Part shown: piece after piece, positions 1-64,000 of the stretch
Numbering within the stretch: the stretch's first letter is position 1
Layout of the letters: the number at the start of each line of letters is the position of its first letter
From: Reyranella sp.
Lineage (GTDB): Bacteria; Pseudomonadota; Alphaproteobacteria; Reyranellales; Reyranellaceae
Reading direction: 5' to 3'
NCBI RefSeq assembly: GCF_030651995.1
Contig: NZ_JAUSBN010000067.1
Coordinates: forward strand, 1-64,000
Length of the DNA stretch: 64,000 bases
Notes under the pieces: model-generated
Told to the model about the DNA's origin: nothing
The model's database searches: none
The model's input: the letters and a program-made list of their open reading frames with translations, nothing else
Translations under genes and position numbers: made by a program

Positions 1-57
1 TTTGACCAGGCGCTCTCGACCGAGCGGCGTCAGACGGGCATTCTTGTGGATGTCCAT
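1..57 (-). CDS. IS481-family transposase, N-terminal fragment cut by the window edge
   Basis: Nineteen codons read on the minus strand from an ATG at 57 to the window edge give MDIHKNARLTPLGRERLVK, which matches the usual opening of IS481-family DDE transposases (M-x-IHKNARLTP). This start of the helix-turn-helix region binds the transposon ends. The rest of the gene lies outside the window, so I cannot say whether the element is intact. The family call rests on this short but characteristic stretch plus the terminal repeat just upstream. Confidence 0.8.
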   Translation of the reverse strand, partial: MDIHKNARLTPLGRERLVK

Positions 58-141
58 TCGGCTCTCCCAAGGATTATTGAAGTCTCGACAACCTCAGCTT
101 CCTCGGCCCGGGCCGGATGGACAACCTATTGAAAGCTCACA
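1..141 (-). mobile_element. End of an IS481-family insertion sequence
   Basis: Read on the minus strand, the sequence from 141 begins TGTGAGCTTTCAATAGGTTG, which closely resembles the terminal inverted repeat I remember for IS481 (TGTGA..TTCAATAGGTTGT). About 85 bp further in, the transposase start codon appears. IS481 elements insert at NCTAGN and duplicate it. Here CTAG lies at 143-146, immediately outside the TGT end, as expected for the target site. The other end and second target copy are outside the window. Confidence 0.78.
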
Positions 142-142
142 A

Positions 143-571
143 CTAGAGCGACGTGCCGAACGTCTTGCGCGCGTCCCATGCCGTGAGGTGGGCGTAGCGT
201 TCGTGCTCTTCCTCTCCGATCACCACGACTCCGTCGTGAACGAGCCAGGCGTGGGCCATGAAGCCCGAGGCGTCGCGGGCGACGCCGATATGGACCTGCG
301 ACGGGTGACCAGCCGATGACAGCAGGCGCTGGAGCGTGAGGGCCGAGGAAAGGCATGTGGCGCCGGGCACGCGCCGGGCGGCGGTCCGAACCGACCAGAT
401 GATGCGGTCGACAGGCCGATTGGCTTCACGGAGATGGCCGGCCCAGCTGCGCAGCCGCTCGATCGACACGAGGTGCAAGGCGCAACGCACGGCGACGAGC
501 GTCGCGGCAGCCTTGACCAGCAGCAGGCGGTCGCTGCCCGGCAAGGCAAGGAAGGCGGCCAGCCGGTTCAC
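143..571 (-). CDS. Lasso-peptide biosynthesis B2-type protein (transglutaminase-like cysteine protease)
   Basis: This 142-residue protein has the fold signature of the B2 leader peptidase of lasso-peptide systems, a transglutaminase-like protease that removes the leader of a precursor peptide. The expected triad is visible as Cys73 (GATCLSSAL), His107 (MAHAWL) and Asp113 (VHDGVV). The start overlaps the upstream kinase gene by four bases, so the two are probably translated together. The stop codon TAG is part of the CTAG target of the neighbouring IS481 element, so it existed before insertion and the protein is probably full length. No B1 (RRE) domain, asparagine-synthetase-like cyclase or precursor is visible here; they may lie beyond the insertion. 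Confidence 0.75.
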   Translation of the reverse strand: MNRLAAFLALPGSDRLLLVKAAATLVAVRCALHLVSIERLRSWAGHLREANRPVDRIIWSVRTAARRVPGATCLSSALTLQRLLSSAGHPSQVHIGVARDASGFMAHAWLVHDGVVVIGEEEHERYAHLTAWDARKTFGTSL

Positions 572-1557
572 GGTCCGATGATCCGGCGGATTTCGCGCGC
601 GACACCGTCGAGCGCCGCGACGGTCCGCGGATAGCGCAGCGCATGGACCGGCAGCAGATCGGCAACGCGGGCGACGAAGTGCATCTGGTGCTCCATGCGG
701 CTGCTGCCTACGTACCGCGTGTCCATCGCCGACGACATCAGGGTCCGCGCGAGTTCCAGGCCGTTCAGGCGGACGCTCGAGACCTCCGTGATCGTGTCGT
801 CATCGGGGTCGCCGAGATGGAACAGCGCGGCAAGCCGCGACGGCGCGCGGTGGCGGCGCAGCTCGCGGCGCGGCCGGACCATGATCTTCCCGCTCAACGC
901 GTTGAAATGACCGTCTGCCACGGCATCCGGCAGGAAGCCGGTGGCGGGCTGGTCGAGCAGCTTCAGCCGATAGGGGCCGGGATGGGCGAGGATCTTGTCT
1001 CCGGCGAAGCTCACGCGCAGCATGTCGTCGGTGATCAGGTCGGCGCCGCGGCTGATCAGGTAGGCCGCGAGCGTCGACTTGCCGGCGCCGCTTTGGCCCA
1101 GCAGTCCGACGGCACCTGCCTCCATCTCGAGTACGGTCGCATGAAGCGTCTCCTCGCCCTGCACGGTGAGTGACGCGCTGACGACGAAGTTCAGGAGGTT
1201 GGCTTCGAAGGCCCTCTGCTCGACGTCGCCCAGCATGCGGCAGATGGCGGTCCGGCCGTTCGCCGAGATCGTGGCCTCGAAGACATCGCTGGACTTCATG
1301 TAGACGCTGCCGTCGTCAAGAACGACGTGTTCGATCCAGTCCTCGGGATCGCGGGCGCCGCCGGGGACGATGGCCCGGAAATAGTCCGGCGATCCGGCGA
1401 GGAGCGTGATGTCGGCGCAGCTTTCGCTGCCCGCCGCTTCGTGCACCGACGTCAGCGGCAATTCGCTCTCGATCACGAGGCCATAGACGAGGTACCGATG
1501 ACGGGCGTTCACGTGCACTCCTACCGGCGGCCCGGGGCGGACAGCTTGCATGCTCAT
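568..1557 (-). CDS. HPr-kinase-like P-loop kinase of a RiPP (lasso-type) locus
   Basis: A 329-residue protein whose C-terminal half resembles the HprK kinase domain: Walker A GQSGAGKST at residues 154-162 and an acidic LITDD motif at 174-178. HprK-like proteins next to B2 proteases belong to lasso-peptide clusters, where characterised members phosphorylate a C-terminal serine of the precursor. The N-terminal 140 residues are unlike the HPr-kinase N-domain. The gene leads directly into the B2 gene with a four-base overlap. True HPr kinase is unlikely because no PTS genes are near. Substrate is inferred. Confidence 0.7.
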   Translation of the reverse strand: MSMQAVRPGPPVGVHVNARHRYLVYGLVIESELPLTSVHEAAGSESCADITLLAGSPDYFRAIVPGGARDPEDWIEHVVLDDGSVYMKSSDVFEATISANGRTAICRMLGDVEQRAFEANLLNFVVSASLTVQGEETLHATVLEMEAGAVGLLGQSGAGKSTLAAYLISRGADLITDDMLRVSFAGDKILAHPGPYRLKLLDQPATGFLPDAVADGHFNALSGKIMVRPRRELRRHRAPSRLAALFHLGDPDDDTITEVSSVRLNGLELARTLMSSAMDTRYVGSSRMEHQMHFVARVADLLPVHALRYPRTVAALDGVAREIRRIIGP

Positions 1558-1647
1558 AGCAGAACGTCTTGACTTCCTCGATTGTTGCGACAGCCTTGGC
1601 GCCGACGCGATACCGCAAAGGTCCGGCTGGAATTATAGACGACGCAC

Positions 1648-2436
1648 ATGATCCGAATCGATTTTTCCGGCGTTCCGACCGAGGGCCTCTCCCGGTCGAA
1701 GGAGGTCGAGGCAGCCTTCGACGCGTTCACGCGCGAAGGCTACGTCATCCTCGACAATATTGTCCCGCAGGACACGATTCGCTCGCTGCATGAGGAGTTC
1801 CTCATACGCTACCGGGACCAGATCCGGGATATGGAAACGCCCCAATCGCTGGAAGTCGGTGCCCGGCGCTTCATGATACCGCTGCATTTTTCCGGTGGTC
1901 TCGGGGCCGAGCAGGTCTATGCCAATCCCTATGTTATCGCACTGGTGCGCATGATCCTCGACGACGAGGCGATCATCGACGCCTTCGGTGCGATTATCTC
2001 GCTGAGCGGTGCCGAGGAACAGCACATCCATCACGATGGCCCGATCCTCTTCAACTCGGCGATATCGCGCCTGCTGCCGGCCTACGCCATGACCTTCGCC
2101 CTGCCTCTGGTGGAGATGAACGAGACGTCGGGCACCACGGCGTTGTGGCCGGGCAGCCACCGGCGGGGCGAGCACGAGGGCGTCGAGCCGGAGCGGCCGA
2201 CCATTCCGCTCGGCTCCGGCGTGATGTGGGACTTCCGCACGTATCATAGCGGGATGGCCAACCGGTCCGGTCAGGTGCGGCCGATGGTCTATGCCACCTA
2301 TGCCCGGCGCTGGTACCAGGACCCCGTCAATTTCCGGAAGGAAACCCTGCCCCGCCTGGTGTTCGAGCCGGGCTTCCTCGGCAGCGTGTCCGAGGACCAT
2401 CGCAAGCTGTTCGCGCACGTGCGGACAACCGCCTGA
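1648..2436 (+). CDS. Phytanoyl-CoA dioxygenase (PhyH) family protein
   Basis: A 262-residue member of the PhyH family of Fe(II)/2-oxoglutarate oxygenases, which hydroxylate small molecules or peptides. The metal-binding HxD appears in HIHHDGPILF and the distal histidine in the TYHSGMANRSG segment, followed by an arginine (GQVRPM) suited to binding 2-oxoglutarate. It is divergent from the kinase gene across a 90-bp gap and overlaps the next dioxygenase gene (TGATG), so the two form an operon. Its position between the kinase/B2 pair and an ABC exporter suggests a tailoring role in the same locus, but that is inference. Confidence 0.75.
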   Translation: MIRIDFSGVPTEGLSRSKEVEAAFDAFTREGYVILDNIVPQDTIRSLHEEFLIRYRDQIRDMETPQSLEVGARRFMIPLHFSGGLGAEQVYANPYVIALVRMILDDEAIIDAFGAIISLSGAEEQHIHHDGPILFNSAISRLLPAYAMTFALPLVEMNETSGTTALWPGSHRRGEHEGVEPERPTIPLGSGVMWDFRTYHSGMANRSGQVRPMVYATYARRWYQDPVNFRKETLPRLVFEPGFLGSVSEDHRKLFAHVRTTA

Positions 2437-3431
2437 TGCGGGCTTCTCCGGAGCAGCTCGCCGCAGCGGTCCAGGCGCTCCTGAAGCAGTCCGAACTATC
2501 GCCCGAGGACACCGAGCGGCGCATCGAGGAAGCCTTCGACGTCGATCGTTGGCGCAGGCTCGCGCCCTTCGCCACCATCGGAGGGGACGGCGACGGCGAT
2601 GACGGCCCGGCGCACATTTCCGACACGGATGCCGCCCGCGAGAAGCGCCGCCTCGACGGCGAGGGCTACTTCCGGCTGTCTCAGGTGTTCGCTCCTGCGC
2701 GGATCGCCAGAATGCGGCGCATCGTCGAGGCGGTTCGTGCCGATGGCTGGCCGGTCGCCTTCGCTTTCGTCTTCGACGAATTCTGGAGTATCGCCCGGTC
2801 GCCGCAGGTCGCGTCCTTTCTCGAGTCGGCGGTCGGGGAGGGCTATCTGCAGAACACGGTCGTCTGGGCTCATTGGGTCGCGGGCGAGCGGCGCGTGGCC
2901 GGCTGGGGCCCGCACGACGACTACCGCGAGGGCGGTGACGCGTTCCTGTCGGCCTGGATCCCCCTGTCCGATGCCACGGTCGAGAATGGCTGCATGTTCC
3001 TGCTGCCGGCCGGCGTCTCGCGCGAGATTTCCGACGCCATCGATACCGACAGGCCCCTGTCGCCACGCGTCGTTCGTGCGGCCCTGCAGGATGTGATCGC
3101 CCTGCCGGCCGCGGCCGGCGCGATGATCGGATGGCGCGGCAACATCCTCCATTGGGGCGGCGCCAACGCCGGCGGTGCCGAGCCCCGTCTCAGCCTGGCC
3201 ATCGAGTTTCGCGCGCAGGATGCCAGGACGTCGAAGTTTGAAAGGCCGCTGATTGACCCGCGCGCGCCGCTGCCGTCCTTCCGGCTGCGGCTGTTTGCGA
3301 TCACGAAGGCGCTGCGCGAATACACCAAGTTCGAGCCGCTGCTGCTGCGCTACCTGCCGCTGACCGAGCGCATCTTCGACGAGACCTCGGACGCCAGCGC
3401 CGCCGTGTCGAATCCGCCGCCGGCATCGTAG
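2436..3431 (+). CDS. Second PhyH-type dioxygenase
   Basis: A 331-residue protein of the same broad Fe(II)/2-oxoglutarate oxygenase family. Ligands are visible as HDD in GPHDDYREGG and the distal histidine in ILHWGGANAGG, with an arginine in EPRLSLAIEF for the co-substrate. It is longer than its upstream partner, with an extra N-terminal section of about 75 residues rich in charged residues. The start codon overlaps the previous stop. The last 82 bp overlap the 3' end of the opposing glycosyltransferase-like gene. The substrate is unknown. Confidence 0.72.
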   Translation: MRASPEQLAAAVQALLKQSELSPEDTERRIEEAFDVDRWRRLAPFATIGGDGDGDDGPAHISDTDAAREKRRLDGEGYFRLSQVFAPARIARMRRIVEAVRADGWPVAFAFVFDEFWSIARSPQVASFLESAVGEGYLQNTVVWAHWVAGERRVAGWGPHDDYREGGDAFLSAWIPLSDATVENGCMFLLPAGVSREISDAIDTDRPLSPRVVRAALQDVIALPAAAGAMIGWRGNILHWGGANAGGAEPRLSLAIEFRAQDARTSKFERPLIDPRAPLPSFRLRLFAITKALREYTKFEPLLLRYLPLTERIFDETSDASAAVSNPPPAS

Positions 3432-4321
3432 GTCAGCCAGCCCCTTTGCGATGGGAACAGGCCGTCGGCCAGGACGATTCCGTCGCAGAGAAGACCCGTG
3501 ACGTGCCCGAACGTTCCCCGTGTCGTGACGAGAAGATCGGCCTCGATCATCTCGCGCATGCTCCAGAGCGGATCGGCGTCGAGGGACAGCTGGCTCTCGG
3601 GAATGTCGAGCGTGGAAAAGTCGGATGGGACGCCCTGCGAGAAGACGCGCAGTGTGTGTTCGGGGCGAAGCTCACGGAGGATTGCGCGGACCTGCGCGAC
3701 GACCCGCGTCAGACAGACCATGTCGGTCGCGTCCCCCGAATGGAAGTCGTGCCGGTTGCGCCGCCGGACATGGATGCAGACGCTCGGCGACGCTTTCGAG
3801 CGAGGCGCCTTGTTCAGGTGGTACTTGCGCCTGAAGTCGCGAACGAGCGATTCGTCGAATGGAAGATCTTCGTCCTCGACGCCGAACAGCGCGCGCAACA
3901 TGGGGAAGGTGAAGGCGAAATTGACGGCATCGTGCGTGCCCCTGTCGCTGACGGTGGCCTCGCCCGCACCGAGATTGAAATGCGATTCCCAGGCCGCCGC
4001 CCATTCGTTCATCGGGCGATCGGCGTGATGGATCTCGGTGAACGGCGTGTGAACATAGGTCAGGCCTTGGGCGCGCGCGAACTCGATGGCCCTCATCGTC
4101 ATCAGCGACTGGGAACCGGCGCCCTCGTGCGTCGAGGCAATGCAGGTGATCCTGTCGATCCTTCCGCGCCCGCTGAGCTGCCGCACATATTGCCGGAACA
4201 GGATGTCATCAGCGGTGAAGTGCGATGGCCGGCCGAGAATTCCTTTCACGACATTCTTGGCGAGACTGCTTGCGTAACCGAGCGACCCGAGCGCCAGCAG
4301 GCGCAGCGCGGCGCCGTTCAC
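3350..4321 (-). CDS. Fucosyltransferase-like protein with an HxRR motif
   Basis: A 323-residue protein that I would place near the GT11/NodZ type of fucosyltransferases. It has an N-terminal glycine-rich stretch (EGAGSQSL, about 66-73), the nucleotide-sugar-binding-like motif HVRRRN at 184-189, and a later T-rich stretch (TTRGTFGHVTG) where family members carry an S-x-SSFSWW-like motif. In the usual motif the sixth residue is Asp (HxRRGD); here it is Asn, so activity is not certain. It follows the ABC exporter gene with a four-base overlap and converges on the second dioxygenase gene. It could glycosylate a product of this locus. Confidence 0.5.
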   Translation of the reverse strand: MNGAALRLLALGSLGYASSLAKNVVKGILGRPSHFTADDILFRQYVRQLSGRGRIDRITCIASTHEGAGSQSLMTMRAIEFARAQGLTYVHTPFTEIHHADRPMNEWAAAWESHFNLGAGEATVSDRGTHDAVNFAFTFPMLRALFGVEDEDLPFDESLVRDFRRKYHLNKAPRSKASPSVCIHVRRRNRHDFHSGDATDMVCLTRVVAQVRAILRELRPEHTLRVFSQGVPSDFSTLDIPESQLSLDADPLWSMREMIEADLLVTTRGTFGHVTGLLCDGIVLADGLFPSQRGWLTYDAGGGFDTAALASEVSSKMRSVSGR

Positions 4322-5997
4322 ACCAGCCTGCCTTCGACCAGCACGACGTGACGGTCGGCCGCCGCGATGGCGGCGGGACGATGGGTGACGAGCAGGATTG
4401 TCGCATGTCCCTTCAACCCGGCGATGGTCTCCAGGATGCGCTCCTCGTTGGCGGCATCGAGTGCGCTGGCCGGTTCGTCGAGCAGGATCAGGCGTGGCGC
4501 GCGCAGCAGCAGGCGCGCCAGCGCCAGTCTCTGACGCTCGCCGCCCGACAGGCTGGCGCCGCGATCACCGACGACCGTATCGAGACCCTGCGGCAGCGCG
4601 GCGACGAAATCGCCGAGGCCGGCCAGTTGCAGCGCCTCCTGCATCGCCTCGTCCGGGGCGTCGGGGCGCGCCCAGTCGAGATTGGCGCGGATCGAGGCAT
4701 GGAAGAGGAAGGCCTCCTGCGCCATCGTGCCGACCGAGCGCCGCCACGCCGGCGCAAGCTTCGGCGTGAGTTCGCGCCCGTCGATCAGGATGCGGCCCGA
4801 TTGCGGCGTGAGCAGGCCGCCCAGCAGGTCGAGGATCGTGCTCTTGCCGGCGCCCGACACGCCCGACATCACAGTGAGAGAGCCGGTCGGCAGCGACAGG
4901 TCGACACCGCGCAGGATCTCCGGCTGATTGTCGTAGCCGAAGCGCACTCCCTCCAGCCGGATTTCGCGCTCGAAGGCCACGGGTTCCCGCAGGCCCGTAT
5001 CCGGCACGTCGGCGGCCGCCTCGCAATCCTCGATCGCGTCGGCAACGAGCCTGTAGGCGGGCGACGCATGGACGAATTGCTGGCCGAGCTCCTGCACGCC
5101 CTGCAGCATCGGCAGCAGGCGCTGGAAGACCAGGATCAGCACCAGCAGGTCGGCCAGCGGCAAGGCGGCCCAGCTTGCCGCCATCCACAGAAAGCCCGCC
5201 AGCGCGAGGGCGACGAGGCAGTCGAGCAGGAAGCGGGTGTCGGCCTGCAGGCGGTTCGCCGCGAGGTCGGCGCCCTCGGCGCTGCGGGAGGCGTCGGCGA
5301 AGGCCTGCACATGCCGGGCTTCCGCGCCATAGGCCTTGGTGAGCTTCAGCGCCTGGAGGAATTCGCTGATCTCGCGGCTGACGCGCATGTTGGCGTCCGA
5401 CGCCATCTCTCCGAGCCGCCGGCTTTCGGCGAGCTTGTGCCGCATCAGCCAGATCAGGGCCGCGCCGAAGGCGAGGGCGAGCGCGGTGAAGCCCGGTGCG
5501 ATGGCGAAGGCGACCACGAAATGCGCCGCCAGGATGGAGAGGCGTGCCGGCACTTCCAGCAGCAGATGGGTCGCGTACTCGACCCGGTTGATCTCGGTCG
5601 AGAACAGAGCGTGGAAGTCGGCCGCCCGCTGGCGCCGCAGGTATGACCAGGAGGCACGCGCGATGGCGCCATAGGCCCTGACCCGCAGCGCCACGGCAAA
5701 GTCGAAGGAGAGGCGGGCCGTCACCATCTGCCGCGTGCGACCGACCAGCGCGCGGACCAGCACGATGCCCAGGAAGACCAGCAGCAGGCCGGGCAGGGTC
5801 CGGGGCAGGAAGGCGAACAGCCCCCCCTGCGGAGCGGCATCGGTCGCGCCGAGCGAATTCAGCAGGGGCACGAGCAGGGCGAGGCCCAGCCCGTCGGTGG
5901 CGCCCGCGAGCACGATCAGGAAGCTGAGGAAAGCCAGACGTGCCGGTCCGGCCTGTCCGCTGCGCAGGCGCCAGGCCGCCCTGAGATCAGCCAGCAT
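4318..5997 (-). CDS. ABC exporter, fused membrane and ATPase domains
   Basis: A 559-residue half-transporter with an N-terminal membrane domain of about six helices (residues 20-310) and a C-terminal ATPase. Walker A (GVSGAGKS, 379-386), signature LSGGERQR (483-490), Walker B LILLDEP (503-509) and the H-loop VTHRP are all intact, so it should be active as a dimer. Lasso-peptide clusters normally include such an exporter (the D protein), which both secretes the product and gives self-protection. Here it lies first in a two-gene minus-strand unit with the fucosyltransferase-like gene. An unrelated lipid or drug exporter remains possible. Confidence 0.78.
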   Translation of the reverse strand: MLADLRAAWRLRSGQAGPARLAFLSFLIVLAGATDGLGLALLVPLLNSLGATDAAPQGGLFAFLPRTLPGLLLVFLGIVLVRALVGRTRQMVTARLSFDFAVALRVRAYGAIARASWSYLRRQRAADFHALFSTEINRVEYATHLLLEVPARLSILAAHFVVAFAIAPGFTALALAFGAALIWLMRHKLAESRRLGEMASDANMRVSREISEFLQALKLTKAYGAEARHVQAFADASRSAEGADLAANRLQADTRFLLDCLVALALAGFLWMAASWAALPLADLLVLILVFQRLLPMLQGVQELGQQFVHASPAYRLVADAIEDCEAAADVPDTGLREPVAFEREIRLEGVRFGYDNQPEILRGVDLSLPTGSLTVMSGVSGAGKSTILDLLGGLLTPQSGRILIDGRELTPKLAPAWRRSVGTMAQEAFLFHASIRANLDWARPDAPDEAMQEALQLAGLGDFVAALPQGLDTVVGDRGASLSGGERQRLALARLLLRAPRLILLDEPASALDAANEERILETIAGLKGHATILLVTHRPAAIAAADRHVVLVEGRLV

Positions 5998-6066
5998 TTC
6001 GGTCAGCCAGCATGGCCGCGATCACATCCATGCCGCAACGTATCAGGAGGATCGATGCCGCGCCTT

Positions 6067-7194
6067 CTACTCCGCAGCGGCGGCGAAGCGCAGGTCGGGC
6101 AGGGGCCGGGAGCGGTCGACCGGTGCGCCGGCGTCGAACGTCTTCAGCTCGGGCATCACGGTCCTGGCGAACATCCGCATGTTCCGCGCCGCCTCCTCGT
6201 GCGGCATGCCGGCATAGGAGAAGACGCCGACATAGCCGCAATTGTTCGTCTGCCTGTGGATCGCCATGATCTTCTCATTAACCTGCTCGGGCGTGCCGTA
6301 GACCTGCAGGTCGGCAAAGAATTCGATGGCCTTCTGGTCGCCATAGACCGCGAGCTTCTCGTTCATCTTGGCGTAGTACTCGTAGCCGCGCTGGTTCTTC
6401 ATGTGGGCGCCGGCGAACTGGTAGTGGTCGAGGACGGTGCGGTAGTAGCCGCCGATGTACTTCACCGCCATCTCGCGCGCCCGCTCGGCGCTCTCGTCGA
6501 CGAAGGTCCAGCCGGCCGAGATCGGCTGCGGCGCGTCGGTGCCGTTGATCTCGCGGTAGAGCGCATTGTACTCGGCGAGTTCCTTCTCGACCTCGCGCCA
6601 TGGCTTCTGCGGGATGATCAGCAGGCCGACTCCGAGCCGCGCCATGATCCGCGCGCTCTCGGGCGAGACCGCGGCGGCATAGGTGCGGCCGCGGAAGCTC
6701 TTGAACGGCGCGGGGCGGATCTCGACCGGCGGCTGCCGGTAGTGCTTGCCCTGGTGCTCCATGATGCCGGTCTCGAGGCCCTTCAGCAGCGCCTCGCCGT
6801 ATTCGACGAACAGCTCGCGGCTGTCGCCCATGTCGAGGCGGAAGCCGTCGAACTCGACCTTCCCGGCGCCGCGGCCGAGGCCCAGGATCATGCGGCCGCC
6901 CGAAAGATGGTCGAGCATGGAGATCTGCTCGGCGACCCGCACCGGATCGTGCCAGGGCAGCACCACGACCATCGAACCCAGCCGCACGTGCCGCGTCCGG
7001 CCGGCCATGTAGGACAGGAACTGCACCACGTCGGGGCACATCGTGTAGTCGGTGAAGTGATGCTCGACCGACCAGATCGAATCGAAGCCCAGCGGCTCGG
7101 CCATGTCGGCCAGTGCCAGCTCGTTCAGGTAGATCTGGCGGTCGCTCAGCGCCCGGCCGGTATTCTGAAAGACTGCAGCCATTCCGACATGCAT
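6067..7194 (-). CDS. LLM-class flavin-dependent oxidoreductase (bacterial-luciferase-like)
   Basis: A 375-residue protein with the TIM-barrel pattern of luciferase-like monooxygenases: SIWSVEHHFTDY near the N-terminus, where the family has WxxEHH, followed by GSMVVVLPWHDPVRVAEQ and GRMILGLGRG. These enzymes use reduced FMN from a separate reductase to oxygenate small substrates. The start is preceded by AGGAGG on the minus strand. It stands alone between the exporter gene and a divergent LolA-like gene, so the substrate cannot be inferred. Confidence 0.85.
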   Translation of the reverse strand: MHVGMAAVFQNTGRALSDRQIYLNELALADMAEPLGFDSIWSVEHHFTDYTMCPDVVQFLSYMAGRTRHVRLGSMVVVLPWHDPVRVAEQISMLDHLSGGRMILGLGRGAGKVEFDGFRLDMGDSRELFVEYGEALLKGLETGIMEHQGKHYRQPPVEIRPAPFKSFRGRTYAAAVSPESARIMARLGVGLLIIPQKPWREVEKELAEYNALYREINGTDAPQPISAGWTFVDESAERAREMAVKYIGGYYRTVLDHYQFAGAHMKNQRGYEYYAKMNEKLAVYGDQKAIEFFADLQVYGTPEQVNEKIMAIHRQTNNCGYVGVFSYAGMPHEEAARNMRMFARTVMPELKTFDAGAPVDRSRPLPDLRFAAAAE

Positions 7195-7297
7195 GGCGTT
7201 ACCTCCTGCTGGTGCCGCATGGTAAACGGCGGTTCATACGATTGGGAAGTACCTGCCGATGCTTGATTCCGCCGTATTCGACCGTCATATCCGCCGC

Positions 7298-7945
7298 ATG
7301 CGCACCCTGCTCGCCGCTTTCTGTTCGGTTGCTTTCCTGTCCCTCGGCGCCGTCCCGGTGCAGGCCCAGGCACCTGCCCAGGCCCAGGCGCCGGCATCCA
7401 ATCCCCAGGTCGCCGCGGTGGAACGCTACTTCAACGGCATCCGCACCCTGCAGGCCCGCTTCGTCCAGTCCAACCCGGGCGGAACGGTGGTGCAGGGCAC
7501 GCTCTCGGTCAGCCGGCCCGGTCGCATGCGCTTCGAATACGATCCGCCGTCGCAGCTCAAGATCGTGGCCGACGGCAGCCAGGTGACGATGTGGGACATC
7601 GCCAACCGCGACTTCGGCCAGTGGCCGATCGGATGGACCGCCGCGTCCTTCCTGGTGCGCGAGCCGATGGTGCTGCAGGGCGGCGACCTCACGGTCGAGA
7701 AGATCGAACGTACCGACGGGATGCTGCAGCTCACCATGAGCCAGACCCGCAAGCCGAACGAGGGCAAGGTCATCGTGCGCCTTGGCGAAAACCCGATGGT
7801 GCTGCGCGGCTGGTCGATCATCGACAACCGAGGTCAGCGGGTCGACGTCTCGCTGAACGGCCTGCAGACCGGCCTGCCGCTCGCGGCTTCGCTGTTCAAG
7901 TTCGACGGTCCGGACGCCGGCGCCATTCGGCGCGGCGCTAATTGA
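7298..7945 (+). CDS. LolA-like periplasmic lipoprotein carrier
   Basis: A 215-residue protein with a Sec signal peptide ending at VQAQ, a proline/alanine/glutamine-rich linker, and a LolA-like body: RYFNGIRTLQARFVQ, then GRMRFEYDPPSQLKIVADG and a C-terminal region of beta strands. LolA carries lipoproteins through the periplasm to LolB. I choose the ATG at 7298 rather than the upstream one at 7259 because the signal peptide begins there. It lies 41 bp before an acetyltransferase gene on the same strand. Being away from ftsK, it may be a LolA paralogue. Confidence 0.75.
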   Translation: MRTLLAAFCSVAFLSLGAVPVQAQAPAQAQAPASNPQVAAVERYFNGIRTLQARFVQSNPGGTVVQGTLSVSRPGRMRFEYDPPSQLKIVADGSQVTMWDIANRDFGQWPIGWTAASFLVREPMVLQGGDLTVEKIERTDGMLQLTMSQTRKPNEGKVIVRLGENPMVLRGWSIIDNRGQRVDVSLNGLQTGLPLAASLFKFDGPDAGAIRRGAN

Positions 7946-7986
7946 GTCTATAGTCCCCGCCGGAACTGGCGTGGGGACTTGAAGAC

Positions 7987-8517
7987 GTGAGTGGACTGAC
8001 GGTGAGGGCCTCGACCGAGGCCGACGTGGCGCGTTGCGCCGAAATCTACGGACATCATGTGCTGCACGGCACGGCCTCCTTCGAGGTCGATCCGCCCGAC
8101 CTCGCGGAGATGAGGAAGCGCCGCGGCGCGGTGCTCGACCTCGGCCTTCCCTATATCGTGGCCGAGAAGGAAGGGCGCCTGCTGGGCTATGCCTATGCCG
8201 GCCTCTACCGCCCGCGCCCGGCCTACCGCTTCACCGTCGAGAACTCGATCTACATCGACAAGGATGCCGTGGGGCAGGGCGTCGGCAAGGCGCTGCTGGT
8301 GCCGCTGATCGACCTGTGCGCCCGCGACGGCCGGCGCCAGATGATCGCGGTGATCGGCGATTCCAAGCATATGGCGTCGATCAACCTCCATGCCTCCTGC
8401 GGCTTCGCGATGGTCGGCACCCTGAAGAGCGTCGGCTTCAAGTTCGGCCGCTGGCTCGACAGCGTCCTCATGGAGCGTCCGCTGGGACCGGGTGATACGA
8501 CGCTGCCGGTTGCCTGA
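7987..8517 (+). CDS. GNAT acetyltransferase, phosphinothricin-acetyltransferase-like
   Basis: A 176-residue single-domain GNAT protein. The acetyl-CoA loop is visible as DAVGQGVGKALL (Q-x-x-G-x-G/A), and IGDSKHMASINLHASCGF is the typical late strand-helix of the PAT/MnaT group. Members acetylate phosphinothricin, methionine sulfoximine or similar amino acids. The GTG start at 7987 is the one that gives the usual N-terminus (LTVRASTEADV). It immediately precedes the toxin-antitoxin promoter. Confidence 0.82.
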   Translation: MSGLTVRASTEADVARCAEIYGHHVLHGTASFEVDPPDLAEMRKRRGAVLDLGLPYIVAEKEGRLLGYAYAGLYRPRPAYRFTVENSIYIDKDAVGQGVGKALLVPLIDLCARDGRRQMIAVIGDSKHMASINLHASCGFAMVGTLKSVGFKFGRWLDSVLMERPLGPGDTTLPVA

Positions 8518-8561
8518 AACGGAGACGCTGGCTATACTAGGCCTAGTCATCTGACTAGTCA
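8510..8561 (+). promoter_or_regulatory. Toxin-antitoxin promoter with two palindromic operators
   Basis: A sigma-70-like promoter is readable: TTGCCT at 8510-8515, a 17-bp spacer, and TATACT at 8533-8538. Overlapping its -10 is a perfect 12-bp palindrome ACTAGGCCTAGT (8536-8547), and a second perfect palindrome TGACTAGTCA follows at 8552-8561, just before the AGGAGG ribosome-binding site of the antitoxin gene. Both share a CTAG centre or half-site. This layout suits autorepression by a Phd-type antitoxin/toxin complex. Confidence 0.6.
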
Positions 8562-8570
8562 GGAGGCCTG

Positions 8571-8828
8571 ATGAAGACGTGGCCCGTACAGGATGCCAAG
8601 GCGCGTTTCAGCGAGATGCTCGAGGATTGCCTGCAGCACGGCCCTCAATTGGTCACCAGGCGTGGCAGCGAGGCGGCGGTCCTCGTGCCCATCGAGGAAT
8701 GGCGGCGTCTGCGCGGCGCTCCCGTGCGGACACTCAAGGATCTCCTTCTGTCAGACGAGGCGCGAGGCGAGTTCAAGGTGCCGCCGCGCGGCCGGCATCC
8801 CCGTCGCGCGATCCCGCGCTTCGATTGA
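8571..8828 (+). CDS. Phd/YefM-type antitoxin
   Basis: An 85-residue protein with the Phd/YefM DNA-binding N-terminus: WPVQDAKARFSEMLEDCL, then VTRRGSEAAVLVPIEEWRRL. The tail (RGRHPRRAIPRFD) is basic and probably disordered until it wraps the toxin. It should neutralise the PIN-domain toxin encoded 18 bp downstream and repress the promoter immediately upstream, whose palindromes it probably binds. A strong AGGAGG precedes the ATG. Confidence 0.9.
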   Translation: MKTWPVQDAKARFSEMLEDCLQHGPQLVTRRGSEAAVLVPIEEWRRLRGAPVRTLKDLLLSDEARGEFKVPPRGRHPRRAIPRFD

Positions 8829-8846
8829 CGCGACCCTCGGCGCGAT

Positions 8847-9257
8847 ATGTACCTGCTCGACACCAACGTCGTTTCCGAGCTGAGGCGGCTCAAGCCGCAT
8901 GGCGGTGTCCTGGCCTGGCTTCGCGCGACCGACCATCGCCTGCTTCGGCTCTCTGCCGTATCTCTCGGGGAGATCCAGGCGGGCATCGAATTGACGCGCG
9001 ATCAGGATCCCGGCCGCGCCGCGGAGATAGAACATTGGGCCGACGAGGTCGCGCGTACCCATGAGGTAATACCGATGGATACGACGATTTGCAGGACCTG
9101 GGCGAAGTTGATGCACGGCAAGTCCGACACGCTGGCCGACGATGCGCGTATTGCCGCCACGGCCGTGGTGCACGGGCTTACTGTCGTGACCCGCAATGTC
9201 CGCGATTTCGTCCCTTTCGACGTTCCGACATTCAATCCCTTTCAGGTGTCGCGATGA
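8847..9257 (+). CDS. PIN-domain ribonuclease toxin, VapC/FitB type
   Basis: A 136-residue PIN-domain protein. The acidic residues that bind the metal are visible: Asp5 in LLDTNVVSE, Glu in SLGEIQAG, Asp in LADDARIAA and Asp in TRNVRDF. Such toxins cleave RNA, usually tRNA or mRNA, when freed from the antitoxin. The ending FDVPTFNPF is typical of the FitB-like branch. Its stop overlaps the start of the next gene (ATGA), so an acyl-CoA synthetase is translated from the same message, which is unusual for a toxin operon. Confidence 0.9.
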   Translation: MYLLDTNVVSELRRLKPHGGVLAWLRATDHRLLRLSAVSLGEIQAGIELTRDQDPGRAAEIEHWADEVARTHEVIPMDTTICRTWAKLMHGKSDTLADDARIAATAVVHGLTVVTRNVRDFVPFDVPTFNPFQVSR

Positions 9258-10789
9258 GACTGATCGACTATTTCGACCGCGGGGCGGATCTTTATCCGGA
9301 GCGGCACTGCCTGCATGACGGCACTCGGGGCTGGACCTATCGCGAGGTGCGCGCTCAGACGCATCGCGTCGCCAATGGGCTGCTGGCCATGGGGCTGGGA
9401 CGCGGCTCCAAGGCGGCGGTCTATAGTCCCAACCATGCGGCGGCCTATGCCTGCCTGCTGGGCATCGTGCGCGCCGGCGTCACCTGGGCGCCGGTCAATG
9501 CGCGCAACGCGCTGGAGGAGAATTTCTACATCCTGAACAACACCGACGTGGAGGTGCTGTTCTACCATTCGAGCTTCGAGGGCTACCTCGCGCGCATCCG
9601 CGAGGCCTGCCCGCGCATCACCGGCTTCGTCTGCATCGACACGCCGTCCTTCGAGACATGGCTGGCGGCGCAGAAGGAAGAGGCACCGGACCTGCCCGAC
9701 GCGCCGGACGACGTGGCGTTCCTCGCCAGTTCGGGCGGCACCACCGGGCGGCCCAAGGGCGTGCAGATCACCAACCGCAACATCGAGACGATGAACTCGA
9801 TCTTCTGGGCCTGCATGCCGGTGAAGTCGCCGCCGGTCCACCTGATGGTGGCGCCGATGACGCATGCGGCGGGTGTCTGTTCGTTTCCGCTGCTGCCCTT
9901 CGGCGGCACCAACATCTTCATGGGCACGGCCGATCCCGGCGGCATTCTGGCCGCAATCGAGCAGCACAAAGTCACGCATGTCTACATGCCGCCGACCCTG
10001 ATCTACATGCTCCTCGCGCATCCCGACGTGGGCAAATACGACTACAGTTCGCTGCAGCATCTCGTCTATGCCTCGGCGCCGATGTCGGTCGACAAGCTGG
10101 TCGAGGCCGTGAAGGTGTTCGGCCCCGTGCTGACCCAGACCTACGGCCAGGCCGAGGCCTGCATGATCTGCACCTTCTTCTCGCCGGAAGACCACGTGGC
10201 GGCGCTCGAGAGCAACAACCGCCACCGGCTCGCGAGCTGCGGCAAGGTTACGCCGCTGGTGCGGCTCGAGGTGATGGACGATCACGGCAAGCTCCTGCCG
10301 CGCGGTCAGCGCGGCGAGATCGTCGTGCGCGGCAATCTCGTGATGAAGGGCTACTACAACAATGTCGAGGCGACGGCCGAGGCGTCTGCCTTCGGCTGGC
10401 ACCATACCGGCGACATCGGCGTGATCGACGAGGACGGGTTCGTCTACATCGTCGATCGCAAGAAGGATATGATCATCTCCGGCGGCTTCAACGTCTTCCC
10501 TGGCGAGGTCGAGCAGGTCCTGTGGAGCCATCCCGCGGTGCAGGATTGCGCGGTGATCGGCATTCCCGACGAGAAGTGGGGCGAGGCGGTGAAAGCCGTC
10601 GTCGAGCTGAAGCCCGGCATGACGGTCAAGGCCGACGAACTGATCCTGCTCGCCAAGGAGAAGCTCGGCGGCGTCAAGGCGCCGAAGTCGGTCGACTTCG
10701 TCGACGTGCTGCCGCGCAGCCCCGTCGGCAAGGTGCTGAAGAAGACGCTGCGCGAACCGTACTGGGTCGGCCACGAGCGGAAGATCTGA
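9254..10789 (+). CDS. Acyl-CoA synthetase (AMP-binding family)
   Basis: A 511-residue adenylate-forming enzyme that activates a carboxylic acid to its CoA thioester. The P-loop ASSGGTTGRPKG, the YGQAEA motif, the HTGDIG...DRKKDMIISGGFNVFP hinge region and the C-terminal catalytic lysine in SPVGKVLKK are intact. I place the start at the ATG at 9254, which overlaps the toxin stop and gives the normal N-terminus RLIDYFDRGADLYPER; an open frame continues upstream only through the toxin gene. The substrate, fatty or aryl acid, cannot be told from sequence alone. Confidence 0.88.
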   Translation: MRLIDYFDRGADLYPERHCLHDGTRGWTYREVRAQTHRVANGLLAMGLGRGSKAAVYSPNHAAAYACLLGIVRAGVTWAPVNARNALEENFYILNNTDVEVLFYHSSFEGYLARIREACPRITGFVCIDTPSFETWLAAQKEEAPDLPDAPDDVAFLASSGGTTGRPKGVQITNRNIETMNSIFWACMPVKSPPVHLMVAPMTHAAGVCSFPLLPFGGTNIFMGTADPGGILAAIEQHKVTHVYMPPTLIYMLLAHPDVGKYDYSSLQHLVYASAPMSVDKLVEAVKVFGPVLTQTYGQAEACMICTFFSPEDHVAALESNNRHRLASCGKVTPLVRLEVMDDHGKLLPRGQRGEIVVRGNLVMKGYYNNVEATAEASAFGWHHTGDIGVIDEDGFVYIVDRKKDMIISGGFNVFPGEVEQVLWSHPAVQDCAVIGIPDEKWGEAVKAVVELKPGMTVKADELILLAKEKLGGVKAPKSVDFVDVLPRSPVGKVLKKTLREPYWVGHERKI

Positions 10790-11736
10790 TGCGCGACTGG
10801 CTGCGGCGTCTCCCGCCCAACGTGCAGGGGGCGCTGTGGCTGGTGAGTGGCGGCTTCATCTTTACCTCGACGGGCGTGATGATCCGCCTGCTCTCCGAGC
10901 AGATCGAGAGCGTCCAGACCGCGTTCTTCCGCGCCATCCTCTCGGTGATCATGCTGTTGCCGCTGATGATGACGGGCCGCGTGAAGCCCTGGCTCAGCAA
11001 ACGCATCAAGGGCCACTTCTGGCGCACCTTCATGGGCACCACCTCGATGGTGCTGGGCTTCTACGCCATCTCGATGCTGCCGCTGGCCGATGCCACGGCC
11101 ATCGCCTTTTCCCAGCCGCTCTTTTCCGTCCTCGTGGCCGCCGTCATCGCCAAGGAGAAGGTCCGCTGGCGGCGCTGGACCGCGACCGTCGTGGGCTTCA
11201 TCGGCGTACTGGTCATGGTGCGGCCGGGCGAGAGCAGCCTGCAGCTCGGCGCGCTGGTGGCGCTGGCCAATGCCGCCTGTGTCGCGGTCTCGATCCTGCT
11301 GGTGAAGCGGCTCTCGGATTCCGAATCGCCGCTGATGATCCTGACCCAGTTCGCCATTTTCTCGACGCTGCTGCTGGCGCCGCCGGCGCTGTGGGTCTGG
11401 CGCTGGCCCGACCTGTTCGGCTGGGTGCTGGCGATCGGCATCGCGTCAACCGCCACGGTCGGTCAGTATTTCTGGGTGCAGGCCTTCAAGGCCGGCGAGA
11501 TGTCGGCCATCGCGCCGTTCGAGTACATGCGCCTGCCCTTCGCGGTGTTCATGGGCTGGTTGATGTGGAACGAGATGCCGGTCGTCTGGACCTATGTCGG
11601 CGCCGCCATCGTCATCGCCTCGGCGCTCTACATCGCCCACCGCGAGCATGCGGTCGCGCGCGAACGGCGGCACGCCGCTGTGGTCAGCCCGCCGCCGAAG
11701 CCCCCGGTTGGGCCTGGGTCTGGGCCTGCTCCTTAA
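10789..11736 (+). CDS. DMT-superfamily transporter (EamA type)
   Basis: A 315-residue membrane protein of about ten helices in two repeated EamA halves (roughly residues 10-150 and 160-300). It opens with GALWLVSGGFIFTSTGVMIRLL and carries the usual helix ending FIGVLVMVRPG in the first half. EamA proteins export amino acids, metabolites or drugs. The ATG shares its A with the stop of the acyl-CoA synthetase gene, so the two are co-translated. The last 53 bp overlap the 3' end of the opposing DUF1232 gene. Confidence 0.87.
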   Translation: MRDWLRRLPPNVQGALWLVSGGFIFTSTGVMIRLLSEQIESVQTAFFRAILSVIMLLPLMMTGRVKPWLSKRIKGHFWRTFMGTTSMVLGFYAISMLPLADATAIAFSQPLFSVLVAAVIAKEKVRWRRWTATVVGFIGVLVMVRPGESSLQLGALVALANAACVAVSILLVKRLSDSESPLMILTQFAIFSTLLLAPPALWVWRWPDLFGWVLAIGIASTATVGQYFWVQAFKAGEMSAIAPFEYMRLPFAVFMGWLMWNEMPVVWTYVGAAIVIASALYIAHREHAVARERRHAAVVSPPPKPPVGPGSGPAP

Positions 11737-12061
11737 GGAGCCAGGCCCGCGCCCGGGCGCGGTGCCCTTCCGTGATGTGCATACGGGCGGCGGTGAAGGC
11801 CGCGACCATGATCGCGGCATCGTCGGTGAAGCCGAGGCCCAGCAGCAGGTCGGGAATGGCGTCAAACGGCAGCACGAAATAGGCCAGCGCCCCGAACAGG
11901 GTCGCGCGGATCGGCAGCGGCGTGGCGCTGTCGCTGGCGCAGTAGAAGGCCGCGACCGCATCCTCGGTGAAGGGCACGCGACCCAGGTTACGGCGCGCCT
12001 TCTGCCAGAAATTCCGGCGGACGGTGGTTTCGTTCCGGACCAGGTCGGATGTGTCGCTCAT
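11684..12061 (-). CDS. DUF1232 (YkvA-like) small membrane protein
   Basis: A 125-residue protein with the DUF1232 core: [27 protein letters not shown], a hydrophobic stretch with the conserved PxDxIPD pattern. The function of this family is unknown. I choose the ATG at 12061 (MSDTSDLV), not the one at 12151, because the longer form would cover the promoter and start region of the divergent dehydrogenase. The C-terminus is alanine/glutamine-rich. Confidence 0.8.
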
Positions 12062-12090
12062 GCCGGGAAAGGTTGGGTCGGTGGGCCCGC

Positions 12091-12118
12091 TTGGCAAGGG
12101 GGATGGAAATGCTAAAAG
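12091..12118 (+). promoter_or_regulatory. Putative promoter of the SDR dehydrogenase
   Basis: TTGGCA at 12091-12096, a 16-bp spacer, and TAAAAG at 12113-12118 preceded by TGC, which resembles an extended -10. It lies 23 bp before the dehydrogenase ATG and its GGAGG. This is a sequence match only. Confidence 0.4.
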
Positions 12119-12140
12119 CGCCCAACCACGGAGGACATGG

Positions 12141-12902
12141 ATGAACGTCAAGGGTCAGGCCGCCATCGTCACGGGCGGCGCGTCGGGATTGGGCGGCGCC
12201 ACGGCGTCAGCACTGGCGGCCGCGGGCGCCAAGGTCGCCATCTTCGACCTGCAGGACGATCTGGGCGAGCAGAAGGCCAGGGAAATCGGCGGCCTCTTCG
12301 TCAAGACGAACGTCGCCGACGCTGCCAGCGTCGAAGCCTCCGTGAAGACGGTCGTCGAGAAGCTGGGCACGCCGCGCGTCGTGGTGAACTGCGCCGGCAT
12401 CGGCCGGTCCGGCCGCACGATCTCCAAGTCCGGTCCGCACGACCTGGCGATGTTCAGCCAGGTCATCCAGGTCAACCTGATCGGCACCTTCAACGTGATC
12501 CGCATCGCGGCCTACGCCATGAGCCAGTCGGAGCCGCTGGACGGCGGCGAGCGCGGCGTCATCGTCAACACCGCGTCGGTCGCGGCCTTTGACGGCCAGA
12601 TCGGCCAGGCAGCCTATTCGGCCTCGAAGGGCGGCGTCGTCGGCATGACCCTGCCGATCGCGCGCGACCTGGCGAGCCTCGGGGTGCGCGTCTGCACCAT
12701 CGCGCCCGGCCTGTTCCTCACGCCGATGATGATGAGCCTGCCGGCGGAAGCGCAGAAGAGCCTTGGCGCGCAAGTGCCGTTCCCCTCGCGCCTCGGCGAT
12801 CCGAAGGAGTATGCCCAGCTCGCCATGAGCATCGTCGAGAACCCCATGCTGAACGGCGAGACGATCCGTCTCGACGGCGCCATCCGCATGGCGCCGAAGT
12901 AA
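12141..12902 (+). CDS. SDR-family 3-hydroxyacyl-CoA dehydrogenase, HSD10-like
   Basis: A 253-residue short-chain dehydrogenase. The NAD-binding [12 protein letters not shown], the NCAG motif, and the catalytic Ser/Tyr/Lys ([21 protein letters not shown]) are present. The active-site segment and the ending [11 protein letters not shown] closely resemble HSD17B10-type enzymes, which oxidise 3-hydroxyacyl-CoA in branched-chain and short-chain acyl degradation. An adjacent acyl-CoA synthetase unit on the same strand fits. GGAGG lies at 12130-12134. Confidence 0.88.
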
Positions 12903-12916
12903 GCGGCCCGGAGGGC

Positions 12917-13291
12917 ATGCCGATGCGGTTTCCGACGTTGCTGACGGCGGCGGTCGTATTGGCCGCCGTCGCCACACCCGCCCGTGCCGAGCCGCGCTGG
13001 CTCGCCTGCAAGGTCACCGACCAGGGTGGTCAGGTGCGCAATTTCAGTGTCGTGTTCGACGACCGGCGCAACACGGTCGGCGTCTGGGACGGAACCTCGA
13101 TGGCCGAGGGGACGAGCGTGGTCATCACGTTCCAGGCGCTGCGAGCGACCTTTCCCAATTTCTCGATGACCTACAACAGGAACGACGGCGCCTTCTCGAT
13201 GACGCCGCTCGGGGCCAACTATGGCGGCCTTCTGCACGGCGCATGCCGCCGCAGTCCGCCGCCGCCCGGCGTTCCCGCCGGGCAGCGTTAG
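12917..13291 (+). CDS. Small exported protein of unknown function
   Basis: A 124-residue protein with a clear Sec signal peptide (about 24 residues, ending PARAE), two cysteines and a proline-rich tail. The body has a beta-rich pattern (VVFDDRRNTVGVWDGTS...) resembling small secreted proteins of alphaproteobacteria, but I do not recognise a family. It follows the dehydrogenase gene by 14 bp and converges on the DUF3395-like gene 10 bp away. Confidence 0.6.
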   Translation: MPMRFPTLLTAAVVLAAVATPARAEPRWLACKVTDQGGQVRNFSVVFDDRRNTVGVWDGTSMAEGTSVVITFQALRATFPNFSMTYNRNDGAFSMTPLGANYGGLLHGACRRSPPPPGVPAGQR

Positions 13292-13301
13292 CGACGCTTC
13301 G

Positions 13302-13916
13302 TCAGTAGCCGAGATCTGCCGGCTGCTCGCAGCGCAGGTCGGCGACGCTGTTCTCCGTTGCCTGACGGCCCGGCGTCGTCTGGCCGTTGCAGGTGTAGCG
13401 GATGCGCAGCGTCTTGGTGAGACGATCGGGCATGCCGAAAATATAGGCCATCGCCGGCACCTGGCAGCGGGTCGAGCCGTCGCCGCAGATGTCGCGCACC
13501 TGCTGGGTGACGTCGATGCTCGCGGACGGGCCGCCCCACGAGGCTTCGAGGATATCGATCCGACGCGGCACGATGGGCGCTTGCCCGACGCAGGCCATGC
13601 GGACCTTGAAGGTCGGCGGCGCGACCTCGGCCAGCACGAAGTTCTGCGGCTGGCAGGTCCAGATCACGGTGAGCTTCTTGGCCAGGTCCGCGCGATTGTC
13701 GTTGAAGGCGGGGCCATTGGCGAACACGTCGCAGGGATAGCCCCCGGGACAGGTGACCATGCTGGTCACGTCGGCGCCGGGTCCCGCCTGTGGCAGGCCC
13801 CAGTAGGCGCGCTTGATCTGCGCCGTCGATTGCACCACCACCCGCGAGCCTTGGCTGCACGCCACGGCCGTGCCCACGACGGCCATTGCCAGAAGAAGTA
13901 GACGACCCCAAGCCAT
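13302..13916 (-). CDS. Exported protein with two tandem DUF3395-like repeats
   Basis: A 204-residue protein with a signal peptide that ends near VGTAVACSQG and could be a lipoprotein signal. After it come two copies of one pattern. The first begins IKRAYWGLPQAGPGADVTSM and ends at KKLTVIWTC. The second begins ILEASWGGPSASIDVTQQV and ends at KTLRIRYTCNGQ. This x-A-x-(Y/S)WG...DVT...K-x-L-x-(V/I)-x-(Y/W)-T motif matches my memory of DUF3395, better known from the C-terminus of some eukaryotic DnaJ-like proteins. Several cysteines may form disulphides. I choose the ATG at 13916 because the signal peptide starts there. Confidence 0.55.
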   Translation of the reverse strand: MAWGRLLLLAMAVVGTAVACSQGSRVVVQSTAQIKRAYWGLPQAGPGADVTSMVTCPGGYPCDVFANGPAFNDNRADLAKKLTVIWTCQPQNFVLAEVAPPTFKVRMACVGQAPIVPRRIDILEASWGGPSASIDVTQQVRDICGDGSTRCQVPAMAYIFGMPDRLTKTLRIRYTCNGQTTPGRQATENSVADLRCEQPADLGY

Positions 13917-14111
13917 GAAACCCCCGGTCAATAACTGCACTGCCAATCCCAATTCCCGCGGGGAAACTAACGTCCGGGCGCGGTCGCGGCAATCGGCCAA
14001 GCTTGACACTATTTGCACTGTTCTTGAGAGTGAAGGCGATGGGGATCGCGATCTCCCCACGAGGCGACAGCCGAAGCATCGCGTCCTGCCATGTTCACAA
14101 AGGACGCCGCC

Positions 14112-14942
14112 ATGCCTTCGCCCAACACGATTTCCGCCGAAAAGCTCGCCCGTCTTCTCGGGCGTCCCGATTCCCCTTCCTTGATAGACGTCCGCACTGA
14201 CGAGGATTTCGACGCCGATCCTCGGCTCGTGCCGGGCGCGGTTCGCCGCCCCTGGAACGAGGCTCCAACCTGGGGGCCGGCCTATGTCGGCACCGGCCGG
14301 CCGGCCGTGGTGATCTGCAGGAAGGGCCTGAAACTGAGCCAAGGAGCAGCCGCCTGGCTTCGCCATCAGGGCGTCCCGAGCGATGTGCTCGAGGGCGGCA
14401 TGGTCGCGTGGCAGGCGGCGAAGCTGCCGACCGTGCCTGTCGAGAGTCTGCCGCGGCGCGACGCGCAGGGTCGCACGGTGTGGGTCACCCGCAGCCGGCC
14501 GAAGGTCGACCGCATCGCCTGCCCGTGGCTGATCCGGCGCTTCGTCGATCCGCAGGCGGTGTTTCTCTATGTCGCGCCCTCGGAGGTGCTCGACGTCGCC
14601 GACCGGTTTGGCGCGACGCCGTTCGACGTCGACCATCCGGACGTGCACTGGAGTCATCGCGGCGAGCGCTGCACGTTCGATCTCATGGTCGAGGAATTCG
14701 GCCTGGAGACCCAGCCCCTGAAGCGCCTGGCCACGATCGTGCGCGGCGCCGATACCGGCCGCCCGGACGTTGCCCCCGAATCGGCGGGCCTGCTGGCCGC
14801 GTCGCTCGGCCTGTCACGCATGTACGCCGACGACCTGGCGCAACTCGAGGCGGGACTCGCCCTCTACGATGCCTTCTATCGCTGGTGCCGCGATGCCGTC
14901 GACGAGGGTCACGACTGGCCGCCGACCGCGAGGAAATCATGA
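14112..14942 (+). CDS. Rhodanese-ChrB fusion, chromate-resistance protein
   Basis: A 276-residue fusion. Residues 1-115 are a rhodanese domain with an active-site-like loop VVICRKGLKLSQ carrying a cysteine. Residues about 125-276 match the ChrB C-terminal domain (VWVTRSRPKVDRIACPWLIRRF, then PFDVDHPDVHWSH). ChrB-domain proteins regulate or help chromate resistance. The stop overlaps the chrA start by four bases, so the two proteins are made together. AAAGGA at 14098-14103 favours the ATG at 14112 over the one at 14091. Confidence 0.85.
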   Translation: MPSPNTISAEKLARLLGRPDSPSLIDVRTDEDFDADPRLVPGAVRRPWNEAPTWGPAYVGTGRPAVVICRKGLKLSQGAAAWLRHQGVPSDVLEGGMVAWQAAKLPTVPVESLPRRDAQGRTVWVTRSRPKVDRIACPWLIRRFVDPQAVFLYVAPSEVLDVADRFGATPFDVDHPDVHWSHRGERCTFDLMVEEFGLETQPLKRLATIVRGADTGRPDVAPESAGLLAASLGLSRMYADDLAQLEAGLALYDAFYRWCRDAVDEGHDWPPTARKS

Positions 14943-16303
14943 GCGAGCCGAAAGCGCACGGCGTCCCGTTTGTCGAGGCGATGAAGGTCTGGGCCCGCGT
15001 CGCGGCCCTTTCCTTCGGGGGGCCTGCCGGGCAGATCGCGGTGATGCATCGCATCATCGTCGAGGAGAAGAAGTGGATCGGCGAGCAGCGGTTCCTGCAG
15101 GCGCTGAACTACTGCACCCTTCTGCCCGGTCCCGAGGCGCAGCAGCTCGCGACCTACATCGGCTGGCTGATGCACCGCACGGCGGGCGGGCTGCTGGCCG
15201 GCACGCTGTTCGTGCTGCCGGGCCTCGTGGCCATCATGGCGCTGTCGTGGGTCTATGTGCTGCTGGGCAAGGTCACCCTGGTGCAGGGCCTCTTCTTCGG
15301 GCTGAAAGCCGCCGTGCTGGTCATCGTGATCGAGGCGGTGCTGCGGGTCGGGCGGCGGGCGCTGCGCAACAACGCGATGCGCCTGCTGGCGGTCGCTGCC
15401 TTCGTCGCGATCTTCTTCTACGGCGTGCCGTTCCCGCTGATCGTCGTCGCGGCGGGGCTGATCGGCTTCTTCGCCACGAAGCTCGGCCGGTCGGAGTTCC
15501 AGGCCGGTGGCCACGGCGCCGGCGGCCATGCCGGCCTGGGAGATGCCCAGTCGTTGCTGGGCGACGCGACCCCCGAACATGCCAGGCCCAACCTCGTCTG
15601 GACGCTGTCGATCGGCGCCATTTTCCTGATCCTGTGGCTGGCGCCGGTCGGGCTGTTGTGGCTCCTGCGCGGACCCGACGACATCTTCACGCAGATCGCG
15701 GTGTTCTTCAGCAAGATGGCGGTGGTGACCTTCGGCGGTGCCTACGCCGTGCTGGCTTATGTCGCGCAACAGGCGGTCGACCAGTATGGCTGGGTCACCG
15801 CCGGCGAGATGCTGGACGGGCTCGGGCTGGCCGAATCGACGCCCGGGCCGTTGATCATGGTGACGCAGTTCGTGGGTTTCCTCGGCGCCTGGCGCGATCC
15901 GGGAGGACTATCCCCGCTGCTGGCCGCAACCCTGGGGGGGCTGCTCACCACCTGGGTCACGTTCGTGCCCTGCTTCCTGTGGATCTTCGTCGGCGCGCCC
16001 TATGTCGAGGCGCTGCGGTCCAACAAGGCGCTGTCAGGGGCGCTGGCCGCCATCACCGCAGCGATCGTGGGCGTGATCCTGAACCTTGCCGTCTGGTTCG
16101 GACTGCAGGTGCTGTTCGCCGAGCTGCGCCCGGTGAGCCTGCTCGGCGCCACCGTCGACGTGCCGGTGCTGGGATCCGCCAATGTCGCGGCCGTCGCACT
16201 GGCGGCGGCCTGTGCGGTTGCTGTATTCCGCTTCCGCTTCGGGATGATCCCGGTCCTGCTGGCCAGTTCGATGGCCGGCATCGTCTACGCATTGATGTTA
16301 TAG
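14939..16303 (+). CDS. chrA: Chromate efflux transporter ChrA
   Basis: A 454-residue inner-membrane protein of the CHR family with two homologous halves. The first half has SFGGPAGQIAVMHRIIVEEKKW and the LLPGPEAQQLA motif; the second has VTFGGAYAVLAYVAQQAV and ESTPGPLIMVTQFVGF. Between them lies a hydrophilic linker rich in glycine and histidine (GGHGAGGHAG). ChrA expels chromate using the proton-motive force. It is translationally coupled to the rhodanese-ChrB gene. Confidence 0.92.
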   Translation: MSEPKAHGVPFVEAMKVWARVAALSFGGPAGQIAVMHRIIVEEKKWIGEQRFLQALNYCTLLPGPEAQQLATYIGWLMHRTAGGLLAGTLFVLPGLVAIMALSWVYVLLGKVTLVQGLFFGLKAAVLVIVIEAVLRVGRRALRNNAMRLLAVAAFVAIFFYGVPFPLIVVAAGLIGFFATKLGRSEFQAGGHGAGGHAGLGDAQSLLGDATPEHARPNLVWTLSIGAIFLILWLAPVGLLWLLRGPDDIFTQIAVFFSKMAVVTFGGAYAVLAYVAQQAVDQYGWVTAGEMLDGLGLAESTPGPLIMVTQFVGFLGAWRDPGGLSPLLAATLGGLLTTWVTFVPCFLWIFVGAPYVEALRSNKALSGALAAITAAIVGVILNLAVWFGLQVLFAELRPVSLLGATVDVPVLGSANVAAVALAAACAVAVFRFRFGMIPVLLASSMAGIVYALML

Positions 16304-16310
16304 GAACCCA

Positions 16311-16553
16311 ATGACCGACACCCTCCCCGACCGCCTGTCCACCAATCCCAAGAGCCCGCACTATGACGAGGCGCTTCTCCAGCGCGGCATCGGCATCAGG
16401 TTCGACGGCCAGGAGAAGACCAACGTCGAGGAGTATTGCGTGAGCGAGGGCTGGATCCGCGTCGCCGTGGGCAAAACGGTGGATCGCAAGGGCAATCCGC
16501 TGACCATCAAGCTCAAGGGCACGGTCGAACCGTTCTTCGAGACCAAGTCCTAG
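16311..16553 (+). CDS. DUF3297 family protein
   Basis: An 80-residue protein matching DUF3297: DRLSTNPKSPHYD at the N-terminus, then GIGIRFDGQEKTNVEEYC and a lysine-rich KLKGTVEPF ending. The family is small, conserved in proteobacteria and of unknown function. It begins 7 bp after chrA, with the TAXI gene 10 bp further, so all three may share a transcript. Confidence 0.88.
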   Translation: MTDTLPDRLSTNPKSPHYDEALLQRGIGIRFDGQEKTNVEEYCVSEGWIRVAVGKTVDRKGNPLTIKLKGTVEPFFETKS

Positions 16554-16563
16554 AGGAGGCTGA

Positions 16564-17562
16564 ATGGCACGGTCGCACGCGGACGAAGACCCATCGAAGT
16601 CGCGCCCGCGCCGCCGCGGCGTGCTGGGAGGAGCGGCGGCCCTCGGCGGTCTGCTGCTTGCGTCCGGGCCGGCCAGAGCGCAACCCGTGAAGGTCCGCCT
16701 CGGCACGGCAACCCCGGGCGGCGGCTTTCCGGTCTATGGCGCGGCCTTCGTCGAGGGCGTGCGCCGCTTCGATCCGGCGCTGGAGATCGAGGCGATCAAT
16801 ACCAAAGGCAGCACCGAGAACGTGCCGTTGCTCGAGGCCGGCACGCTCGACATCGCCCTGGTCCAGGGCGAGGTCGTCCATGCGGCGCTGCAGGGCGTGG
16901 GGCGCGCCCCGGCCGACCTGCGTGTGCTGACGGCGATGTATCCGACCGCCGGCATGTTCGTCGTGCGGGCCGATTCGCCCTATCGCACCGTCGCCGATCT
17001 CAAGGGCAAGCCGATTGCCTGGGGCGCCAGCGGTTCGGGCCTGGTGATCCTCGGCCGCTATGCCATGGACGGGCTGGGCCTCGATGCGGCCAAGGACTTC
17101 CAGCCGATCTATCTCGAGCGCGCCGGCGATGGCCCGGCGATGGTGCTCGACGGGCGGGCGGCCGCTTTGTGGGGTGGCGGCAACGGCTGGCCAGGCTTCA
17201 TGACCATGGCCAAGAGCCAGGCGGGCGCCCGCTTCATCGCGCCCGATGCCGACGAGATCCGGCGGATCCTGGCACGGCACCCGTTCCTGAGGCCCGTCAC
17301 GCAGGCCGCCGGAAGTTTCCCCGGCCAGGCCGCTGCCATTCCGTCCGTCGGCTCCTGGAGTTTCGTGCTGGCCCGTCCCGGTCTCGACGAGACCGTGGCC
17401 TACCGCACGGTCAAGGCGCTGCATGCCCTGCAGCAGGCCGGAAACCCGCCGCCGCAGCTCGTCGACACGACGGCGGCCAATACGGTCGCCGTTGTGCCCG
17501 GGCGCGAGAAACTGCACCCCGGTGCCGCGCGATTCTACCGGGAGATCGGGCTTCTCACGTAA
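16564..17562 (+). CDS. TAXI-family TRAP transporter solute-binding protein
   Basis: A 332-residue exported binding protein of the TAXI class. The twin-arginine-like region PRRRGVLGGAA precedes a hydrophobic core and ends near ARAQ. The mature part has VRLGTATPGGGFPVYGAAF, then NTKGSTENVPLLEAGTLDIALVQGEVV, typical of the fold. Such proteins feed TRAP membrane units that import carboxylates using a sodium gradient. No TRAP membrane gene is within the window, so it is an orphan here. Confidence 0.85.
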   Translation: MARSHADEDPSKSRPRRRGVLGGAAALGGLLLASGPARAQPVKVRLGTATPGGGFPVYGAAFVEGVRRFDPALEIEAINTKGSTENVPLLEAGTLDIALVQGEVVHAALQGVGRAPADLRVLTAMYPTAGMFVVRADSPYRTVADLKGKPIAWGASGSGLVILGRYAMDGLGLDAAKDFQPIYLERAGDGPAMVLDGRAAALWGGGNGWPGFMTMAKSQAGARFIAPDADEIRRILARHPFLRPVTQAAGSFPGQAAAIPSVGSWSFVLARPGLDETVAYRTVKALHALQQAGNPPPQLVDTTAANTVAVVPGREKLHPGAARFYREIGLLT

Positions 17563-17611
17563 CCAATGGCGCGCTGCCGCGTTTCCCCGTCTGGAAACGA
17601 TGGAGCACGCC

Positions 17612-17833
17612 ATGGACAAGGCCAAGGACAAGATCGAGGGCGAAGGCAGCTACACCGCCACCGCCGACTACAACAAGCGCACCGCCGACTTCCTGAAGAA
17701 GGACAAGGTCGAGGGCGCCGCCCGCGAGGCCGCGCAGGCGCTCGATGGCGAGGAAGGCGCCTCGCTCAAGGCTGCCGAGGCCAGGGGCAAGGCGGGCGAT
17801 CCCAAGGGGCAGGGCGCGGCCAAGGCGAAGTAG
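17612..17833 (+). CDS. Small charged alanine/lysine-rich protein
   Basis: A 73-residue hydrophilic protein beginning MDKAKDKIEGEGSYTATADY, with many Lys, Glu and Ala residues and little hydrophobic content, so it may be largely disordered or helical. Similar short proteins occur in other proteobacteria but I know no function. GGAG at 17602-17605 sits well for the ATG at 17612, and the in-frame ATG at 17600 is the alternative. Four bases separate it from the opposing Bug gene. Confidence 0.65.
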   Translation: MDKAKDKIEGEGSYTATADYNKRTADFLKKDKVEGAAREAAQALDGEEGASLKAAEARGKAGDPKGQGAAKAK

Positions 17834-17837
17834 CCGG

Positions 17838-18812
17838 TTACTCCGGCTTCAACAGTCCCTTCTTGGCGAGGTCGCCGATACCGGCGTCTTCGGTCTTGAG
17901 GAATGCGGCGAATGCTTCCGGCGTCGACGGGCGGACCGTCGCGCCGAGTTCGGCGAACTTCTGCTTGATCGCCGCGTCATCGAGCGCGGCCACCACGGCG
18001 GCGTTGAGCGTGGCGATGATCGCGGCCGGCGTGTCGTGCCTGACGAAGAGGCCCAGAGTCGTGCCGCCGTCGAAAGGCGTACAGCCGGTCTCGGCCAGCG
18101 TCGGCACGTCAGGCAGTTCCGGTGCGCGCTTCTCGCCGACGACCACCAGCGCGCGCAGCTTGCCCGACTTGATGTGCGGTAGCGAGCTGCTGAGCTGATC
18201 GACGTAACTGTCGATCTGGCCAGCCAGTACGTCGTTGAGACCGACTCCCGAGCCGCGATAAGGCACGATCGCGAAGCTCACCTTCTCGTTCTCCTGGATG
18301 CGCAGGATGTCGGTGTGGTTCGGCGTGCCGTTGCCGGCGTGGCCCATGCTGATCGTGCCGGGTTTTGCCTTGGCCGCCGCCAGCAACGACTGCCAGTCCT
18401 TGAAGCGGCTGTTCGTCGGGACCACGACGATCATGGGCACCGTGCTCAGCATGCTGACCGGGGCGAAGGACGGCACCATCGATGGTTTGCCCGCCATCAG
18501 CGGCGAGACGTAGAGCGTGCCGAAAGCCGCGATCACCATCGTGTAGCCATCCGCGGGCGCCTGCAGCACCAGTTCCTGGCCGACAACCCCGCCCGCACCG
18601 GGGCGGTTGTCGATCAGCACCGGCTGTCCGAGCTTGCGCGACATGCCTTCACCCGCGAGGCGCGCGGTCACGTCGGCATTGCCGCCGGCCGCGAAGGGGA
18701 CGACGAGGCGGAGGGGCTTGGTGGGAAAGGACTGGGCCCGGGTGCCGAAGCCGGTTGCCAGAGCCGTCGTTGCCGCGAGTCCGCCGAGCAGGAATTTCCG
18801 CCGCTGTGCCAC
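17838..18812 (-). CDS. Bug-family tripartite tricarboxylate (TTT) binding protein
   Basis: A 324-residue exported binding protein of the Bug/TctC family. The signal peptide ends FGTRAQ, and the mature protein begins SFPTKPLRLVVPFAAGGNAD, the family's carboxylate-binding loop, followed by IDNRPGAGGVVGQ. Bug proteins capture small carboxylates or related molecules for TctAB membrane proteins, or act as sensors. No tctA or tctB is nearby. The substrate is unknown. Confidence 0.9.
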   Translation of the reverse strand: MAQRRKFLLGGLAATTALATGFGTRAQSFPTKPLRLVVPFAAGGNADVTARLAGEGMSRKLGQPVLIDNRPGAGGVVGQELVLQAPADGYTMVIAAFGTLYVSPLMAGKPSMVPSFAPVSMLSTVPMIVVVPTNSRFKDWQSLLAAAKAKPGTISMGHAGNGTPNHTDILRIQENEKVSFAIVPYRGSGVGLNDVLAGQIDSYVDQLSSSLPHIKSGKLRALVVVGEKRAPELPDVPTLAETGCTPFDGGTTLGLFVRHDTPAAIIATLNAAVVAALDDAAIKQKFAELGATVRPSTPEAFAAFLKTEDAGIGDLAKKGLLKPE

Positions 18813-18906
18813 GATGCATTTCCTCCGTTGTATGTTGAGGGAAGCATCTGCCCGGATGCCGGGCCGGGCTACTTGAAACGGAGGGCGCTTTCGCGGCCCG
18901 AAAGGG

Positions 18907-20016
18907 TCACTCCGCAGCGCGCGCCGTCATCCGCTCGAACTCGACCAGCTCGGCCCGCTGCTTGGGCAGGGCGCCGGGATACTCGTCCTGCAGGAAGGCG
19001 ATCAGCTTCTCGCGCATTTCACAACGGAGATCCCAGGCCTCGGGCGAGGTTCGGGCGCTCACGAGACAGCGCAACTGCAAGGCCCGGTCGTTGCTGTCGA
19101 CCACCTGCAGGTTCACGACCTGGCCATCCCATAACTTCGAGGCTTTCGCGAGCTCTTCGAGCTTCGCGCGAATCAGGGTGACCGGCACCGTGTAGTCTAC
19201 CCAGAGCATCACCGATCCAATCAGGTCGGTCGTCTGCCGCGTCCAGTTCTGGAACGGCTTCTCCAGGAAGTAGGAGAGCGGGACGACCAGCCGGCGCCAA
19301 TCCCAGATCTTGATGACGACGTAGGTGCCGGTGATTTCCTCGACCCAGCCCCACTCGCCCTCCACGATGACCGCGTCGCCGATACGGATGGGCTGGGTGA
19401 GCGCGATCTGGATGCCGGCGAACAGGTTCGTGAGCAGCGGGCGGGCCGCGAGGCCGACCACGAGGCCGGCTGCACCCGCGGAGGCGATCAGGCTCACGCC
19501 GTATTGCTTCACCGACTCGAACGTCATGAGGGCGGCGGCGACGGTGATGACGATCACCAACGTTGCGGCGACCCGGCGAAGCACGCGCACCTGGGTCAGG
19601 TGTTTGCGCCCGAGCGGATCGCCGCTGAAGTCGATGTCGGTGCGACGGAGGTAGAAGTCCGAAGCCAGGGTGATGGCGGCCGTGCAACTCCACCCCAGCA
19701 GGAGGATGAAGGCGACGATGAGCCAATGCCCGATCACCGACTTGCCCTCGCTTTCGAGCGGCACGAGCGGCAGGGCGAGGGCGACGGCGAAAATCACGAG
19801 CGCCGCGCGAAGCAGGGCCTGCGTGGCCGACACCAGCGAATGGAGGAACTGGTAAGGCTCCGGAATCAGCCAGCGCAGCAGGCGCATGGCGAGGCCGTGC
19901 AGCGTGACTGCCACACCCGCCGCCAGCAGCAGGAAGGCGAGGGAGATGACCCAATTCGGTGCCCACGTGGCAACGCGATCCAGCCAGGAAAGCGGATTTT
20001 CCAGTGGATTTTCCAT
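18907..20016 (-). CDS. MscS-family mechanosensitive channel
   Basis: A 369-residue protein with four or five predicted helices in the first 190 residues, then the MscS pore helix and beta domain: GAAGLVVGLAARPLLTNLFA and IQIALTQPIRIGDAVIVEG, then the C-terminal domain. Such channels release solutes after osmotic down-shock. I use the ATG at 20016 (MENPLENPLSWL); an in-frame ATG at 20145 would add 43 residues with no membrane segment. A hairpin begins three bases upstream of 20016. It is divergent from the CBS-protein gene. Confidence 0.8.
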   Translation of the reverse strand: MENPLENPLSWLDRVATWAPNWVISLAFLLLAAGVAVTLHGLAMRLLRWLIPEPYQFLHSLVSATQALLRAALVIFAVALALPLVPLESEGKSVIGHWLIVAFILLLGWSCTAAITLASDFYLRRTDIDFSGDPLGRKHLTQVRVLRRVAATLVIVITVAAALMTFESVKQYGVSLIASAGAAGLVVGLAARPLLTNLFAGIQIALTQPIRIGDAVIVEGEWGWVEEITGTYVVIKIWDWRRLVVPLSYFLEKPFQNWTRQTTDLIGSVMLWVDYTVPVTLIRAKLEELAKASKLWDGQVVNLQVVDSNDRALQLRCLVSARTSPEAWDLRCEMREKLIAFLQDEYPGALPKQRAELVEFERMTARAAE

Positions 20017-20018
20017 GG

Positions 20019-20059
20019 CTCCCAACGTCGGTTGCGCAGCATTGTTCCCGACGTGGGAG
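20019..20059 (-). promoter_or_regulatory. Hairpin directly upstream of the MscS start
   Basis: On the minus strand CTCCCACGTCGG (20059-20048) can pair with CCGACGTTGGGAG (20031-20019), giving a 12-bp stem with one bulged base and a 16-nt loop. The only purine-rich Shine-Dalgarno candidate, GGGAG at 20023-20019, is fully inside the stem and ends two bases before the ATG. It could control translation or be part of a longer coding region if the upstream ATG is used. Confidence 0.35.
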
Positions 20060-20162
20060 TTCGGATTGCCAATCGTTGGCGGGCCGCGCGGTGGGTCGGC
20101 GCGCAACCACTTTCCCGGCGCCGGCATTGCTTTGCTGAACCCCAAACGAGAGGAGCAATGCC

Positions 20163-20621
20163 ATGCGAGTGAGCGAGGCGATGACGCGCGACGTCTGCGT
20201 TGCGAGGCCGGACCATACGATCGAAGAGGCTGCTCGGATGATGCTGGCGATCGATGTCGGCCTCCTGCCGGTGGGCGACGAGGACCGGCTGGCCGGCATG
20301 ATCACGGACCGTGACATAGCCGTTCGCGGGATCGGCAACGGCAAGGGTCCCGCGACCGAAGTGAGCGAGGTCATGACGCAGGACGTGAAATATTGCTTCT
20401 CCGACGAGGACACCGCGCACGTCGCCGGGAACATGGGCGACTTGCAGGTGCGGCGCCTGCCGGTGGTCGATCGCGACAAGCGCCTGGTCGGCATCCTGTC
20501 GCTGGCCGACGTCGCGTCGCATGAGAATGACGGCCGCCGGGTCGGCAATGCCCTGCGCGAGATCGCCCAGCCGGGCGGCGAGCACAATCAGGGCGACGAG
20601 GAGCGTGGGAGGGGCCTGTGA
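20163..20621 (+). CDS. CBS-domain protein
   Basis: A 152-residue protein made of two CBS motifs, VSEAMTRDVCVARPDHTIEE and VSEVMTQDVKYCFSDED, each followed by the usual LPVVDRDKRLVGILSLAD-type strand. Paired CBS motifs form a Bateman domain that binds adenosine nucleotides. The last 30 residues are polar and probably disordered. A GAGGAG site precedes the ATG. Its stop overlaps the GTG start of the next gene, so the two proteins are coupled. Confidence 0.9.
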   Translation: MRVSEAMTRDVCVARPDHTIEEAARMMLAIDVGLLPVGDEDRLAGMITDRDIAVRGIGNGKGPATEVSEVMTQDVKYCFSDEDTAHVAGNMGDLQVRRLPVVDRDKRLVGILSLADVASHENDGRRVGNALREIAQPGGEHNQGDEERGRGL

Positions 20622-20950
20622 GTTCGCCGCATGCCGCCGTCTGGCTGAACGCCGACGAGGCTCACATCTATCGCTTCGGTGCAGGCGAAGTCGAGAAGCG
20701 CGACGTGAAGGCCGGCGGGGATGGTCGCGTTCGCGACGATCGGGCCTATTTCGAAGCGATCCTCGCCGAACTGACGGAGGTGCAGGGCTGGATGATCGCG
20801 GGCCCGACGGGCCCGCTGAACGACTTCGAGAAATACGTCCGCGTCGGCCACGCCGAGGAGCTTGGAGGAAAGCTGCTGGGCGTCGAGGTGATGGATCACC
20901 CGCGCGATGGCGAACTGCTTCGCCACGCGCGGAAGCGGCTGGTGTCCTAG
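20618..20950 (+). CDS. Small eRF1-domain-like / host-attachment-like protein
   Basis: A 110-residue protein whose N-terminus HAAVWLNADEAHIYRFGAGE resembles the small 'translational machinery' proteins related to eRF1 domain 2, with a following EVQGWMIAGPTGP strand and HAEELGGKLLGVEVMDHP. The family is poorly characterised. The GTG start overlaps the CBS-protein stop by four bases (GTGA). The last four bases overlap the opposing CusF-like gene. Confidence 0.55.
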   Translation: MSSPHAAVWLNADEAHIYRFGAGEVEKRDVKAGGDGRVRDDRAYFEAILAELTEVQGWMIAGPTGPLNDFEKYVRVGHAEELGGKLLGVEVMDHPRDGELLRHARKRLVS

Positions 20951-21318
20951 TTGCTGTTCTCCAGATGCCTCAGCACATAACGACGGCCGTCGCGTTCGAC
21001 CTCGAAGCGGACGCGATCGCCCGCGCTCAGACCTTTGAGGATTGTCGGATCTTCGACGCTGAAAACCCTGACCCCGCCTTCGGGCAGGAGGGGAAGCGGA
21101 CGATAATCCAGGGTGATCTTCCCCGCCGCGGGATCGATCGCGACGACACGGCCGCTCGCGAGGGGGGCGTCGTCCGGGGCCTCGGCGGAACAGGTCTGAA
21201 TGTCTGGATTGCCGTCCGCGTCGGTCGCGACGGGCAGGGCGGCGGCCGAAAGGGACGAGAGAGGCGAAAGCGCCATCGCGGCAAGCGCCGCAGCAAGCGT
21301 GAAGGACTTGGTAGACAT
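20947..21318 (-). CDS. CusF-like exported protein lacking the copper ligands
   Basis: A 123-residue exported protein, signal peptide about 26 residues (SLSAAALPV). The mature part has the CusF beta-barrel pattern: SGRVVAIDPAAGKITLDYRP, then LPEGGVRVFSVEDPTILKGL and SAGDRVRFEVERDG. In CusF copper is held by a histidine, two methionines and a tryptophan in the section after the second strand; here the equivalent LDYRPLPLLPEGGVRVFSVED has none of these. It may bind another ion, or be a structural relative. Confidence 0.65.
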   Translation of the reverse strand: MSTKSFTLAAALAAMALSPLSSLSAAALPVATDADGNPDIQTCSAEAPDDAPLASGRVVAIDPAAGKITLDYRPLPLLPEGGVRVFSVEDPTILKGLSAGDRVRFEVERDGRRYVLRHLENSN

Positions 21319-21389
21319 CGGGCTGAACTTTCCAGAATTGGACGCTACACAGGACTTTCAATCTGGGACGGGGCTGCCGGATTTCCAGT

Positions 21390-21407
21390 GGTTACAGGTC
21401 GGTTACG
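21390..21407 (-). promoter_or_regulatory. GTAACC direct repeat upstream of the CusF-like gene
   Basis: On the minus strand GTAACC occurs twice with 11 bp between starts (21406-21401 and 21395-21390), one helical turn, as two-component response regulators of the OmpR type often require. It lies about 70-90 bp upstream of the CusF-like start. A weak -35-like TTGAAA is nearby. No regulator gene is adjacent. Confidence 0.35.
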
Positions 21408-21429
21408 AAGCAACGATCACGCTGATCAC

Positions 21430-21457
21430 AGCCCCGAAAGCGCGTGTTTTCGGGGCT
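21430..21457. terminator. Hairpin between the pterin dehydratase and CusF-like genes
   Basis: AGCCCCGAAA (21430-21439) pairs with TTTTCGGGGCT (21447-21457) around a GCGCGTG loop. On the plus strand AATCTATTT follows, only a weak U-tract. It lies beyond the 3' end of the minus-strand pterin dehydratase gene and might stop its transcription. Confidence 0.4.
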
Positions 21458-21521
21458 AATCTATTTGCGCGACACCAGTAGGTAAACTCGAGTTGAACCG
21501 CGGTTGAAGACTCCGCGGCAC

Positions 21522-21809
21522 TCAGGCGACGGAGTCGATGACCTTGGCCAGCGCCACGTCCTTCTCCGACAGGCCGCCGGCGTCGTGCGTGCTGAGAACG
21601 ATCTCGACCTTGTTGTAGACGTTGGACCATTCCGGATGGTGGTCGGCCTTCTCGGCGGCCATCGCGACGCGGGTCATGAAGCCCCAGGCTTCGTTGAAGT
21701 CGGCGAACTTGAAGCTCTTCTGGAGGGCATCGCGCCCGCGCACCTTCTTCCAGCCCTTGATCGAGGCCAGGGCCTGGGTGCGGGCTTTGCCGGCGAGTTT
21801 GGCGGTCAT
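21522..21809 (-). CDS. phhB: 4a-hydroxytetrahydrobiopterin dehydratase
   Basis: A 95-residue pterin-4a-carbinolamine dehydratase, which regenerates dihydropterin after aromatic amino-acid hydroxylation or acts in molybdopterin-related chemistry. The active-site motif [16 protein letters not shown], with paired histidines, and [12 protein letters not shown] are intact. I place the start at 21809 ([10 protein letters not shown]), close to the family's usual size. GGAGAGA precedes it. No phenylalanine hydroxylase is in the window. Confidence 0.92.
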
Positions 21810-21890
21810 CTGTTCTCTCCTCGGTTGGCGTGAAGCTTGCCTCATCGCGGGCCAGCAGCCTAGGCTCGCTCCAACAAACCGGAGGCTTTC

Positions 21891-23432
21891 TTGAAAATCA
21901 CCCGTCGCACTGCCCTGCTTTCGACCACCGCCGCTGCCCTCGGCGCCGCGGCTGCCGTCCCACAAGCCTTCGCCCAGAAGAACGCCGACCAGCTGCGCAT
22001 CCTGTTCAACGATGCCGTGCCCAACGTCGACATGTATTTCAACAGCCAGCGTACCGGCCTGATCCTGGCGCACCAGGCCTGGGACATGCTGGTGCATCGC
22101 GATCCCGCGACCTTCGAGATCAAGCCGTCGCTGGCTACCGACTGGAAGTTCACCGATGACACCACGCTCGATCTCACGATCCGCCAGGGCGTGAAGTTCC
22201 ACGACGGCAGCACGCTCTCGCCCGACGATGTCGTCTACACGATCAACATGGCCGCCGATCCCGCCTCCAAGGTGGCGACGCCGTCGAACTACGCCTGGAT
22301 CGACAAGGCCGAGAAGACCGGCGACTGGACCGTGCGCATCAAGATGAAGCGGCCGACGCCGGCGGCACTCGAATATCTCGCCATGGTCACGCCGATCCAT
22401 CCCAAGGCCTATCGCGAGAAGGTCGGGCCGGAAGGCTTCTCGGCCAAGCCGGTCGGCGCGGGCCCGTACAAGATCGTCAAGAACGAGCAGGGCAAGGAAG
22501 TGTTCTTCGAGCGCTTCGACGATTACTGGAAGGGCTCGCCCAAGGGCGTCCCGGCGATCAAGAAGCTGCATGTCCGCTTCGTGCCCGACCTCGCCACCGC
22601 GGTGACCGAGCTGCTGGCCCAGCGCGCGGACTGGATCTGGAACATCAATCCCGACCAGACCAACGACATCAACAAGATGCCGTTCCTGCAGGCCGTGCGG
22701 CAGGAATCGATGCGAGTCGGCTATCTCTCGATCGACGCCGCGGGCCGATCCGGCGCTGACAACCCGCTGACCAAGCTCAAGGTGCGCCAGGCCATCTGGC
22801 ACGCCGTCGACCGCAAGCAGTTCGCCGACAAGCTGGTCGGCGGCGGCAGCCGCGTGCCGCCGGCACCGTGCTTCCCCAGCCAGTTCGGCTGCGATGCCGA
22901 CGCCGCCGTGAAGTATGACTTCGATCCGGCGAAGGCCAAGGCGCTGCTGGCCGAGGCGGGCTATCCCAACGGCTTCGACGTCGAGATGGTGAGCTACGTC
23001 CAGCCGACCTCGTGGGGCGCGGCGATCCAGAACTATCTCACCGCCGTCGGCATTCGCGTCAAGATCACCCAGCTTCAGGTCTCGCCGGCCATCCAGAAGG
23101 CCCAGAAGGGCGAGGCGCCGCTCTACATGGCAAGCTGGGGCAGCTACTCGATCAACGACGTCTCGGCGATCCTGCCCGTCATGTTCGGCGCCGGCGCGCT
23201 CGACAACTATTCGAGGGATCCCGAGCTCGAGAAGCTGGTCGCCGAAGGCGGCGCCACGTCCAACACCGAGGCCCGCAAGAAGGCCTACTCGGCCGCAGTG
23301 AAGATCGCGACCGAGAAGGCCTACTGGCTGCCGATCAACACCTACGTGAACACCTACGCCTTCTCGAAGGGCCTGGAGTTCAAGACTTTCCCGGACGAGC
23401 TGCCGCGCTTCTACTTCGCCAAATGGAAGTGA
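21891..23432 (+). CDS. ABC transporter substrate-binding protein, family 5 (peptide/opine type)
   Basis: A 513-residue exported binding protein with a signal peptide ending at AFAQ. The body shows family-5 hallmarks: [35 protein letters not shown], and [12 protein letters not shown]. It should capture peptides or similar molecules for the transporter encoded by four genes on the opposite strand just downstream. The start is TTG at 21891, preceded by GGAGG. SBP and transporter genes converge rather than forming one operon, which is unusual. Confidence 0.9.
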
Positions 23433-23446
23433 CACGCCAAAGGCGT

Positions 23447-23525
23447 GTCATCCCGAGCGTAGCCGAGGGATCTTGCCTGTAGCGGGCAAGGTCTCTCCAC
23501 TTCGCTTCGCTTCGGTCGAGACGAC
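23447..23525. repeat. REPIN-like paired inverted repeat, mixed type
   Basis: The left arm GTCATCCCGAGCGTAGCCGA begins at 23447 and runs to 23477. The right arm (23485-23525), reverse-complemented, starts GTCGTCTCGACCGAAGCG and ends GGAGAGACCTTGCC. The arms therefore mix the two arm types seen elsewhere. It fills the convergent gap between the binding-protein and DppF-type genes. A separate perfect 8-bp hairpin GACACGCC-AAA-GGCGTGTC (23431-23449) overlaps the upstream stop codon. Confidence 0.75.
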
Positions 23526-23531
23526 AGAGAC

Positions 23532-24497
23532 TTAAGGAACCAGCAAACACTCCACGCCGCCGCCGGGCCGAGGCCTGAGCGGCGGCGTTTCTGTCGAGCA
23601 GCGCGGTTCGGCGATCGGGCAGCGCGGATGGAAGCGGCAGCCCGGCGGGATGTTGGCGGGGTCGGGCATCACGTCGCCCAGGCCGACATCGGGCACGCCG
23701 AGACCGGGCTCCGGCGTCAGCACCGAGGCCAGCAGCGCCTTGGTGTAGGGATGCTCCGGCTGGTGGAACAGCGCCTGCGTCGGCTTCTTCTCGACGATGC
23801 GGCCGAGATACATCACCGCCACCTCGCTCGCGACATGTTCGACGACCGCGAGATTGTGGCTGATGAACAGGTAGGTGAGGCCGAGGTCTCGGCGCAGCTC
23901 GGCCAGCAGGTTCAGGATCTGCGCCTGCACCGAGACGTCGAGGGCCGAGGTCGGCTCGTCGCACACCACGATGCGCGGCCGCAGCACGAGCGCGCGCGCG
24001 ATGGCGACCCGCTGGCGCTGGCCACCGGACAGTTCGGCCGGCAGGCGGTTGCCCATCTCGCCGGGCAGGCCGACACGCTCCAGCATCTCGTCGACGCGCT
24101 TGGCGATCTCGGCGCGGGAGAAGCTGCCCTGCGCCTGCAGCGGCATCGCCACGATGTCGCGAATGCGGGTCAGCGGGTTGAGCGAGGAGAAGGGGTCCTG
24201 GAACACCGGCTGGATCAGGCGCGCGCGCGCCTTGCGGTCCATGTCGACGATGCGCTGCCCCTCGACCGCGATGTCGCCGGAATCGGGCGTGAGCAGGCCC
24301 AGGATCAGGCGGGCGAGGGTGGACTTGCCGCAGCCCGACTCGCCCACCACGCCCAGCACGCCGCCCGGGGGCACGGCGAAGGAGACGCCGTCGACGGCGA
24401 CCACGCGGCGGTCCTTGCCCAGGATGCCGCCCGAGACACGGAAGGTCTTGCCGACCGACTTGAGTTCGATCGCCGGGAGGGTCGTCGTCGCGGTCAT
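23532..24497 (-). CDS. Peptide ABC transporter ATPase (DppF/OppF type)
   Basis: A 321-residue ATPase with Walker A GESGCGKST, signature LSGGQRQR and Walker B IVVCDEPTSALD, and the C-terminal oligopeptide-transporter extension with cysteines (PPGCRFHPRCPIAEPRCS). It energises import with the DppD-type partner. I use the ATG at 24497, which overlaps the upstream stop by four bases; an open frame further upstream lies inside the neighbour. It is the last gene of the unit. Confidence 0.92.
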   Translation of the reverse strand: MTATTTLPAIELKSVGKTFRVSGGILGKDRRVVAVDGVSFAVPPGGVLGVVGESGCGKSTLARLILGLLTPDSGDIAVEGQRIVDMDRKARARLIQPVFQDPFSSLNPLTRIRDIVAMPLQAQGSFSRAEIAKRVDEMLERVGLPGEMGNRLPAELSGGQRQRVAIARALVLRPRIVVCDEPTSALDVSVQAQILNLLAELRRDLGLTYLFISHNLAVVEHVASEVAVMYLGRIVEKKPTQALFHQPEHPYTKALLASVLTPEPGLGVPDVGLGDVMPDPANIPPGCRFHPRCPIAEPRCSTETPPLRPRPGGGVECLLVP

Positions 24498-25450
24498 GGC
24501 GCCAGCCGGCAGAGATAGTCGTGGCCTGGCGCCGCTGTCTGATGCGGGACGGTGTGGGCGCAGGTGGCGTCGGCAAAGGTGCAGCGATCGCGGAAGCCGC
24601 AGCCTTCGAAGCCCGGGCCGATGCGCGGCACGGTGCCTGGAATGGAGCCCAGCGGCTCGTCCTGGCGCTGCTTGCCCGGCACCGGCACGCAGCGCAGCAG
24701 GCCTTGCGTGTAGGGGTGCTTGGGATCGGCGAAGAGCTGCGCGGTGGCCGCGCTCTCGACCACTTCGCCCGCATACATGACCGAGACGCGATGGGCGATA
24801 CGGGCCACGATGCCGAGATCGTGGGTGATCAGCAGCAGGCCGAGGCCGAGGTCGCGCTGGAGCTGTGCCAGCAGGCGCAGGATCTGCGCCTGCACCGTGA
24901 CGTCGAGCGCCGTGGTCGGCTCGTCGGCGATCAGGAGCTGCGGCTCGCACATCAGCGCCATGGCGATCATCACCCGCTGGCGCAGGCCGCCCGAGAGCTG
25001 GTGCGGGAACTGGCCGAGACGAAGCCCTGGCGCCGTGATGCCGACCTGGCCCAGCAGGTCGGCGGCGCGGTCGATGGCGACCCGCTGGCTCACTTTCTTG
25101 TGGCGGCGCATCACCTCGGTCATCTGCGAACCGATCGTATAGGCCGGATTGAGGCTGGTCATGGGCTCCTGGAAGATCATCGCCATGGCATTGCCGCGAA
25201 GCCGCGCCATGCCCCGGTCGTCGAGCTTCAGCAGGTCTTCGCCCTGGAAGGTGAGGCGCTGCGCCGTGCGATGGCCGCCGCGCGCCAGCAGGTTCATGAT
25301 CGCGAGCGCGGTCACCGACTTGCCGCAGCCCGATTCCCCCACCAGGCAATGGGTCTCGCCGCGCTCGACCGTGAGCGAGGCGCCGCGCACCGCCGAGGTG
25401 CGGCCGCCGAACCCGACCTCGAGCCGCTCGACGTCCAGAAGCGCGCTCAT
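24494..25450 (-). CDS. Peptide ABC transporter ATPase (DppD/OppD type)
   Basis: A 318-residue ATPase with Walker A GESGCGKSV, signature LSGGLRQR and Walker B LLIADEPTTALD, plus the C-terminal cysteine-containing extension (GCGFRDRCTFADATC) typical of the group. It starts at 25450, overlapping the upstream permease stop by four bases. Together with the DppF-type ATPase and two permeases it forms a complete importer. Confidence 0.92.
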   Translation of the reverse strand: MSALLDVERLEVGFGGRTSAVRGASLTVERGETHCLVGESGCGKSVTALAIMNLLARGGHRTAQRLTFQGEDLLKLDDRGMARLRGNAMAMIFQEPMTSLNPAYTIGSQMTEVMRRHKKVSQRVAIDRAADLLGQVGITAPGLRLGQFPHQLSGGLRQRVMIAMALMCEPQLLIADEPTTALDVTVQAQILRLLAQLQRDLGLGLLLITHDLGIVARIAHRVSVMYAGEVVESAATAQLFADPKHPYTQGLLRCVPVPGKQRQDEPLGSIPGTVPRIGPGFEGCGFRDRCTFADATCAHTVPHQTAAPGHDYLCRLAP

Positions 25451-26313
25451 GTGCGCGACCGCGTGCCGAAGGCGTCGCGCAAGCCGTCGCCCAGCAGGTT
25501 GATGCCGAGCACCAGCACGAACAGAGCCACGCCCGGAATGACGATCACCCAGGGGCTGAAGAACATGTAGTCCTTGGCCTCGGCGATCATCAGGCCCCAG
25601 GAGGGCAGCGGCGGCGGGACGCCGAGGCCGAGGAACGACAGCGTCGCTTCGAGCAGGATGGCCAGGGCGACCTCGAGGGTCGCCACCACGACGAGGTGGC
25701 TCGCGATGTTGGGCAGGACTTCGCGCGTCAGGACACGGAAGCGCGAACAGCCGGCGCACCAGGCGGCGGCGACGAAGTCGAGATTGCGCACCTGCATGGA
25801 GGTCGAGCGTGCGACCACCGCGAAGCGGTCCCACAGGAGGAGGCCGAGCGTCAGCACCAGCAGGGTCATCGAAGTGCCGAGCAGGCCCACCACGGCGAGC
25901 GCCACGAGGACGACGGGGATGGAGAGGCGCGTGGTGATGGCGAACAGCACGGCGTCGTCGATGCGGCCGCCGAAGAAGCCGCCCAGCACGCCGATGGTGA
26001 TGCCGATCACGCCGGAGACGATGGTGACGGTGACCCCGATCAGCATCGAGATGCGGCAGCCCCAGATCAGGCGCGAGAGATAGTCGCGGCCGAGCTGGTC
26101 GGTGCCGAGGATGAAGTCCGGATTGTGACCTTCCATCCAGAACGGCACGAGCAGGCGGCGGTTGAGGTCCTGCGCGAACGGATCGTGCGGTACGATCAGC
26201 GGTGCGAAGATCGCGCAGAACAGCGCAAGACCGACGATGACGGCGCCGATCCACGTGCCCGCGCTTCTCCAGCCCCGGCGCGGGCCGGCATTGATGGCGA
26301 CGGCAGTACTCAT
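25447..26313 (-). CDS. Peptide ABC transporter permease (DppC type)
   Basis: A 288-residue inner-membrane protein with an N-terminal helix then HDPFAQDLNRRLL and the GTDQLGRDYLSRLIWG motif of the DppC family, five further helices, and the EAA-like loop (VAAAWCAGCSRFRVLTREVLPN). It starts at 26313 and overlaps both neighbours by four bases. Partner of the DppB-type permease. Confidence 0.92.
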   Translation of the reverse strand: MSTAVAINAGPRRGWRSAGTWIGAVIVGLALFCAIFAPLIVPHDPFAQDLNRRLLVPFWMEGHNPDFILGTDQLGRDYLSRLIWGCRISMLIGVTVTIVSGVIGITIGVLGGFFGGRIDDAVLFAITTRLSIPVVLVALAVVGLLGTSMTLLVLTLGLLLWDRFAVVARSTSMQVRNLDFVAAAWCAGCSRFRVLTREVLPNIASHLVVVATLEVALAILLEATLSFLGLGVPPPLPSWGLMIAEAKDYMFFSPWVIVIPGVALFVLVLGINLLGDGLRDAFGTRSRT

Positions 26314-27224
26314 GCGCGCAGCCGCGGATCGAGCACGGCATTCAACAGGTCGGAGACCATCGTCAGGGCCACATAGATGACGGCGAGCACCAGTACGACG
26401 GCCTGCACCACCGGGAAATCGTTCTTGGCGATGCTCTCCCAGGCGAGGAAGCCGACACCGTGCAGGGCGAAGACCTGCTCGATGACGATCGAGCCGCCCA
26501 GCATGAACCCGAGCTGAACGGCCGCGATGGCGACGACGGGGATGGCGGCGTTGCGCAGGGCGTGCTTCAGCAGGATCGAGGCGCGCGACAGCCCCTTGGC
26601 ACGCGCGGTGCGGATGTAGTCGCTGCCCATCGCCTGGATCATGCCGGCGCGCGTGAGGCGGGTGAGGGCCGGCACCGCTGAGAAGGCGAGCACGATGCCC
26701 GGCATGACGAAATGCTCCCACGAACCGGTGCCCGAGATCGGCAGCCAGCCCAGGCTGAGGCCGAAGACGATCATCAGCAGGAGGCCCAGCCAGAAGGACG
26801 GCATGGCCTGCCCGATCAGGGCGACCATCTGCACCGCGCGATCGAAATTGGTGTTCTCGCGGACCGCGGCGAGGATCCCCATCGGAATCGAAATGAGGAG
26901 CGCGAGCGAGAGGCCCGTCAGGCCGAGCGTCAGGGTCACCGGCATGCGCTCGGCAATCAACGTCGAGACGCGGGTCTGGAAGAAGTAGCTGTTGCCGAGA
27001 TCGCCGGTCACCGCGCGTCCGACCCAGTCGAGGAACTGCTCGAGCACGGGGCGGTCGAGCCCGTAGGCCTTGCGCACCGCCTCGATGTCGGCCGCCGTGG
27101 CGTTGGGGCCGGCGATCGAGATGGCGAGGTCGCCCGACAGCCGTGTGAGGATGAAGGCGAGGGTCATGACCGTCGCCGCGACGAGCAGCGCCACGATCAG
27201 GCGGCGGAAGAGAAAACGAAGCAT
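26310..27224 (-). CDS. Peptide ABC transporter permease (DppB type)
   Basis: A 304-residue permease with six predicted helices, the N-terminal LRFLFRRLIVALLVAATVMT pattern, a periplasmic section (AVRKAYGLDRPVLEQF) and the EAA loop DYIRTARAKGLSRASILLKH. It is the first gene of a four-gene minus-strand unit joined by four-base overlaps. The matching binding protein is encoded convergently at 21891. Confidence 0.92.
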   Translation of the reverse strand: MLRFLFRRLIVALLVAATVMTLAFILTRLSGDLAISIAGPNATAADIEAVRKAYGLDRPVLEQFLDWVGRAVTGDLGNSYFFQTRVSTLIAERMPVTLTLGLTGLSLALLISIPMGILAAVRENTNFDRAVQMVALIGQAMPSFWLGLLLMIVFGLSLGWLPISGTGSWEHFVMPGIVLAFSAVPALTRLTRAGMIQAMGSDYIRTARAKGLSRASILLKHALRNAAIPVVAIAAVQLGFMLGGSIVIEQVFALHGVGFLAWESIAKNDFPVVQAVVLVLAVIYVALTMVSDLLNAVLDPRLRA

Positions 27225-27359
27225 GTGCGGCGGGAGCTTAGTGCGGATCGATCACGAAGGCGACCATGCGAATACCGCGCCAACTTCGGGATCGGGAGGT
27301 ACACAAGCGGTCACGACGGGGCGCTTGGCGTGGACGCGCTGGTCCTATAAGGGGGAGTC

Positions 27360-27815
27360 ATGCCGGTCTTCAACAATCCTCGGCGCATGCCCTGTTTCGG
27401 CCTGGCGCCCACACTGGAGGATTTCGAAGCGATCGCCGCCGAGGCGCTCGCGACGATTCCCGAGGAATTCCGTCGACATATCGGCAATGTGCGCATCCAG
27501 ATCGAAGACTTCCCGAGCGACGAGATCGAGAAGCAGATGGAACTCGAGACGCCGTTCGATCTGCTCGGCCTCTATCAGGGCGTGTCGATGATGGAGCGCG
27601 GTGCCGGTCATGTCGCCAACGACATCGACCGCATCTTCCTCTATCGCCGACCGATCCTCGACTACTGGTGCGAATCGGGCGAGGATCTGCCGCACATCGT
27701 GCGCCATGTATTGATCCACGAGATCGGCCATCACTTCGGCCTGAGCGACGACGACATGGAAGCGATCGAAGCCAAGGCCGAGGAAGAATCGCAGCGCGTG
27801 CAGCCCAACGCCTAA
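27360..27815 (+). CDS. Zincin-like metallopeptidase family protein
   Basis: A 151-residue protein with an HEIGHHFGLSDDD motif near residues 120-132, the HExxH zinc site plus a third ligand, as in the small minimal zincin-like family (PF06262 type). It lacks a signal peptide, so it acts in the cytoplasm. Its targets are unknown. GGGGGAG lies just before the ATG. A TATAAG sequence at 27346-27351 may be its -10. Confidence 0.85.
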   Translation: MPVFNNPRRMPCFGLAPTLEDFEAIAAEALATIPEEFRRHIGNVRIQIEDFPSDEIEKQMELETPFDLLGLYQGVSMMERGAGHVANDIDRIFLYRRPILDYWCESGEDLPHIVRHVLIHEIGHHFGLSDDDMEAIEAKAEEESQRVQPNA

Positions 27816-27819
27816 CACT

Positions 27820-27967
27820 CCCGTCGTCTCGACCGTAGCGCCCCTCGAATGGCTCGGGGCAGGCTCCGCTGCGGAGTGGAGAGACCTTCTCTCGACGATT
27901 TGCAGGCTTTTGGGGGAGAGAAGATCTCTCCACTCCGCACCTTCGGTGCTTCGGTCGAGAGGACGGG
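27820..27967. repeat. REPIN-like paired inverted repeat, type B
   Basis: The left arm starts CCCGTCGTCTCGACCGTAGC (27820) and the right arm, read on the minus strand from 27967, starts CCCGTCCTCTCGACCGAAGC. Both then contain GCGGAGTGGAGAGA. The left arm carries an extra inner hairpin (CCCCTCGAATGGCTCGGGG). The element fills the convergent gap between the zincin and superoxide dismutase genes. Confidence 0.8.
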
Positions 27968-27973
27968 TTTGCT

Positions 27974-28687
27974 TTAAACCCGCATCGCCTCGCGATAGAG
28001 GCGCTCGGCGTTCGTCCACTTGATCGCCAGCATGAAGGCGTCGATGTACTTCGCCGTGTCGGTGCCGTAGTCGGCCGCATAGGCGTGGTCGTACATGTCC
28101 ATGGCGAGCAGCGGCACGGCGCCGGCCGGGGCCATCGAATCGTTTTCGGCGCGGGAGTTCACCAGACGCTTGTCGCGCGGGGCGTAGGCCAGGATCACCC
28201 AGCCGGTTCCCGAGGCCAGGGACTTCCCGATGCCGACGAATTCCGCCTTCCAGCGGTCGAGGCTGCCGAAATCGCGCGACAGGGCCTGGGCCAGCAGGCC
28301 TGCGGGCTGGGTCGGCGCCTCGGCCAGCCCATCGAAATAGATCTCGTGCAGGACCGTCGAATTCTGCGCGGCCTGCTCGTCCCGCTTCAGCTTGCCGAGT
28401 TTTTCGGGTGGCACGGCGGAAAAGTCGAGCCTGGCCAGCTCTTCCCCGACCGCATTCAGCGTCTTCACCGCATCGGCATAGTCTTTGTCATGGTGATTGC
28501 GCAGCAGATCGGCCGACAGGCCCTTCACCTTCTCGGGGTTCAGGATCAGCGGCTTGGGCGTCGCCTTCGGCACGGGGACGGCAATCGCCACCTGCGGCGG
28601 CATCTGCTGGGAGCGTGCGCCAACTGCGAGACCACAAGCCAGCAGGCCGGCGCCCATGGCCAGAGAGCGGCGGGAGATGTCGGTCAT
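27974..28687 (-). CDS. Exported iron/manganese-type superoxide dismutase
   Basis: A 237-residue protein with a twin-arginine signal (SRRSLAMGAG) and a body with all four SOD metal ligands in place: His in NHHDKDYADAV, His in STVLHEIYFDGL, Asp and His in AMDMYDHAYAADYG. The fold-specific GTGWVILAY is also present. It should remove superoxide outside the cytoplasm. Motif spacing is that of Fe/Mn SODs, but several usual aromatic residues are replaced. It is the last gene of a minus-strand unit with DUF1254, Mug and Bug genes. Confidence 0.82.
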   Translation of the reverse strand: MTDISRRSLAMGAGLLACGLAVGARSQQMPPQVAIAVPVPKATPKPLILNPEKVKGLSADLLRNHHDKDYADAVKTLNAVGEELARLDFSAVPPEKLGKLKRDEQAAQNSTVLHEIYFDGLAEAPTQPAGLLAQALSRDFGSLDRWKAEFVGIGKSLASGTGWVILAYAPRDKRLVNSRAENDSMAPAGAVPLLAMDMYDHAYAADYGTDTAKYIDAFMLAIKWTNAERLYREAMRV

Positions 28688-28722
28688 GGGGGCCTCCTGC
28701 TTGTTCGCAGGAGCAACGCCGA

Positions 28723-30135
28723 TCAGCGAGAGGAGTTGCGACGCACCGCCGGCACGCGGTAGCGGCCATCCCTCATCGCCTCGTCGGGTTGATAGGCGCG
28801 CAGGACCAGTCGCATCGGCCCGCCCGGTGCCGGCAGCCAGTTGGCGGCGCGCTCGCCCTGCGGGCGTTCGCGCTGGATGTAGATCGTGAGGGACCCATCG
28901 GCGTCGCGAGTCAGGTCGGGGGTGTGATCGCCGATCGAGTGGCGGGCGATCGGATTGTCGACGAAGAAGGCGCGGCCCTCCGGCGTCACCTCGTAGGCCG
29001 ACAGCGACCAGAAGGCGCGTGCCGGCGGCAGGCGGTCGGCCGAAAAGGTGAGCGTGTAACGCTGCGCCCCGGAGAGAGGCCGTCGGTCCGCATCGACCGC
29101 GCAGCTCACATAGACCGCCTCTCCCGGAATCAGGGCCCCGAGTGCCGTCAGCGCCGTGGCGGCGCGATAGAGGTAGTCGTCGCCGAAATTGCCGAGGTGC
29201 CGCTCGCCATAGGTCCAGCCGTCGATCGTGCGGCCGCGCCCGGCGGCAGCACGGATGTCGGCATGACCCTGCTCCATGCCGGCGCGAATGGCGCGCCGCT
29301 CGGCATCGCCGAAGGCGCGCTGGTCGAACCTGCGTCCGGGCTTCAGCTTCAGCGGGGCAAGCGACTCGAACAGCGGGCGGTCGCGTTCGGGCAGCGGGCT
29401 CTCGCCCAGTGCCCGCATGCCGATGTCGAACAGGTCGAAGGGGACGCCGGGATCGGCGGCCGGCCAGTCGGCGACCGGCTCGGGCGGCGCCTGCGTGCGG
29501 AAGCGCATCAGCTCGCCGGTCTCGAGGATGCGTCGTTCGTTGCGCATGTCGGGCGTCTCCAGCAGCACGCGGTTCTGCAGGATGCGCACGCGGTCGAGTT
29601 CCCCGGGGCCGTCGACCAGGATGCGACCGAGCAGCCATGCCGAGGTGGTGGGCGCGCGGACCAACGTCACGTCGCCCGGCGCGTCGCCGTTCCACTTCGG
29701 CCCGACGATCATGTGTGTCGCGAGGCCGTTGCCTTTGAGGCGATTGCTGACGACGAGGAAGTTGTTGGTGAACAGGTCGACGAAGGCGTAGCTGTAATAG
29801 AGATCACCGACCGGCGGTACGGTCAGGAACAGCGGTTCCAGCGACAGGTCGAGCCAGGCGGAGGAATAGAGCGTGTCGGAATTGGGCGTCGTCACGTCGC
29901 GCGTACGTGGATCGGCGAGCGTCGGTACGTGGCGGAAGCGGTTGAGGCGCTGGCGTTGCGGGTTGCTCTCGTCGACCGTCGCGCGCCAGCGGGCGCGGTA
30001 CATCTCGTAGACCGGGAAGAGGTAGATCGTGGCGCGTCGTGCGAGGTCGCGCACCACCGCCGTGGTGTCCTGGGCTTCCGCCAGCGCAGGCAGGCCCATC
30101 AGCCCGGCAAGCGTGGCACGGCGGCCGATCCTCAT
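28723..30135 (-). CDS. DUF1254/DUF1214 domain protein
   Basis: A 470-residue exported protein (signal ending LAEAQ) with an N-terminal DUF1254 region (NRFRHVPTLADPRTRDVTTP, then DTLYSSAWLDLS) and a C-terminal DUF1214 region (ARAFWSLSAYEVTPEGRAFF and RANWLPAPGGPMRLVLRAY). The function of these paired domains is not known. It overlaps the upstream mug gene by four bases and precedes the exported dismutase. Confidence 0.87.
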   Translation of the reverse strand: MRIGRRATLAGLMGLPALAEAQDTTAVVRDLARRATIYLFPVYEMYRARWRATVDESNPQRQRLNRFRHVPTLADPRTRDVTTPNSDTLYSSAWLDLSLEPLFLTVPPVGDLYYSYAFVDLFTNNFLVVSNRLKGNGLATHMIVGPKWNGDAPGDVTLVRAPTTSAWLLGRILVDGPGELDRVRILQNRVLLETPDMRNERRILETGELMRFRTQAPPEPVADWPAADPGVPFDLFDIGMRALGESPLPERDRPLFESLAPLKLKPGRRFDQRAFGDAERRAIRAGMEQGHADIRAAAGRGRTIDGWTYGERHLGNFGDDYLYRAATALTALGALIPGEAVYVSCAVDADRRPLSGAQRYTLTFSADRLPPARAFWSLSAYEVTPEGRAFFVDNPIARHSIGDHTPDLTRDADGSLTIYIQRERPQGERAANWLPAPGGPMRLVLRAYQPDEAMRDGRYRVPAVRRNSSR

Positions 30136-30674
30136 GCCACGCGCTCGCGCAGACGCCGCCTTTCGGTGACGAAGGTGGCGGCTTCCTTCCAGGGCGCCAG
30201 CGTCCAGAAGGAGCGGGCGCGGCCCGAGGGCGAGGCCAGCACGAAGGCCACCGCGCCTTCGAGAGGCTCCGCCTGCCGTCCATAGGCCGGCGCCTTGAGG
30301 CCAAGGGCGAGCGCCGCGGCCTTCTTGGAGGTGAAGGCGATGGCGGCGGGCCGGAAGCGCCGCAGCTTGGCGTGCAGCGACGGCGCATCCATCGCTTCGG
30401 GGGTGAGCTCATGGTCCGACCCGACCTCGGTCTTGTTGAGGTCGGTCAGGCCGAGGCCCAGCGTCAGCAGCTCGGGATAGCGCTGCGGCGTCAGCCGTTC
30501 CGGCGTCAGGCCGACCGCGTGCAGGGTCGGCCAGAAGGCGTTGCCGGGATTGGCGTAGTAGGCGCGCGCCCTGAACGAGGCCGGGCTCGGCGCGGTGCCA
30601 CAGAACACCAGGTCGAGGCCCGGCGCCAAAAGGTCCGGAATGAGCGGGCTATTCCGCCTTGATGCCCGCGGCAC
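30132..30674 (-). CDS. mug: G/U mismatch-specific uracil-DNA glycosylase Mug
   Basis: A 180-residue member of the Mug family, which removes uracil or ethenocytosine opposite guanine. Motifs: VFCGTAPSPAS near the N-terminus (the usual GINPG is here GTAPS), NAFWPTLHAVGLTPERL, GLGLTDLNKTE, and ASPSGRARSFW near the end. I pick the GTG at 30674, which overlaps the Bug gene by 26 bp; an ATG at 30719 would add a long unrelated tail. The start is the least sure part. Confidence 0.78.
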   Translation of the reverse strand: MPRASRRNSPLIPDLLAPGLDLVFCGTAPSPASFRARAYYANPGNAFWPTLHAVGLTPERLTPQRYPELLTLGLGLTDLNKTEVGSDHELTPEAMDAPSLHAKLRRFRPAAIAFTSKKAAALALGLKAPAYGRQAEPLEGAVAFVLASPSGRARSFWTLAPWKEAATFVTERRRLRERVA

Positions 30675-31623
30675 GGATGACCTCGCCCCAGCGCTTGATC
30701 TCGGTCTGGATGTAGGCATCGATCTCGGGGACCGTCATGACGCCGGGCTCGAAGCCGCCGGCCTTCATGCTCTCCATCACGTCGGGAGACTTCAGCGCCT
30801 TCTCGGTTGCGATCCGAAGCCTGTCCTTGATCTTCGCCGGTGTGCCGGTTGGCACCGCCCAGATCGACCAGGAGGTCACGACCAGGTCCGGCGAGACGGA
30901 CTCGGCGAAAGTGGGGGTGTCCGGCAGGATGGTCGAGCGCTTGGCGCCGCTCGACGCCATCGGCTTCAGCTTGCCGGCCCTGACCTGCCCCATCAGCGAG
31001 TCGATGTTGGAGATGACCATCGGCAGATGGCCGGCCAGCACGTCGGCCGCCGCCGCGGCGGCGCCGCGATAGCTGACGAAGGTGATGTCGGCACCGGTCT
31101 TCTGCTTGAACAGCTCCATCGTCAGCGTCGGCGACGTGCCGAGGCCCGATGAGCCGAACGAATACTTGCCGGGCTCCTTCTTTGCGGCCTCGAGCAGCTT
31201 GGGCAGCGTGTCGTGCGGGAAGCTGGGACTGCAGCACAGCAGGTTGGGCTGCGTACCGATCCAGGCCACGGTCTCCAGGTCGGTGACGGCGTTGTAGGCC
31301 GGCTTGCGATAGAGGTGGGGCACCAGCGCGTGGCTGCCGATGTTGCCCAGCAGCACCGAATAGCCGTCGGCCGGCGACTTGGCGACATTGTCGGCGGCGA
31401 TCGATCCGCCGGCGCCGGTGCGGTTCTCGACCACGAAGGTCTGGCCGAACTCGTCGCTGAGCTTCACCGCAAGGCGGCGGGCGATATTGTCCTGCGAGCC
31501 GCCCGGCGTGAACGGGCAGACGATGCGGACATTGCGGTTGGGCCAGTCGTCGCGCTGCGCCAGGGCGAAGGTCGGCATGAACGGCAGCGTCGCCAGGCCG
31601 GCCGTGAAGTGACGTCTCCTCAT
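30649..31623 (-). CDS. Bug-family TTT binding protein
   Basis: A 324-residue exported protein (signal ends FALAQ) with the family motifs NRNVRIVCPFTPGGSQD and VENRTGAGGSIAADNVAKSP. It should bind a carboxylate or related solute. I use the ATG at 31623; a long open frame upstream is an antisense artefact of the acyl-CoA dehydrogenase gene. It heads a minus-strand unit with mug, DUF1254 and a dismutase. Confidence 0.9.
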   Translation of the reverse strand: MRRRHFTAGLATLPFMPTFALAQRDDWPNRNVRIVCPFTPGGSQDNIARRLAVKLSDEFGQTFVVENRTGAGGSIAADNVAKSPADGYSVLLGNIGSHALVPHLYRKPAYNAVTDLETVAWIGTQPNLLCCSPSFPHDTLPKLLEAAKKEPGKYSFGSSGLGTSPTLTMELFKQKTGADITFVSYRGAAAAAADVLAGHLPMVISNIDSLMGQVRAGKLKPMASSGAKRSTILPDTPTFAESVSPDLVVTSWSIWAVPTGTPAKIKDRLRIATEKALKSPDVMESMKAGGFEPGVMTVPEIDAYIQTEIKRWGEVIRAAGIKAE

Positions 31624-31776
31624 CGCGTCTTTCCTTTTGTTCAGAGTTTGTTGGGCGCGATGATGCACGAGGTGTGTCGCGCCGCCTAGGGCCGTCCCTC
31701 GCCTGGATTTCGTCCTGAGGTTCCGCGGCCTTGTCCGCCCCCTTCCGTCGGGCATGATGGCGGCCGGGAGGACCGA

Positions 31777-32937
31777 ATGAAGACGATCGACAAGGCCGAC
31801 GAAGCCCAGCTGCTTGCCACCATCGACCGCTGGATCGAGCGGGAGGTGGCGCCGCGCGTGAAGGAATTCGACCATGCCGACAAGTGGCCGGCGGAGATCG
31901 TCGAGCAGATGAAGGAACTCGGCCTGTTCGGCGCCACGATCAGCCCGGAATATGGCGGGCTCGGCCTGCCGGCCACGACCTACGCCGAGATCGTGATGCG
32001 CGTCTCGTCGGTCTGGATGGCCATCACCGGCATCTTCAACTCCCACCTGATGCTGGCGCTGGCGGTCGAGAAGTTCGGCACGCCGCGCCAGAAGGAGCGC
32101 TGGTTGCCCAAGTTCGCCACGGGCGAGATCCGGGGCGGTCTTGCGTTGACTGAACCCGATGCCGGCACCGACCTGCAGTCGATCCGCATGGTCGCCAGGC
32201 GCGACGGCAACGACGGCTACGTGATCAACGGCACCAAGACCTGGATCTCGAATGGCATCGAGGGCCACTGCTTCGCCATGCTGGTGAAGACCGATCCCGA
32301 GGCCAGCCCGCGCCACACCGGCATGAGCCTGTTCATCACGCCCAAGGGGCCGGGCTTCACGGTCGGCCGCAAGCTCGAGAAGCTCGGCTACAAGTCGATC
32401 GATTCCGGCGAGCTGGTGTTCGACGACTACAGGATCCCGGCCGATCACCTGATCGGCGAGGTCGAGGGCCAGGGCTTCGCGCAGGTCGCGGGCGGGCTCG
32501 AGCTCGGCCGCATCAACGTGGCCTCGCGCGGCGTCGGCATCGCCGAGGGCGCGCTGCGGCTCGCGACCAGCTACTCCCAGATGCGCAGGACCTTCGGCAA
32601 GCCGATCTGCGAGCATCAGGCGATCCAGCTCAAACTGGGCGAGATGGCGACGCGCGCCCGCGCCGCCCGCCTCCTGACGCTCGACGCCGCCGCCATCTTC
32701 GACCGTGGCGAACGCTGCGACATGGAAGCCGGCATGGCCAAGTATTTCGCTTCGGAGGCCGCCCTGGAGAACAGCATCGAATCGATGCGCATCCACGGCG
32801 CCTACGGCTACTCCAAGGAATACGACATAGAGCGCCTCTATCGCGACGCGCCGCTGACCTGCATCGGCGAGGGCACCAACGAGATGCAGCGAATCATCAT
32901 CGCGCGGCAGTTGATCAAGCGGAACCCGATCTCGTGA
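31777..32937 (+). CDS. Acyl-CoA dehydrogenase
   Basis: A 386-residue flavoenzyme. FAD/substrate motifs GLALTEPDAGTD and TKTWISNG are present, and the ending YRDAPLTCIGEGTNEMQRII has the catalytic glutamate of EGT. It should introduce a double bond into a short or branched acyl-CoA. The last four bases overlap the start of a CoA-transferase gene, forming a three-gene operon. Confidence 0.92.
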   Translation: MKTIDKADEAQLLATIDRWIEREVAPRVKEFDHADKWPAEIVEQMKELGLFGATISPEYGGLGLPATTYAEIVMRVSSVWMAITGIFNSHLMLALAVEKFGTPRQKERWLPKFATGEIRGGLALTEPDAGTDLQSIRMVARRDGNDGYVINGTKTWISNGIEGHCFAMLVKTDPEASPRHTGMSLFITPKGPGFTVGRKLEKLGYKSIDSGELVFDDYRIPADHLIGEVEGQGFAQVAGGLELGRINVASRGVGIAEGALRLATSYSQMRRTFGKPICEHQAIQLKLGEMATRARAARLLTLDAAAIFDRGERCDMEAGMAKYFASEAALENSIESMRIHGAYGYSKEYDIERLYRDAPLTCIGEGTNEMQRIIIARQLIKRNPIS

Positions 32938-34079
32938 GCGGCAAGCCGCTCGAAGGCATCCGCGTCCTCACCCTGGAACAGTTCGGCGCCGGTCCATACG
33001 GCACGATGTTCCTGGCCGAGCTGGGCGCCGAGGTGATCAAGATCGAGGCGCCGCAGGGCGGCGATCCCTCGCGCCAGGTCGGACCCTACAAGCTTGGGCA
33101 GAACGACAGCGAATATTTCCAGGCCTGGAACCTCGGCAAGAAGAGCGTGACCCTCGACATGAAGTCGGAGGCGGGGCGTCGGCAGTTCGAGGCGCTGGTG
33201 AAAGGCGCCGACTGCGTCGTGAACAACATGCGCGGCACGCAGCCCGCGAAGCTCGGCATCGACTATGCCAGCCTGAAGCATCTGAAGCCCTCGATCGTCT
33301 GCCTCCACATCTCGGCCTACGGGCGCGATAATGAACGCAGAGATTGGCCGGGCTACGACTTCCTGATGCAGGCCGAGGCCGGGCTGATGGAGCTGACCGG
33401 CGAGCCCGACGGGCCGCCAACGCGCGTCGGCGTTTCGATGATCGACAGCATGAGCGGCCTGACGGGCATTGTCGGCCTGCTGAGCTGCCTGCTGCGCGCC
33501 CGCACCACGGGGCAGGGCTGCGACGTCGATACCTGCCTCTATGATGTCGCCATGCACCAGCTCACCTATCCCGGCCTCTGGTACCTGAACGAGGGCGATG
33601 TCTCGCCGCGGGTGCCGAGGAGCGCGCATCTTTCGCTGGCGCCGGTCCAGACCTTCCCGACCAAGGACGGCTGGATCTTCATCATGTGCATGACGCAGAA
33701 ATTCTGGCTGAACCTGTGCGAAGTGATGGGACGCGGCGATCTCGTCACCGATCCACGCTTTCCCGATCCCAATACACGCGCGCGCAATCGTGCCTCGATG
33801 TCGGTCGAGCTCGACGTGACCTTTCGCACACGCACGACGGCCGAGTGGCTCGCTGCCATGAACGGGCTGCTGCCGGCCGCGCCGGTCTATCGGTTGGATC
33901 AAGCGCTCGACAGCGATTTCGCACGTGCCACCGGCATGGTCTCCGCCGTGCCGCATCCGGTGAGAGGCGAGCTGCGCGTCCTCGCCAATCCCCTGCGCAT
34001 CGATGGCGAGCGCCTGGCGCAGGCCGCTTGCGCAGCCCTCGGCGCCGACAACGAAGAACTGCTGGGCAAGTCGTCATGA
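32934..34079 (+). CDS. CaiB/BaiF class III CoA-transferase
   Basis: A 381-residue family III CoA-transferase. LTLEQFGAGPYGTMFLAELGAEVIKIE opens the protein (a 27-residue stretch summarised by its G-P-Y and EVIKIE elements) and the catalytic aspartate lies in WPGYDFLMQAEAG. It moves CoA between acids in the degradation of an unknown substrate. GTG start at 32934 overlaps the dehydrogenase stop. Confidence 0.9.
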   Translation: MSGKPLEGIRVLTLEQFGAGPYGTMFLAELGAEVIKIEAPQGGDPSRQVGPYKLGQNDSEYFQAWNLGKKSVTLDMKSEAGRRQFEALVKGADCVVNNMRGTQPAKLGIDYASLKHLKPSIVCLHISAYGRDNERRDWPGYDFLMQAEAGLMELTGEPDGPPTRVGVSMIDSMSGLTGIVGLLSCLLRARTTGQGCDVDTCLYDVAMHQLTYPGLWYLNEGDVSPRVPRSAHLSLAPVQTFPTKDGWIFIMCMTQKFWLNLCEVMGRGDLVTDPRFPDPNTRARNRASMSVELDVTFRTRTTAEWLAAMNGLLPAAPVYRLDQALDSDFARATGMVSAVPHPVRGELRVLANPLRIDGERLAQAACAALGADNEELLGKSS

Positions 34080-35182
34080 AACTTCAGGGCATCAAGGTCG
34101 TCGATCTCTCCTGGTTCCTGCCGGGTCCCTATCTCACTACGTCGCTGGCCGATCACGGCGCCGAGGTGATCAAGGTCGAGCCGCCGGGCGAGGGCGATCC
34201 CGGCCGTCACATCCTGCCGCCCGACCAGCGCACTTCGGTGTTCTTCCGCAACATGGGCCGCGGCAAGAAGAGCGTCGTGCTCGACCTCAAGAGCGAGCAG
34301 GGCCGTGCCGATCTCTTCCGTCTCGCCTGCGAGGCCGACGTGCTGGTCGAATCGTTCCGGCCCGGCGTCGCCGCCCGCTTCGGCATCGGCTACGAGGCCG
34401 TCGCGGCGAAGAACCCCGGCATCGTCTATTGCTCGATCAGCGCCTTCGGCCAGGACGGCGCCTATCCCGGCCGCGCCGCGCACGATCTCGCGCTGGAGGC
34501 CATGACCGGCGTGCTGAGCCTGACCCTGGGCGACGACGGCCGCCCCGCCATCCCCGGCATTCCGGTCGCCGACCTGGTGAGCGGTCTCCATGGTCTGGCC
34601 GGCGTGCTGATGGCGCTGCTGCGCCGCAAGGATACCGGCCGCGGCGACTATATCGACGTCTCGATGCACGAATCGCTGATGGCCTCCTGCGCCAACGTGG
34701 TCGGCACGACCTTCGCCGAGAACAAGGCGCCCGACGTGAAGCAGCAGCGCACGACCGGCGGCTCGGCATTCTATCGCGTCTACGACACGTCCGACGGCCG
34801 CCAGCTCGTGATCGCGGGCCAGGAGATGAAGTTCATCAGGAATCTGCTGGGGGCACTCGGCAAACCGGAGATGGCGCCGCTCTGCGAATGGCCCGGTGCG
34901 CACCAGAAGCCGGTAATGGACTTTCTCGCCGAAACCTTCCGCGCGAAGCCGCTCGCCCACTGGATGGACTATCTCGCGACGCTCGACATCTGCTACGGCC
35001 CGGTGAACACGCTCCCCGAAGCCATCGCCGACGCCAACCTGCAGAAGCGCGGCTTCATGGTGACCGACGCCGAAGGCCGCCTCCACTTCGGCCCCGTGGT
35101 GCGCTTCAGGAACGAACCGTCGAGCCCGCTCTATCGCGAGCCGCTGCTGGGTGAGCACACGGAGGAGGTACTCAGGCGTTAG
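34076..35182 (+). CDS. Second CaiB/BaiF CoA-transferase
   Basis: A 368-residue protein of the same family, with DLSWFLPGPYLTTSLADHG at the N-terminus and the catalytic aspartate in RAAHDLALEAMTG. ATG at 34076 overlaps the previous stop by four bases. Two CoA-transferases side by side may form a hetero-oligomer or use different acids; only the first is as long as the best-studied members. A repeat pair begins three bases after the stop. Confidence 0.9.
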   Translation: MKLQGIKVVDLSWFLPGPYLTTSLADHGAEVIKVEPPGEGDPGRHILPPDQRTSVFFRNMGRGKKSVVLDLKSEQGRADLFRLACEADVLVESFRPGVAARFGIGYEAVAAKNPGIVYCSISAFGQDGAYPGRAAHDLALEAMTGVLSLTLGDDGRPAIPGIPVADLVSGLHGLAGVLMALLRRKDTGRGDYIDVSMHESLMASCANVVGTTFAENKAPDVKQQRTTGGSAFYRVYDTSDGRQLVIAGQEMKFIRNLLGALGKPEMAPLCEWPGAHQKPVMDFLAETFRAKPLAHWMDYLATLDICYGPVNTLPEAIADANLQKRGFMVTDAEGRLHFGPVVRFRNEPSSPLYREPLLGEHTEEVLRR

Positions 35183-35185
35183 AGG

Positions 35186-35309
35186 AAAGGTCCCTCGCTT
35201 CGCTCGGGATGACAATTATGGGGTTGCCAAAGGTGTGCGTCCGCGAATGACATTGCGCACGTCATTGATAAAACCAAAATTGTCATCCCGAGCGAAGCGA
35301 GGGACCTTT
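35186..35309. repeat. REPIN-like paired inverted repeat, type A, perfect arms
   Basis: Two 32-bp arms (35186-35217 and 35278-35309) are exact reverse complements, separated by 60 bp. The arm starts AATTGTCATCCCGAGCGAAG when read toward the loop exit. It fills the convergent junction of the CoA-transferase and GIY-YIG genes, and the right arm contains the last codons and stop of the GIY-YIG gene. Confidence 0.92.
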
Positions 35310-35597
35310 GCCGATGTTTGGATCAAGTAAATCGGCCCAAGTCGGATTGGCGGCTTCGACCAACGCGTCCTTCTTGGACCTTCGCCAGCCTTTGATCTGC
35401 TTCTCACGCACGATCGCGTCTTCGATCTGCTGATATTCCTCGGCATAGACCAAAGTATGAACCCGATACTGCCGCGTGAAGGCGCCACCCGTGCCGGCCC
35501 GATGCTCGGCGATGCGCTTCCCTAAATCATTTGTGACGCCGACATACATCACGTTGCGCTTAACGTTCGTGAGAATGTAGACGTAGTAGGTGAACAT
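35283..35597 (-). CDS. GIY-YIG nuclease-family protein
   Basis: A 104-residue single-domain GIY-YIG protein. Active-site elements are present: YYVYILTN (GIY), MYVGVTND (YIG), the helix arginine and histidine in GKRIAEHR, the glutamate in AIVREKQIKGWRR and the asparagine of EAANPTW. Relatives are small nucleases of unknown biology. The last eight codons (KGPSLRSG, stop) are read through one arm of a flanking repeat. An earlier ATG at 35648 would lie in the other flanking repeat, so I use 35597. Repeat pairs enclose the gene on both sides. Confidence 0.9.
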   Translation of the reverse strand: MFTYYVYILTNVKRNVMYVGVTNDLGKRIAEHRAGTGGAFTRQYRVHTLVYAEEYQQIEDAIVREKQIKGWRRSKKDALVEAANPTWADLLDPNIGKGPSLRSG

Positions 35598-35605
35598 CGG
35601 TCGCC

Positions 35606-35702
35606 AAAGGTCCCTCGCTGCGCTCGGGATGACAACTTTCCGTAACAAATAGTGTTAGTCAACAACCCAAAATTGTCATCCCGAGCGCAGCGAGGGACCT
35701 TT
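35606..35702. repeat. REPIN-like paired inverted repeat, type A, second pair at the GIY-YIG gene
   Basis: Arms of 32 bp at 35606-35637 and 35671-35702 are reverse complements with one mismatch, separated by 33 bp. Their core reads GAGCGCAGCGAGGG, whereas the pair at 35186-35309 reads GAGCGAAGCGAGGG: both arms of a pair carry the same variant. It lies between the GIY-YIG start and the 3' end of the acyl-CoA dehydrogenase gene. Confidence 0.92.
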
Positions 35703-35707
35703 TGTTG

Positions 35708-37501
35708 CTATGCCGCCACCAACGCCACAGCCTTCGCCAACGGCACGGGCGCGTCGTCGAGGAGGAGGTTGATCGCTTCTTCCTCCCAACCTGACTCACC
35801 GAGCGACAGTGGATCCTGCGGCGCCAGGCGGTATTCGATGACGAGGCGTGACAGGAGGAGGCGGCGGGCATCGCCGCCTTCTGCGCCCAGCGTCGCGCCT
35901 TCCCAGGCCAGGAGGGCCGCCGTCGTGGCGTGATAGAGGGCGCCGGCGGCGAGGCGGGAGCGCTTTTCCTGTCTGGGATCGGCGGCAACCGCCTCGACGA
36001 AGCGTTCGACCCGGTCGAGCGTGGCGCCGAGCAGGCCCTTGTACTGGCCGGGCAGGGCACCGCTGGGTTCGTACTTCGCCTTCAGCGCGGCGGACAGCGT
36101 CTTGTGGCCGCCCGACTTGCCGACGGCGCGCTGCACGACGTCCAGCGCGTTGATGTTGGAGGTGCCTTCCCAGATCGTGCCGATCTGGGCGTCGCGCACC
36201 AGCCGTGCCGTCACCCATTCCTCGATGTAGCCGATGCCGCCGCGGACCTCGAGGGCGGCGCTGGCGACCGGGATATTGTCGCGGCAGGCGCGGAACTTGT
36301 AGACCGGCGTCAGGACACGCAGCAGGTTCGCGGCGTCCTTGTCCCCCTTGTCGGCGCGGCCCATCGCGTCGGCGGAGAAGGCGAACATCGACAGCGCCTG
36401 CTCGGTCGGCAGCATGATCTTCATGAGCTGGCGGCGCAGCAGCGGATACTCCGACGTGGGTTTGCCGAAGGCGCGGCGGCCGCGCGCGGCGGCCAATGCC
36501 TCGTTGAGGCAGCGGCGCATCATCGAGGCGGCGCGCACGCCATGGCTCAGCCGCGACAGGTTGACCTGGCTCATCATCTGCTTGAAGCCGTGGTTCACGT
36601 CGCCGACCAGATAGGCGGTGGCGCCGTCGAGCACGATCTCGCCCGACGCCATGGAGCGCGTGCCGAGCTTGTCCTTCAGGCGCACGATCCGGTAGCTGTT
36701 GCGGGAGCCGTCCTCGAGGCGCCGCGGCAGGGCGAACATGGCGAGACCGCGGGTGCCCGCCGCCGCACCGCGCGGGCGCGCGAGGATCAACGCCAGGTCG
36801 GCATCGGCATGGCTGCAGAACCACTTCTGGCCGTAGATCTTCCAGCGCTCGATCCCGTCGGCCCCGACGCCGATGCGCTCGGCCTCGGTCTCCAGCGCGC
36901 CGACGTCGGAGCCGCCGGCCTTCTCCGTCATCAGCTGCGCGCCCTTCATCATGTGTGCCGGGTCCTGGCTCAGCAGCCGGTCCATCAGCAGGCGCTTCAG
37001 TTCGGGCGAGGCGTGGGTCTTCATCGTGAAGTTCGACGTGTCGGACATCGAGACCGGGCACATCAGCCCGAACTCGCCTTGCACGAAGAGATAGGTGAAG
37101 GCGTACTTCACCAGCGGGTGTGCCGGCTCCGCCAGGCCGAGCACGCCGGCGCGATGGCTCATCGCGTGCAGGCCGTACTCCTCATAGGCGATCTTCTCCA
37201 TCTCGCGATAGGCGGGGTGGTAGTCGATCCAGTCCTCGTCGCGGCCGAAGCGGTCGCGCGGCTGCAGCACCGGCGGATGCTTGTCGGCGACCATCGCCAG
37301 CTCGTCGAGCCGGCCGCCGGCCAGCCCGCCCAGCCGCTCGAAGTGGGGCGTCATCTGCCGCAGCAGGCCGGGCTCCATGTAGAGCCGCATCAGGTCCTGG
37401 AACTGCCGGTCGATCGAATAGAAGTTCTGGCCGTGCACATCGACGGCGATGTGATGCGCGCCGTGCGGCCCTTCGTTCAGTCCGTGGGTCATGTCTGGCA
37501 T
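35708..37501 (-). CDS. AidB-like acyl-CoA dehydrogenase
   Basis: A 597-residue protein of the large acyl-CoA dehydrogenase class. It has an N-terminal extra domain (RQFQDLMRLYMEPGLL), the flavin-binding MTEKAGGSDVGALET and GQKWFCSHADAD, and IWEGTSNINALDVVQRAV near the end, which carries the glutamate. Members like AidB are tied to alkylation damage or aberrant acyl groups, others to fatty acid degradation. It follows the sirtuin gene by 27 bp. Confidence 0.88.
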   Translation of the reverse strand: MPDMTHGLNEGPHGAHHIAVDVHGQNFYSIDRQFQDLMRLYMEPGLLRQMTPHFERLGGLAGGRLDELAMVADKHPPVLQPRDRFGRDEDWIDYHPAYREMEKIAYEEYGLHAMSHRAGVLGLAEPAHPLVKYAFTYLFVQGEFGLMCPVSMSDTSNFTMKTHASPELKRLLMDRLLSQDPAHMMKGAQLMTEKAGGSDVGALETEAERIGVGADGIERWKIYGQKWFCSHADADLALILARPRGAAAGTRGLAMFALPRRLEDGSRNSYRIVRLKDKLGTRSMASGEIVLDGATAYLVGDVNHGFKQMMSQVNLSRLSHGVRAASMMRRCLNEALAAARGRRAFGKPTSEYPLLRRQLMKIMLPTEQALSMFAFSADAMGRADKGDKDAANLLRVLTPVYKFRACRDNIPVASAALEVRGGIGYIEEWVTARLVRDAQIGTIWEGTSNINALDVVQRAVGKSGGHKTLSAALKAKYEPSGALPGQYKGLLGATLDRVERFVEAVAADPRQEKRSRLAAGALYHATTAALLAWEGATLGAEGGDARRLLLSRLVIEYRLAPQDPLSLGESGWEEEAINLLLDDAPVPLAKAVALVAA

Positions 37502-37528
37502 GGGCTTCCTCCGTCTCTTCTTCTCGTT

Positions 37529-38263
37529 CTATCGCCAGCCCTGCGTCAGCACACGCGCCACATAGGGCGGCACGGTCCCGGTGGCGGGGCCATAGATGTG
37601 TTCCTGGAACAGGCTCTTGTTGCCGGTCGGCTCGAGGTTGAGCTCGACCGTGCGGGCGCGCGGCGCGTGGCGGCGCACGTGCAGCACGAAGCCGGCAGCG
37701 GGGTAGACCTCCCCCGAGGTGCCGATCGCCAGGAAAAGGCCGCAGCGCTCCAGCACCTCGTAGATCTCGTCGAGATGCAGCGGCATCTCGCCGAACCAGA
37801 CGATGTTGGGCCGGAGCTCACCCACCGAATTGCAGTGAGGGCAGATCGACGTTGGATTGAGGTCGTGATCGGACGCGAACACCGTCTTGCATTCCATGCA
37901 ACGGATTTCGCCGTCCTGCCCATGCATGTGGATCACCCGTTTCGACCCGGCCTGCTCGTGCAGCAGGTCGATGTTCTGGGTGATGATCGTCACTTCACCA
38001 TCATACTCCCGTTCCAGCCGGGCCAGCGCCTTGTGTGCGTCGTTCGGGGCGATGCCGGCCGCGCGGAACAGGGCGCGTGTCCCATTATAGAAGTCGAGCA
38101 CCTTCTTCTTGTCGCGGTGCCAGGCTTCCAGGGTCGCGACCTCCTCGAGGTCGACCCGGTTCCACAGCCCGTCAGCGTCGCGGAACGTGTCGATCCCGCT
38201 TTCCTTGGAAATGCCGGCGCCGGTCAGTACCGCGATGCCGGGCGGGAAGAAATCCTGATGCAT
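37529..38263 (-). CDS. cobB: NAD-dependent protein deacylase (sirtuin)
   Basis: A 244-residue class III sirtuin. NAD-binding GAGISKESGIDTFRDADGLW, QNIDLLHEQAG, the catalytic histidine in IHMHGQDGE and four zinc cysteines (RCMEC, SICPHC) are intact. It removes acyl groups from lysines, and Tyr and Arg residues in the FYNGTRALFRAAG segment suggest it may accept succinyl-like groups. It is divergent from the phosphatase gene. Confidence 0.92.
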   Translation of the reverse strand: MHQDFFPPGIAVLTGAGISKESGIDTFRDADGLWNRVDLEEVATLEAWHRDKKKVLDFYNGTRALFRAAGIAPNDAHKALARLEREYDGEVTIITQNIDLLHEQAGSKRVIHMHGQDGEIRCMECKTVFASDHDLNPTSICPHCNSVGELRPNIVWFGEMPLHLDEIYEVLERCGLFLAIGTSGEVYPAAGFVLHVRRHAPRARTVELNLEPTGNKSLFQEHIYGPATGTVPPYVARVLTQGWR

Positions 38264-38272
38264 GCCACCACT

Positions 38273-38287
38273 CTAGCGCCGTGCTAG
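38273..38287. promoter_or_regulatory. CTAG-containing inverted repeat between cobB and the phosphatase gene
   Basis: CTAGC-GCCGT-GCTAG at 38273-38287 is a perfect inverted repeat in the 35-bp divergent gap, so it overlaps the start regions of both genes. CTAG is usually rare in genomes. It could be an operator for one or both genes. Confidence 0.3.
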
Positions 38288-38298
38288 GGTCGGCGACC

Positions 38299-38784
38299 AT
38301 GACCATTGGCATCCTGTTCGTCTGCACCGCAAACCTCTGCCGCTCGCCCACGGCCGAAGGCGTGTTCCGCTCGCTGGCCACCAAGGCCGGCCTCGCCGAC
38401 GCCTTCGAGATCGATTCCGCCGGCACCGGCGCCAGCCATGTCGGCCAGCCGCCGACCAAGCCGGCCATCGACGTGGCGACGGCGCGCGGATACGACATCA
38501 CCGGTATCCGCGCGCGCCAGATCACGGGCGAGGACATCCGACACTTCGACCACGTGCTGGCGATGACACGTGGCCATCTCGTCGAGATGCGCTGGCTGGC
38601 GCCGCGCGACCTCGTGGACAAGCCGCAGCTCCTGATGAGCTATGCCCCGCCGCTCGGCATCCTCGACATTCCCGATCCGTTCGGCGGCACGGTCGACGAC
38701 TACGAGCGGGCCATCGGCATGATCGAGTCCGCCACCCGCGGCCTGCTCGCCCGGCTGACGCCCGAAGTCAAAAAGGCCACTTGA
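38299..38784 (+). CDS. Low-molecular-weight protein-tyrosine phosphatase
   Basis: A 161-residue phosphatase with the P-loop VCTANLCRSPTAEG (C-x5-R-S) at the N-terminus and the acid DPFGGTVDDYERA (D-P) near the end. It may act on a kinase such as BY-kinase in exopolysaccharide control or be involved in stress responses. ATG at 38299 fits the short N-terminus. The last 17 bp overlap the 3' end of the opposing DMFase-like gene. Confidence 0.92.
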   Translation: MTIGILFVCTANLCRSPTAEGVFRSLATKAGLADAFEIDSAGTGASHVGQPPTKPAIDVATARGYDITGIRARQITGEDIRHFDHVLAMTRGHLVEMRWLAPRDLVDKPQLLMSYAPPLGILDIPDPFGGTVDDYERAIGMIESATRGLLARLTPEVKKAT

Positions 38785-40918
38785 GTCCGAGCTCGCCGAA
38801 TTTGTTCACGACGTTGAAGGTGAGCCGCGACACGTCGTTGTCAAATTTGTTGTGGGGCAGGCTGCCGCAATAGGTGATCGAGCCGACCGAGAAGACCGCG
38901 CCACCTTTGGGCTTCTCGATATAGGTCATGTCGGCGCGGATCAGCTGCTCCAGCGTCTGGCCGGGAATGGTCGTGGTGAAGCCCAGCCGCTCCTCGTGGA
39001 CCACGACGAAGTTCCGGCGGTCGTGGCCTTCCGACGAGGCCAGCACCACCGCGTTGAGCGGGCTGCCCAGCCGGTGGTCGAGCCGGTCGAGTTCGAAGCC
39101 CGCCGCACCGCCGCCCGAGAAGCCGTAGCCCCCGAACAACTCGTCCTTCACGCCCTCGAACACCCAGGCGTGGGTATTGTCGCGTGCCGCCGGCGATTGC
39201 CGGTAGGAATCGCCCACGAAGGTGCCCTGGCTCGAGAAGCCGATGCCGCAGAGGAGATTCGGCGGCCGGTCCGAGCGGCGCCACAGGCCGCCATAGGCGC
39301 CGTCGAAGGCGTGGTAATACTCGCCGGGTTCGGCCGCCCAGGTGCGGATGCCGCCCTCGGTCCGCCGCACCTCGATGGCGCCGGGCACCTTGGGTGACAG
39401 CGCCACGCGCCAATAGAAGCCGTTGCCGCCGAGATACATCAGCCGGCCGCCGCTCTCGGTATAGGCCTGCAGCGCGTCGAGCGTGCCCTCGGTGTGATAT
39501 TCCGGATGCGAGCCGGTCAGCACGACCTTGTAGGAGGAGAGGATCTCAACGCCCTTCTCATCGAGATCGTGATCGGTCACCACGTCGAAGGCGATGCCCA
39601 TGCGGTCGAGCCAGCCGGTGAGATGCGTGTCGGCCGGCAGGTGGCGCAGGCCCGATCCCGCCTCGTCGTTGAAGCTGAGGAAGTTCGGCCGCCAGGTGAG
39701 CAGCGGCCGCAGCCGCGAGGAATAGGCCACGCCCGAACCGTCGCGGTGATGGTTGTAGGTCGAGAGGCCATAGTCCCGGTGCTCGTCGGGATTGTGCGGA
39801 TAGGCTTTCCAGTCGGCGACCCTCTTGCGGAAGGCATCGTCGTACACGCCGCGCGAGAAGTTGGAATAGACCTGATAGGTGAAGGTCGAGGCCAGATAGC
39901 AGACCTTGGCCTGCGGTTTGCCGACCTGCGGCCGCACGAAGAACGGGATGACGTCGCGCTGCGTCCCGCAGGAGAGCTGCATGCCGTAGATGCCGCTCTT
40001 CATTTCCTTGGGGATGGTGAAGCTGAAATCGTCGAGCCAGCCGCAATCGTGCAGGTCGTCGTCGTGGAAATGGATCGCCGCATAGTGATGCGGCGCGCGC
40101 CGCCAGTCGCGCTCGGCGCCGGTCCAGGCCGAGCCCTTCATGGCGCGGGTCGGCAGGTTGATCAGCTTGCCATGCAGACGGTTGGGGCCGGTATCCTCGA
40201 TTTCCATCGAGTCCATGCGGCGGGTGAAATCCCAGGCGGCAAAGCCCTGGATGCGCGGCGCCTCGATCTTGCCGTTGAAGCAGCGCTGCGCCGGCCGGTC
40301 GGTTGCGGGCTCCGCACCGATCATCACCGGGGCGGCGGCCTCCAGGGCAGGAGACGACGCCTTGCCGCTCGCCTCGCCCTCGTCGTCGGTGCCGAAGGCG
40401 CGCGCCAGCGGTTGCTGGCCGACGCGCAGCGTGCCGCTCTCGGGATCGGCGCTCGCCCAGACGCGATACCAGATGCGCGCTCGCAGCTTCTTGCCCACCA
40501 CGATGCGATCCGTGCCGGTTTCCAGCGCCATGCCGTCCGGCGTCAGCACCAGCGCGAATCCCGCGCCGGTGGCGGCCTCTCTCCGCGAGATCACGGTCTG
40601 CGGCCCGTCCTCGGGCAGGGTCGGCCAGATCAGCGCCTCGACCTGGAGCGCCCCGGGCAGTTCGATATCCTTCGCCCCCTCGACCAGGCCGTAGGAACCG
40701 GGCCAGGCGTGCTGCACGCGCGACGCGAAGCGGCCGTCGAACAGCTCGGACAGGTCCTCGAGCTTCGGCGGCGGTCCGCCGGGGTTGGGATCGCCGCGCA
40801 CGATGCGGACCAGCATGGCGTGATAGGGTGCCGGTCCCGCGCTCGAGACCTTGAAGCTGATTTTCTCGCCGCTCCGTACCGAGATGCGATCTGTGTACCC
40901 AATCAATGCTGCGGTCAC
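38768..40918 (-). CDS. N,N-dimethylformamidase beta-subunit-like protein
   Basis: A 716-residue protein of the DMFase large-subunit family. An N-terminal LamG-like part (about 100-260) is followed by the C-terminal domain with CYLASTFTYQVYSNFSRGVY, FNDEAGSG, and GGRLMYLGGNGFYWR. DMFase hydrolyses N,N-dimethylformamide to formate and dimethylamine using an iron site; the family may also act on other amides. GTG at 40918 has a GGGAG seven bases upstream, supporting it. No small subunit is nearby. Confidence 0.82.
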   Translation of the reverse strand: MTAALIGYTDRISVRSGEKISFKVSSAGPAPYHAMLVRIVRGDPNPGGPPPKLEDLSELFDGRFASRVQHAWPGSYGLVEGAKDIELPGALQVEALIWPTLPEDGPQTVISRREAATGAGFALVLTPDGMALETGTDRIVVGKKLRARIWYRVWASADPESGTLRVGQQPLARAFGTDDEGEASGKASSPALEAAAPVMIGAEPATDRPAQRCFNGKIEAPRIQGFAAWDFTRRMDSMEIEDTGPNRLHGKLINLPTRAMKGSAWTGAERDWRRAPHHYAAIHFHDDDLHDCGWLDDFSFTIPKEMKSGIYGMQLSCGTQRDVIPFFVRPQVGKPQAKVCYLASTFTYQVYSNFSRGVYDDAFRKRVADWKAYPHNPDEHRDYGLSTYNHHRDGSGVAYSSRLRPLLTWRPNFLSFNDEAGSGLRHLPADTHLTGWLDRMGIAFDVVTDHDLDEKGVEILSSYKVVLTGSHPEYHTEGTLDALQAYTESGGRLMYLGGNGFYWRVALSPKVPGAIEVRRTEGGIRTWAAEPGEYYHAFDGAYGGLWRRSDRPPNLLCGIGFSSQGTFVGDSYRQSPAARDNTHAWVFEGVKDELFGGYGFSGGGAAGFELDRLDHRLGSPLNAVVLASSEGHDRRNFVVVHEERLGFTTTIPGQTLEQLIRADMTYIEKPKGGAVFSVGSITYCGSLPHNKFDNDVSRLTFNVVNKFGELGLKWPF

Positions 40919-40971
40919 ATTTAACTCCCAATTGGCGGACGATATAGTCGCCCGAACAAGGGAGCTTCGCC

Positions 40972-41985
40972 ATGACCAATAAGACAATCGCCAGGATGAT
41001 CGGGCGCCGCAGCCTCATCGCGGGCGCCGTTGCCGTTCCTCTTGCCGCCCCGATGCTGGCCCGCCACGGCTGGGCGCAATCGACCTACCCCAACAAGCAG
41101 GTCCGCGTCGTCGTGCCCTTCGCACCGGGCGGGACGACCGACCTGCTGGGCCGCATCGCCTCGGCGCACCTTCAGGAAGTCTGGGGCCAGACCTTCGTGG
41201 TCGACAACAAGAGCGGCGCCGGCGGCAATGTCGGGGCCGAGATCGTCGCCAAGTCCCCGGCCGACGGCTACACGCTGCTGCTCGGCACCGTCGGCACCGC
41301 CGTCACCAACCAGTTCCTCTACAAGAACATGCCCTACGACAGCGTGAAGAGCTTCGCGCCGGTCGCGCTGTTCGGCGAGGTCGCCAATGTGCTGGCGGTG
41401 CATCCCGACATGCCGGTGAAGACGGCCAAGGAATATGTCGAGTATTGCAAGAAGCAGGGCCCCAACAAGGTGAGCTTCGGCTCGCCGGCGATCGGTGGCA
41501 CCGGCCATCTGGCGATGGAGTATTTCCAGTCGCTCGCGGGCTTCAAGGTCGAGCATGTCGTCTATCGCGGCAGCTCGCTGGTGCTGAAGGACCTGCTGGC
41601 CGGGCACATTCCCAGCACGATGGACAACCTGCCGCCCTACCTGCCGCACATTCAGTCCGGCACACTTCGGGCGCTGGGCGTGAGCTCGGGCAAGCGCTGG
41701 TTCGCGCTGCCGGATACGCCGACCATCGCCGAGCAGGGCTTCCCGGGCTTCGATGCGGCGCCCTGGTGGTACGTGGCGGCGCCGGCCGGCACGCCGCCGG
41801 AGATCGTGAAAAAGCTTTCCGACGAGCTGGTGAAGGCCTCCAAGGAGCCCGACGTCATCAAGAAGATCCGCGCCGCCGGCGCCGCCGAGCTGGGCGGCTC
41901 CTCGGAGGACCTCTCCAAGCACATGACCGCCGAGTATGCGAAGTGGAAGAAGGTCGTCGAGGCCGCGAAGCTGGAGCCGCAATGA
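40972..41985 (+). CDS. Bug-family TTT binding protein
   Basis: A 337-residue exported protein (signal ends HGWAQ with a GRRS motif) with QVRVVVPFAPGGTTDLLGR and VDNKSGAGGNVGAEIVAKSP. It should bind a small carboxylate or an amide-derived molecule. It is divergent from the DMFase-like gene across 53 bp and overlaps the phosphotriesterase-like gene by four bases, which suggests it delivers the substrate of one of them. Confidence 0.9.
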   Translation: MTNKTIARMIGRRSLIAGAVAVPLAAPMLARHGWAQSTYPNKQVRVVVPFAPGGTTDLLGRIASAHLQEVWGQTFVVDNKSGAGGNVGAEIVAKSPADGYTLLLGTVGTAVTNQFLYKNMPYDSVKSFAPVALFGEVANVLAVHPDMPVKTAKEYVEYCKKQGPNKVSFGSPAIGGTGHLAMEYFQSLAGFKVEHVVYRGSSLVLKDLLAGHIPSTMDNLPPYLPHIQSGTLRALGVSSGKRWFALPDTPTIAEQGFPGFDAAPWWYVAAPAGTPPEIVKKLSDELVKASKEPDVIKKIRAAGAAELGGSSEDLSKHMTAEYAKWKKVVEAAKLEPQ

Positions 41986-43025
41986 GCCGTCCGGAGCTGA
42001 AGGGAAGAATCCAGACCGTCCTCGGGCCGATCGAGCCCGAGCGACTGGGGCGGACGCTGATGCACGAACACGTGCTGTGCGACATCCGTCCGCCCGGCAC
42101 GCGCTCGGATAACGATCTCGGCCCCGAGATCACCCTGGAGAATGTCTGGCAGATCAACTACGGCCACGGCATCAAGCGCGCCGGCCGCAAGTACATGCTC
42201 GACCTCGAGGACATCGCCACCCGCGAGGTGGCGATGATGAAGCACGAGGGCGGCGACGCCATCGTCGAACTGTCCTGCGGCGGCCTCTCGCCCGATCCCA
42301 ACGGGCTGCGCCGCATCGCGGCCGGCACCGGCGTCCATCTGGTGATGGGCTGCGGCTACTACGTGAACGACTACCAGGATCCCCGGAACCACGACCGCAC
42401 GGTCGAGGACTTCGCCGCCGAGATGATCGGCCAGATCCACGACGGCGCCTGGGGCACCGACGTCTGTGCCGGCATGATCGGCGAGATCGGCTGCCAGGCG
42501 CCGTGGACCGACACCGAGAAGCGCGTGATGCAGGGCGCCTTCATCGCCGCCACCGAGACGGGCGCCTCGATCAACGTCCATCCCGGCCGCGATCCCGACC
42601 AGCCGCAGGAGATCGCCGACTTCGCCAAGGCGGCCGGCTTTCCGACCGAACGCATCGTCATCAGCCACATCGACCGCACCGTCTTCGACGAGCCGCGCCT
42701 GCTGAAGCTGGCCGACTCCGGCGTGACGGTCGAGTTCGACCTGTTCGGCCAGGAATCGAGCTATTACGGCCTGAGCGACATCGACATGCCCAACGACGCG
42801 ACGCGGCTCAAGCTGATCCGCGCGCTTATCGAGGCCGGCCATCTCGAACGGGTCGTGATCAGCCACGACATCTGCTACCGCACCCGCCTTGCGAGCTTCG
42901 GCGGCCACGGCTACGGCCACATCTTCCGCAACGTCGTGCCGATGATGAACAAGCGCGGTTACAGCGAGGCCGAGATCGACGCGATCCTGGTCGGCAATCC
43001 GCGCCGGCTGCTGACGTTCGTTTGA
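41982..43025 (+). CDS. Phosphotriesterase-family hydrolase
   Basis: A 347-residue TIM-barrel protein of the PTE/lactonase family. Expected metal ligands are LMHEHVL (HxH), a glutamate in IGEIGCQA where PTE has a carbamylated lysine, histidines in NVHPGRD and ISHIDRT, and the aspartate in ISHDICYRT. Members hydrolyse lactones or esters; phosphotriesters only rarely. I use ATG 41982 after a Bug gene. The partner genes suggest catabolism of an ester or amide. Confidence 0.87.
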   Translation: MSRPELKGRIQTVLGPIEPERLGRTLMHEHVLCDIRPPGTRSDNDLGPEITLENVWQINYGHGIKRAGRKYMLDLEDIATREVAMMKHEGGDAIVELSCGGLSPDPNGLRRIAAGTGVHLVMGCGYYVNDYQDPRNHDRTVEDFAAEMIGQIHDGAWGTDVCAGMIGEIGCQAPWTDTEKRVMQGAFIAATETGASINVHPGRDPDQPQEIADFAKAAGFPTERIVISHIDRTVFDEPRLLKLADSGVTVEFDLFGQESSYYGLSDIDMPNDATRLKLIRALIEAGHLERVVISHDICYRTRLASFGGHGYGHIFRNVVPMMNKRGYSEAEIDAILVGNPRRLLTFV

Positions 43026-43037
43026 TGCTGACTCCAG

Positions 43038-43127
43038 TTGTCATCCTGAGCGCAGCGAAGGATCTCGCGCCCGCAAAGGAGTGCTCTGATCGTTCCGTGA
43101 GGTCCTTCGCTGTGCTCAGGACGACAG
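43038..43127. repeat. REPIN-like paired inverted repeat, type A variant
   Basis: Left arm (43038-43065) starts TTGTCATCCTGAGCGCAGCG; right arm (43100-43127), reverse-complemented, starts CTGTCGTCCTGAGCACAGCG. They share CCTGAGC and CAGCGAAGGA, distinguishing this pair from the CCCGAGCG type. It fills the convergent gap between the phosphotriesterase-like and ThpR genes. Confidence 0.8.
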
Positions 43128-43137
43128 AAAGCAGGAG

Positions 43138-43683
43138 CTAAAACGTCAGCCGATACTCCGCTTCTGCCGTATAGATCGGCCCGCCGCGGCCGGTGCGGCT
43201 CGAATAAAGCGTGAAGTGCTCGGCGACCCACGGCTCCAGCCGGAAGGTGCCGTGGCTTGCCATGAACTGCGCGATGTGATGGCCGGTCTCGCCGCCGGCC
43301 GGGAAGCGCGCCAGGGTGACGTGCGGGCGGTACTTGCGGCGATCGACCTCGATGCCGCAATTGCGCGCGACCGTCGTCACCTTCTGCTGCAGCCAGTCGA
43401 GGCGCTCGCTGCGCTCCACCACGGCGACCAGCGCGCGCGGCTGCTTGCCGTTGCTGAACTGGTCGACGCCGGCGATCGCCACCGAAAACGGTGGCCCCGC
43501 GATGTCGGCCAACTCCTCTTCGAAGTCACGCTTCGGGCCGCCCTGGACCTCGCCCGCGAAGCACAGGGTGACATGCAGGTTCTCGGCCGGTACCCAGCGC
43601 GCATCGGGGACTCCCGATTGCAGCGCCAACAGGTCCTCCGCGATCTCGTCAGGGACGGGCAGAGCGACGAACAGACGCGGCAT
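43138..43683 (-). CDS. thpR: RNA 2',3'-cyclic phosphodiesterase
   Basis: A 181-residue member of the 2H phosphoesterase superfamily. Both catalytic HxTx motifs are present: HVTLCFAGE and HVTLARFPA. It opens RNA 2',3'-cyclic phosphates. ATG at 43683 gives the family start MPRLFVALPVPDEIAEDL. The start region overlaps the upstream esterase gene by 35 bp. Confidence 0.92.
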   Translation of the reverse strand: MPRLFVALPVPDEIAEDLLALQSGVPDARWVPAENLHVTLCFAGEVQGGPKRDFEEELADIAGPPFSVAIAGVDQFSNGKQPRALVAVVERSERLDWLQQKVTTVARNCGIEVDRRKYRPHVTLARFPAGGETGHHIAQFMASHGTFRLEPWVAEHFTLYSSRTGRGGPIYTAEAEYRLTF

Positions 43684-44368
43684 CGTCGAGATTCTTCGTA
43701 ACGAAAGGAAGGATACGCTCGACGATGACGTCGACGCCTTTGGCGTTGGGGTGGATGCCGTCGGGCTGGTTGAGGGCGGGATCCTGGGCCACGCCATCGA
43801 GGAAGAAGGGATAGAGCGGCACGCCGTGCTTGTCGGCCAGCCTCTGGTAGAGGCCGTCGAACTGCTTGACGTATTCCGGGCCGAAGTTGCGCGGCGCCAG
43901 CATGCCGACCAGCCAGACCGAGGTGCCGGCCTGCTTCAGCTTGCCGATGATGGCGTCGAGGTTCTTTTCGGTACTGGCGGGATCGAGGGCGCGCAGCATG
44001 TCGTTGCCGCCCAGCTCGACCAGCACGATGTCGGGCTTGTCGGCCAGCATCCAGTCGATGCGCTCGAGGCCGCCCATCGTCGTGTCCCCGGAGACGCCAT
44101 GATTGATGACGGTTACGTTGCGGCCCTTGTCCTTCAGCGCCGCCTGCAGGCGGTTGGGAAAGGCCTGGGCCGGGGCGAGGCCGTAGCCCGCGGCCAGGCT
44201 GTCGCCCAGGATCGCGAGCTTGACCGGCTCGGCCCCCGTTTGCCCGATTTGTGCATGGACCGTCGCGGGCGCCATTGAGGCCGCGAGGCACAGGATCAGC
44301 GCCACGAATGCCGCGATCCGTGAATTGACCGTCGCCGTAAAACCACCATATCGAGTTTGCAGTTTCAT
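43649..44368 (-). CDS. tesA: Arylesterase / TesA-type SGNH hydrolase
   Basis: A 239-residue exported GDSL-family hydrolase. Signal peptide (about 40 residues, ending HAQ), then LAILGDSLAAGYGLAP (block I), VSGDTT (II), LVELGGNDML (III) and the catalytic DGIHPN (V) are visible. TesA hydrolyses acyl thioesters and esters in the periplasm. It is divergent from ybbA-ybbP, the order found in many proteobacteria. Start at 44368; its 3' end overlaps thpR. Confidence 0.92.
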   Translation of the reverse strand: MKLQTRYGGFTATVNSRIAAFVALILCLAASMAPATVHAQIGQTGAEPVKLAILGDSLAAGYGLAPAQAFPNRLQAALKDKGRNVTVINHGVSGDTTMGGLERIDWMLADKPDIVLVELGGNDMLRALDPASTEKNLDAIIGKLKQAGTSVWLVGMLAPRNFGPEYVKQFDGLYQRLADKHGVPLYPFFLDGVAQDPALNQPDGIHPNAKGVDVIVERILPFVTKNLDDAASVRRSARP

Positions 44369-44392
44369 TCCTTGCCTGTCCCAGGAGCCCGC

Positions 44393-45115
44393 TTGGCCGA
44401 GCCGCTTCCCATCGCACAATTTCCGATCGTTCGCCTGACCGATGTGCATCTCGACATGGCGAGCGATGCCGGCACGGTCAATATCCTGCGTGGCATCACG
44501 CTGGACATCGCGGCCGGCGAGATTACGGCGGTGGTGGGGCCGTCGGGTGCCGGCAAGTCGAGCCTCATGATGGTGGCGGGCGGGCTGGAGCGGGCGACCT
44601 CCGGCAGGGTCGAGGTCGCCGGCAACGATCTCGGGCCCATGGGCGACGACGACCGGGCGCGGCTTCGGCGCGACCATATCGGCATCGTGTTCCAGGGCTT
44701 CCACCTCATCCCCACCATGACCGCCCACGAAAACGTGGCACTGCCGCTGGAATTCGCCGGTCGCTCCGATGCGTTCGGGCTCGCCGAGGCGGCGCTGAAG
44801 CGCGTCGGGCTCGGCCATCGCATCGGCCACTATCCGGCGCAGCTGTCCGGCGGCGAGCAGCAGCGCGTGGCGGTCGCCCGCGCCTTCGTCGGCCGGCCCA
44901 AGCTGATGCTGGCCGACGAGCCGACCGGCAATCTCGACGGCGCCACGGGCCGGCAGGTGATGGATCTCCTGTTCGAGGTCGCGCGCGCCGACAACACGAC
45001 GCTGATCCTGATCACGCACGATATGGGCCTCGCCGAGCGGTGTGACCGCGTGCTGCGCATCGCCGACGGCCTTCTGGTCGCGGACGATCGCCTGCGCGCG
45101 CTCGCCGCGCAGTGA
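44393..45115 (+). CDS. ybbA: ABC transporter ATPase YbbA
   Basis: A 240-residue ATPase of the LolD/MacB class. Walker A GPSGAGKSSL, signature LSGGEQQR, and Walker B LMLADEPTGNLDG are intact. With YbbP it forms a predicted transporter; the physiological substrate is not settled. I favour the TTG at 44393, which has AGGAG at 44383-44387. An ATG at 44357 would overlap the tesA start, with no comparable site. Confidence 0.85.
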   Translation: MAEPLPIAQFPIVRLTDVHLDMASDAGTVNILRGITLDIAAGEITAVVGPSGAGKSSLMMVAGGLERATSGRVEVAGNDLGPMGDDDRARLRRDHIGIVFQGFHLIPTMTAHENVALPLEFAGRSDAFGLAEAALKRVGLGHRIGHYPAQLSGGEQQRVAVARAFVGRPKLMLADEPTGNLDGATGRQVMDLLFEVARADNTTLILITHDMGLAERCDRVLRIADGLLVADDRLRALAAQ

Positions 45116-45125
45116 CGGTGTCCTC

Positions 45126-47645
45126 ATGAGCCTTGCCTTCCGCCTCGCGCGCCGCGAGATGCGCAGCGGCCTCGGCGGCTTTCGCCTGTTCATCGCCTGC
45201 CTGGCGCTGGGAGTCGGCGCGATCGCCGCGATCCTGTCGTTCAGCCGCGCCATCGAGGAAGGGCTGCGCGCCGACGCGCGCGAGATCCTGGGCGGCGACG
45301 TCGCGATCTCCCTGCTCTACCGCGAGGCGACGCCCGAGCAGATCGCCTTCATGCGCGAGCAGGGCGAGTTCGTGCGCTGGCTCGACAGCCGGGCCATGGC
45401 GCGACCGACCAAGCCCGACGGCCGCGCCACGCTGGTGCAGCTCAAGGCCGTCGAGCCGGCCTATCCGCTCTACGGCAAGGTCGAGATGGCCGATGGCGGC
45501 ACGCTCGCCAATGCGCTGGGCAAGCGGGACGGCATCTGGGGCGCCGCGGTCGAGGAAGCGGCGCTGCGCCGCATGAACATGGCGCCCGGCGACACGCTGA
45601 AGGTGGGTGACACGGCGGTCGAGGTGCGCGGCATCATCGCGCGCGAGCCCGACCGCGGCCTGAACGCCTTCGCGAGCCTGGGGCCGCGGCTGATGATCCC
45701 GCTCGACGCCGCCCTGGAATCGGGTCTCGTTCAGCCCGGCAGCCTGCTCACCTGGGAATACCGCCTGCGCCTGCCGCCCGGCCGCTCGGACCGGGCGGTC
45801 ATCACGGCGCTGAAGGCCCGCTTTCCCGATGCCGGCTGGCGGGTGAGGGGCCTCGACGATGCCGGTGGCGGCATCCGCTTCTGGCTCGACCGGCTGACGC
45901 AGTTCATCGGCCTGATCGGCCTCGCCTCGCTCCTGGTCGGCGGGGTCGGCGTGGGCAACGCCGTCTCGAGCTTCCTTGCCGCGCGGCTGCGCACCATCGC
46001 GACTCTGAAGTGCCTGGGCGCGCCCGAGCGGCTGGTCTTCACGACCTATTTCATCCAGCTCGCTGCCCTGGCGGCGCTGGGCGTCGGAATCGGCCTGGTG
46101 ATCGGCGCGGCCCTGCCGTTCGTGGCCCAGTCGGCAATCGCCGACGTGCTGCCGGTCCGGGCGCGGGTGGCGCTCTATGCCGGACCGCTGGCGACCGCCG
46201 CGGGATTTGGCCTGCTGATCTCGCTCCTGTTCGCCCTGGTGCCGCTGATGCGCGCCCGCAGCGTCTCGGCGGCGACGCTGATGCGCGGCGCCGTGGTCCA
46301 GCAGGGCGGCCGGCTGGCCTGGCGAGATGCGCTGGCGATCGCCGCCGTCGCGGTCGCGCTGGCGTCCTTCACGATCTTCACCGCCGACAGCCGCCGGATT
46401 GCGGCCTATTTCGTGGTGGGCTCGGTCGGCGCCTTCATCGCCTTTCCCCTCCTGGCGAAGCTGCTGATGTTCGGAGCCGCCCGGATCGGCAAGCCCAGGT
46501 TCGCCGCCCTGCGGCTGGCGCTCGCCAACCTGCACCGGCCAGGCGCGCCGACGCCGATCGTCATGCTCTCGCTCGGCCTCGGGCTCACCGTGCTGGTGGC
46601 GACGGCCCTGATCGAGGGCAATCTGCGACAACAGCTGACGCAGCGCATTCCCGGCGACGCCCCGGCCTTCTTCTTCGTCGACATCCAGTCGAGCCAGATG
46701 CCGGCCTTCGAGAAGGCCATTGCCGGCATTCCCGGCGCCGGACCGCTCGACAAGGTGCCGTCCTTGCGCGGGCGCATCGTCAAGATCGGCGGCAAGCCGG
46801 TCAGCGAGATCGCGGTGCCGTCCGATGCACGCTGGGCAGTCGAGGGCGATCGCGGGGTGACCTATTCGGCGACGCCGCCCGAGGGCTCCCGCCTCGTCGC
46901 CGGCGAATGGTGGCCGGCCGACTATCGCGGGCCCCAGCTCATCTCCTTCGACGAAAATCTGGCCAACCAGTTCGGCCTGAAGCTGGGCGACAGCATCACC
47001 GTGAACATCCTGGGGCGCGACATCGAGGCGAAGATCGCCTCGCTGCGGCGCATCGAATGGACCACGCTCTCCATCAACTTCGTGTTCGTCTATTCGCCCG
47101 GCACGCTCGACAAGGCGCCGCACACCTTCCTCGCGACGGTTAAATCGACGCCGGAGGCGGAGGAGGCGATCTTCAAGGCCGTCACCGACCAGTTCCCCAA
47201 TGTCACCGTGGTGCGCATCCGCGACGCCATCGAGACGGCGGCGGGCGTTCTGGGCAATATCGGGCTGGCCAGCCGGGTGATCGGCTTCCTCAGCATCCTG
47301 GCCGGCGTGCTCGTGCTGGCGGGGGCCATGCTCGCCACCCAGCGCCGCCGCGTCCACGAGGCTGTGGTGATGAAGGTGCTGGGCGCCACCCGGGCCCGCA
47401 TCGCCGGGACTTTCGCCTGGGAGTTCGCCTTCCTGGGCCTGGCCACCGCGGTGGCGGCTCTGGGGGTGGGGACTCTGGCCGCCTACCTGGTGGTGCGCCG
47501 GCTCATGAACCTCGAATGGACGTTCCTCCCGACCGTAGCGGTGGCGGTCGCCGTGGGCGCCATGGCGCTCACCCTGGCCTTCGGACTGGCGGGAACTTTG
47601 GCAGCATTGAGGCAACGCCCCCTGGCATTGCTGCGCAACGAATGA
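45126..47645 (+). CDS. ybbP: ABC transporter permease YbbP
   Basis: An 839-residue FtsX-family permease. Membrane helices flank large periplasmic sections: one after LFIACLALGVGAIAAI, a central group near residues 265-420, and three C-terminal helices after VIGFLSILAGVLVLAG. The ATG at 45126 is 10 bp after ybbA. YbbAP resembles MacB/LolCDE in topology. Confidence 0.9.
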   Translation: MSLAFRLARREMRSGLGGFRLFIACLALGVGAIAAILSFSRAIEEGLRADAREILGGDVAISLLYREATPEQIAFMREQGEFVRWLDSRAMARPTKPDGRATLVQLKAVEPAYPLYGKVEMADGGTLANALGKRDGIWGAAVEEAALRRMNMAPGDTLKVGDTAVEVRGIIAREPDRGLNAFASLGPRLMIPLDAALESGLVQPGSLLTWEYRLRLPPGRSDRAVITALKARFPDAGWRVRGLDDAGGGIRFWLDRLTQFIGLIGLASLLVGGVGVGNAVSSFLAARLRTIATLKCLGAPERLVFTTYFIQLAALAALGVGIGLVIGAALPFVAQSAIADVLPVRARVALYAGPLATAAGFGLLISLLFALVPLMRARSVSAATLMRGAVVQQGGRLAWRDALAIAAVAVALASFTIFTADSRRIAAYFVVGSVGAFIAFPLLAKLLMFGAARIGKPRFAALRLALANLHRPGAPTPIVMLSLGLGLTVLVATALIEGNLRQQLTQRIPGDAPAFFFVDIQSSQMPAFEKAIAGIPGAGPLDKVPSLRGRIVKIGGKPVSEIAVPSDARWAVEGDRGVTYSATPPEGSRLVAGEWWPADYRGPQLISFDENLANQFGLKLGDSITVNILGRDIEAKIASLRRIEWTTLSINFVFVYSPGTLDKAPHTFLATVKSTPEAEEAIFKAVTDQFPNVTVVRIRDAIETAAGVLGNIGLASRVIGFLSILAGVLVLAGAMLATQRRRVHEAVVMKVLGATRARIAGTFAWEFAFLGLATAVAALGVGTLAAYLVVRRLMNLEWTFLPTVAVAVAVGAMALTLAFGLAGTLAALRQRPLALLRNE

Positions 47646-47669
47646 CCTATTCGTTACAGGGTGCGGGTC

Positions 47670-47763
47670 AATTTGGGTTCTAGAACCGACTCTTGGCTAT
47701 TGATTCAGTCGCGCTGTAACCCCAAATTAGCCGTCGAAGGGGCTCGGCAAACGAGGCCCCCTT
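47670..47763 (+). ncRNA. Candidate ybhL leader RNA
   Basis: The gap before the BI-1 gene has two stable stem-loops. AATTTGGGTT (47670-47679) pairs with AACCCCAAATT (47718-47728). AAGGGGCTCG (47737-47746) pairs with CGAGGCCCCCTT (47752-47763), and GGAGG follows immediately at 47764-47768. A short hairpin directly before the ribosome-binding site of a BI-1 (ybhL) gene in an alphaproteobacterium matches the known ybhL motif in position. I did not verify the consensus. TTGGCT (47693-47698) and TGTAAC (47715-47720) might be a promoter. Confidence 0.45.
47676..47687. promoter_or_regulatory. Perfect palindrome upstream of the BI-1 gene
   Basis: GGTTCTAGAACC is a perfect 12-bp palindrome, followed by GA. 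The 14-bp GGTYCTAGAACCGA occurs again at 56924-56937, upstream of the SH3-domain gene. It could be an operator for a shared regulator. Confidence 0.35.
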
Positions 47764-47779
47764 GGAGGCTTGAAACCAG

Positions 47780-48529
47780 ATGGTAAATCCGAACTTCGGC
47801 ACCTTTAATCGCGCCGGCACCGTTGCCGACCAGGCGTCGTTCGATGTCGGTCTGCGCGCCCACATGGTGCGCGTGTACAACTACATGGCTTCGGGGCTCG
47901 CACTGTCGGGCATCGTGGCCTTCGGCCTGTTCAGCTCGCCGGAACTCGCGGGCATGTTCTTCCAGCTTCAGGCGGGACGCGTCGTCGGCCTGAACGTGCT
48001 GGGCTGGGTCGCGATCTTCGCTCCGCTCGGCCTGCTGCTGCTCGTCTCGTTCCGCGCCGCTCAGATGAGCACCGGGGCGGTACAGGCGGTCTACTGGACG
48101 GTCACGGCATTGATGGGTGTCAGCCTGTCGCTGCTGCTGTTCCGCTACACCGGCGCCAGCGTCGCGCGCACCTTCTTCGTGACGGCCGCCGCCTTCGCGT
48201 CGCTCAGCCTCTATGGCTACACGACGAAGCGGGACCTGACGGCGATGGGCAAGTTCCTGTTCATGGGCGTGATCGGCCTGATCCTGGCCGGCATCGTCAA
48301 CATGATCTGGCCGTCGGGCACGATGAGCTTCATCATCTCCGCCGCGGGCGTGCTGATCTTCTCGGGCCTGATCGCCTACGACACCCAGAGGATCAAGGAA
48401 CAGTACTCCGAGGCCTGGGGTACGGACATGGTCGAGAAGGTCGCCGTGTTCGGCGCTCTCAGCCTGTACCTGGACTTCGTGAACCTGTTCCAGTTCCTGA
48501 TGAGCTTCATGGGTCAGTCACGCGACTAA
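47780..48529 (+). CDS. Bax inhibitor-1/YccA-family membrane protein
   Basis: A 249-residue membrane protein of seven helices, with a hydrophilic N-terminus (MVNPNFGTFNRAGTVADQAS), the VYNYMASGLALSG start of the first helix, and the late IAYDTQRIKEQYSE motif. Members form calcium leak channels or modulate membrane proteases. It is preceded by a probable ybhL leader and ends at a clear terminator. Confidence 0.92.
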   Translation: MVNPNFGTFNRAGTVADQASFDVGLRAHMVRVYNYMASGLALSGIVAFGLFSSPELAGMFFQLQAGRVVGLNVLGWVAIFAPLGLLLLVSFRAAQMSTGAVQAVYWTVTALMGVSLSLLLFRYTGASVARTFFVTAAAFASLSLYGYTTKRDLTAMGKFLFMGVIGLILAGIVNMIWPSGTMSFIISAAGVLIFSGLIAYDTQRIKEQYSEAWGTDMVEKVAVFGALSLYLDFVNLFQFLMSFMGQSRD

Positions 48530-48560
48530 CCGACTGAACCTTCGATAAAATCGAAAAGGG

Positions 48561-48593
48561 CGCCCGGGTCGAAAGACCCGGGCGTTCTGCTTT
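48561..48593 (+). terminator. Intrinsic terminator after the BI-1 gene
   Basis: CGCCCGGGTC (48561-48570), a GAAA loop, and GACCCGGGCG (48575-48584) form a perfect 10-bp stem, followed by TTCTGCTTT. It lies 31 bp after the stop codon. Confidence 0.85.
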
Positions 48594-48617
48594 ATGGCGA
48601 CTGGTGGGGCGCCAAGA

Positions 48618-48645
48618 TTGCGCCGTCCGCGTGCGGCCCTATAAT
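48618..48645 (+). promoter_or_regulatory. Promoter of the HxlR regulator
   Basis: TTGCGC (48618-48623), 16-bp spacer and a consensus TATAAT (48640-48645). The ATG at 48652 is six bases after the -10, where transcription would begin, so the message could be leaderless. Confidence 0.55.
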
Positions 48646-48651
48646 TTCGGG

Positions 48652-49158
48652 ATGCGGCGCACTTCCTATGACCAGATGAATTGTTCGATCGCTTCGGCGC
48701 TCGATGTCGTCGGCGAGCCGTGGACGCTCCTCATCGTGCGCGATGCCTTCTACGGTGTGCGCCGCTTCGACGACTTCCAGGAGAATCTCGGCATCGCGCG
48801 CAACGTGCTTACCGCGAGGCTGAAGAAGCTCGTGGAGGCCGGGGTCTTCCGCAAGACCGCCTATCGCCAGCGCCCGTTGCGCCACGAGTATCGCCTCACC
48901 GAGAAGGGCGCCGCGCTGTTCACCGTGATCGTCGGGTTGAAGCAATGGGGTGACCGCTTCGGCACGGCCGCACGCGGCGGCAAGCCGATGGATCTGGTCG
49001 ATCGTGCCGACAACCGGCCGCTCGATCCGGTTCTGATCGACGCCGAAAGCGGCCGGCGCCTCGAACTGACCAACGTGCGCGCGGTGGCGGGACCGGGCGC
49101 CGACGAGAACACGCGCACCTTCTTCGAGCGCCTGGCGATCAACAGGACCGTGCGTTAA
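48652..49158 (+). CDS. HxlR-family transcriptional regulator
   Basis: A 168-residue winged-helix regulator. The N-terminal cysteine in SYDQMNCSIASALDVVGEPW and RRFDDFQENLGIARNVLTARLKKL match the HxlR family, often redox- or aldehyde-responsive. The C-terminal 60 residues form an extra domain. I use ATG 48652, although an in-frame upstream start at 48604 exists within the region before the promoter. No target gene is evident next to it. Confidence 0.88.
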   Translation: MRRTSYDQMNCSIASALDVVGEPWTLLIVRDAFYGVRRFDDFQENLGIARNVLTARLKKLVEAGVFRKTAYRQRPLRHEYRLTEKGAALFTVIVGLKQWGDRFGTAARGGKPMDLVDRADNRPLDPVLIDAESGRRLELTNVRAVAGPGADENTRTFFERLAINRTVR

Positions 49159-49172
49159 GCACCAAATAACAA

Positions 49173-49243
49173 CCCGTCGTCTCGACCGGAGCGCCCCTCG
49201 AGTACCCTCGGGGTAAACTCCGCGCGGAGTGGAGAGACGACGG
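49173..49243. repeat. Short type B inverted-repeat element
   Basis: A 71-bp element with perfect 10-bp ends CCGTCGTCTC (49174-49183) and GAGACGACGG (49234-49243), plus an inner CCCCTCGAGTACCCTCGGGG. It resembles a single folded copy of the longer type B pairs, and is followed by GGCTTTTAGTCTTTC. It fills the convergent gap between the HxlR and DUF4169 genes. Confidence 0.8.
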
Positions 49244-49249
49244 AGGCTT

Positions 49250-49438
49250 TTAGTCTTTCTTTTCCGGCTCCAGGCGCTTGCCGTCGATCAGACGCGCGGC
49301 GCGGTCGGCAGCGTCCCTGTCGGCGTCTTTCTCCGCGCGCGTGCGGCCGAAGCGGCGGCGGTTCGCGTCCGCTTCCGCTTCGCGTTCGCGTTTCGCCTTG
49401 TCCTTGCGCGTGCGTCGCAGGTTGACGATCTCGGCCAT
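49250..49438 (-). CDS. DUF4169 family small protein
   Basis: A 62-residue, highly basic and acidic protein beginning MAEIVNLRRTRKDKAKRE with NRRRFGRTRAEKDADRDAAD, as in DUF4169, a small alphaproteobacterial family without known function. It ends a few bases from a type B element. Confidence 0.85.
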   Translation of the reverse strand: MAEIVNLRRTRKDKAKREREAEADANRRRFGRTRAEKDADRDAADRAARLIDGKRLEPEKKD

Positions 49439-49505
49439 GGATTTCTCTATGCCGTGCCTGCAGGCGATGCGCTAGTCTCGGACTGCCGGACCGGGGAGCC
49501 CTGCC

Positions 49506-52500
49506 ATGACACCAACAACCCGCAAGCGTCTCCTGATCGGCGGCGGCGGCATCGTCGCGCTGCTGGTCGTGGCCCTCGTGGCCTTGCCCGCGCTGATCGA
49601 CGTCAATTCCTACAAGCCGCTGATCGTCTCGCAGGTGAAGGCGGCGACCGGACGCGACCTCGTGATCGACGGGCCGATCTCGCTGTCGCTGCTGCCGACG
49701 CCGACCGTCTCGGTGACGGGCGTGAAGTTCTTCAACGCGCCCGGCTCCAAGAACGCCAACATGGTCGAGGTGAAGTCGGTCACCGTGCGGCCGTCGCTGC
49801 TGGCCCTGCTGGGCGGCAGCATCGAGGTCAGCGAGGTGACGCTGGTCGAGCCCAAGATCGTGCTGGAGATCAATGCAGAGGGTAGGCCGAACTGGGAGTT
49901 CGCGCCCTCGGTGGCCGAAGCGAAGCCCGCCGCCGCCAAACCCAGTACGCCGCGGCCGCTGTCGCTCGGGCGGCTCACCATCGACAACGGCACGCTGATC
50001 TTCAGCGATTCCAAGGCGGGTCTCTCGGTCGTCGCCGAGAAGGCGAACTTCACCGCCTCGGTCGGCTCGATCGACGGTCCCTATTCGCTGGCGGGAGACG
50101 CCTCGGTCAACGGCGCGCCGCTCCGGCTCGACCTCGCGGTCGGCGCGCGCGGCAGCAACGGCCATACCGCCGACCTCGCCCTGCAGGCAGGCGGCGGCAA
50201 GCTCGGCTTCAAGGGCACGCTGAGCGAGCTGGGCGTCGCCGCGAAGATTTCCGGCGCGGCCTCCGCGTCGGCCGACTCTCTCACGACTTTCGTCGGCACG
50301 CTGGTCAGGCTCGCGGGCCAGCCCGAGCCCGTCCTGCCGCCGATCCTTGCCGGCAAGTTCAGCTTCGACGGCGGCGTCGACGTTTCGCAAACCGCGTTCG
50401 CGGCGCGCGACTTCAAGATGGCGCTGGGCCAGGACAACGGCTCGGGATCGCTTTCGGTTGTGCTGAAGCCCAGGCTCGCGGTCGAGGGCAGGATCGTCGT
50501 GCCGAAGCTCGACCTCGACCGGTGGCTGGCCGCGCTCCAGCAGCCCGCACCTGCCGCAACACCCGCTGCTCCGGCCGCTCCGCCGGCGAACGCACCGGCT
50601 GCGACGTCGCAAAGTCTCCTGGGGGATCTGACGGCCAAGCTCGCCTTCGAGATCGGCGAGGTGATCTACAACAAGCAGCCGGTCCGCAACGTCGTGCTCG
50701 ATATCGATGCCAGGGGCGGCGCCGTCGCGGTGCCGAAGCTCACGGCTACCTTGCCGGGCGACATGGTCCTGCAGGCGCAGTCGACCCTGACGGGCGACGC
50801 CGCGCGTCCGGGCGTCACCGGGCAGTTCAGCCTGGTCGGGCCCAAGCTGCGCGAAACGCTGTCCTGGCTCGCCGTCGACGTGTCGTCGGTGCCGCCGTCC
50901 AAGCTGCAGAAGCTCAGCCTGCGCGGCCGCATGTCCTCGACCGGCGGCAACGTCCAGGTGAGCGATGCCGTCTTCGAGCTCGACGACCTCAAGGGCAGCG
51001 GTGGCGTGACGGTCACCTTCACCGTGCCGCTGTCGATCGTGACCAGCGTCAGCCTCGACACGCTCGATCTCGATTCCTTCCTGGTCCCGGTCGCGGCGCG
51101 GCAGAAACCTGCTGCCAGTGCCTCCGCGCCGGCCTCGGCACCCGCCGTGGCCGGCCCCACGGTCGGGCTCAAGGCCAGGGTGGCCAGGCTCATCTATAAC
51201 AAGGAGACGATCCAGGGCGTCGATGTCGACGTGGCGCTGCAGGGAACCACGCTGCGGCTGAACGACGTCAAGGTTTCGAACCTGGGGGGCGGCCGTCTCG
51301 CGGTCCGCGGCACCGTGGCCAACTATTCGGCACCGCAGCCGAGGGCCGACATCGCCTTCAACTTCGAGGCGCCCGACATGAGCCGCGTGCTGAAGGTCGC
51401 CGGGACCACGGCGCCGGCCGATCTCGGGGCAGTGAGTGCGAGCGGCGGCGTCGCGGGTACGATCGAGCAGCTCACGCTGCGCGATCTGAACGTCAATGCC
51501 ATGGGCCAGAGCGTGAAGGCGACCGGCAGCCTGGCGCTTCCGGGCGCGTCGAGGGGGGCGCCGCAGTCGGCTGCCTACAAGGGCAACCTGGTGCTCAACG
51601 GCCAGGCGCTCGACGGATCGATCGACGCCCGCCTGAGCGGCCGCACGACGATCAATGCCGACCTGCGCGCGAATGTGCTCGACCTCGACCGGATCGGCGG
51701 CAGCGGCGGAGCGCCCGCGCGGCCGGCCGCGCGCGGCCAGGCGGCTTCCAGGCCGATCGACACGGCGCCGCTGCGCAGCATCGACGGCTCGCTGAAGCTG
51801 GCGGCCGGCACGCTGGTCAGCTCGCCGCTGCGGATCGGCAATGCCGACCTCGCGGCCTCGCTGAAGGATGGCATCCTGACGGTCCAGCACTTCAAGGGCT
51901 CGCTCTATGGCGGTTCGCTGGCGCTCGCGGGAACCGTCAACGCCACCCGGCCGGCGCTCTCCTTCGACTTCAAGGGCGACGCCAACAGCATCATCCTGGG
52001 CGAGATGCTGCGCAGCACCTCGGGCACCAACCAGTTCGGCAGCGCCATCAAGGTGACGGTCGACGGCAAGCTGAACGCCAACGGCATCACCCTGCGCGGC
52101 GGCGGTACGACCTCCGACCAGATCCGGGCCTCGATGGCGGGCGGCGCGCAGCTCGGCGGGCACATCTTCATCGGCGCCGACCGGGCTCTGCAGATGCTGG
52201 GCTCGATGGCGGCCGGCGCGGCCAGTACGGTGATCGACCAGACCCTGGGCAATGTGCTGGGCGCCGTCGGCCAGCGCGGGATGTCGCCCACCAGCATGCT
52301 GAACGCGATCTCGCTGGTGCTGAACCGCTTCGTCAATCACGACAGCCCGATCGGAGGGCAGATCGACATCGCGGGCGGCGTGCTCACCGACAAGGGCCTC
52401 ACCGTCCAGGGCAACCGCGCCACGGCGCGGATCTCCACGCGCACCAATCTCGGCGCCTCGACCACAGACACGACGGTCAACTTCTACATCGCCGAGGATG

Positions 52501-52724
52501 GCTCGGCGCCCTACCTGATCACGACGGCGCGCGGCTCGATGTCGTCACCGTCGCTCAACGTCTCGCGCGGCAGCGCCAAGGACCCGCCGGGCATGGCCAG
52601 CACCCTGCCGGGCGCGCAGCAGCTGCAGCAGCTTGAGCAGCAGATCCTGCCGGGCCAGCAGCGCTCGCTGGTCCCCAATATTCCGATCCCCAACATTCCA
52701 ATCCCCAATATTTTCGGCCGTTAG
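49506..52724 (+). CDS. AsmA-family protein
   Basis: A 1072-residue protein with an N-terminal membrane anchor (LLIGGGGIVALLVVALVALP) and the AsmA domain (IDVNSYKPLIVSQVKAATGR), followed by long beta repeats and an AsmA C-terminal domain (AGGVLTDKGLTVQGNRATAR). AsmA-like proteins are bridge-like and carry phospholipids to the outer membrane. A proline-rich linker lies near residue 350. The last 15 residues repeat the motif N-I-P-I-P three times. Confidence 0.88.
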   Translation: MTPTTRKRLLIGGGGIVALLVVALVALPALIDVNSYKPLIVSQVKAATGRDLVIDGPISLSLLPTPTVSVTGVKFFNAPGSKNANMVEVKSVTVRPSLLALLGGSIEVSEVTLVEPKIVLEINAEGRPNWEFAPSVAEAKPAAAKPSTPRPLSLGRLTIDNGTLIFSDSKAGLSVVAEKANFTASVGSIDGPYSLAGDASVNGAPLRLDLAVGARGSNGHTADLALQAGGGKLGFKGTLSELGVAAKISGAASASADSLTTFVGTLVRLAGQPEPVLPPILAGKFSFDGGVDVSQTAFAARDFKMALGQDNGSGSLSVVLKPRLAVEGRIVVPKLDLDRWLAALQQPAPAATPAAPAAPPANAPAATSQSLLGDLTAKLAFEIGEVIYNKQPVRNVVLDIDARGGAVAVPKLTATLPGDMVLQAQSTLTGDAARPGVTGQFSLVGPKLRETLSWLAVDVSSVPPSKLQKLSLRGRMSSTGGNVQVSDAVFELDDLKGSGGVTVTFTVPLSIVTSVSLDTLDLDSFLVPVAARQKPAASASAPASAPAVAGPTVGLKARVARLIYNKETIQGVDVDVALQGTTLRLNDVKVSNLGGGRLAVRGTVANYSAPQPRADIAFNFEAPDMSRVLKVAGTTAPADLGAVSASGGVAGTIEQLTLRDLNVNAMGQSVKATGSLALPGASRGAPQSAAYKGNLVLNGQALDGSIDARLSGRTTINADLRANVLDLDRIGGSGGAPARPAARGQAASRPIDTAPLRSIDGSLKLAAGTLVSSPLRIGNADLAASLKDGILTVQHFKGSLYGGSLALAGTVNATRPALSFDFKGDANSIILGEMLRSTSGTNQFGSAIKVTVDGKLNANGITLRGGGTTSDQIRASMAGGAQLGGHIFIGADRALQMLGSMAAGAASTVIDQTLGNVLGAVGQRGMSPTSMLNAISLVLNRFVNHDSPIGGQIDIAGGVLTDKGLTVQGNRATARISTRTNLGASTTDTTVNFYIAEDGSAPYLITTARGSMSSPSLNVSRGSAKDPPGMASTLPGAQQLQQLEQQILPGQQRSLVPNIPIPNIPIPNIFGR

Positions 52725-52732
52725 GAGTTCCC

Positions 52733-53563
52733 GTGCTTGATCGTTTGAAGTCCGTGCTGAAGGCGCGGTTCGGCTCCGCGCCCGCTCTGTCAGAAGCTCC
52801 CAGGGGCGTCGAGGTCCTGGCCGAGATGGCCAACCGCCGGGTCGTGCGGCGCTATTCCGACAAGCCACTGGATCCGGCCCTGCTGGACACGCTCTGCGCG
52901 GTGGCGCTGTCGGCGCCCTCGAAGAGCGACCTGCAGCAGGCCGACATCGTGATCGTCACCGACAAGGCGCAGCGCGAGAAGCTCCAGGCCCTGATCCCGG
53001 AGAACCCGTGGGCCGCCGCCGGTCCGGCGCTGCTGGTCTTCTGCGGCAACAACCGCCGGCACCGGCTGCTGTTCGACTGGCGCGGCCGGCCCTTCGTGAA
53101 CGACTATCTCGACCCGTTCTTCAATGCCGCCGTCGATGCCGGCATCGTGCTCGCCACCTTCATCGCAGCCGCCGACCGGGTCGGACTCGGGACCTGCCCG
53201 ATCAGCCAGATCCGCAACCAGGCGGCCCGCGTCTCCGAGGTGCTGGGCCTGCCGCAGCATGTCTTCCCGGTGGCCGGGCTCGGCGTCGGCTGGCCGTCCT
53301 TCGAGGGCGTGATGAGCCCGCGGCTGGGACTGGACGTCTCGATCCATCGCGACCGCTACGACGAGACGGGCCTGCGGGAGAAGGTCGAGGCCTACGACCG
53401 GCGGCGCAACGAGACCCAGCCCTACAAGAACCAGCGCTTCGTGGAGACATTCGGCGAGGACCCGGCCTATGGCTGGTCCGAGGACAAGGCCCGGCAATAT
53501 TCGGTGCCGGAGCGCGCCGATTTCGGCGCATTCGTGCGCGCGAAGGGCTTCAATCTCGACTGA
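52733..53563 (+). CDS. Nitroreductase-family protein
   Basis: A 276-residue FMN-dependent oxidoreductase of the nitroreductase fold. FMN-binding RRVVRRYSDKPLDPALLDT and ALSAPSKSDLQQAD near the N-terminus, and GLGTCPISQIRNQA later, are visible. It could reduce nitro or quinone compounds. The GTG at 52733 follows AGGAG. Its last 14 bp overlap the opposing RHH gene. Confidence 0.85.
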   Translation: MLDRLKSVLKARFGSAPALSEAPRGVEVLAEMANRRVVRRYSDKPLDPALLDTLCAVALSAPSKSDLQQADIVIVTDKAQREKLQALIPENPWAAAGPALLVFCGNNRRHRLLFDWRGRPFVNDYLDPFFNAAVDAGIVLATFIAAADRVGLGTCPISQIRNQAARVSEVLGLPQHVFPVAGLGVGWPSFEGVMSPRLGLDVSIHRDRYDETGLREKVEAYDRRRNETQPYKNQRFVETFGEDPAYGWSEDKARQYSVPERADFGAFVRAKGFNLD

Positions 53564-53774
53564 TCGTGCGTTTCTTCAGTTCGTGCAGCACATGAAGCCG
53601 GAGCGCGCTCGACAGGTTGGCCTGCCCCTGTGTCCGGCCGCGGTCGACCTCCGCCACCAGGGCGTTGAGCGACAGGCCGCGCGCCTGGGAGAGGGCTGAA
53701 AGCTCGGTCCAGAAGGCATCTTCCAGCGAGATGCTGGTACGGTGGCCGTCGATTGTGACCGAGCGTTTGCGCAT
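53550..53774 (-). CDS. Ribbon-helix-helix domain protein
   Basis: A 74-residue protein of the small RHH_4 type. The N-terminal strand RSVTIDGHRTSISLEDAFWT is followed by two helices, QARGLSLNALVAEVDR and NLSSALRLHVLHEL. Such proteins are DNA-binding regulators. ATG at 53774 gives the normal N-terminus; an in-frame ATG at 53822 would overlap the typA promoter. Confidence 0.82.
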   Translation of the reverse strand: MRKRSVTIDGHRTSISLEDAFWTELSALSQARGLSLNALVAEVDRGRTQGQANLSSALRLHVLHELKKRTISRD

Positions 53775-53828
53775 GACGGGACTGTGGCAGCGGGCCCGGG
53801 CAGCGGCAACACGCCTCCTCAACCTGCC

Positions 53829-53857
53829 TTGCCGCCGTCACAGAGCGTGCGTATAAG
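53829..53857 (+). promoter_or_regulatory. Promoter of typA
   Basis: TTGCCG (53829-53834), a 17-bp spacer and TATAAG (53852-53857) lie 32 bp before the typA ATG. The ribosome-binding site is weak (CCGGACAAA). Confidence 0.55.
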
Positions 53858-53889
53858 CGCGCCCAACCAACCCCTCCGGACAAATCATT

Positions 53890-55719
53890 ATGGAAATTCG
53901 TAACGTCGCGATCATCGCGCACGTCGACCATGGCAAGACCACACTGGTCGATTGCCTGCTGAAGCAGAGCGGCACCTTCCGCGAAAACCAGCAGGTGGCC
54001 GAGCGCGCCATGGATTCGAACGACCTCGAACGCGAACGAGGGATCACCATCCTTGCCAAGGCGACCTCGGTCGAGTGGCACGGCACCCGTATCAACATCG
54101 TCGATACGCCCGGCCACGCCGACTTCGGCGGTGAGGTCGAGCGCATCCTGTCGATGGTCGATGGCGTGGTCCTGCTGGTCGACGCCGCCGAAGGGCCGCT
54201 GCCGCAGACCAAGTTCGTTCTGGGCAAGGCGCTGCGCCTTGGCCTGAAGCCGATCGTGCTGATCAACAAGGTCGACCGTTCCGACGCCCGCGCCCATGAG
54301 GTGCACGACGAGGTGTTCGACCTGTTCTCGGCGCTCGAGGCCAACGACGAGCAGCTCGACTTCCCGACGCTCTTTGCCTCGGCCCGCCAGGGCTGGGCCG
54401 CGACTTCGCTCGAGGCCGAGCACACCGACATGACGCCGCTGTTCGAGCTTCTGGTGAAGCACGTGCCGGCGCCGAAGGTCGATCCCGATCCGGCGTTCCG
54501 CATGCTGGTGACGACGCTCGAGGCCGACAACTTCCTGGGCCGCATCCTGACGGGGCGCATCCTGTCGGGTTCGATCAAGCCCAACTCGATGGTCAAGGCG
54601 CTGGCCCGCGACGGCAAGGAACTCGAGCAGACGCGCATCACGCGCATCCTGGCCTTCCGCGGCCTCGAGCGCGTGGCGCTCGAGTCGGCCGAGGCCGGCG
54701 ACATCGTGGCCATTGCCGGCATGAAGGTCGCCACCGTGGCCGACACGATCGGTGATCTGACGATCTCCGAGCCGATACACTCGCAGCCGATCGATCCGCC
54801 GACTCTCGCCATGACCTTCATGGTGAACGACTCGCCGCTCGCCGGCACCGAAGGCGACAAGGTGACGACCCGCATGATCCGCGCGCGCCTGATGCGCGAG
54901 GCCGAGGGCAACGTCGCGATCCGCGTCACCGACACGGAAAACGCCGACTCCTACGAGGTCGCCGGTCGCGGCGAACTGCAGCTCGGCGTGCTGATCGAGA
55001 CGATGCGCCGCGAGGGCTTCGAACTCGCCGTCGGCCGTCCGCGCGTGCTGTTCCAGACGGATCCGGTCACCGGCCAGCGGCAGGAGCCGATCGAGGAAGT
55101 CGTGATCGACGTCGACGACGCCTATACCGGCGCGGTCGTCGAGCAGATCTCGCTGCGCAAGGGCGAACTGCAGGACATGCGGCCGTCGGGCGCCGGCAAG
55201 ACGCGCCTGGTGTTCTACGCCCCGTCGCGCGGCCTGATCGGCTATCATGGCGAGTTCCTGACCGACACGCGCGGCACCGGCGTGATGAATCGCCTGTTCC
55301 ACGAGTACGGCGCCTATCGTGGCCCGATCGCCGGCCGCCGCAACGGTGCGCTGATCGCCAACGCCGCAGGCAACGCGGTGATGTACGCGATGTGGAACCT
55401 CGAGGATCGCGGCCCGATGTTCATCGAGCCCGGCGTGCCCGTTTACATGGGCATGGTGATCGGCGAGCACAGCCGCGGCAACGACCTCGAAGTGAACGTC
55501 CTCAAGGGCAAGCAGCTCACCAACATCCGTGCCGCCGGCAAGGACGAGGCCGTCCGCCTCACGCCGCCGCGCAAGATGTCGCTCGAGCAGGCAATCGCCT
55601 ATATTGAGGAGGACGAACTGGTCGAGATCACCCCGAAATCGATCCGGCTGCGCAAGCGCTTCCTCAATGCCGAGGACCGCAAGCGCGCCAAGAAGCAGGC
55701 CGCTGCGGCGGCGGAGTAA
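53890..55719 (+). CDS. typA: GTPase TypA/BipA
   Basis: A 609-residue translational GTPase. G1 AHVDHGKTT, G2-region RERGITI, G3 DTPGHADFGG, G4 NKVD and the C-terminal domain typical of the protein (EVNVLKGKQLTNIRAAGKDE) are intact. BipA helps assemble the 50S subunit and is needed at low temperature and in stress. A DUF6481 gene follows after 10 bp. Confidence 0.95.
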   Translation: MEIRNVAIIAHVDHGKTTLVDCLLKQSGTFRENQQVAERAMDSNDLERERGITILAKATSVEWHGTRINIVDTPGHADFGGEVERILSMVDGVVLLVDAAEGPLPQTKFVLGKALRLGLKPIVLINKVDRSDARAHEVHDEVFDLFSALEANDEQLDFPTLFASARQGWAATSLEAEHTDMTPLFELLVKHVPAPKVDPDPAFRMLVTTLEADNFLGRILTGRILSGSIKPNSMVKALARDGKELEQTRITRILAFRGLERVALESAEAGDIVAIAGMKVATVADTIGDLTISEPIHSQPIDPPTLAMTFMVNDSPLAGTEGDKVTTRMIRARLMREAEGNVAIRVTDTENADSYEVAGRGELQLGVLIETMRREGFELAVGRPRVLFQTDPVTGQRQEPIEEVVIDVDDAYTGAVVEQISLRKGELQDMRPSGAGKTRLVFYAPSRGLIGYHGEFLTDTRGTGVMNRLFHEYGAYRGPIAGRRNGALIANAAGNAVMYAMWNLEDRGPMFIEPGVPVYMGMVIGEHSRGNDLEVNVLKGKQLTNIRAAGKDEAVRLTPPRKMSLEQAIAYIEEDELVEITPKSIRLRKRFLNAEDRKRAKKQAAAAAE

Positions 55720-55729
55720 AGACTAGGAC

Positions 55730-56155
55730 ATGAGCGGCAGGAACGTGGATTTCGGCGATCGCCTTGCGACCGCCGCGGCGGCCAAGCAGGCCTTGCTCGA
55801 GAAGGCCAAGGCCAAGGCCAACGATCCGGAACTGATCAAGAAGCAGGCCGAGCGCGCCGCCATCGCGGCCGCCCGCGACGCTCGCGAGGCCGAGCGCCGG
55901 GAAGCCAAGCGGCTGGAAGACGAGCGCATCGCCGCCGAACTGGCGGCGGCGAAGGAAGCGGCGGACGCGGCAGCTGCAATAGTGGCCGCAGAGGCTGCAG
56001 CCGCGGCCGCAGAAGCCGCTGCGGCGGCCGAAGCTGCGGAGGCCGAGCGTGCCGCCCGGCGGGCTGCTGCTAAGCCGGTGCTGACGGAGGCCGAGCAGAA
56101 GGCCGCCCGCGACGCCCGCTACGCCGCCCGCAAGGCGCGCAAGGGCAAGCGATAA
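55730..56155 (+). CDS. DUF6481 family protein, alanine-rich coiled coil
   Basis: A 141-residue protein with FGDRLATAAAAKQALLEKAK, DPELIKKQAERAAIAAARDA, and the conserved ending RDARYAARKARKGKR, as in DUF6481. Residues about 40-115 are alanine/glutamate-rich and likely form a coiled coil. Function unknown. It follows typA by 10 bp. Confidence 0.8.
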   Translation: MSGRNVDFGDRLATAAAAKQALLEKAKAKANDPELIKKQAERAAIAAARDAREAERREAKRLEDERIAAELAAAKEAADAAAAIVAAEAAAAAAEAAAAAEAAEAERAARRAAAKPVLTEAEQKAARDARYAARKARKGKR

Positions 56156-56176
56156 AGTGTCGGCCGGCGGAGTGCC

Positions 56177-56857
56177 TCAGAGCGCTCCGCCCGTCAACGA
56201 TGCGCGCTGGCTGATCTCGATGTGGTTGCCGTCGGGATCGCAGACGAACGCATAGCGCACCGTGTCGCCCAGCACGCGCGGCTCGCCGCCCGAGGCGCCG
56301 CCGCGCTCCAGGATGCCGGCATATTCGGCCAGGCAATCCCACACCTGCACCGTCATGTAGCGATAGCCCGGCCCGCGCCACTGGCCGACCGCGCTCTCGA
56401 CCTTGCCCTGCTCCGCCACCACGACCAGCGAGTCGCCGCAACGGTAGCGGCCCTCGCCGGCGCGCTCGAACTGCATGGCGTGCGTCCAGAACCGGTCGTG
56501 CGCCGCGGGATCGTTGACCCGGAGCAGGATCGCGACGCCTTCGACGCCGTTGCGGCCCTTCGGCACCAGGGTCACCCGGTTGCCGTCCGGATCGGTGAGC
56601 GGTTGCGGTGCCGCGAGCCCTTCGCGCGCGATTTCCAGGCCGACGATGCCGGAGGGCGGCACGTCGGGCAGGGGCCCGCGCGCATGGTTCATCTTCAGAA
56701 TCGAGCCGTTCATGTGATGGCGGTGCTGCTGCATGCCGCCCCCCAGCTTGCCCATATGGTCGTAGGGCAGGCCGACCGTCTGCTGCCAGAAGGCGAGCTG
56801 TTCGTCGCGCGTGGTGGAGAAGAGGCCGACGTCGAGATGCTGCTTGGCGAGGTTCAT
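56177..56857 (-). CDS. VOC-family (glyoxalase-like) protein
   Basis: A 226-residue protein with two VOC modules, LDVGLFSTTRDEQLAFWQQT and VEGVAILLRVNDPAAHDRFW, the second ending CDPDGNHIEISQ. VOC enzymes bind a metal through histidine and glutamate residues and perform isomerase or dioxygenase chemistry. ATG at 56857 gives the first module. It converges on DUF6481 with a 21-bp gap. Confidence 0.85.
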   Translation of the reverse strand: MNLAKQHLDVGLFSTTRDEQLAFWQQTVGLPYDHMGKLGGGMQQHRHHMNGSILKMNHARGPLPDVPPSGIVGLEIAREGLAAPQPLTDPDGNRVTLVPKGRNGVEGVAILLRVNDPAAHDRFWTHAMQFERAGEGRYRCGDSLVVVAEQGKVESAVGQWRGPGYRYMTVQVWDCLAEYAGILERGGASGGEPRVLGDTVRYAFVCDPDGNHIEISQRASLTGGAL

Positions 56858-56923
56858 GGGCGCCAGTGTAGCGCGGGACGGGAAACAAATCTTACAAAGC
56901 CCGCCACGACGACGCTGCACAGC

Positions 56924-56937
56924 GGTCCTAGAACCGA
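56924..56937. promoter_or_regulatory. Second copy of the GGTYCTAGAACCGA motif
   Basis: GGTCCTAGAACCGA lies 43 bp before the SH3-domain gene start and differs by one base from 47676-47689. Here the palindrome has one mismatch. Confidence 0.3.
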
Positions 56938-56979
56938 TCGGGGGAAGGGACCGGCTGCTGGGGAGCCGCCGGCAAGAAC

Positions 56980-57468
56980 ATGGGAAGGGCTTCGGTGGTT
57001 CGCGTCATCATCGGCACGGTCGCCGTGCTTGCCGGCTTCGCCGTCGTCGAACGCTCGGTCGATGCCAGTACCGGTCCGGCCGGATCGTGCGTGCCGACCG
57101 AAGTTCATGCGCTGCCGCCCCCGGGAGACACCGTGGCGGTCAGGTCAGGGCCGACGATGAATTCGCCCATGATCGGGGTGCTTCGAAGCCGCGCGGCCGT
57201 CCACCTGTCCGGCGGCCAGGGCGGGTGGGCGCACATCGCACTCACCGACGCGCCGCACCTCGATGGCTGGGTGCCGGCGGACCAGCTCTGGGTCGACGTC
57301 GAGGCGGGCCGCGCGCTCCATAGCCTGCCGGGGCCGCTCGGCCGGAAACTCGGGATGTCCGATGGCGACACGGGCAGCTTCCGCGTGCTCGGTTGCCACG
57401 GCCCCTGGCTGCACGTCATCAACGCCCGCGCGGGCGCCGTGTGGATCGACAGCCGCCAGTCGTCCTAA
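56980..57468 (+). CDS. Exported SH3-domain protein
   Basis: A 162-residue protein with an N-terminal membrane anchor or signal (VVRVIIGTVAVLAGFAV) and an SH3 type 3 module (GDTVAVRSGPTMNSPMIGVL, then GWAHIALTDAPHLDGWVPAD). Such modules bind peptides or cell-wall material in the periplasm. A second, weaker SH3-like strand pattern occupies the C-terminal half. Its stop is followed by a type B repeat pair. Confidence 0.75.
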   Translation: MGRASVVRVIIGTVAVLAGFAVVERSVDASTGPAGSCVPTEVHALPPPGDTVAVRSGPTMNSPMIGVLRSRAAVHLSGGQGGWAHIALTDAPHLDGWVPADQLWVDVEAGRALHSLPGPLGRKLGMSDGDTGSFRVLGCHGPWLHVINARAGAVWIDSRQSS

Positions 57469-57469
57469 G

Positions 57470-57598
57470 CCCGTCGTCTCGACCGGAGCACCGAAGGTGC
57501 GGAGTGGAGAGACCTGCTCTCCACGCAAAGCCGGCAAATCGTGGAAAGAAGGTCTCTCCACTACGCCGAGCTGCGCTCGGCTCCGGTCGAGACGACGG
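57470..57598. repeat. REPIN-like paired inverted repeat, type B, perfect ends
   Basis: Ends are perfect 18-bp inverted repeats: CCGTCGTCTCGACCGGAG (57471-57488) and its complement (57581-57598). Inside, both arms hold GTGGAGAGACC and an extra arm hairpin of different sequence. The pair fills the convergent gap between the SH3 and fumarase genes and is followed by GGCTTTCTTC. Confidence 0.9.
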
Positions 57599-57621
57599 AG
57601 GCTTTCTTCTTTCAGTGACCG

Positions 57622-59238
57622 TCAGATCTTCAGGTCGCTGAAGAAGTCGTTGCCCTTGTCGTCGGTGATGATGAAGGCCGGGAAGTTCTCGACCTGGATG
57701 CGCCAGATCGCTTCCATGCCGAGCTCGGGATACTCCAGCACCTCGACCTTCTTGATGACGTCCTGCGCCAGGATGGCGGCCGGGCCGCCGATCGAGCCGA
57801 GATAGAAGCCCTTGTGCTTGCGGCAAGCGTCGACGACCTGCTTGCTGCGGTTGCCCTTGGCCAGCATGACCATCGAGCCGCCATTGGCCTGGAAGAGGTC
57901 GACATAGGAATCCATGCGGCCGGCCGTGGTCGGGCCAAACGAGCCCGAGGCCATGCCGGTCGGCGTCTTGGCGGGGCCGGCGTAGTAGACCGGGAACTGC
58001 TTGAAATAGTCCGGCAGGCCCTCGCCGCGATCGAGCCGCTCCTTGAGCTTGGCATGCGCGGAGTCGCGCGCCACGATCAGCGTGCCGCTGAGGTTCACGC
58101 GGGTCTTCACCGGATGCCTGGTCAGCACCGAGAGCGTGTGCGCCATGCCCTTGTTCAGGTCGACCGAGACCACGTCGCCCGAGAGCTGCGCCGGCTCGAC
58201 CTCGGGCAGGAACTGCGCCGGGTTGTGCTCGAGCTGCTCGAGGAAGACGCCGTCCTTCGTGATCTTGCCGACGGCCTGGCGGTCGGCCGAGCAGGAGACG
58301 CCGATGCCGATCGGCACCGAGGCGCCGTGCCGGGCGATGCGGATCACGCGCACGTCGTGGCAGAAATACTTGCCGCCGAACTGCGCGCCGATTCCCATCT
58401 GGCGCGTGAGCTCCAGCACCTTCTGTTCCATCTCGCGATCGCGGATGGCGACGCCCTTGTTGTTGCCCTCGCCGGGCAGGTCGTCGAGGTAGCGCGTCGA
58501 GGCGAGCTTCACCGTCTTGAGATTCATCTCCGCCGAGGTGCCGCCGACCACGATGGCCAGGTGATAGGGCGGGCAGGCGGCGGTGCCCAGCGTGCGGATC
58601 TGGGTGTCGAGGAACTTGAGCAGCGAGGCCTCGTTCAGCACGGCCGGGGTCTGCTGGTGCAGGTAGGTCTTGTTGGCCGAGCCGCCGCCCTTGGCGACGA
58701 ACAGGAACTTGTAGGCGTCGCCGTCGGTCGCATAGATGTCGATCTGCGCCGGCAGGTTGGTGCCGGTCTGCACTTCCTTGAACATCGACAGCGGCGAGAC
58801 CTGCGAATAACGCAGGTTGGTCTCGGTGTAGGTCTTGTAGACGCCCCGTGCGATCGCTTCCTCGTCGCCGCCGCCGGTCCACACCGCCTGGCCCTTCTTG
58901 GCCATGACGATGGCCGTGCCGGTGTCCTGGCACATCGGCAGCACGCCGCCGGCCGAGATGTTGGCGTTCTTCAGCAGCTCGAGCGCCACATAGCGGTCGT
59001 TGGCCGAGGCCTCGCCGTCGTCGAGGATGTTGCGCAGCTGCTGGAGATGGCCCGGGCGCAGCAGGTGGGAAATGTCGTGGAAGGCCGCGGCCGTCAGGGT
59101 GGTCAGCGCCTCAGGTTCGACGGTGAGCACGTCGCGGCCGTTGAATTTGGTGGTGCCGACGAAGTCCGAGGTGAGCTTGCGGTAGGGCGTCGTGTCCTCG
59201 TGGCTCGGGAACATTTCCTGAAACTGGAACTCGGGCAT
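57622..59238 (-). CDS. fumA: Class I fumarate hydratase
   Basis: A 538-residue iron-sulphur fumarase that hydrates fumarate to malate. Three cysteines for the [4Fe-4S] cluster are visible: [20 protein letters not shown] and GVSCSADRQ. Length and organisation fit the single-chain class I enzymes. It is oxygen-sensitive. It is on the minus strand downstream of sspB with a 65-bp gap. Confidence 0.95.
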
Positions 59239-59303
59239 GCGTCTTCTCCTGGCGACCCTGTCGGGGCGCCGGTTTCCTGCCGCAGCCGGGCCGCGGCGTC
59301 TAC

Positions 59304-59858
59304 CTACTTCTTTCGGAAGCTGTCGAGCTTGACGACCTTGGAGGCCGCGTCCTCGGGCTTGGCCGCTTCGGCGGTCGCCGCCTCGCCCTCGGTCCCGGCG
59401 GTCTCGCCTTCCGGCGGGGCGGGACGCTTCTCCGGCACGGGCAGCGGGGTCGGCTCGACCGCGCCTTCCGGCTTCTCGGCGGAGACCTTCTCTCCCGTGG
59501 CCTTGTCGCGGCGGTCGAACTGGAGACCGAAGCGGACAGACGGATCGACGAAGGCCGAGAGCGCGGCGAACGGAACCTTTATGCGCTCCTGCTGCTTGTT
59601 GAAGCTGACCGTCACCTCGAAATCGTCCTCGCGGATGATCAGGCCCCAGTACTGGTGCTGGAGCACGATGGTCATCTCGTCGGGATACTTGGCGCGCAGA
59701 TACTCCGGCAGTTCCACGCCGGGATCGTTGCTGCGGAAGCTGATGTAGAAATGGTGCGAGCCCGGCAGTCCCGTTTCCGCGACCTGAGTCAGCACGCGTC
59801 GAACGACGCTGCGCAGCGCATCGTCGACGAGAGCGTCGTAGTGAAAGCGATCGTTCAT
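59304..59858 (-). CDS. sspB: ClpXP adaptor protein SspB, alpha type
   Basis: A 184-residue protein: an N-terminal SspB domain ([20 protein letters not shown], then [19 protein letters not shown] and [20 protein letters not shown]), an alanine/proline/glutamate-rich linker and a C-terminal ClpX-binding tail ([10 protein letters not shown]). SspB brings ssrA-tagged proteins to ClpXP. ssrA lies only 82 bp upstream on the same strand. I use ATG at 59858. Confidence 0.93.
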
Positions 59859-59940
59859 GGCCTGTCGGAAATTTGAGAAAGCATCGACCCGCCCTGCCGG
59901 AGAGTCAACGATGGCAATAGCCGTCAATTGGCCGGAAGGA

Positions 59941-60224
59941 AAGTGGGGGGCTTCTGTTGCCCGGTGCCCCCCGGACCGCGCTTACGTCCGCTGTTTAGGC
60001 GGCAGCAGCGAGTGTAACGGTGTTATCGTTAGCACTTGTGAATGGCCCGTCACGGCGGAACCATACCGAGCAAAAACCGCGTCTTTACCACGCCCGTCGA
60101 TCCTGGTTCGCCCCCATCGGTTCCACCCAAGGGTGGAGAAATAGTGGTGGAGGCGCCGGGTACTGCCCCCGGGTCCGAAACGCTTATGTCACGCGGCGTT
60201 TATCGCCATAGTCGGTTTCCCGAC
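59941..60224 (-). ncRNA. ssrA: tmRNA, circularly permuted (two-piece) type
   Basis: On the minus strand the acceptor piece comes first and ends CGCCTCCACCA at 60145. After a 29-nt spacer the coding piece begins GGGGGCGAACCAGGATCGAC at 60115. GGGGGCG and CGCCTCC pair as the 7-bp acceptor stem. The tag reading frame begins GCT at 60033 and ends TAA at 59997-59995: ANDNTVTLAAAA. The T-stem CCGGG/CCCGG closes a GGCAGTA loop. GGGGGGC-GCCCCCC (59972-59945) ends the gene. A promoter TTCAAA-17-TATATG (60259-60231) precedes. tmRNA rescues stalled ribosomes. Confidence 0.92.
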
Positions 60225-60342
60225 ACCCTCCATATAGGCCCTTCCATCGGCTTTTTGAAGGCGTTTGGCGCCTTCGATCCTTCCTTGCCCGCCGGAGCCG
60301 ATTCCCCGCATAACGTCCGGCGAAACCAAGGACAGCGAACCG

Positions 60343-61281
60343 ATGCCCCTCTCCAGCGACCAGCAGGCAGAAATCGACCAGGCCCGGGCCGGGGCCCAGC
60401 CGACCTTGCGCCCGGTCGCTCCGGCGCTGGAGGAAATCCTCTACCAGGCGCTGCCGGTGCTCGATCACGGCTTCGTCCGCGTCGTCGACTACATGGGCGA
60501 CGATGCCGCGGTGGTGCAGGCGGCGCGGGTGAGCTACGGCCGCGGCACCAAGAAGGTCAGCGAGGATCGCGGCCTCATCAACTATTTGATGCGGCACCGC
60601 CATACGACGCCGTTCGAGATGTGCGAGATCAAGTACCACGTGAAGCTGCCGATCTTCGTGGCGCGGCAGTGGATCCGCCATCGCACCGCCAACGTGAACG
60701 AATATTCCGCGCGCTACTCGATCCTCGACAACGAGTTCTACGTCCCCAAGCCCGAGCACCTCGCCGCCCAGAGCGCGATGAACCGGCAGGGCCGCGACGC
60801 GGTGCTGGCGGGCAAGGAAGCCGAGCGCGTCTTCGACCTGCTGAGGAAGGACGCCGAGCTTGTCTACGAGCACTATCTGGAAATGCTGAACGAGGGAGAA
60901 GGCGGCGTGCCGCTCGATCCCGAGCGCTCCGGCCTCGCGCGCGAGCTGGCGCGCATGAACCTGTCGCTCGGCTTCTATACCCAGTGGTACTGGAAGACGA
61001 ATCTCCACAATCTCATGCACTTCCTCTCGCTGCGCGCCGACGCACATGCGCAGTACGAGATCCGCGTCTATGCCGAGACGATGCTCGATACGCTGAAGCG
61101 CTGGTGCCCGATCAGCCACGATGCCTTCGTCGAATACCGCCTGGGCGGCACGCATCTTTCCAAGACCGGCCTCGCCATCGTGAAGCGCATGCTGGCCGGC
61201 GAAAAGGTCGAGCAGAAGTCGAGCGGGCTCAGCGCCCGCGAATGGCGTGAGCTGATGGCGGCGCTCGGGCAGGCGACGTGA
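60343..61281 (+). CDS. thyX: Flavin-dependent thymidylate synthase ThyX
   Basis: A 312-residue ThyX, which makes dTMP using FAD, NADPH and methylene-tetrahydrofolate. The signature [15 protein letters not shown] is present, with [12 protein letters not shown] upstream. I use ATG at 60343; the frame upstream runs back toward ssrA. The GTG of the following GNAT gene overlaps the stop. Confidence 0.94.
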
Positions 61282-61832
61282 TCCGCGATCCCGGACGGCT
61301 CAGGCTGCTGCGCGAGCGGCCGCGCGACAATACGGCGGTCGAGGAGATGAACGAGGCGGCGTTCGGGCCGGACCGCCAGCAGAAGACGGTCTACCGGCTG
61401 CGCGAGGGCGTGAAGCCGATCCGCGAGCTGTGCTTCGTGGCGATCGACCAGAAGGACCGGATGGTGGCCTCGATCCGCAACTGGCCGATCCTGATCAACG
61501 ACAAGTGGCCCGCGGTCATGCTCGGCCCGCTCGCGGTCTCGCCCGAGCTGCGGGGGCTCGGCTATGGCAAGGCGCTGATGTGGCACTCGATGGCCCAGTC
61601 GCGCATGCTGGGCCACAGCCGCATCATCCTGGTCGGCGACCCCGAGTACTACAGCCAGTTCGGCTTCCGCCGCGATCTTGCGCTGAACATCCAGCTCCCC
61701 GGCTGGGTCGAGGACCGCCGCTTCCTCGCCCTCGAACTGGTCGCCGGCTCGATGATCGGCGTCCACGGCCTGATCGGCAATTGGCGCCCCGGCTGGCGGC
61801 CGAGCAAGCGCAAGACGGCGAATCGCAAATGA
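61278..61832 (+). CDS. GNAT acetyltransferase, YhbS-like
   Basis: A 184-residue GNAT protein with [20 protein letters not shown] (acetyl-CoA loop) and [20 protein letters not shown], which is characteristic of the YhbS group. Substrate unknown. The GTG start overlaps the thyX stop (GTGA), and a repeat pair begins four bases after the stop. Confidence 0.85.
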
Positions 61833-61835
61833 GGC

Positions 61836-61934
61836 AAAGGTCCCTCACTCCGTTCGGGATGACATCATTTGTTTGGTGAGCGCACTGCGCCAAACCCAGC
61901 AAAATTGTCATCCCGAACGGAGTGAGGGACCCTT
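61836..61934. repeat. REPIN-like paired inverted repeat, type A, third variant
   Basis: Arms (61836-61866 and 61903-61934) are reverse complements over the core GTCATCCCGAACGGAGTGAG. The core (CGAACGGAGTG) differs from the pairs at 35 kb, yet both arms carry it. It fills the convergent gap between the GNAT and mrp genes. Confidence 0.92.
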
Positions 61935-61965
61935 CCTCTTCTTTCGCCACGTTAACTTTTCTAGC

Positions 61966-63111
61966 CTACTGCACCACGATGTTCGGTGCCTTGCGGGCGC
62001 CGCGCTGGTTGGCGGAGAGCTGCTTCCAGACGCGGCCGGCGATGTTCTTGTAGACCTGCGCGTGGGCGCTGTCGGGCTTCGAGACGACGATGGGATGGCC
62101 GCTGTCGGACGTCGTGCGGATGTCGAGATGCAGCGGGACCTCGCCGAGGAACGGCACGCCCAGCTTGTCGGCTTCCTCGCGCGCGCCGCCATGGCCGAAG
62201 ATTTCCGAACGCTCGCCGCAATGGGGGCAGAGGAAGTAGCTCATGTTCTCGACGATGCCGAGCACCGGCACCGCGACCTTGCGGAACATGTTGAGGCCCT
62301 TGCGGGCGTCGACCAGGGCGATGTCCTGCGGCGTCGAGACGATGACGGCGCCGGCGAGCGCCACGCGCTGGGCCAGCGTGAGCTGGGCGTCACCGGTGCC
62401 CGGCGGCATGTCGACCACCAGCACGTCGAGGTCGCCCCACTGCACGTCGCGCAGCATCTGCTCCAGCGCGCTCGACACCATGGGACCGCGCCAGATCATC
62501 GGCGTGTCCTCGTTCACGATGTAGCCGATCGACATGGTCTTGAGCCCGTACTTCTCGATCGGCTTCAGCATCTTGCCGTCGGCCGACTCGGGCTTCTCGG
62601 TCACGCCCAGCATGCGCGGCATCGAGGGGCCATAGATGTCGGCATCGAGCAGCCCGGTCGCGAGCCCGTTGGCGGCGAGGCCGAGCGCCAGGTTGACGGC
62701 GGTGGTCGACTTGCCGACGCCGCCCTTGCCCGAGGCCACGGCGATGATGTGCTTCACGCCCGGCACGTCGATTCGGCCGCCGCCGCCGGTCGTCTTGGCC
62801 GCGGGCGCGCCGTGGCTGTGGCCGTGGCGACCGCCCTGTGCCGGCGGCGGGGGCGGCGCGGCGCGCTCCGCCGTCATCACCGCGGTTGCCGAGAGAACAC
62901 CGGGCATGGCCCGGATCGCCTGTTCGCAGGCCTGGCGCAGCGGCTCCAGCGCCGTGCCGCGCGCGGGGTCGACTTCGAGGGTGACGGCGACGTGGCCGGC
63001 CCGCGTCGCGACGCCGCTCACCATGCCGAGCGCGGCGACGCTGCGGCCCGCCACCGGATCGATCACGGTATCGAGAACCTTGCGGATGGCCGCTTCGCTG
63101 ATTTCCGCCAT
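61966..63111 (-). CDS. mrp: Mrp/NBP35-family iron-sulphur carrier ATPase
   Basis: A 381-residue protein: an N-terminal DUF59 domain (residues 1-85), a glycine/histidine linker, then the P-loop ASGKGGVGKSTTAVNLALGL and the CxxC pair in SYFLCPHCGERSEIF that holds a transferable iron-sulphur cluster. It delivers clusters to target enzymes such as the fumarase encoded nearby. It is divergent from hflK. Confidence 0.93.
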   Translation of the reverse strand: MAEISEAAIRKVLDTVIDPVAGRSVAALGMVSGVATRAGHVAVTLEVDPARGTALEPLRQACEQAIRAMPGVLSATAVMTAERAAPPPPPAQGGRHGHSHGAPAAKTTGGGGRIDVPGVKHIIAVASGKGGVGKSTTAVNLALGLAANGLATGLLDADIYGPSMPRMLGVTEKPESADGKMLKPIEKYGLKTMSIGYIVNEDTPMIWRGPMVSSALEQMLRDVQWGDLDVLVVDMPPGTGDAQLTLAQRVALAGAVIVSTPQDIALVDARKGLNMFRKVAVPVLGIVENMSYFLCPHCGERSEIFGHGGAREEADKLGVPFLGEVPLHLDIRTTSDSGHPIVVSKPDSAHAQVYKNIAGRVWKQLSANQRGARKAPNIVVQ

Positions 63112-63261
63112 GTTCTGCTGCTTCCGCTGCGGCGCAATTTCGCGTCCGCCGCTTGATTGAAGGTGTGCCTGTGGTCACATATATGCAGCGCGTATGGAAA
63201 TCAAAAGAGACAACGCGCCTTGGCGCGGTAAGAAGCGGCAGCAGGGGCCCTTGAGGTGAAA

Positions 63262-64000
63262 ATGGCGTGGAATAACAACGGCGGCGGCGGCCCCTGGGGC
63301 GGCGGCGGTGGTGGCGGTGGCGGCGGCGGTTCCGGCGGTGGCGGTGGTCCCTGGGGCGGTGGCGGCGGCGGAAACGGCAACCGGGGCGGCGGCGGCGGCG
63401 GTGGCGGTCCGTTCGGCTCGCGGCGCCCGCCCGACATGGAAGACGTCATTCGCAAGGGCCAGGAGCGGCTCAAGAACCTCATTCCCGGCGGTTTCGGCTC
63501 CTACAAGGGCATCGCCCTGGTGGTGCTCGGCGCGCTCGTGATCTGGCTCGCGACCGGCTTCTTCCGCGTGCAGCCCAACCAGCAGGCCATCCAGCTCGTG
63601 TTCGGCAAGCCCTACGGCAAGCCCGTCGAGCCCGGCCTGCACTACAATTTGCCGGTCCCGATCGGCAATGTCGTGGTCGTGAACGTGCAGGACCAGCGCC
63701 GCACGGTGATCGGTTCGCGCGGCGCCCAGGCGTCGACGCCTTACACCCGCGGTCCGCGCCCGACATCGACGGAAAACCTGATGCTGACCGGCGACGAGAA
63801 TATCGTCGACATCGAGTTCGCGGTGCTCTGGCAGATCAAGGACGTCTTCCAGTACGCATTCGACGTGCGCAATCCCGAGGAAAACGTGCGGGCCGGCGCC
63901 GAGGCCGCGATGCGCGAGGTGATCGGCAAGTCGAACCTGCAATATGCCCAGACCGAGGGACGCAGCCGTATCGAGCAGGACACCAAGGACCTGCTGCAGG
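63262..64000 (+). CDS. hflK: HflK, membrane protease regulator (partial, runs off the window)
   Basis: 246 residues are visible of a stomatin/prohibitin-family protein. The first 50 residues are almost all glycine with P-W-G units. After a linker, one membrane helix (about residues 82-100, YKGIALVVLGALVIWLA) and the band-7 domain (FRVQPNQQAIQLVFGKPYG) follow. HflK and HflC form a cage around FtsH. The frame continues beyond 64000, so hflC is probably next. Divergent from mrp across 150 bp. Confidence 0.93.
   Translation, partial: MAWNNNGGGGPWGGGGGGGGGGGSGGGGGPWGGGGGGNGNRGGGGGGGGPFGSRRPPDMEDVIRKGQERLKNLIPGGFGSYKGIALVVLGALVIWLATGFFRVQPNQQAIQLVFGKPYGKPVEPGLHYNLPVPIGNVVVVNVQDQRRTVIGSRGAQASTPYTRGPRPTSTENLMLTGDENIVDIEFAVLWQIKDVFQYAFDVRNPEENVRAGAEAAMREVIGKSNLQYAQTEGRSRIEQDTKDLLQ

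Follow-up and report, generated by a model that had tools for sequence, protein, structure and literature searches.

REPs fall into two superfamilies, GTAG and CGTC (Di Nocera et al. 2013, PMC3733652). According to that study, CGTC REPs have the tag CGTC, TGTC or CCTC and a stem that starts with AT, occur mostly in alpha-Proteobacteria, and are known from five phyla, including Rickettsia, Wolbachia and Neisseria; Neisseria dRS3 and Rickettsia RPE-4 and RPE-6 belong to them. In the same study, no transposase gene regularly adjoins the CGTC REPs, and what moves them is left open. RAYTs, the transposases of the REPIN-RAYT systems, recognise the tag plus the hairpin (PMC6006769). GIY-YIG nucleases are known as homing enzymes (PMC1564403); the text of that paper contains neither 'palindrom' nor 'flank'. 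Our literature search, which had bioRxiv preprints and most subscription journals outside its range, found no report of a link between a GIY-YIG nuclease and REPs among the titles and abstract openings listed.

A GIY-YIG gene between two pairs of CGTC-type repeats

The window, a 64,000-nt stretch of a Reyranella sp. genome (contig NZ_JAUSBN010000067.1), contains four copies of GTCATCCCGAGCGNAGCGAGGGACC around a 104-aa GIY-YIG gene, all inside a 525-bp gap between two convergent genes (Table 1). From their sequences, and with no search, we take the neighbours to encode a CoA-transferase and an acyl-CoA dehydrogenase. Along the gap, the arms run minus, plus, gene, minus, plus, and all four are GTCATCCCGAGCGNAGCGAGGGACCTTT with zero mismatches. 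As the original prediction held, the gap consists entirely of repeat pair, GIY-YIG gene and repeat pair, the core variants differ between the two sides, and the gene's stop, together with the eight codons before it, lies within one arm. A longer frame had also been said to reach another arm at the 5' side; this alternative 121-aa frame, with a TTG start at 35648, matches PF01541 with E 3.5e-17 and would indeed cross the arm at 35606-35633. In family A, to which the window arms belong, eight or more genes have a C-terminal PSLRSG or SSLRSE that is encoded by the arm itself, so that gene and arm share bases. The linked gene is of the GIY-YIG kind rather than a RAYT, again as predicted, and no Y1/HUH gene lies in the gap.

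Table 1. Coordinates of the locus and other repeats in the window, with the repeat families of the genus.
Feature	Position	Strand	Details
Neighbouring gene, presumably CoA-transferase	ends 35182	+	stop at 35182
Intergenic gap, 525 bp	35183..35707	.	dimer / gene / dimer
Outer left CGTC-REP arm	35186-35213	-	core GAGCGAAGCGA; tag GTC at 35213-35211; pattern match
Inner left arm	35282-35309	+	core GAGCGAAGCGA; contains the nuclease gene's stop and final eight codons; pattern match
Inner right arm	35606-35633	-	core GAGCGCAGCGA; pattern match
Outer right arm	35675-35702	+	core GAGCGCAGCGA; pattern match
GIY-YIG nuclease CDS, 104 aa + stop	35283..35597	-	subgroup A; ATG 35597, stop 35285-35283
GIY-YIG catalytic domain PF01541	35373..35588	-	E 1.0e-16
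Putative inner unit, TGTC-arm / gene / arm-GACA	35281..35634	.	boundary placed from paralogous copies of other families
Neighbouring gene, presumably acyl-CoA dehydrogenase	35708-37501	-	stop at 35708
D-type repeat, single copy	43040..43064	+	GTCATCCTGAGCGCAGCGAAGGATC
Diverged A-type arm dimer	61841..61929	.	61841-61863 (-), 61907-61929 (+)
Family A			CCC-GAGCGNAGCGA-GGG
Families B, B2			longer loops
Family C			CCTC tag
Family D			CCT-GAGCGNAGCGA-AGG
Family E			ATTGC-GAGCGNAGCGA

Within the window, the 23-nt core is matched seven times at up to three mismatches, against 0.00 expected from 100 shuffles. The whole genome of the window (G000; 5.5 Mb, 92 contigs) has 153 repeat copies at the same stringency, and the reversed pattern gives 0. 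Two CGTC repeats elsewhere in the window, one paired (61841-61929) and one single (43040-43064), have no nuclease gene seen alongside. Rfam gave three matches over 35000-36000, all to microRNA models and below their gathering scores, and no intron family; we attribute these matches to the palindromes and reject a known RNA family at the locus. A phage origin was likewise rejected, with 0 matches among 50,697 phage records.

The repeats seen here fit the description of CGTC-tagged REPs. They are palindromes of 20-40 nt with an unpaired CGTC, TGTC or CCTC tag and an AT-starting stem, present in many dispersed copies per genome and in opposite-orientation pairs. Part of the family B copies read GTCGT, so the AT stem start is not universal. 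Single-stranded folding gave hairpins in 7/7 arms tried, but arms of families A, B, D and E fold with no better energy than shuffles. In PMC3733652, CGTC REPs are like the repeats seen here in their tag, mostly AT-first stems, paired copies and alpha-proteobacterial bias, but they are described without an associated transposase, whereas here a GIY-YIG gene would be the partner.

The likeness to REPIN-RAYT systems lies in the short tagged palindromes, their opposite-orientation pairs and dispersal between genes, in the single enzyme gene amid its own repeat family, and in the joint divergence of enzyme and repeat. REPIN-RAYT, however, has a Y1/HUH transposase and GTAG, whereas the system of the window has a GIY-YIG nuclease and CGTC (TGTC, CCTC): no Y1/HUH tyrosine transposase is linked, and the tag is GTC. 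In addition, several enzyme-repeat pairs coexist in one genome in this genus. Because the enzyme is flanked by its own co-diverging repeat family, with a different enzyme in place, the system appears to work like REPIN-RAYT without being one.

The protein belongs to the GIY-YIG superfamily by its PF01541 match, by the GIY and YIG tyrosines, and by the Arg and the Glu, the last of which lies within the search pattern. Residues Y7, Y18, G20, R28, H32 and N84 are kept in 45/45 aligned rows (the window and 44 of the best 80 loci of the wide survey below); E65 is part of the peptide pattern of that scan, so its invariance is uninformative. When solved structures were compared with the profile, UPF0213 proteins matched it (E 2.1e-13, 1zg2, and 3e-11), and so, weakly, did Slx1 (0.0011) and UvrC (0.0086). 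UPF0213/YhbQ-like and Slx1 nucleases are thus the nearest solved structures by sequence and share the single small domain, and we know of no tie of either to repeats. Homing endonucleases of the I-TevI kind share the GIY-YIG domain and the absence of the gene at orthologous sites, but the window gene has no NUMOD domain among its Pfam matches and no intron family nearby, and sits amid dispersed hairpin repeats.

Tagged hairpins beside GIY-YIG genes in the genus and across phyla

Besides the window gene, the genome of the window has four PF01541 matches: three further small ones and a frame of 663 aa, whose length points to UvrC. The small ones lie amid repeats of two other families. One (L002) is between copies of the GTCGTCCCGACCGGAGCG family, one (L003) is between 51-nt perfectly complementary arms of the CCTCATCCTGAGGAG...GTCTCGAAGGATG family, and one with an in-frame TAG (L004) is amid several copies of the latter.

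In 25 genomes of the same genus, we collected 61 non-UvrC PF01541 matches, decayed and unlike ones included. Four were dropped for a flank below 150 bp at a contig end, leaving 57 testable. The flank test took an inverted local match between the left and right 350 bp, with a score of at least 20. Inverted flanking repeats were found at 46/57 matches and at 0/570 random control sites in the same loci; with direct matches also counted, 3/570 control sites reach the threshold. As further controls, uvrC genes were flanked in 0/20 cases, none scoring above 12.5 (20 of 24 uvrC loci examined). The 11 matches below the threshold are of three kinds. L072, L075, L078 and L098 form a separate clade on the protein tree, and L096 and L102 are other GIY-YIG types. 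The remaining five, L042, L052, L067, L074 and L094, belong to repeat-linked clades, and the first four of these keep an arm on at least one side. In the unflanked clade, three of four genes have a tRNA gene about 150 bp or less upstream (tRNA-Ser at L072 and L075, tRNA-Val at L098), and L078 has none within the stretch examined. A test for a GTC tag on an exact stem found tags on both sides of 12 of the 61 genus matches, on one side of 5 and on neither side of 44; family A, the window's own, has an A-C pair at the base of its stem and so escapes this test. One genome, G005, has ten non-UvrC matches (L046, L065-L068, L073, L079, L081, L085, L096). Four of them are close B-family copies, two of which are cut at the gene by contig ends, as expected of recent copies.

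For a wider view, a profile of eleven genus proteins was used in a scan that matched at least 585 stretches. The best 80 loci were kept on the protein criterion only, and 77 of them had enough flank (L161, L167 and L193 were dropped). The tag test required a hairpin within 350 bp of the gene, with GTC immediately ahead of a stem that starts with AT and is 5 bp or longer. Such hairpins lie on both sides of the gene in 37 of the 77 best loci, on one side in 23 and on neither in 17, against 5, 132 and 1395 of 1532 control sites in the same loci. The stem pairing is built into the hairpin search, and the excess over the controls is independent of its design. Seven other trinucleotide tags gave both sides in only 0-3 of the 77 loci. 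The inverted-flank score alone, at 20 or more, picked 19/77 best loci and 6/766 controls. The stems are diverse at a constant GTC tag (ATCCT/AGGAT, ATTTC/GAAAT, ATGCTGAA/TTCAGCAT, ATCCC/GGGAT). By record titles, the both-side loci come from Clostridia, Bacteroidales, Bifidobacterium, Chloroflexi, Verrucomicrobia, Chlorobiaceae, Calditrichota, Omnitrophota, Planctomycetota, Gammaproteobacteria, Desulfobulbaceae, Granulicella and candidate-phylum genomes.

Named replicons were covered as well. A tblastn search of plasmid records returned 32 records, and of 11 loci examined, 9 are flanked on both sides, 1 on one side (Photobacterium) and 1 on neither (Rhizobium K1/93). The nine are Novosphingobium aromaticivorans pNL2, Azospirillum lipoferum AZO_p3, Sinorhizobium meliloti pSymB, Neisseria gonorrhoeae, Planktothrix, Sphingobium, Rhizobium CIAT894, Spirosoma and Shinella. 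The calls for N. aromaticivorans (31), Sphingobium (28) and the 3' side of S. meliloti (26) come from the inverted-flank score and not from the AT-stem test, and Spirosoma has hairpins on both sides that are unlike each other (inverted score 17). N. aromaticivorans, A. lipoferum, S. meliloti and Neisseria are CGTC-positive taxa in PMC3733652. In the suf operon of A. lipoferum AZO_p3 (L345), the nuclease cassette separates sufB from sufC. The N. gonorrhoeae frame (L347) is within an array of dRS3-like CGTC repeats, on a chromosome-sized record in the plasmid collection.

At class level, 144 genomes at least 90% complete were surveyed, and 63 of them encode a relative of the gene (E <=1e-10). 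A narrow class-wide pattern proved too specific, being present in 7/144 genomes only, and was replaced by the broader GTCATYCCN{8,18}GGRATC with a threshold of at least 10 copies, which covers only part of the repeat families. The co-occurrence of gene and repeat, put forward as a check of the original prediction, is visible here: the threshold is reached in 20/63 genomes with the gene and in 2/81 without it (Fisher p 9e-7, phylogeny uncorrected). Leaving out the two genomes of the window's genus gives 19/61 and 2/81 (p 1.6e-6, phylogeny uncorrected), and a size-matched subset, drawn up by hand from rounded genome sizes, gives 13/33 and 2/29. Fewer than 10 broad-pattern copies are present in 43/63 genomes with the gene, and genomes without it hold 81 copies (G061), 41 copies (G115) and, of a narrower pattern, 15 copies (G100). 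When one region per genome was sampled in 40 genomes that have the gene and 40 that lack it, the excess was weak (p 0.03 and 0.045). We do not rely on it, the permuted tag TCG having given 74 vs 48 hairpins in the first test and 18 vs 19 in the second.

Enzyme clade and repeat family go together

Repeat families were assigned from the flanks alone at the 61 genus loci, giving 12 labels for A, 18 for B, 4 for B2, 8 for C, 9 for D, 1 for E and 9 for none. The protein tree comprises 58 of the 61 proteins (without L096 and L102, which are other types, and L100, which is too short) and is built on few columns, so that many of its forks are unresolved. On this tree, the repeat-family label changes 11 times, against a shuffled mean of 35.4 and a minimum possible of 6. 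These sequence comparisons show that GIY-YIG clade and repeat family go together. The exception is a decayed A-type protein amid D-type repeats (L092). One genome may hold several enzyme-repeat pairs; the genome of the window holds A, B and C.

Copy numbers follow the same pairing. The test covered families A, C and D in the 25 genus genomes; the decayed gene A of G011 was called present, and the decayed D copies of G001 and G017 were not. The copy number of each repeat tracks the presence of its own GIY-YIG subgroup, with an AUC of 0.84 for A (p 0.002), 0.79 for C (p 0.016) and 1.00 for D (p 0.0001), whereas non-matching pairs give 0.49-0.63. The co-occurrence looked for thus extends to the single subgroup. 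Family D has 35-130 copies in the six genomes with gene D and 0-34 in the nineteen without it. The link is not absolute, because repeats persist where the matching gene is lacking: family A has 109 copies in G014 and 65 in G002, family C has 108 in G015 and 90 in G008, and the class genomes G061, G100 and G115 are of the same kind. It is also loosened because some cassettes are inherited in place (see below).

In two closed genomes, the nuclease gene lies in a dense cluster of its resident repeat family, a pattern that looks like local dispersal. In G022, 18/20 repeat events lie within 10% of the genome (2.45-2.82 Mb); in G016, 29/84 events do so among the copies listed (100 of 113; 0-0.43 Mb). 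The mean distance is smaller for about 2% of random centres in both. Gene-centred clustering is absent in G039 among the copies listed (27 of 33). As a separate observation, the inner stem of family C is hypervariable yet mostly paired (GGCCGCGCAGCGGCC, GGCGCGCAGCGCC, CATCGCGCAGCGATG), and this pairing suggests selection on the hairpin.

Possible movement of the cassette and competing explanations

The acyl-CoA dehydrogenase gene is present in 24/24 relatives, and the convergent CoA-transferase gene is also found in 12 loci. The original prediction looked to such orthologous junctions for absence of the cassette, and its gene is missing from all 12 relatives with both neighbours (0/12, no PF01541 match nearby on those contigs). 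In G023, the stop codons lie side by side, with 2 nt between the aligned ends, and in G008 the junction has 24 nt that include half an arm. The G015 junction has one dimer and no gene; the dimer begins at the same distance from the CoA-transferase stop as in the window. In G017, the junction holds a dimer of a different family, and in G021 and G003 it holds other palindromes. In the other six relatives, 692-1267 nt with no recognised arm separate the two genes.

Cassettes at different places also indicate where the unit ends. Thirteen cassette pairs were compared by BLAST. Two cassettes at different places of G018 (L062/L089) are alike from the CGTC tag to the GACG tag and unlike outside; L003 of the window's genome and L077 of G023 are alike from CCTC to the far arm and unlike outside; and L066/L085 of G005 are nearly alike tag to tag, with an inserted stretch in one arm. 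In L079/L081, the likeness starts some 50 nt ahead of the tag, and in several other pairs it ends inside the arms. L053/L076 and L069/L087 share long flanks, so these cassettes were inherited in place. By comparison with the units of other families, the inner unit of the window, tagged at either end, is likely the smallest element that carries the gene. In the window's genome, 30 overlapping repeat loci contain 11 distinct gene-less pairs with outward tags and 11-14 nt between the AAAGG/CCTTT tails. Their spacers have no sequence common to all. Four of the gene-less pairs (L010, L017, L018, L031) are alike inside and beyond the arms, and a longer gene-less unit may exist.

The proposal of a candidate repeat-mobilising cassette gains support from the co-occurrence and orthologous-junction comparisons, and we consider that the locus is probably a REPIN-like mobile system in its gene-bearing form, with a GIY-YIG nuclease instead of the RAYT. 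The ends of the unit would be CGTC-tagged hairpin repeats, and the single-domain nuclease would fill the role that RAYTs (Y1/HUH) have for GTAG REPs. Gene-less repeat pairs would be the non-autonomous relatives of the gene-bearing unit. The nuclease would bind the tag and hairpin in single-stranded or extruded DNA and cut beside the tag, and host repair synthesis would then copy the hairpin-ended unit to a new place, whether or not the unit carries the gene. A GIY-YIG enzyme is expected to hydrolyse DNA with no covalent intermediate, and therefore joining would depend on host repair.

The GIY-YIG enzyme is likely the missing partner of the CGTC REPs, a large class described as enzyme-less. CGTC-tagged hairpins lie beside the nuclease also in Clostridia, Bacteroidota, Chloroflexi, Bifidobacterium and candidate-phylum genomes, and we are inclined, if only slightly, towards a bacteria-wide class of mobile DNA. 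In this class, a single-domain, hydrolytic GIY-YIG nuclease would be the sole element-borne enzyme, recognising the GTC tag and hairpin and spreading CGTC REPs (Neisseria dRS3 included) and its own gene by cut-and-repair. If true, this would answer the question of what moves CGTC REPs, which PMC3733652 left open in 2013. It would also add a second, independent REP-enzyme partnership alongside the RAYTs, and give a function to a very common gene annotated merely as GIY-YIG family protein. With a small single-domain nuclease and a defined partner hairpin, the question is testable in vitro.

The alternative that survives best, though unlikely, is that the gene encodes a homing endonuclease living in REPs, which cuts dimers and copies itself in while something else moves the repeats. 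Enzymes of this fold are known to home (PMC1564403). The nearest tags point outward on both sides in 20/37 both-side loci of the wide survey (input 47 of the best 80 loci), as in gene-less pairs, and the gene may accordingly have inserted into a pair's spacer. An abundance of targets would favour such a gene and would also yield the copy-number link. However, the gene-less spacers share no common sequence, and the likeness of L062/L089 and L003/L077 spans both arms as far as the tags. These repeats flank neither uvrC nor Y1, the other genes tested, and the family-specific link would require each homing enzyme to follow one REP family.

We regard as quite improbable a caretaker role, in which a structure-specific nuclease like eukaryotic Slx1 would resolve or prune REP cruciforms, the linkage reflecting co-inheritance with no transposition. 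The profile matches to UPF0213 structures and, weakly, to Slx1 (0.0011) and UvrC (0.0086) are in its favour, but a caretaker has no need for a position inside the repeats and is expected to bring the copy number of its own family down, not up. That the repeats simply accumulate in gaps, where small dispensable genes become flanked by chance, agrees with the several repeat kinds at the window junction in sister species but is very improbable given control sites flanked in 0/570 and 5/1532 cases in the same loci, and subgroups that keep their own repeat family even inside one genome.

It is hardly credible that a RAYT or other Y1 transposase of the same genome moves the repeats and that the GIY-YIG link is incidental, and we reject it as the main reading. 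Y1_Tnp genes (the RAYT kind) are present in 15/25 genus genomes, as this explanation needs, but none of 23 Y1 loci has one and the same CGTC family within 800 bp on both sides (one locus is almost without a right flank, and three have a shortened one), whereas the identical test is positive at 34/61 GIY-YIG loci. The 10/25 genomes with no Y1_Tnp match include the repeat-rich G006 (455 C copies) and G022 (35 D copies), and PMC3733652 reports no transposase gene regularly adjoining CGTC REPs. Six Y1 loci (L361, L355, L363, L367, L372, L375) have as their best inverted match a different repeat, TCATG-ending in five. Because Y1 loci carry other repeats than GIY-YIG loci, two enzyme-REP partnerships seem, at the level of sequence, to run side by side in the genus. 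One such Y1 locus repeat is GGACCGCGGGCCTCCAGGCCCGCTCATG, and similar-looking GC-rich palindromes are present at the orthologous junction in G021 and G003.
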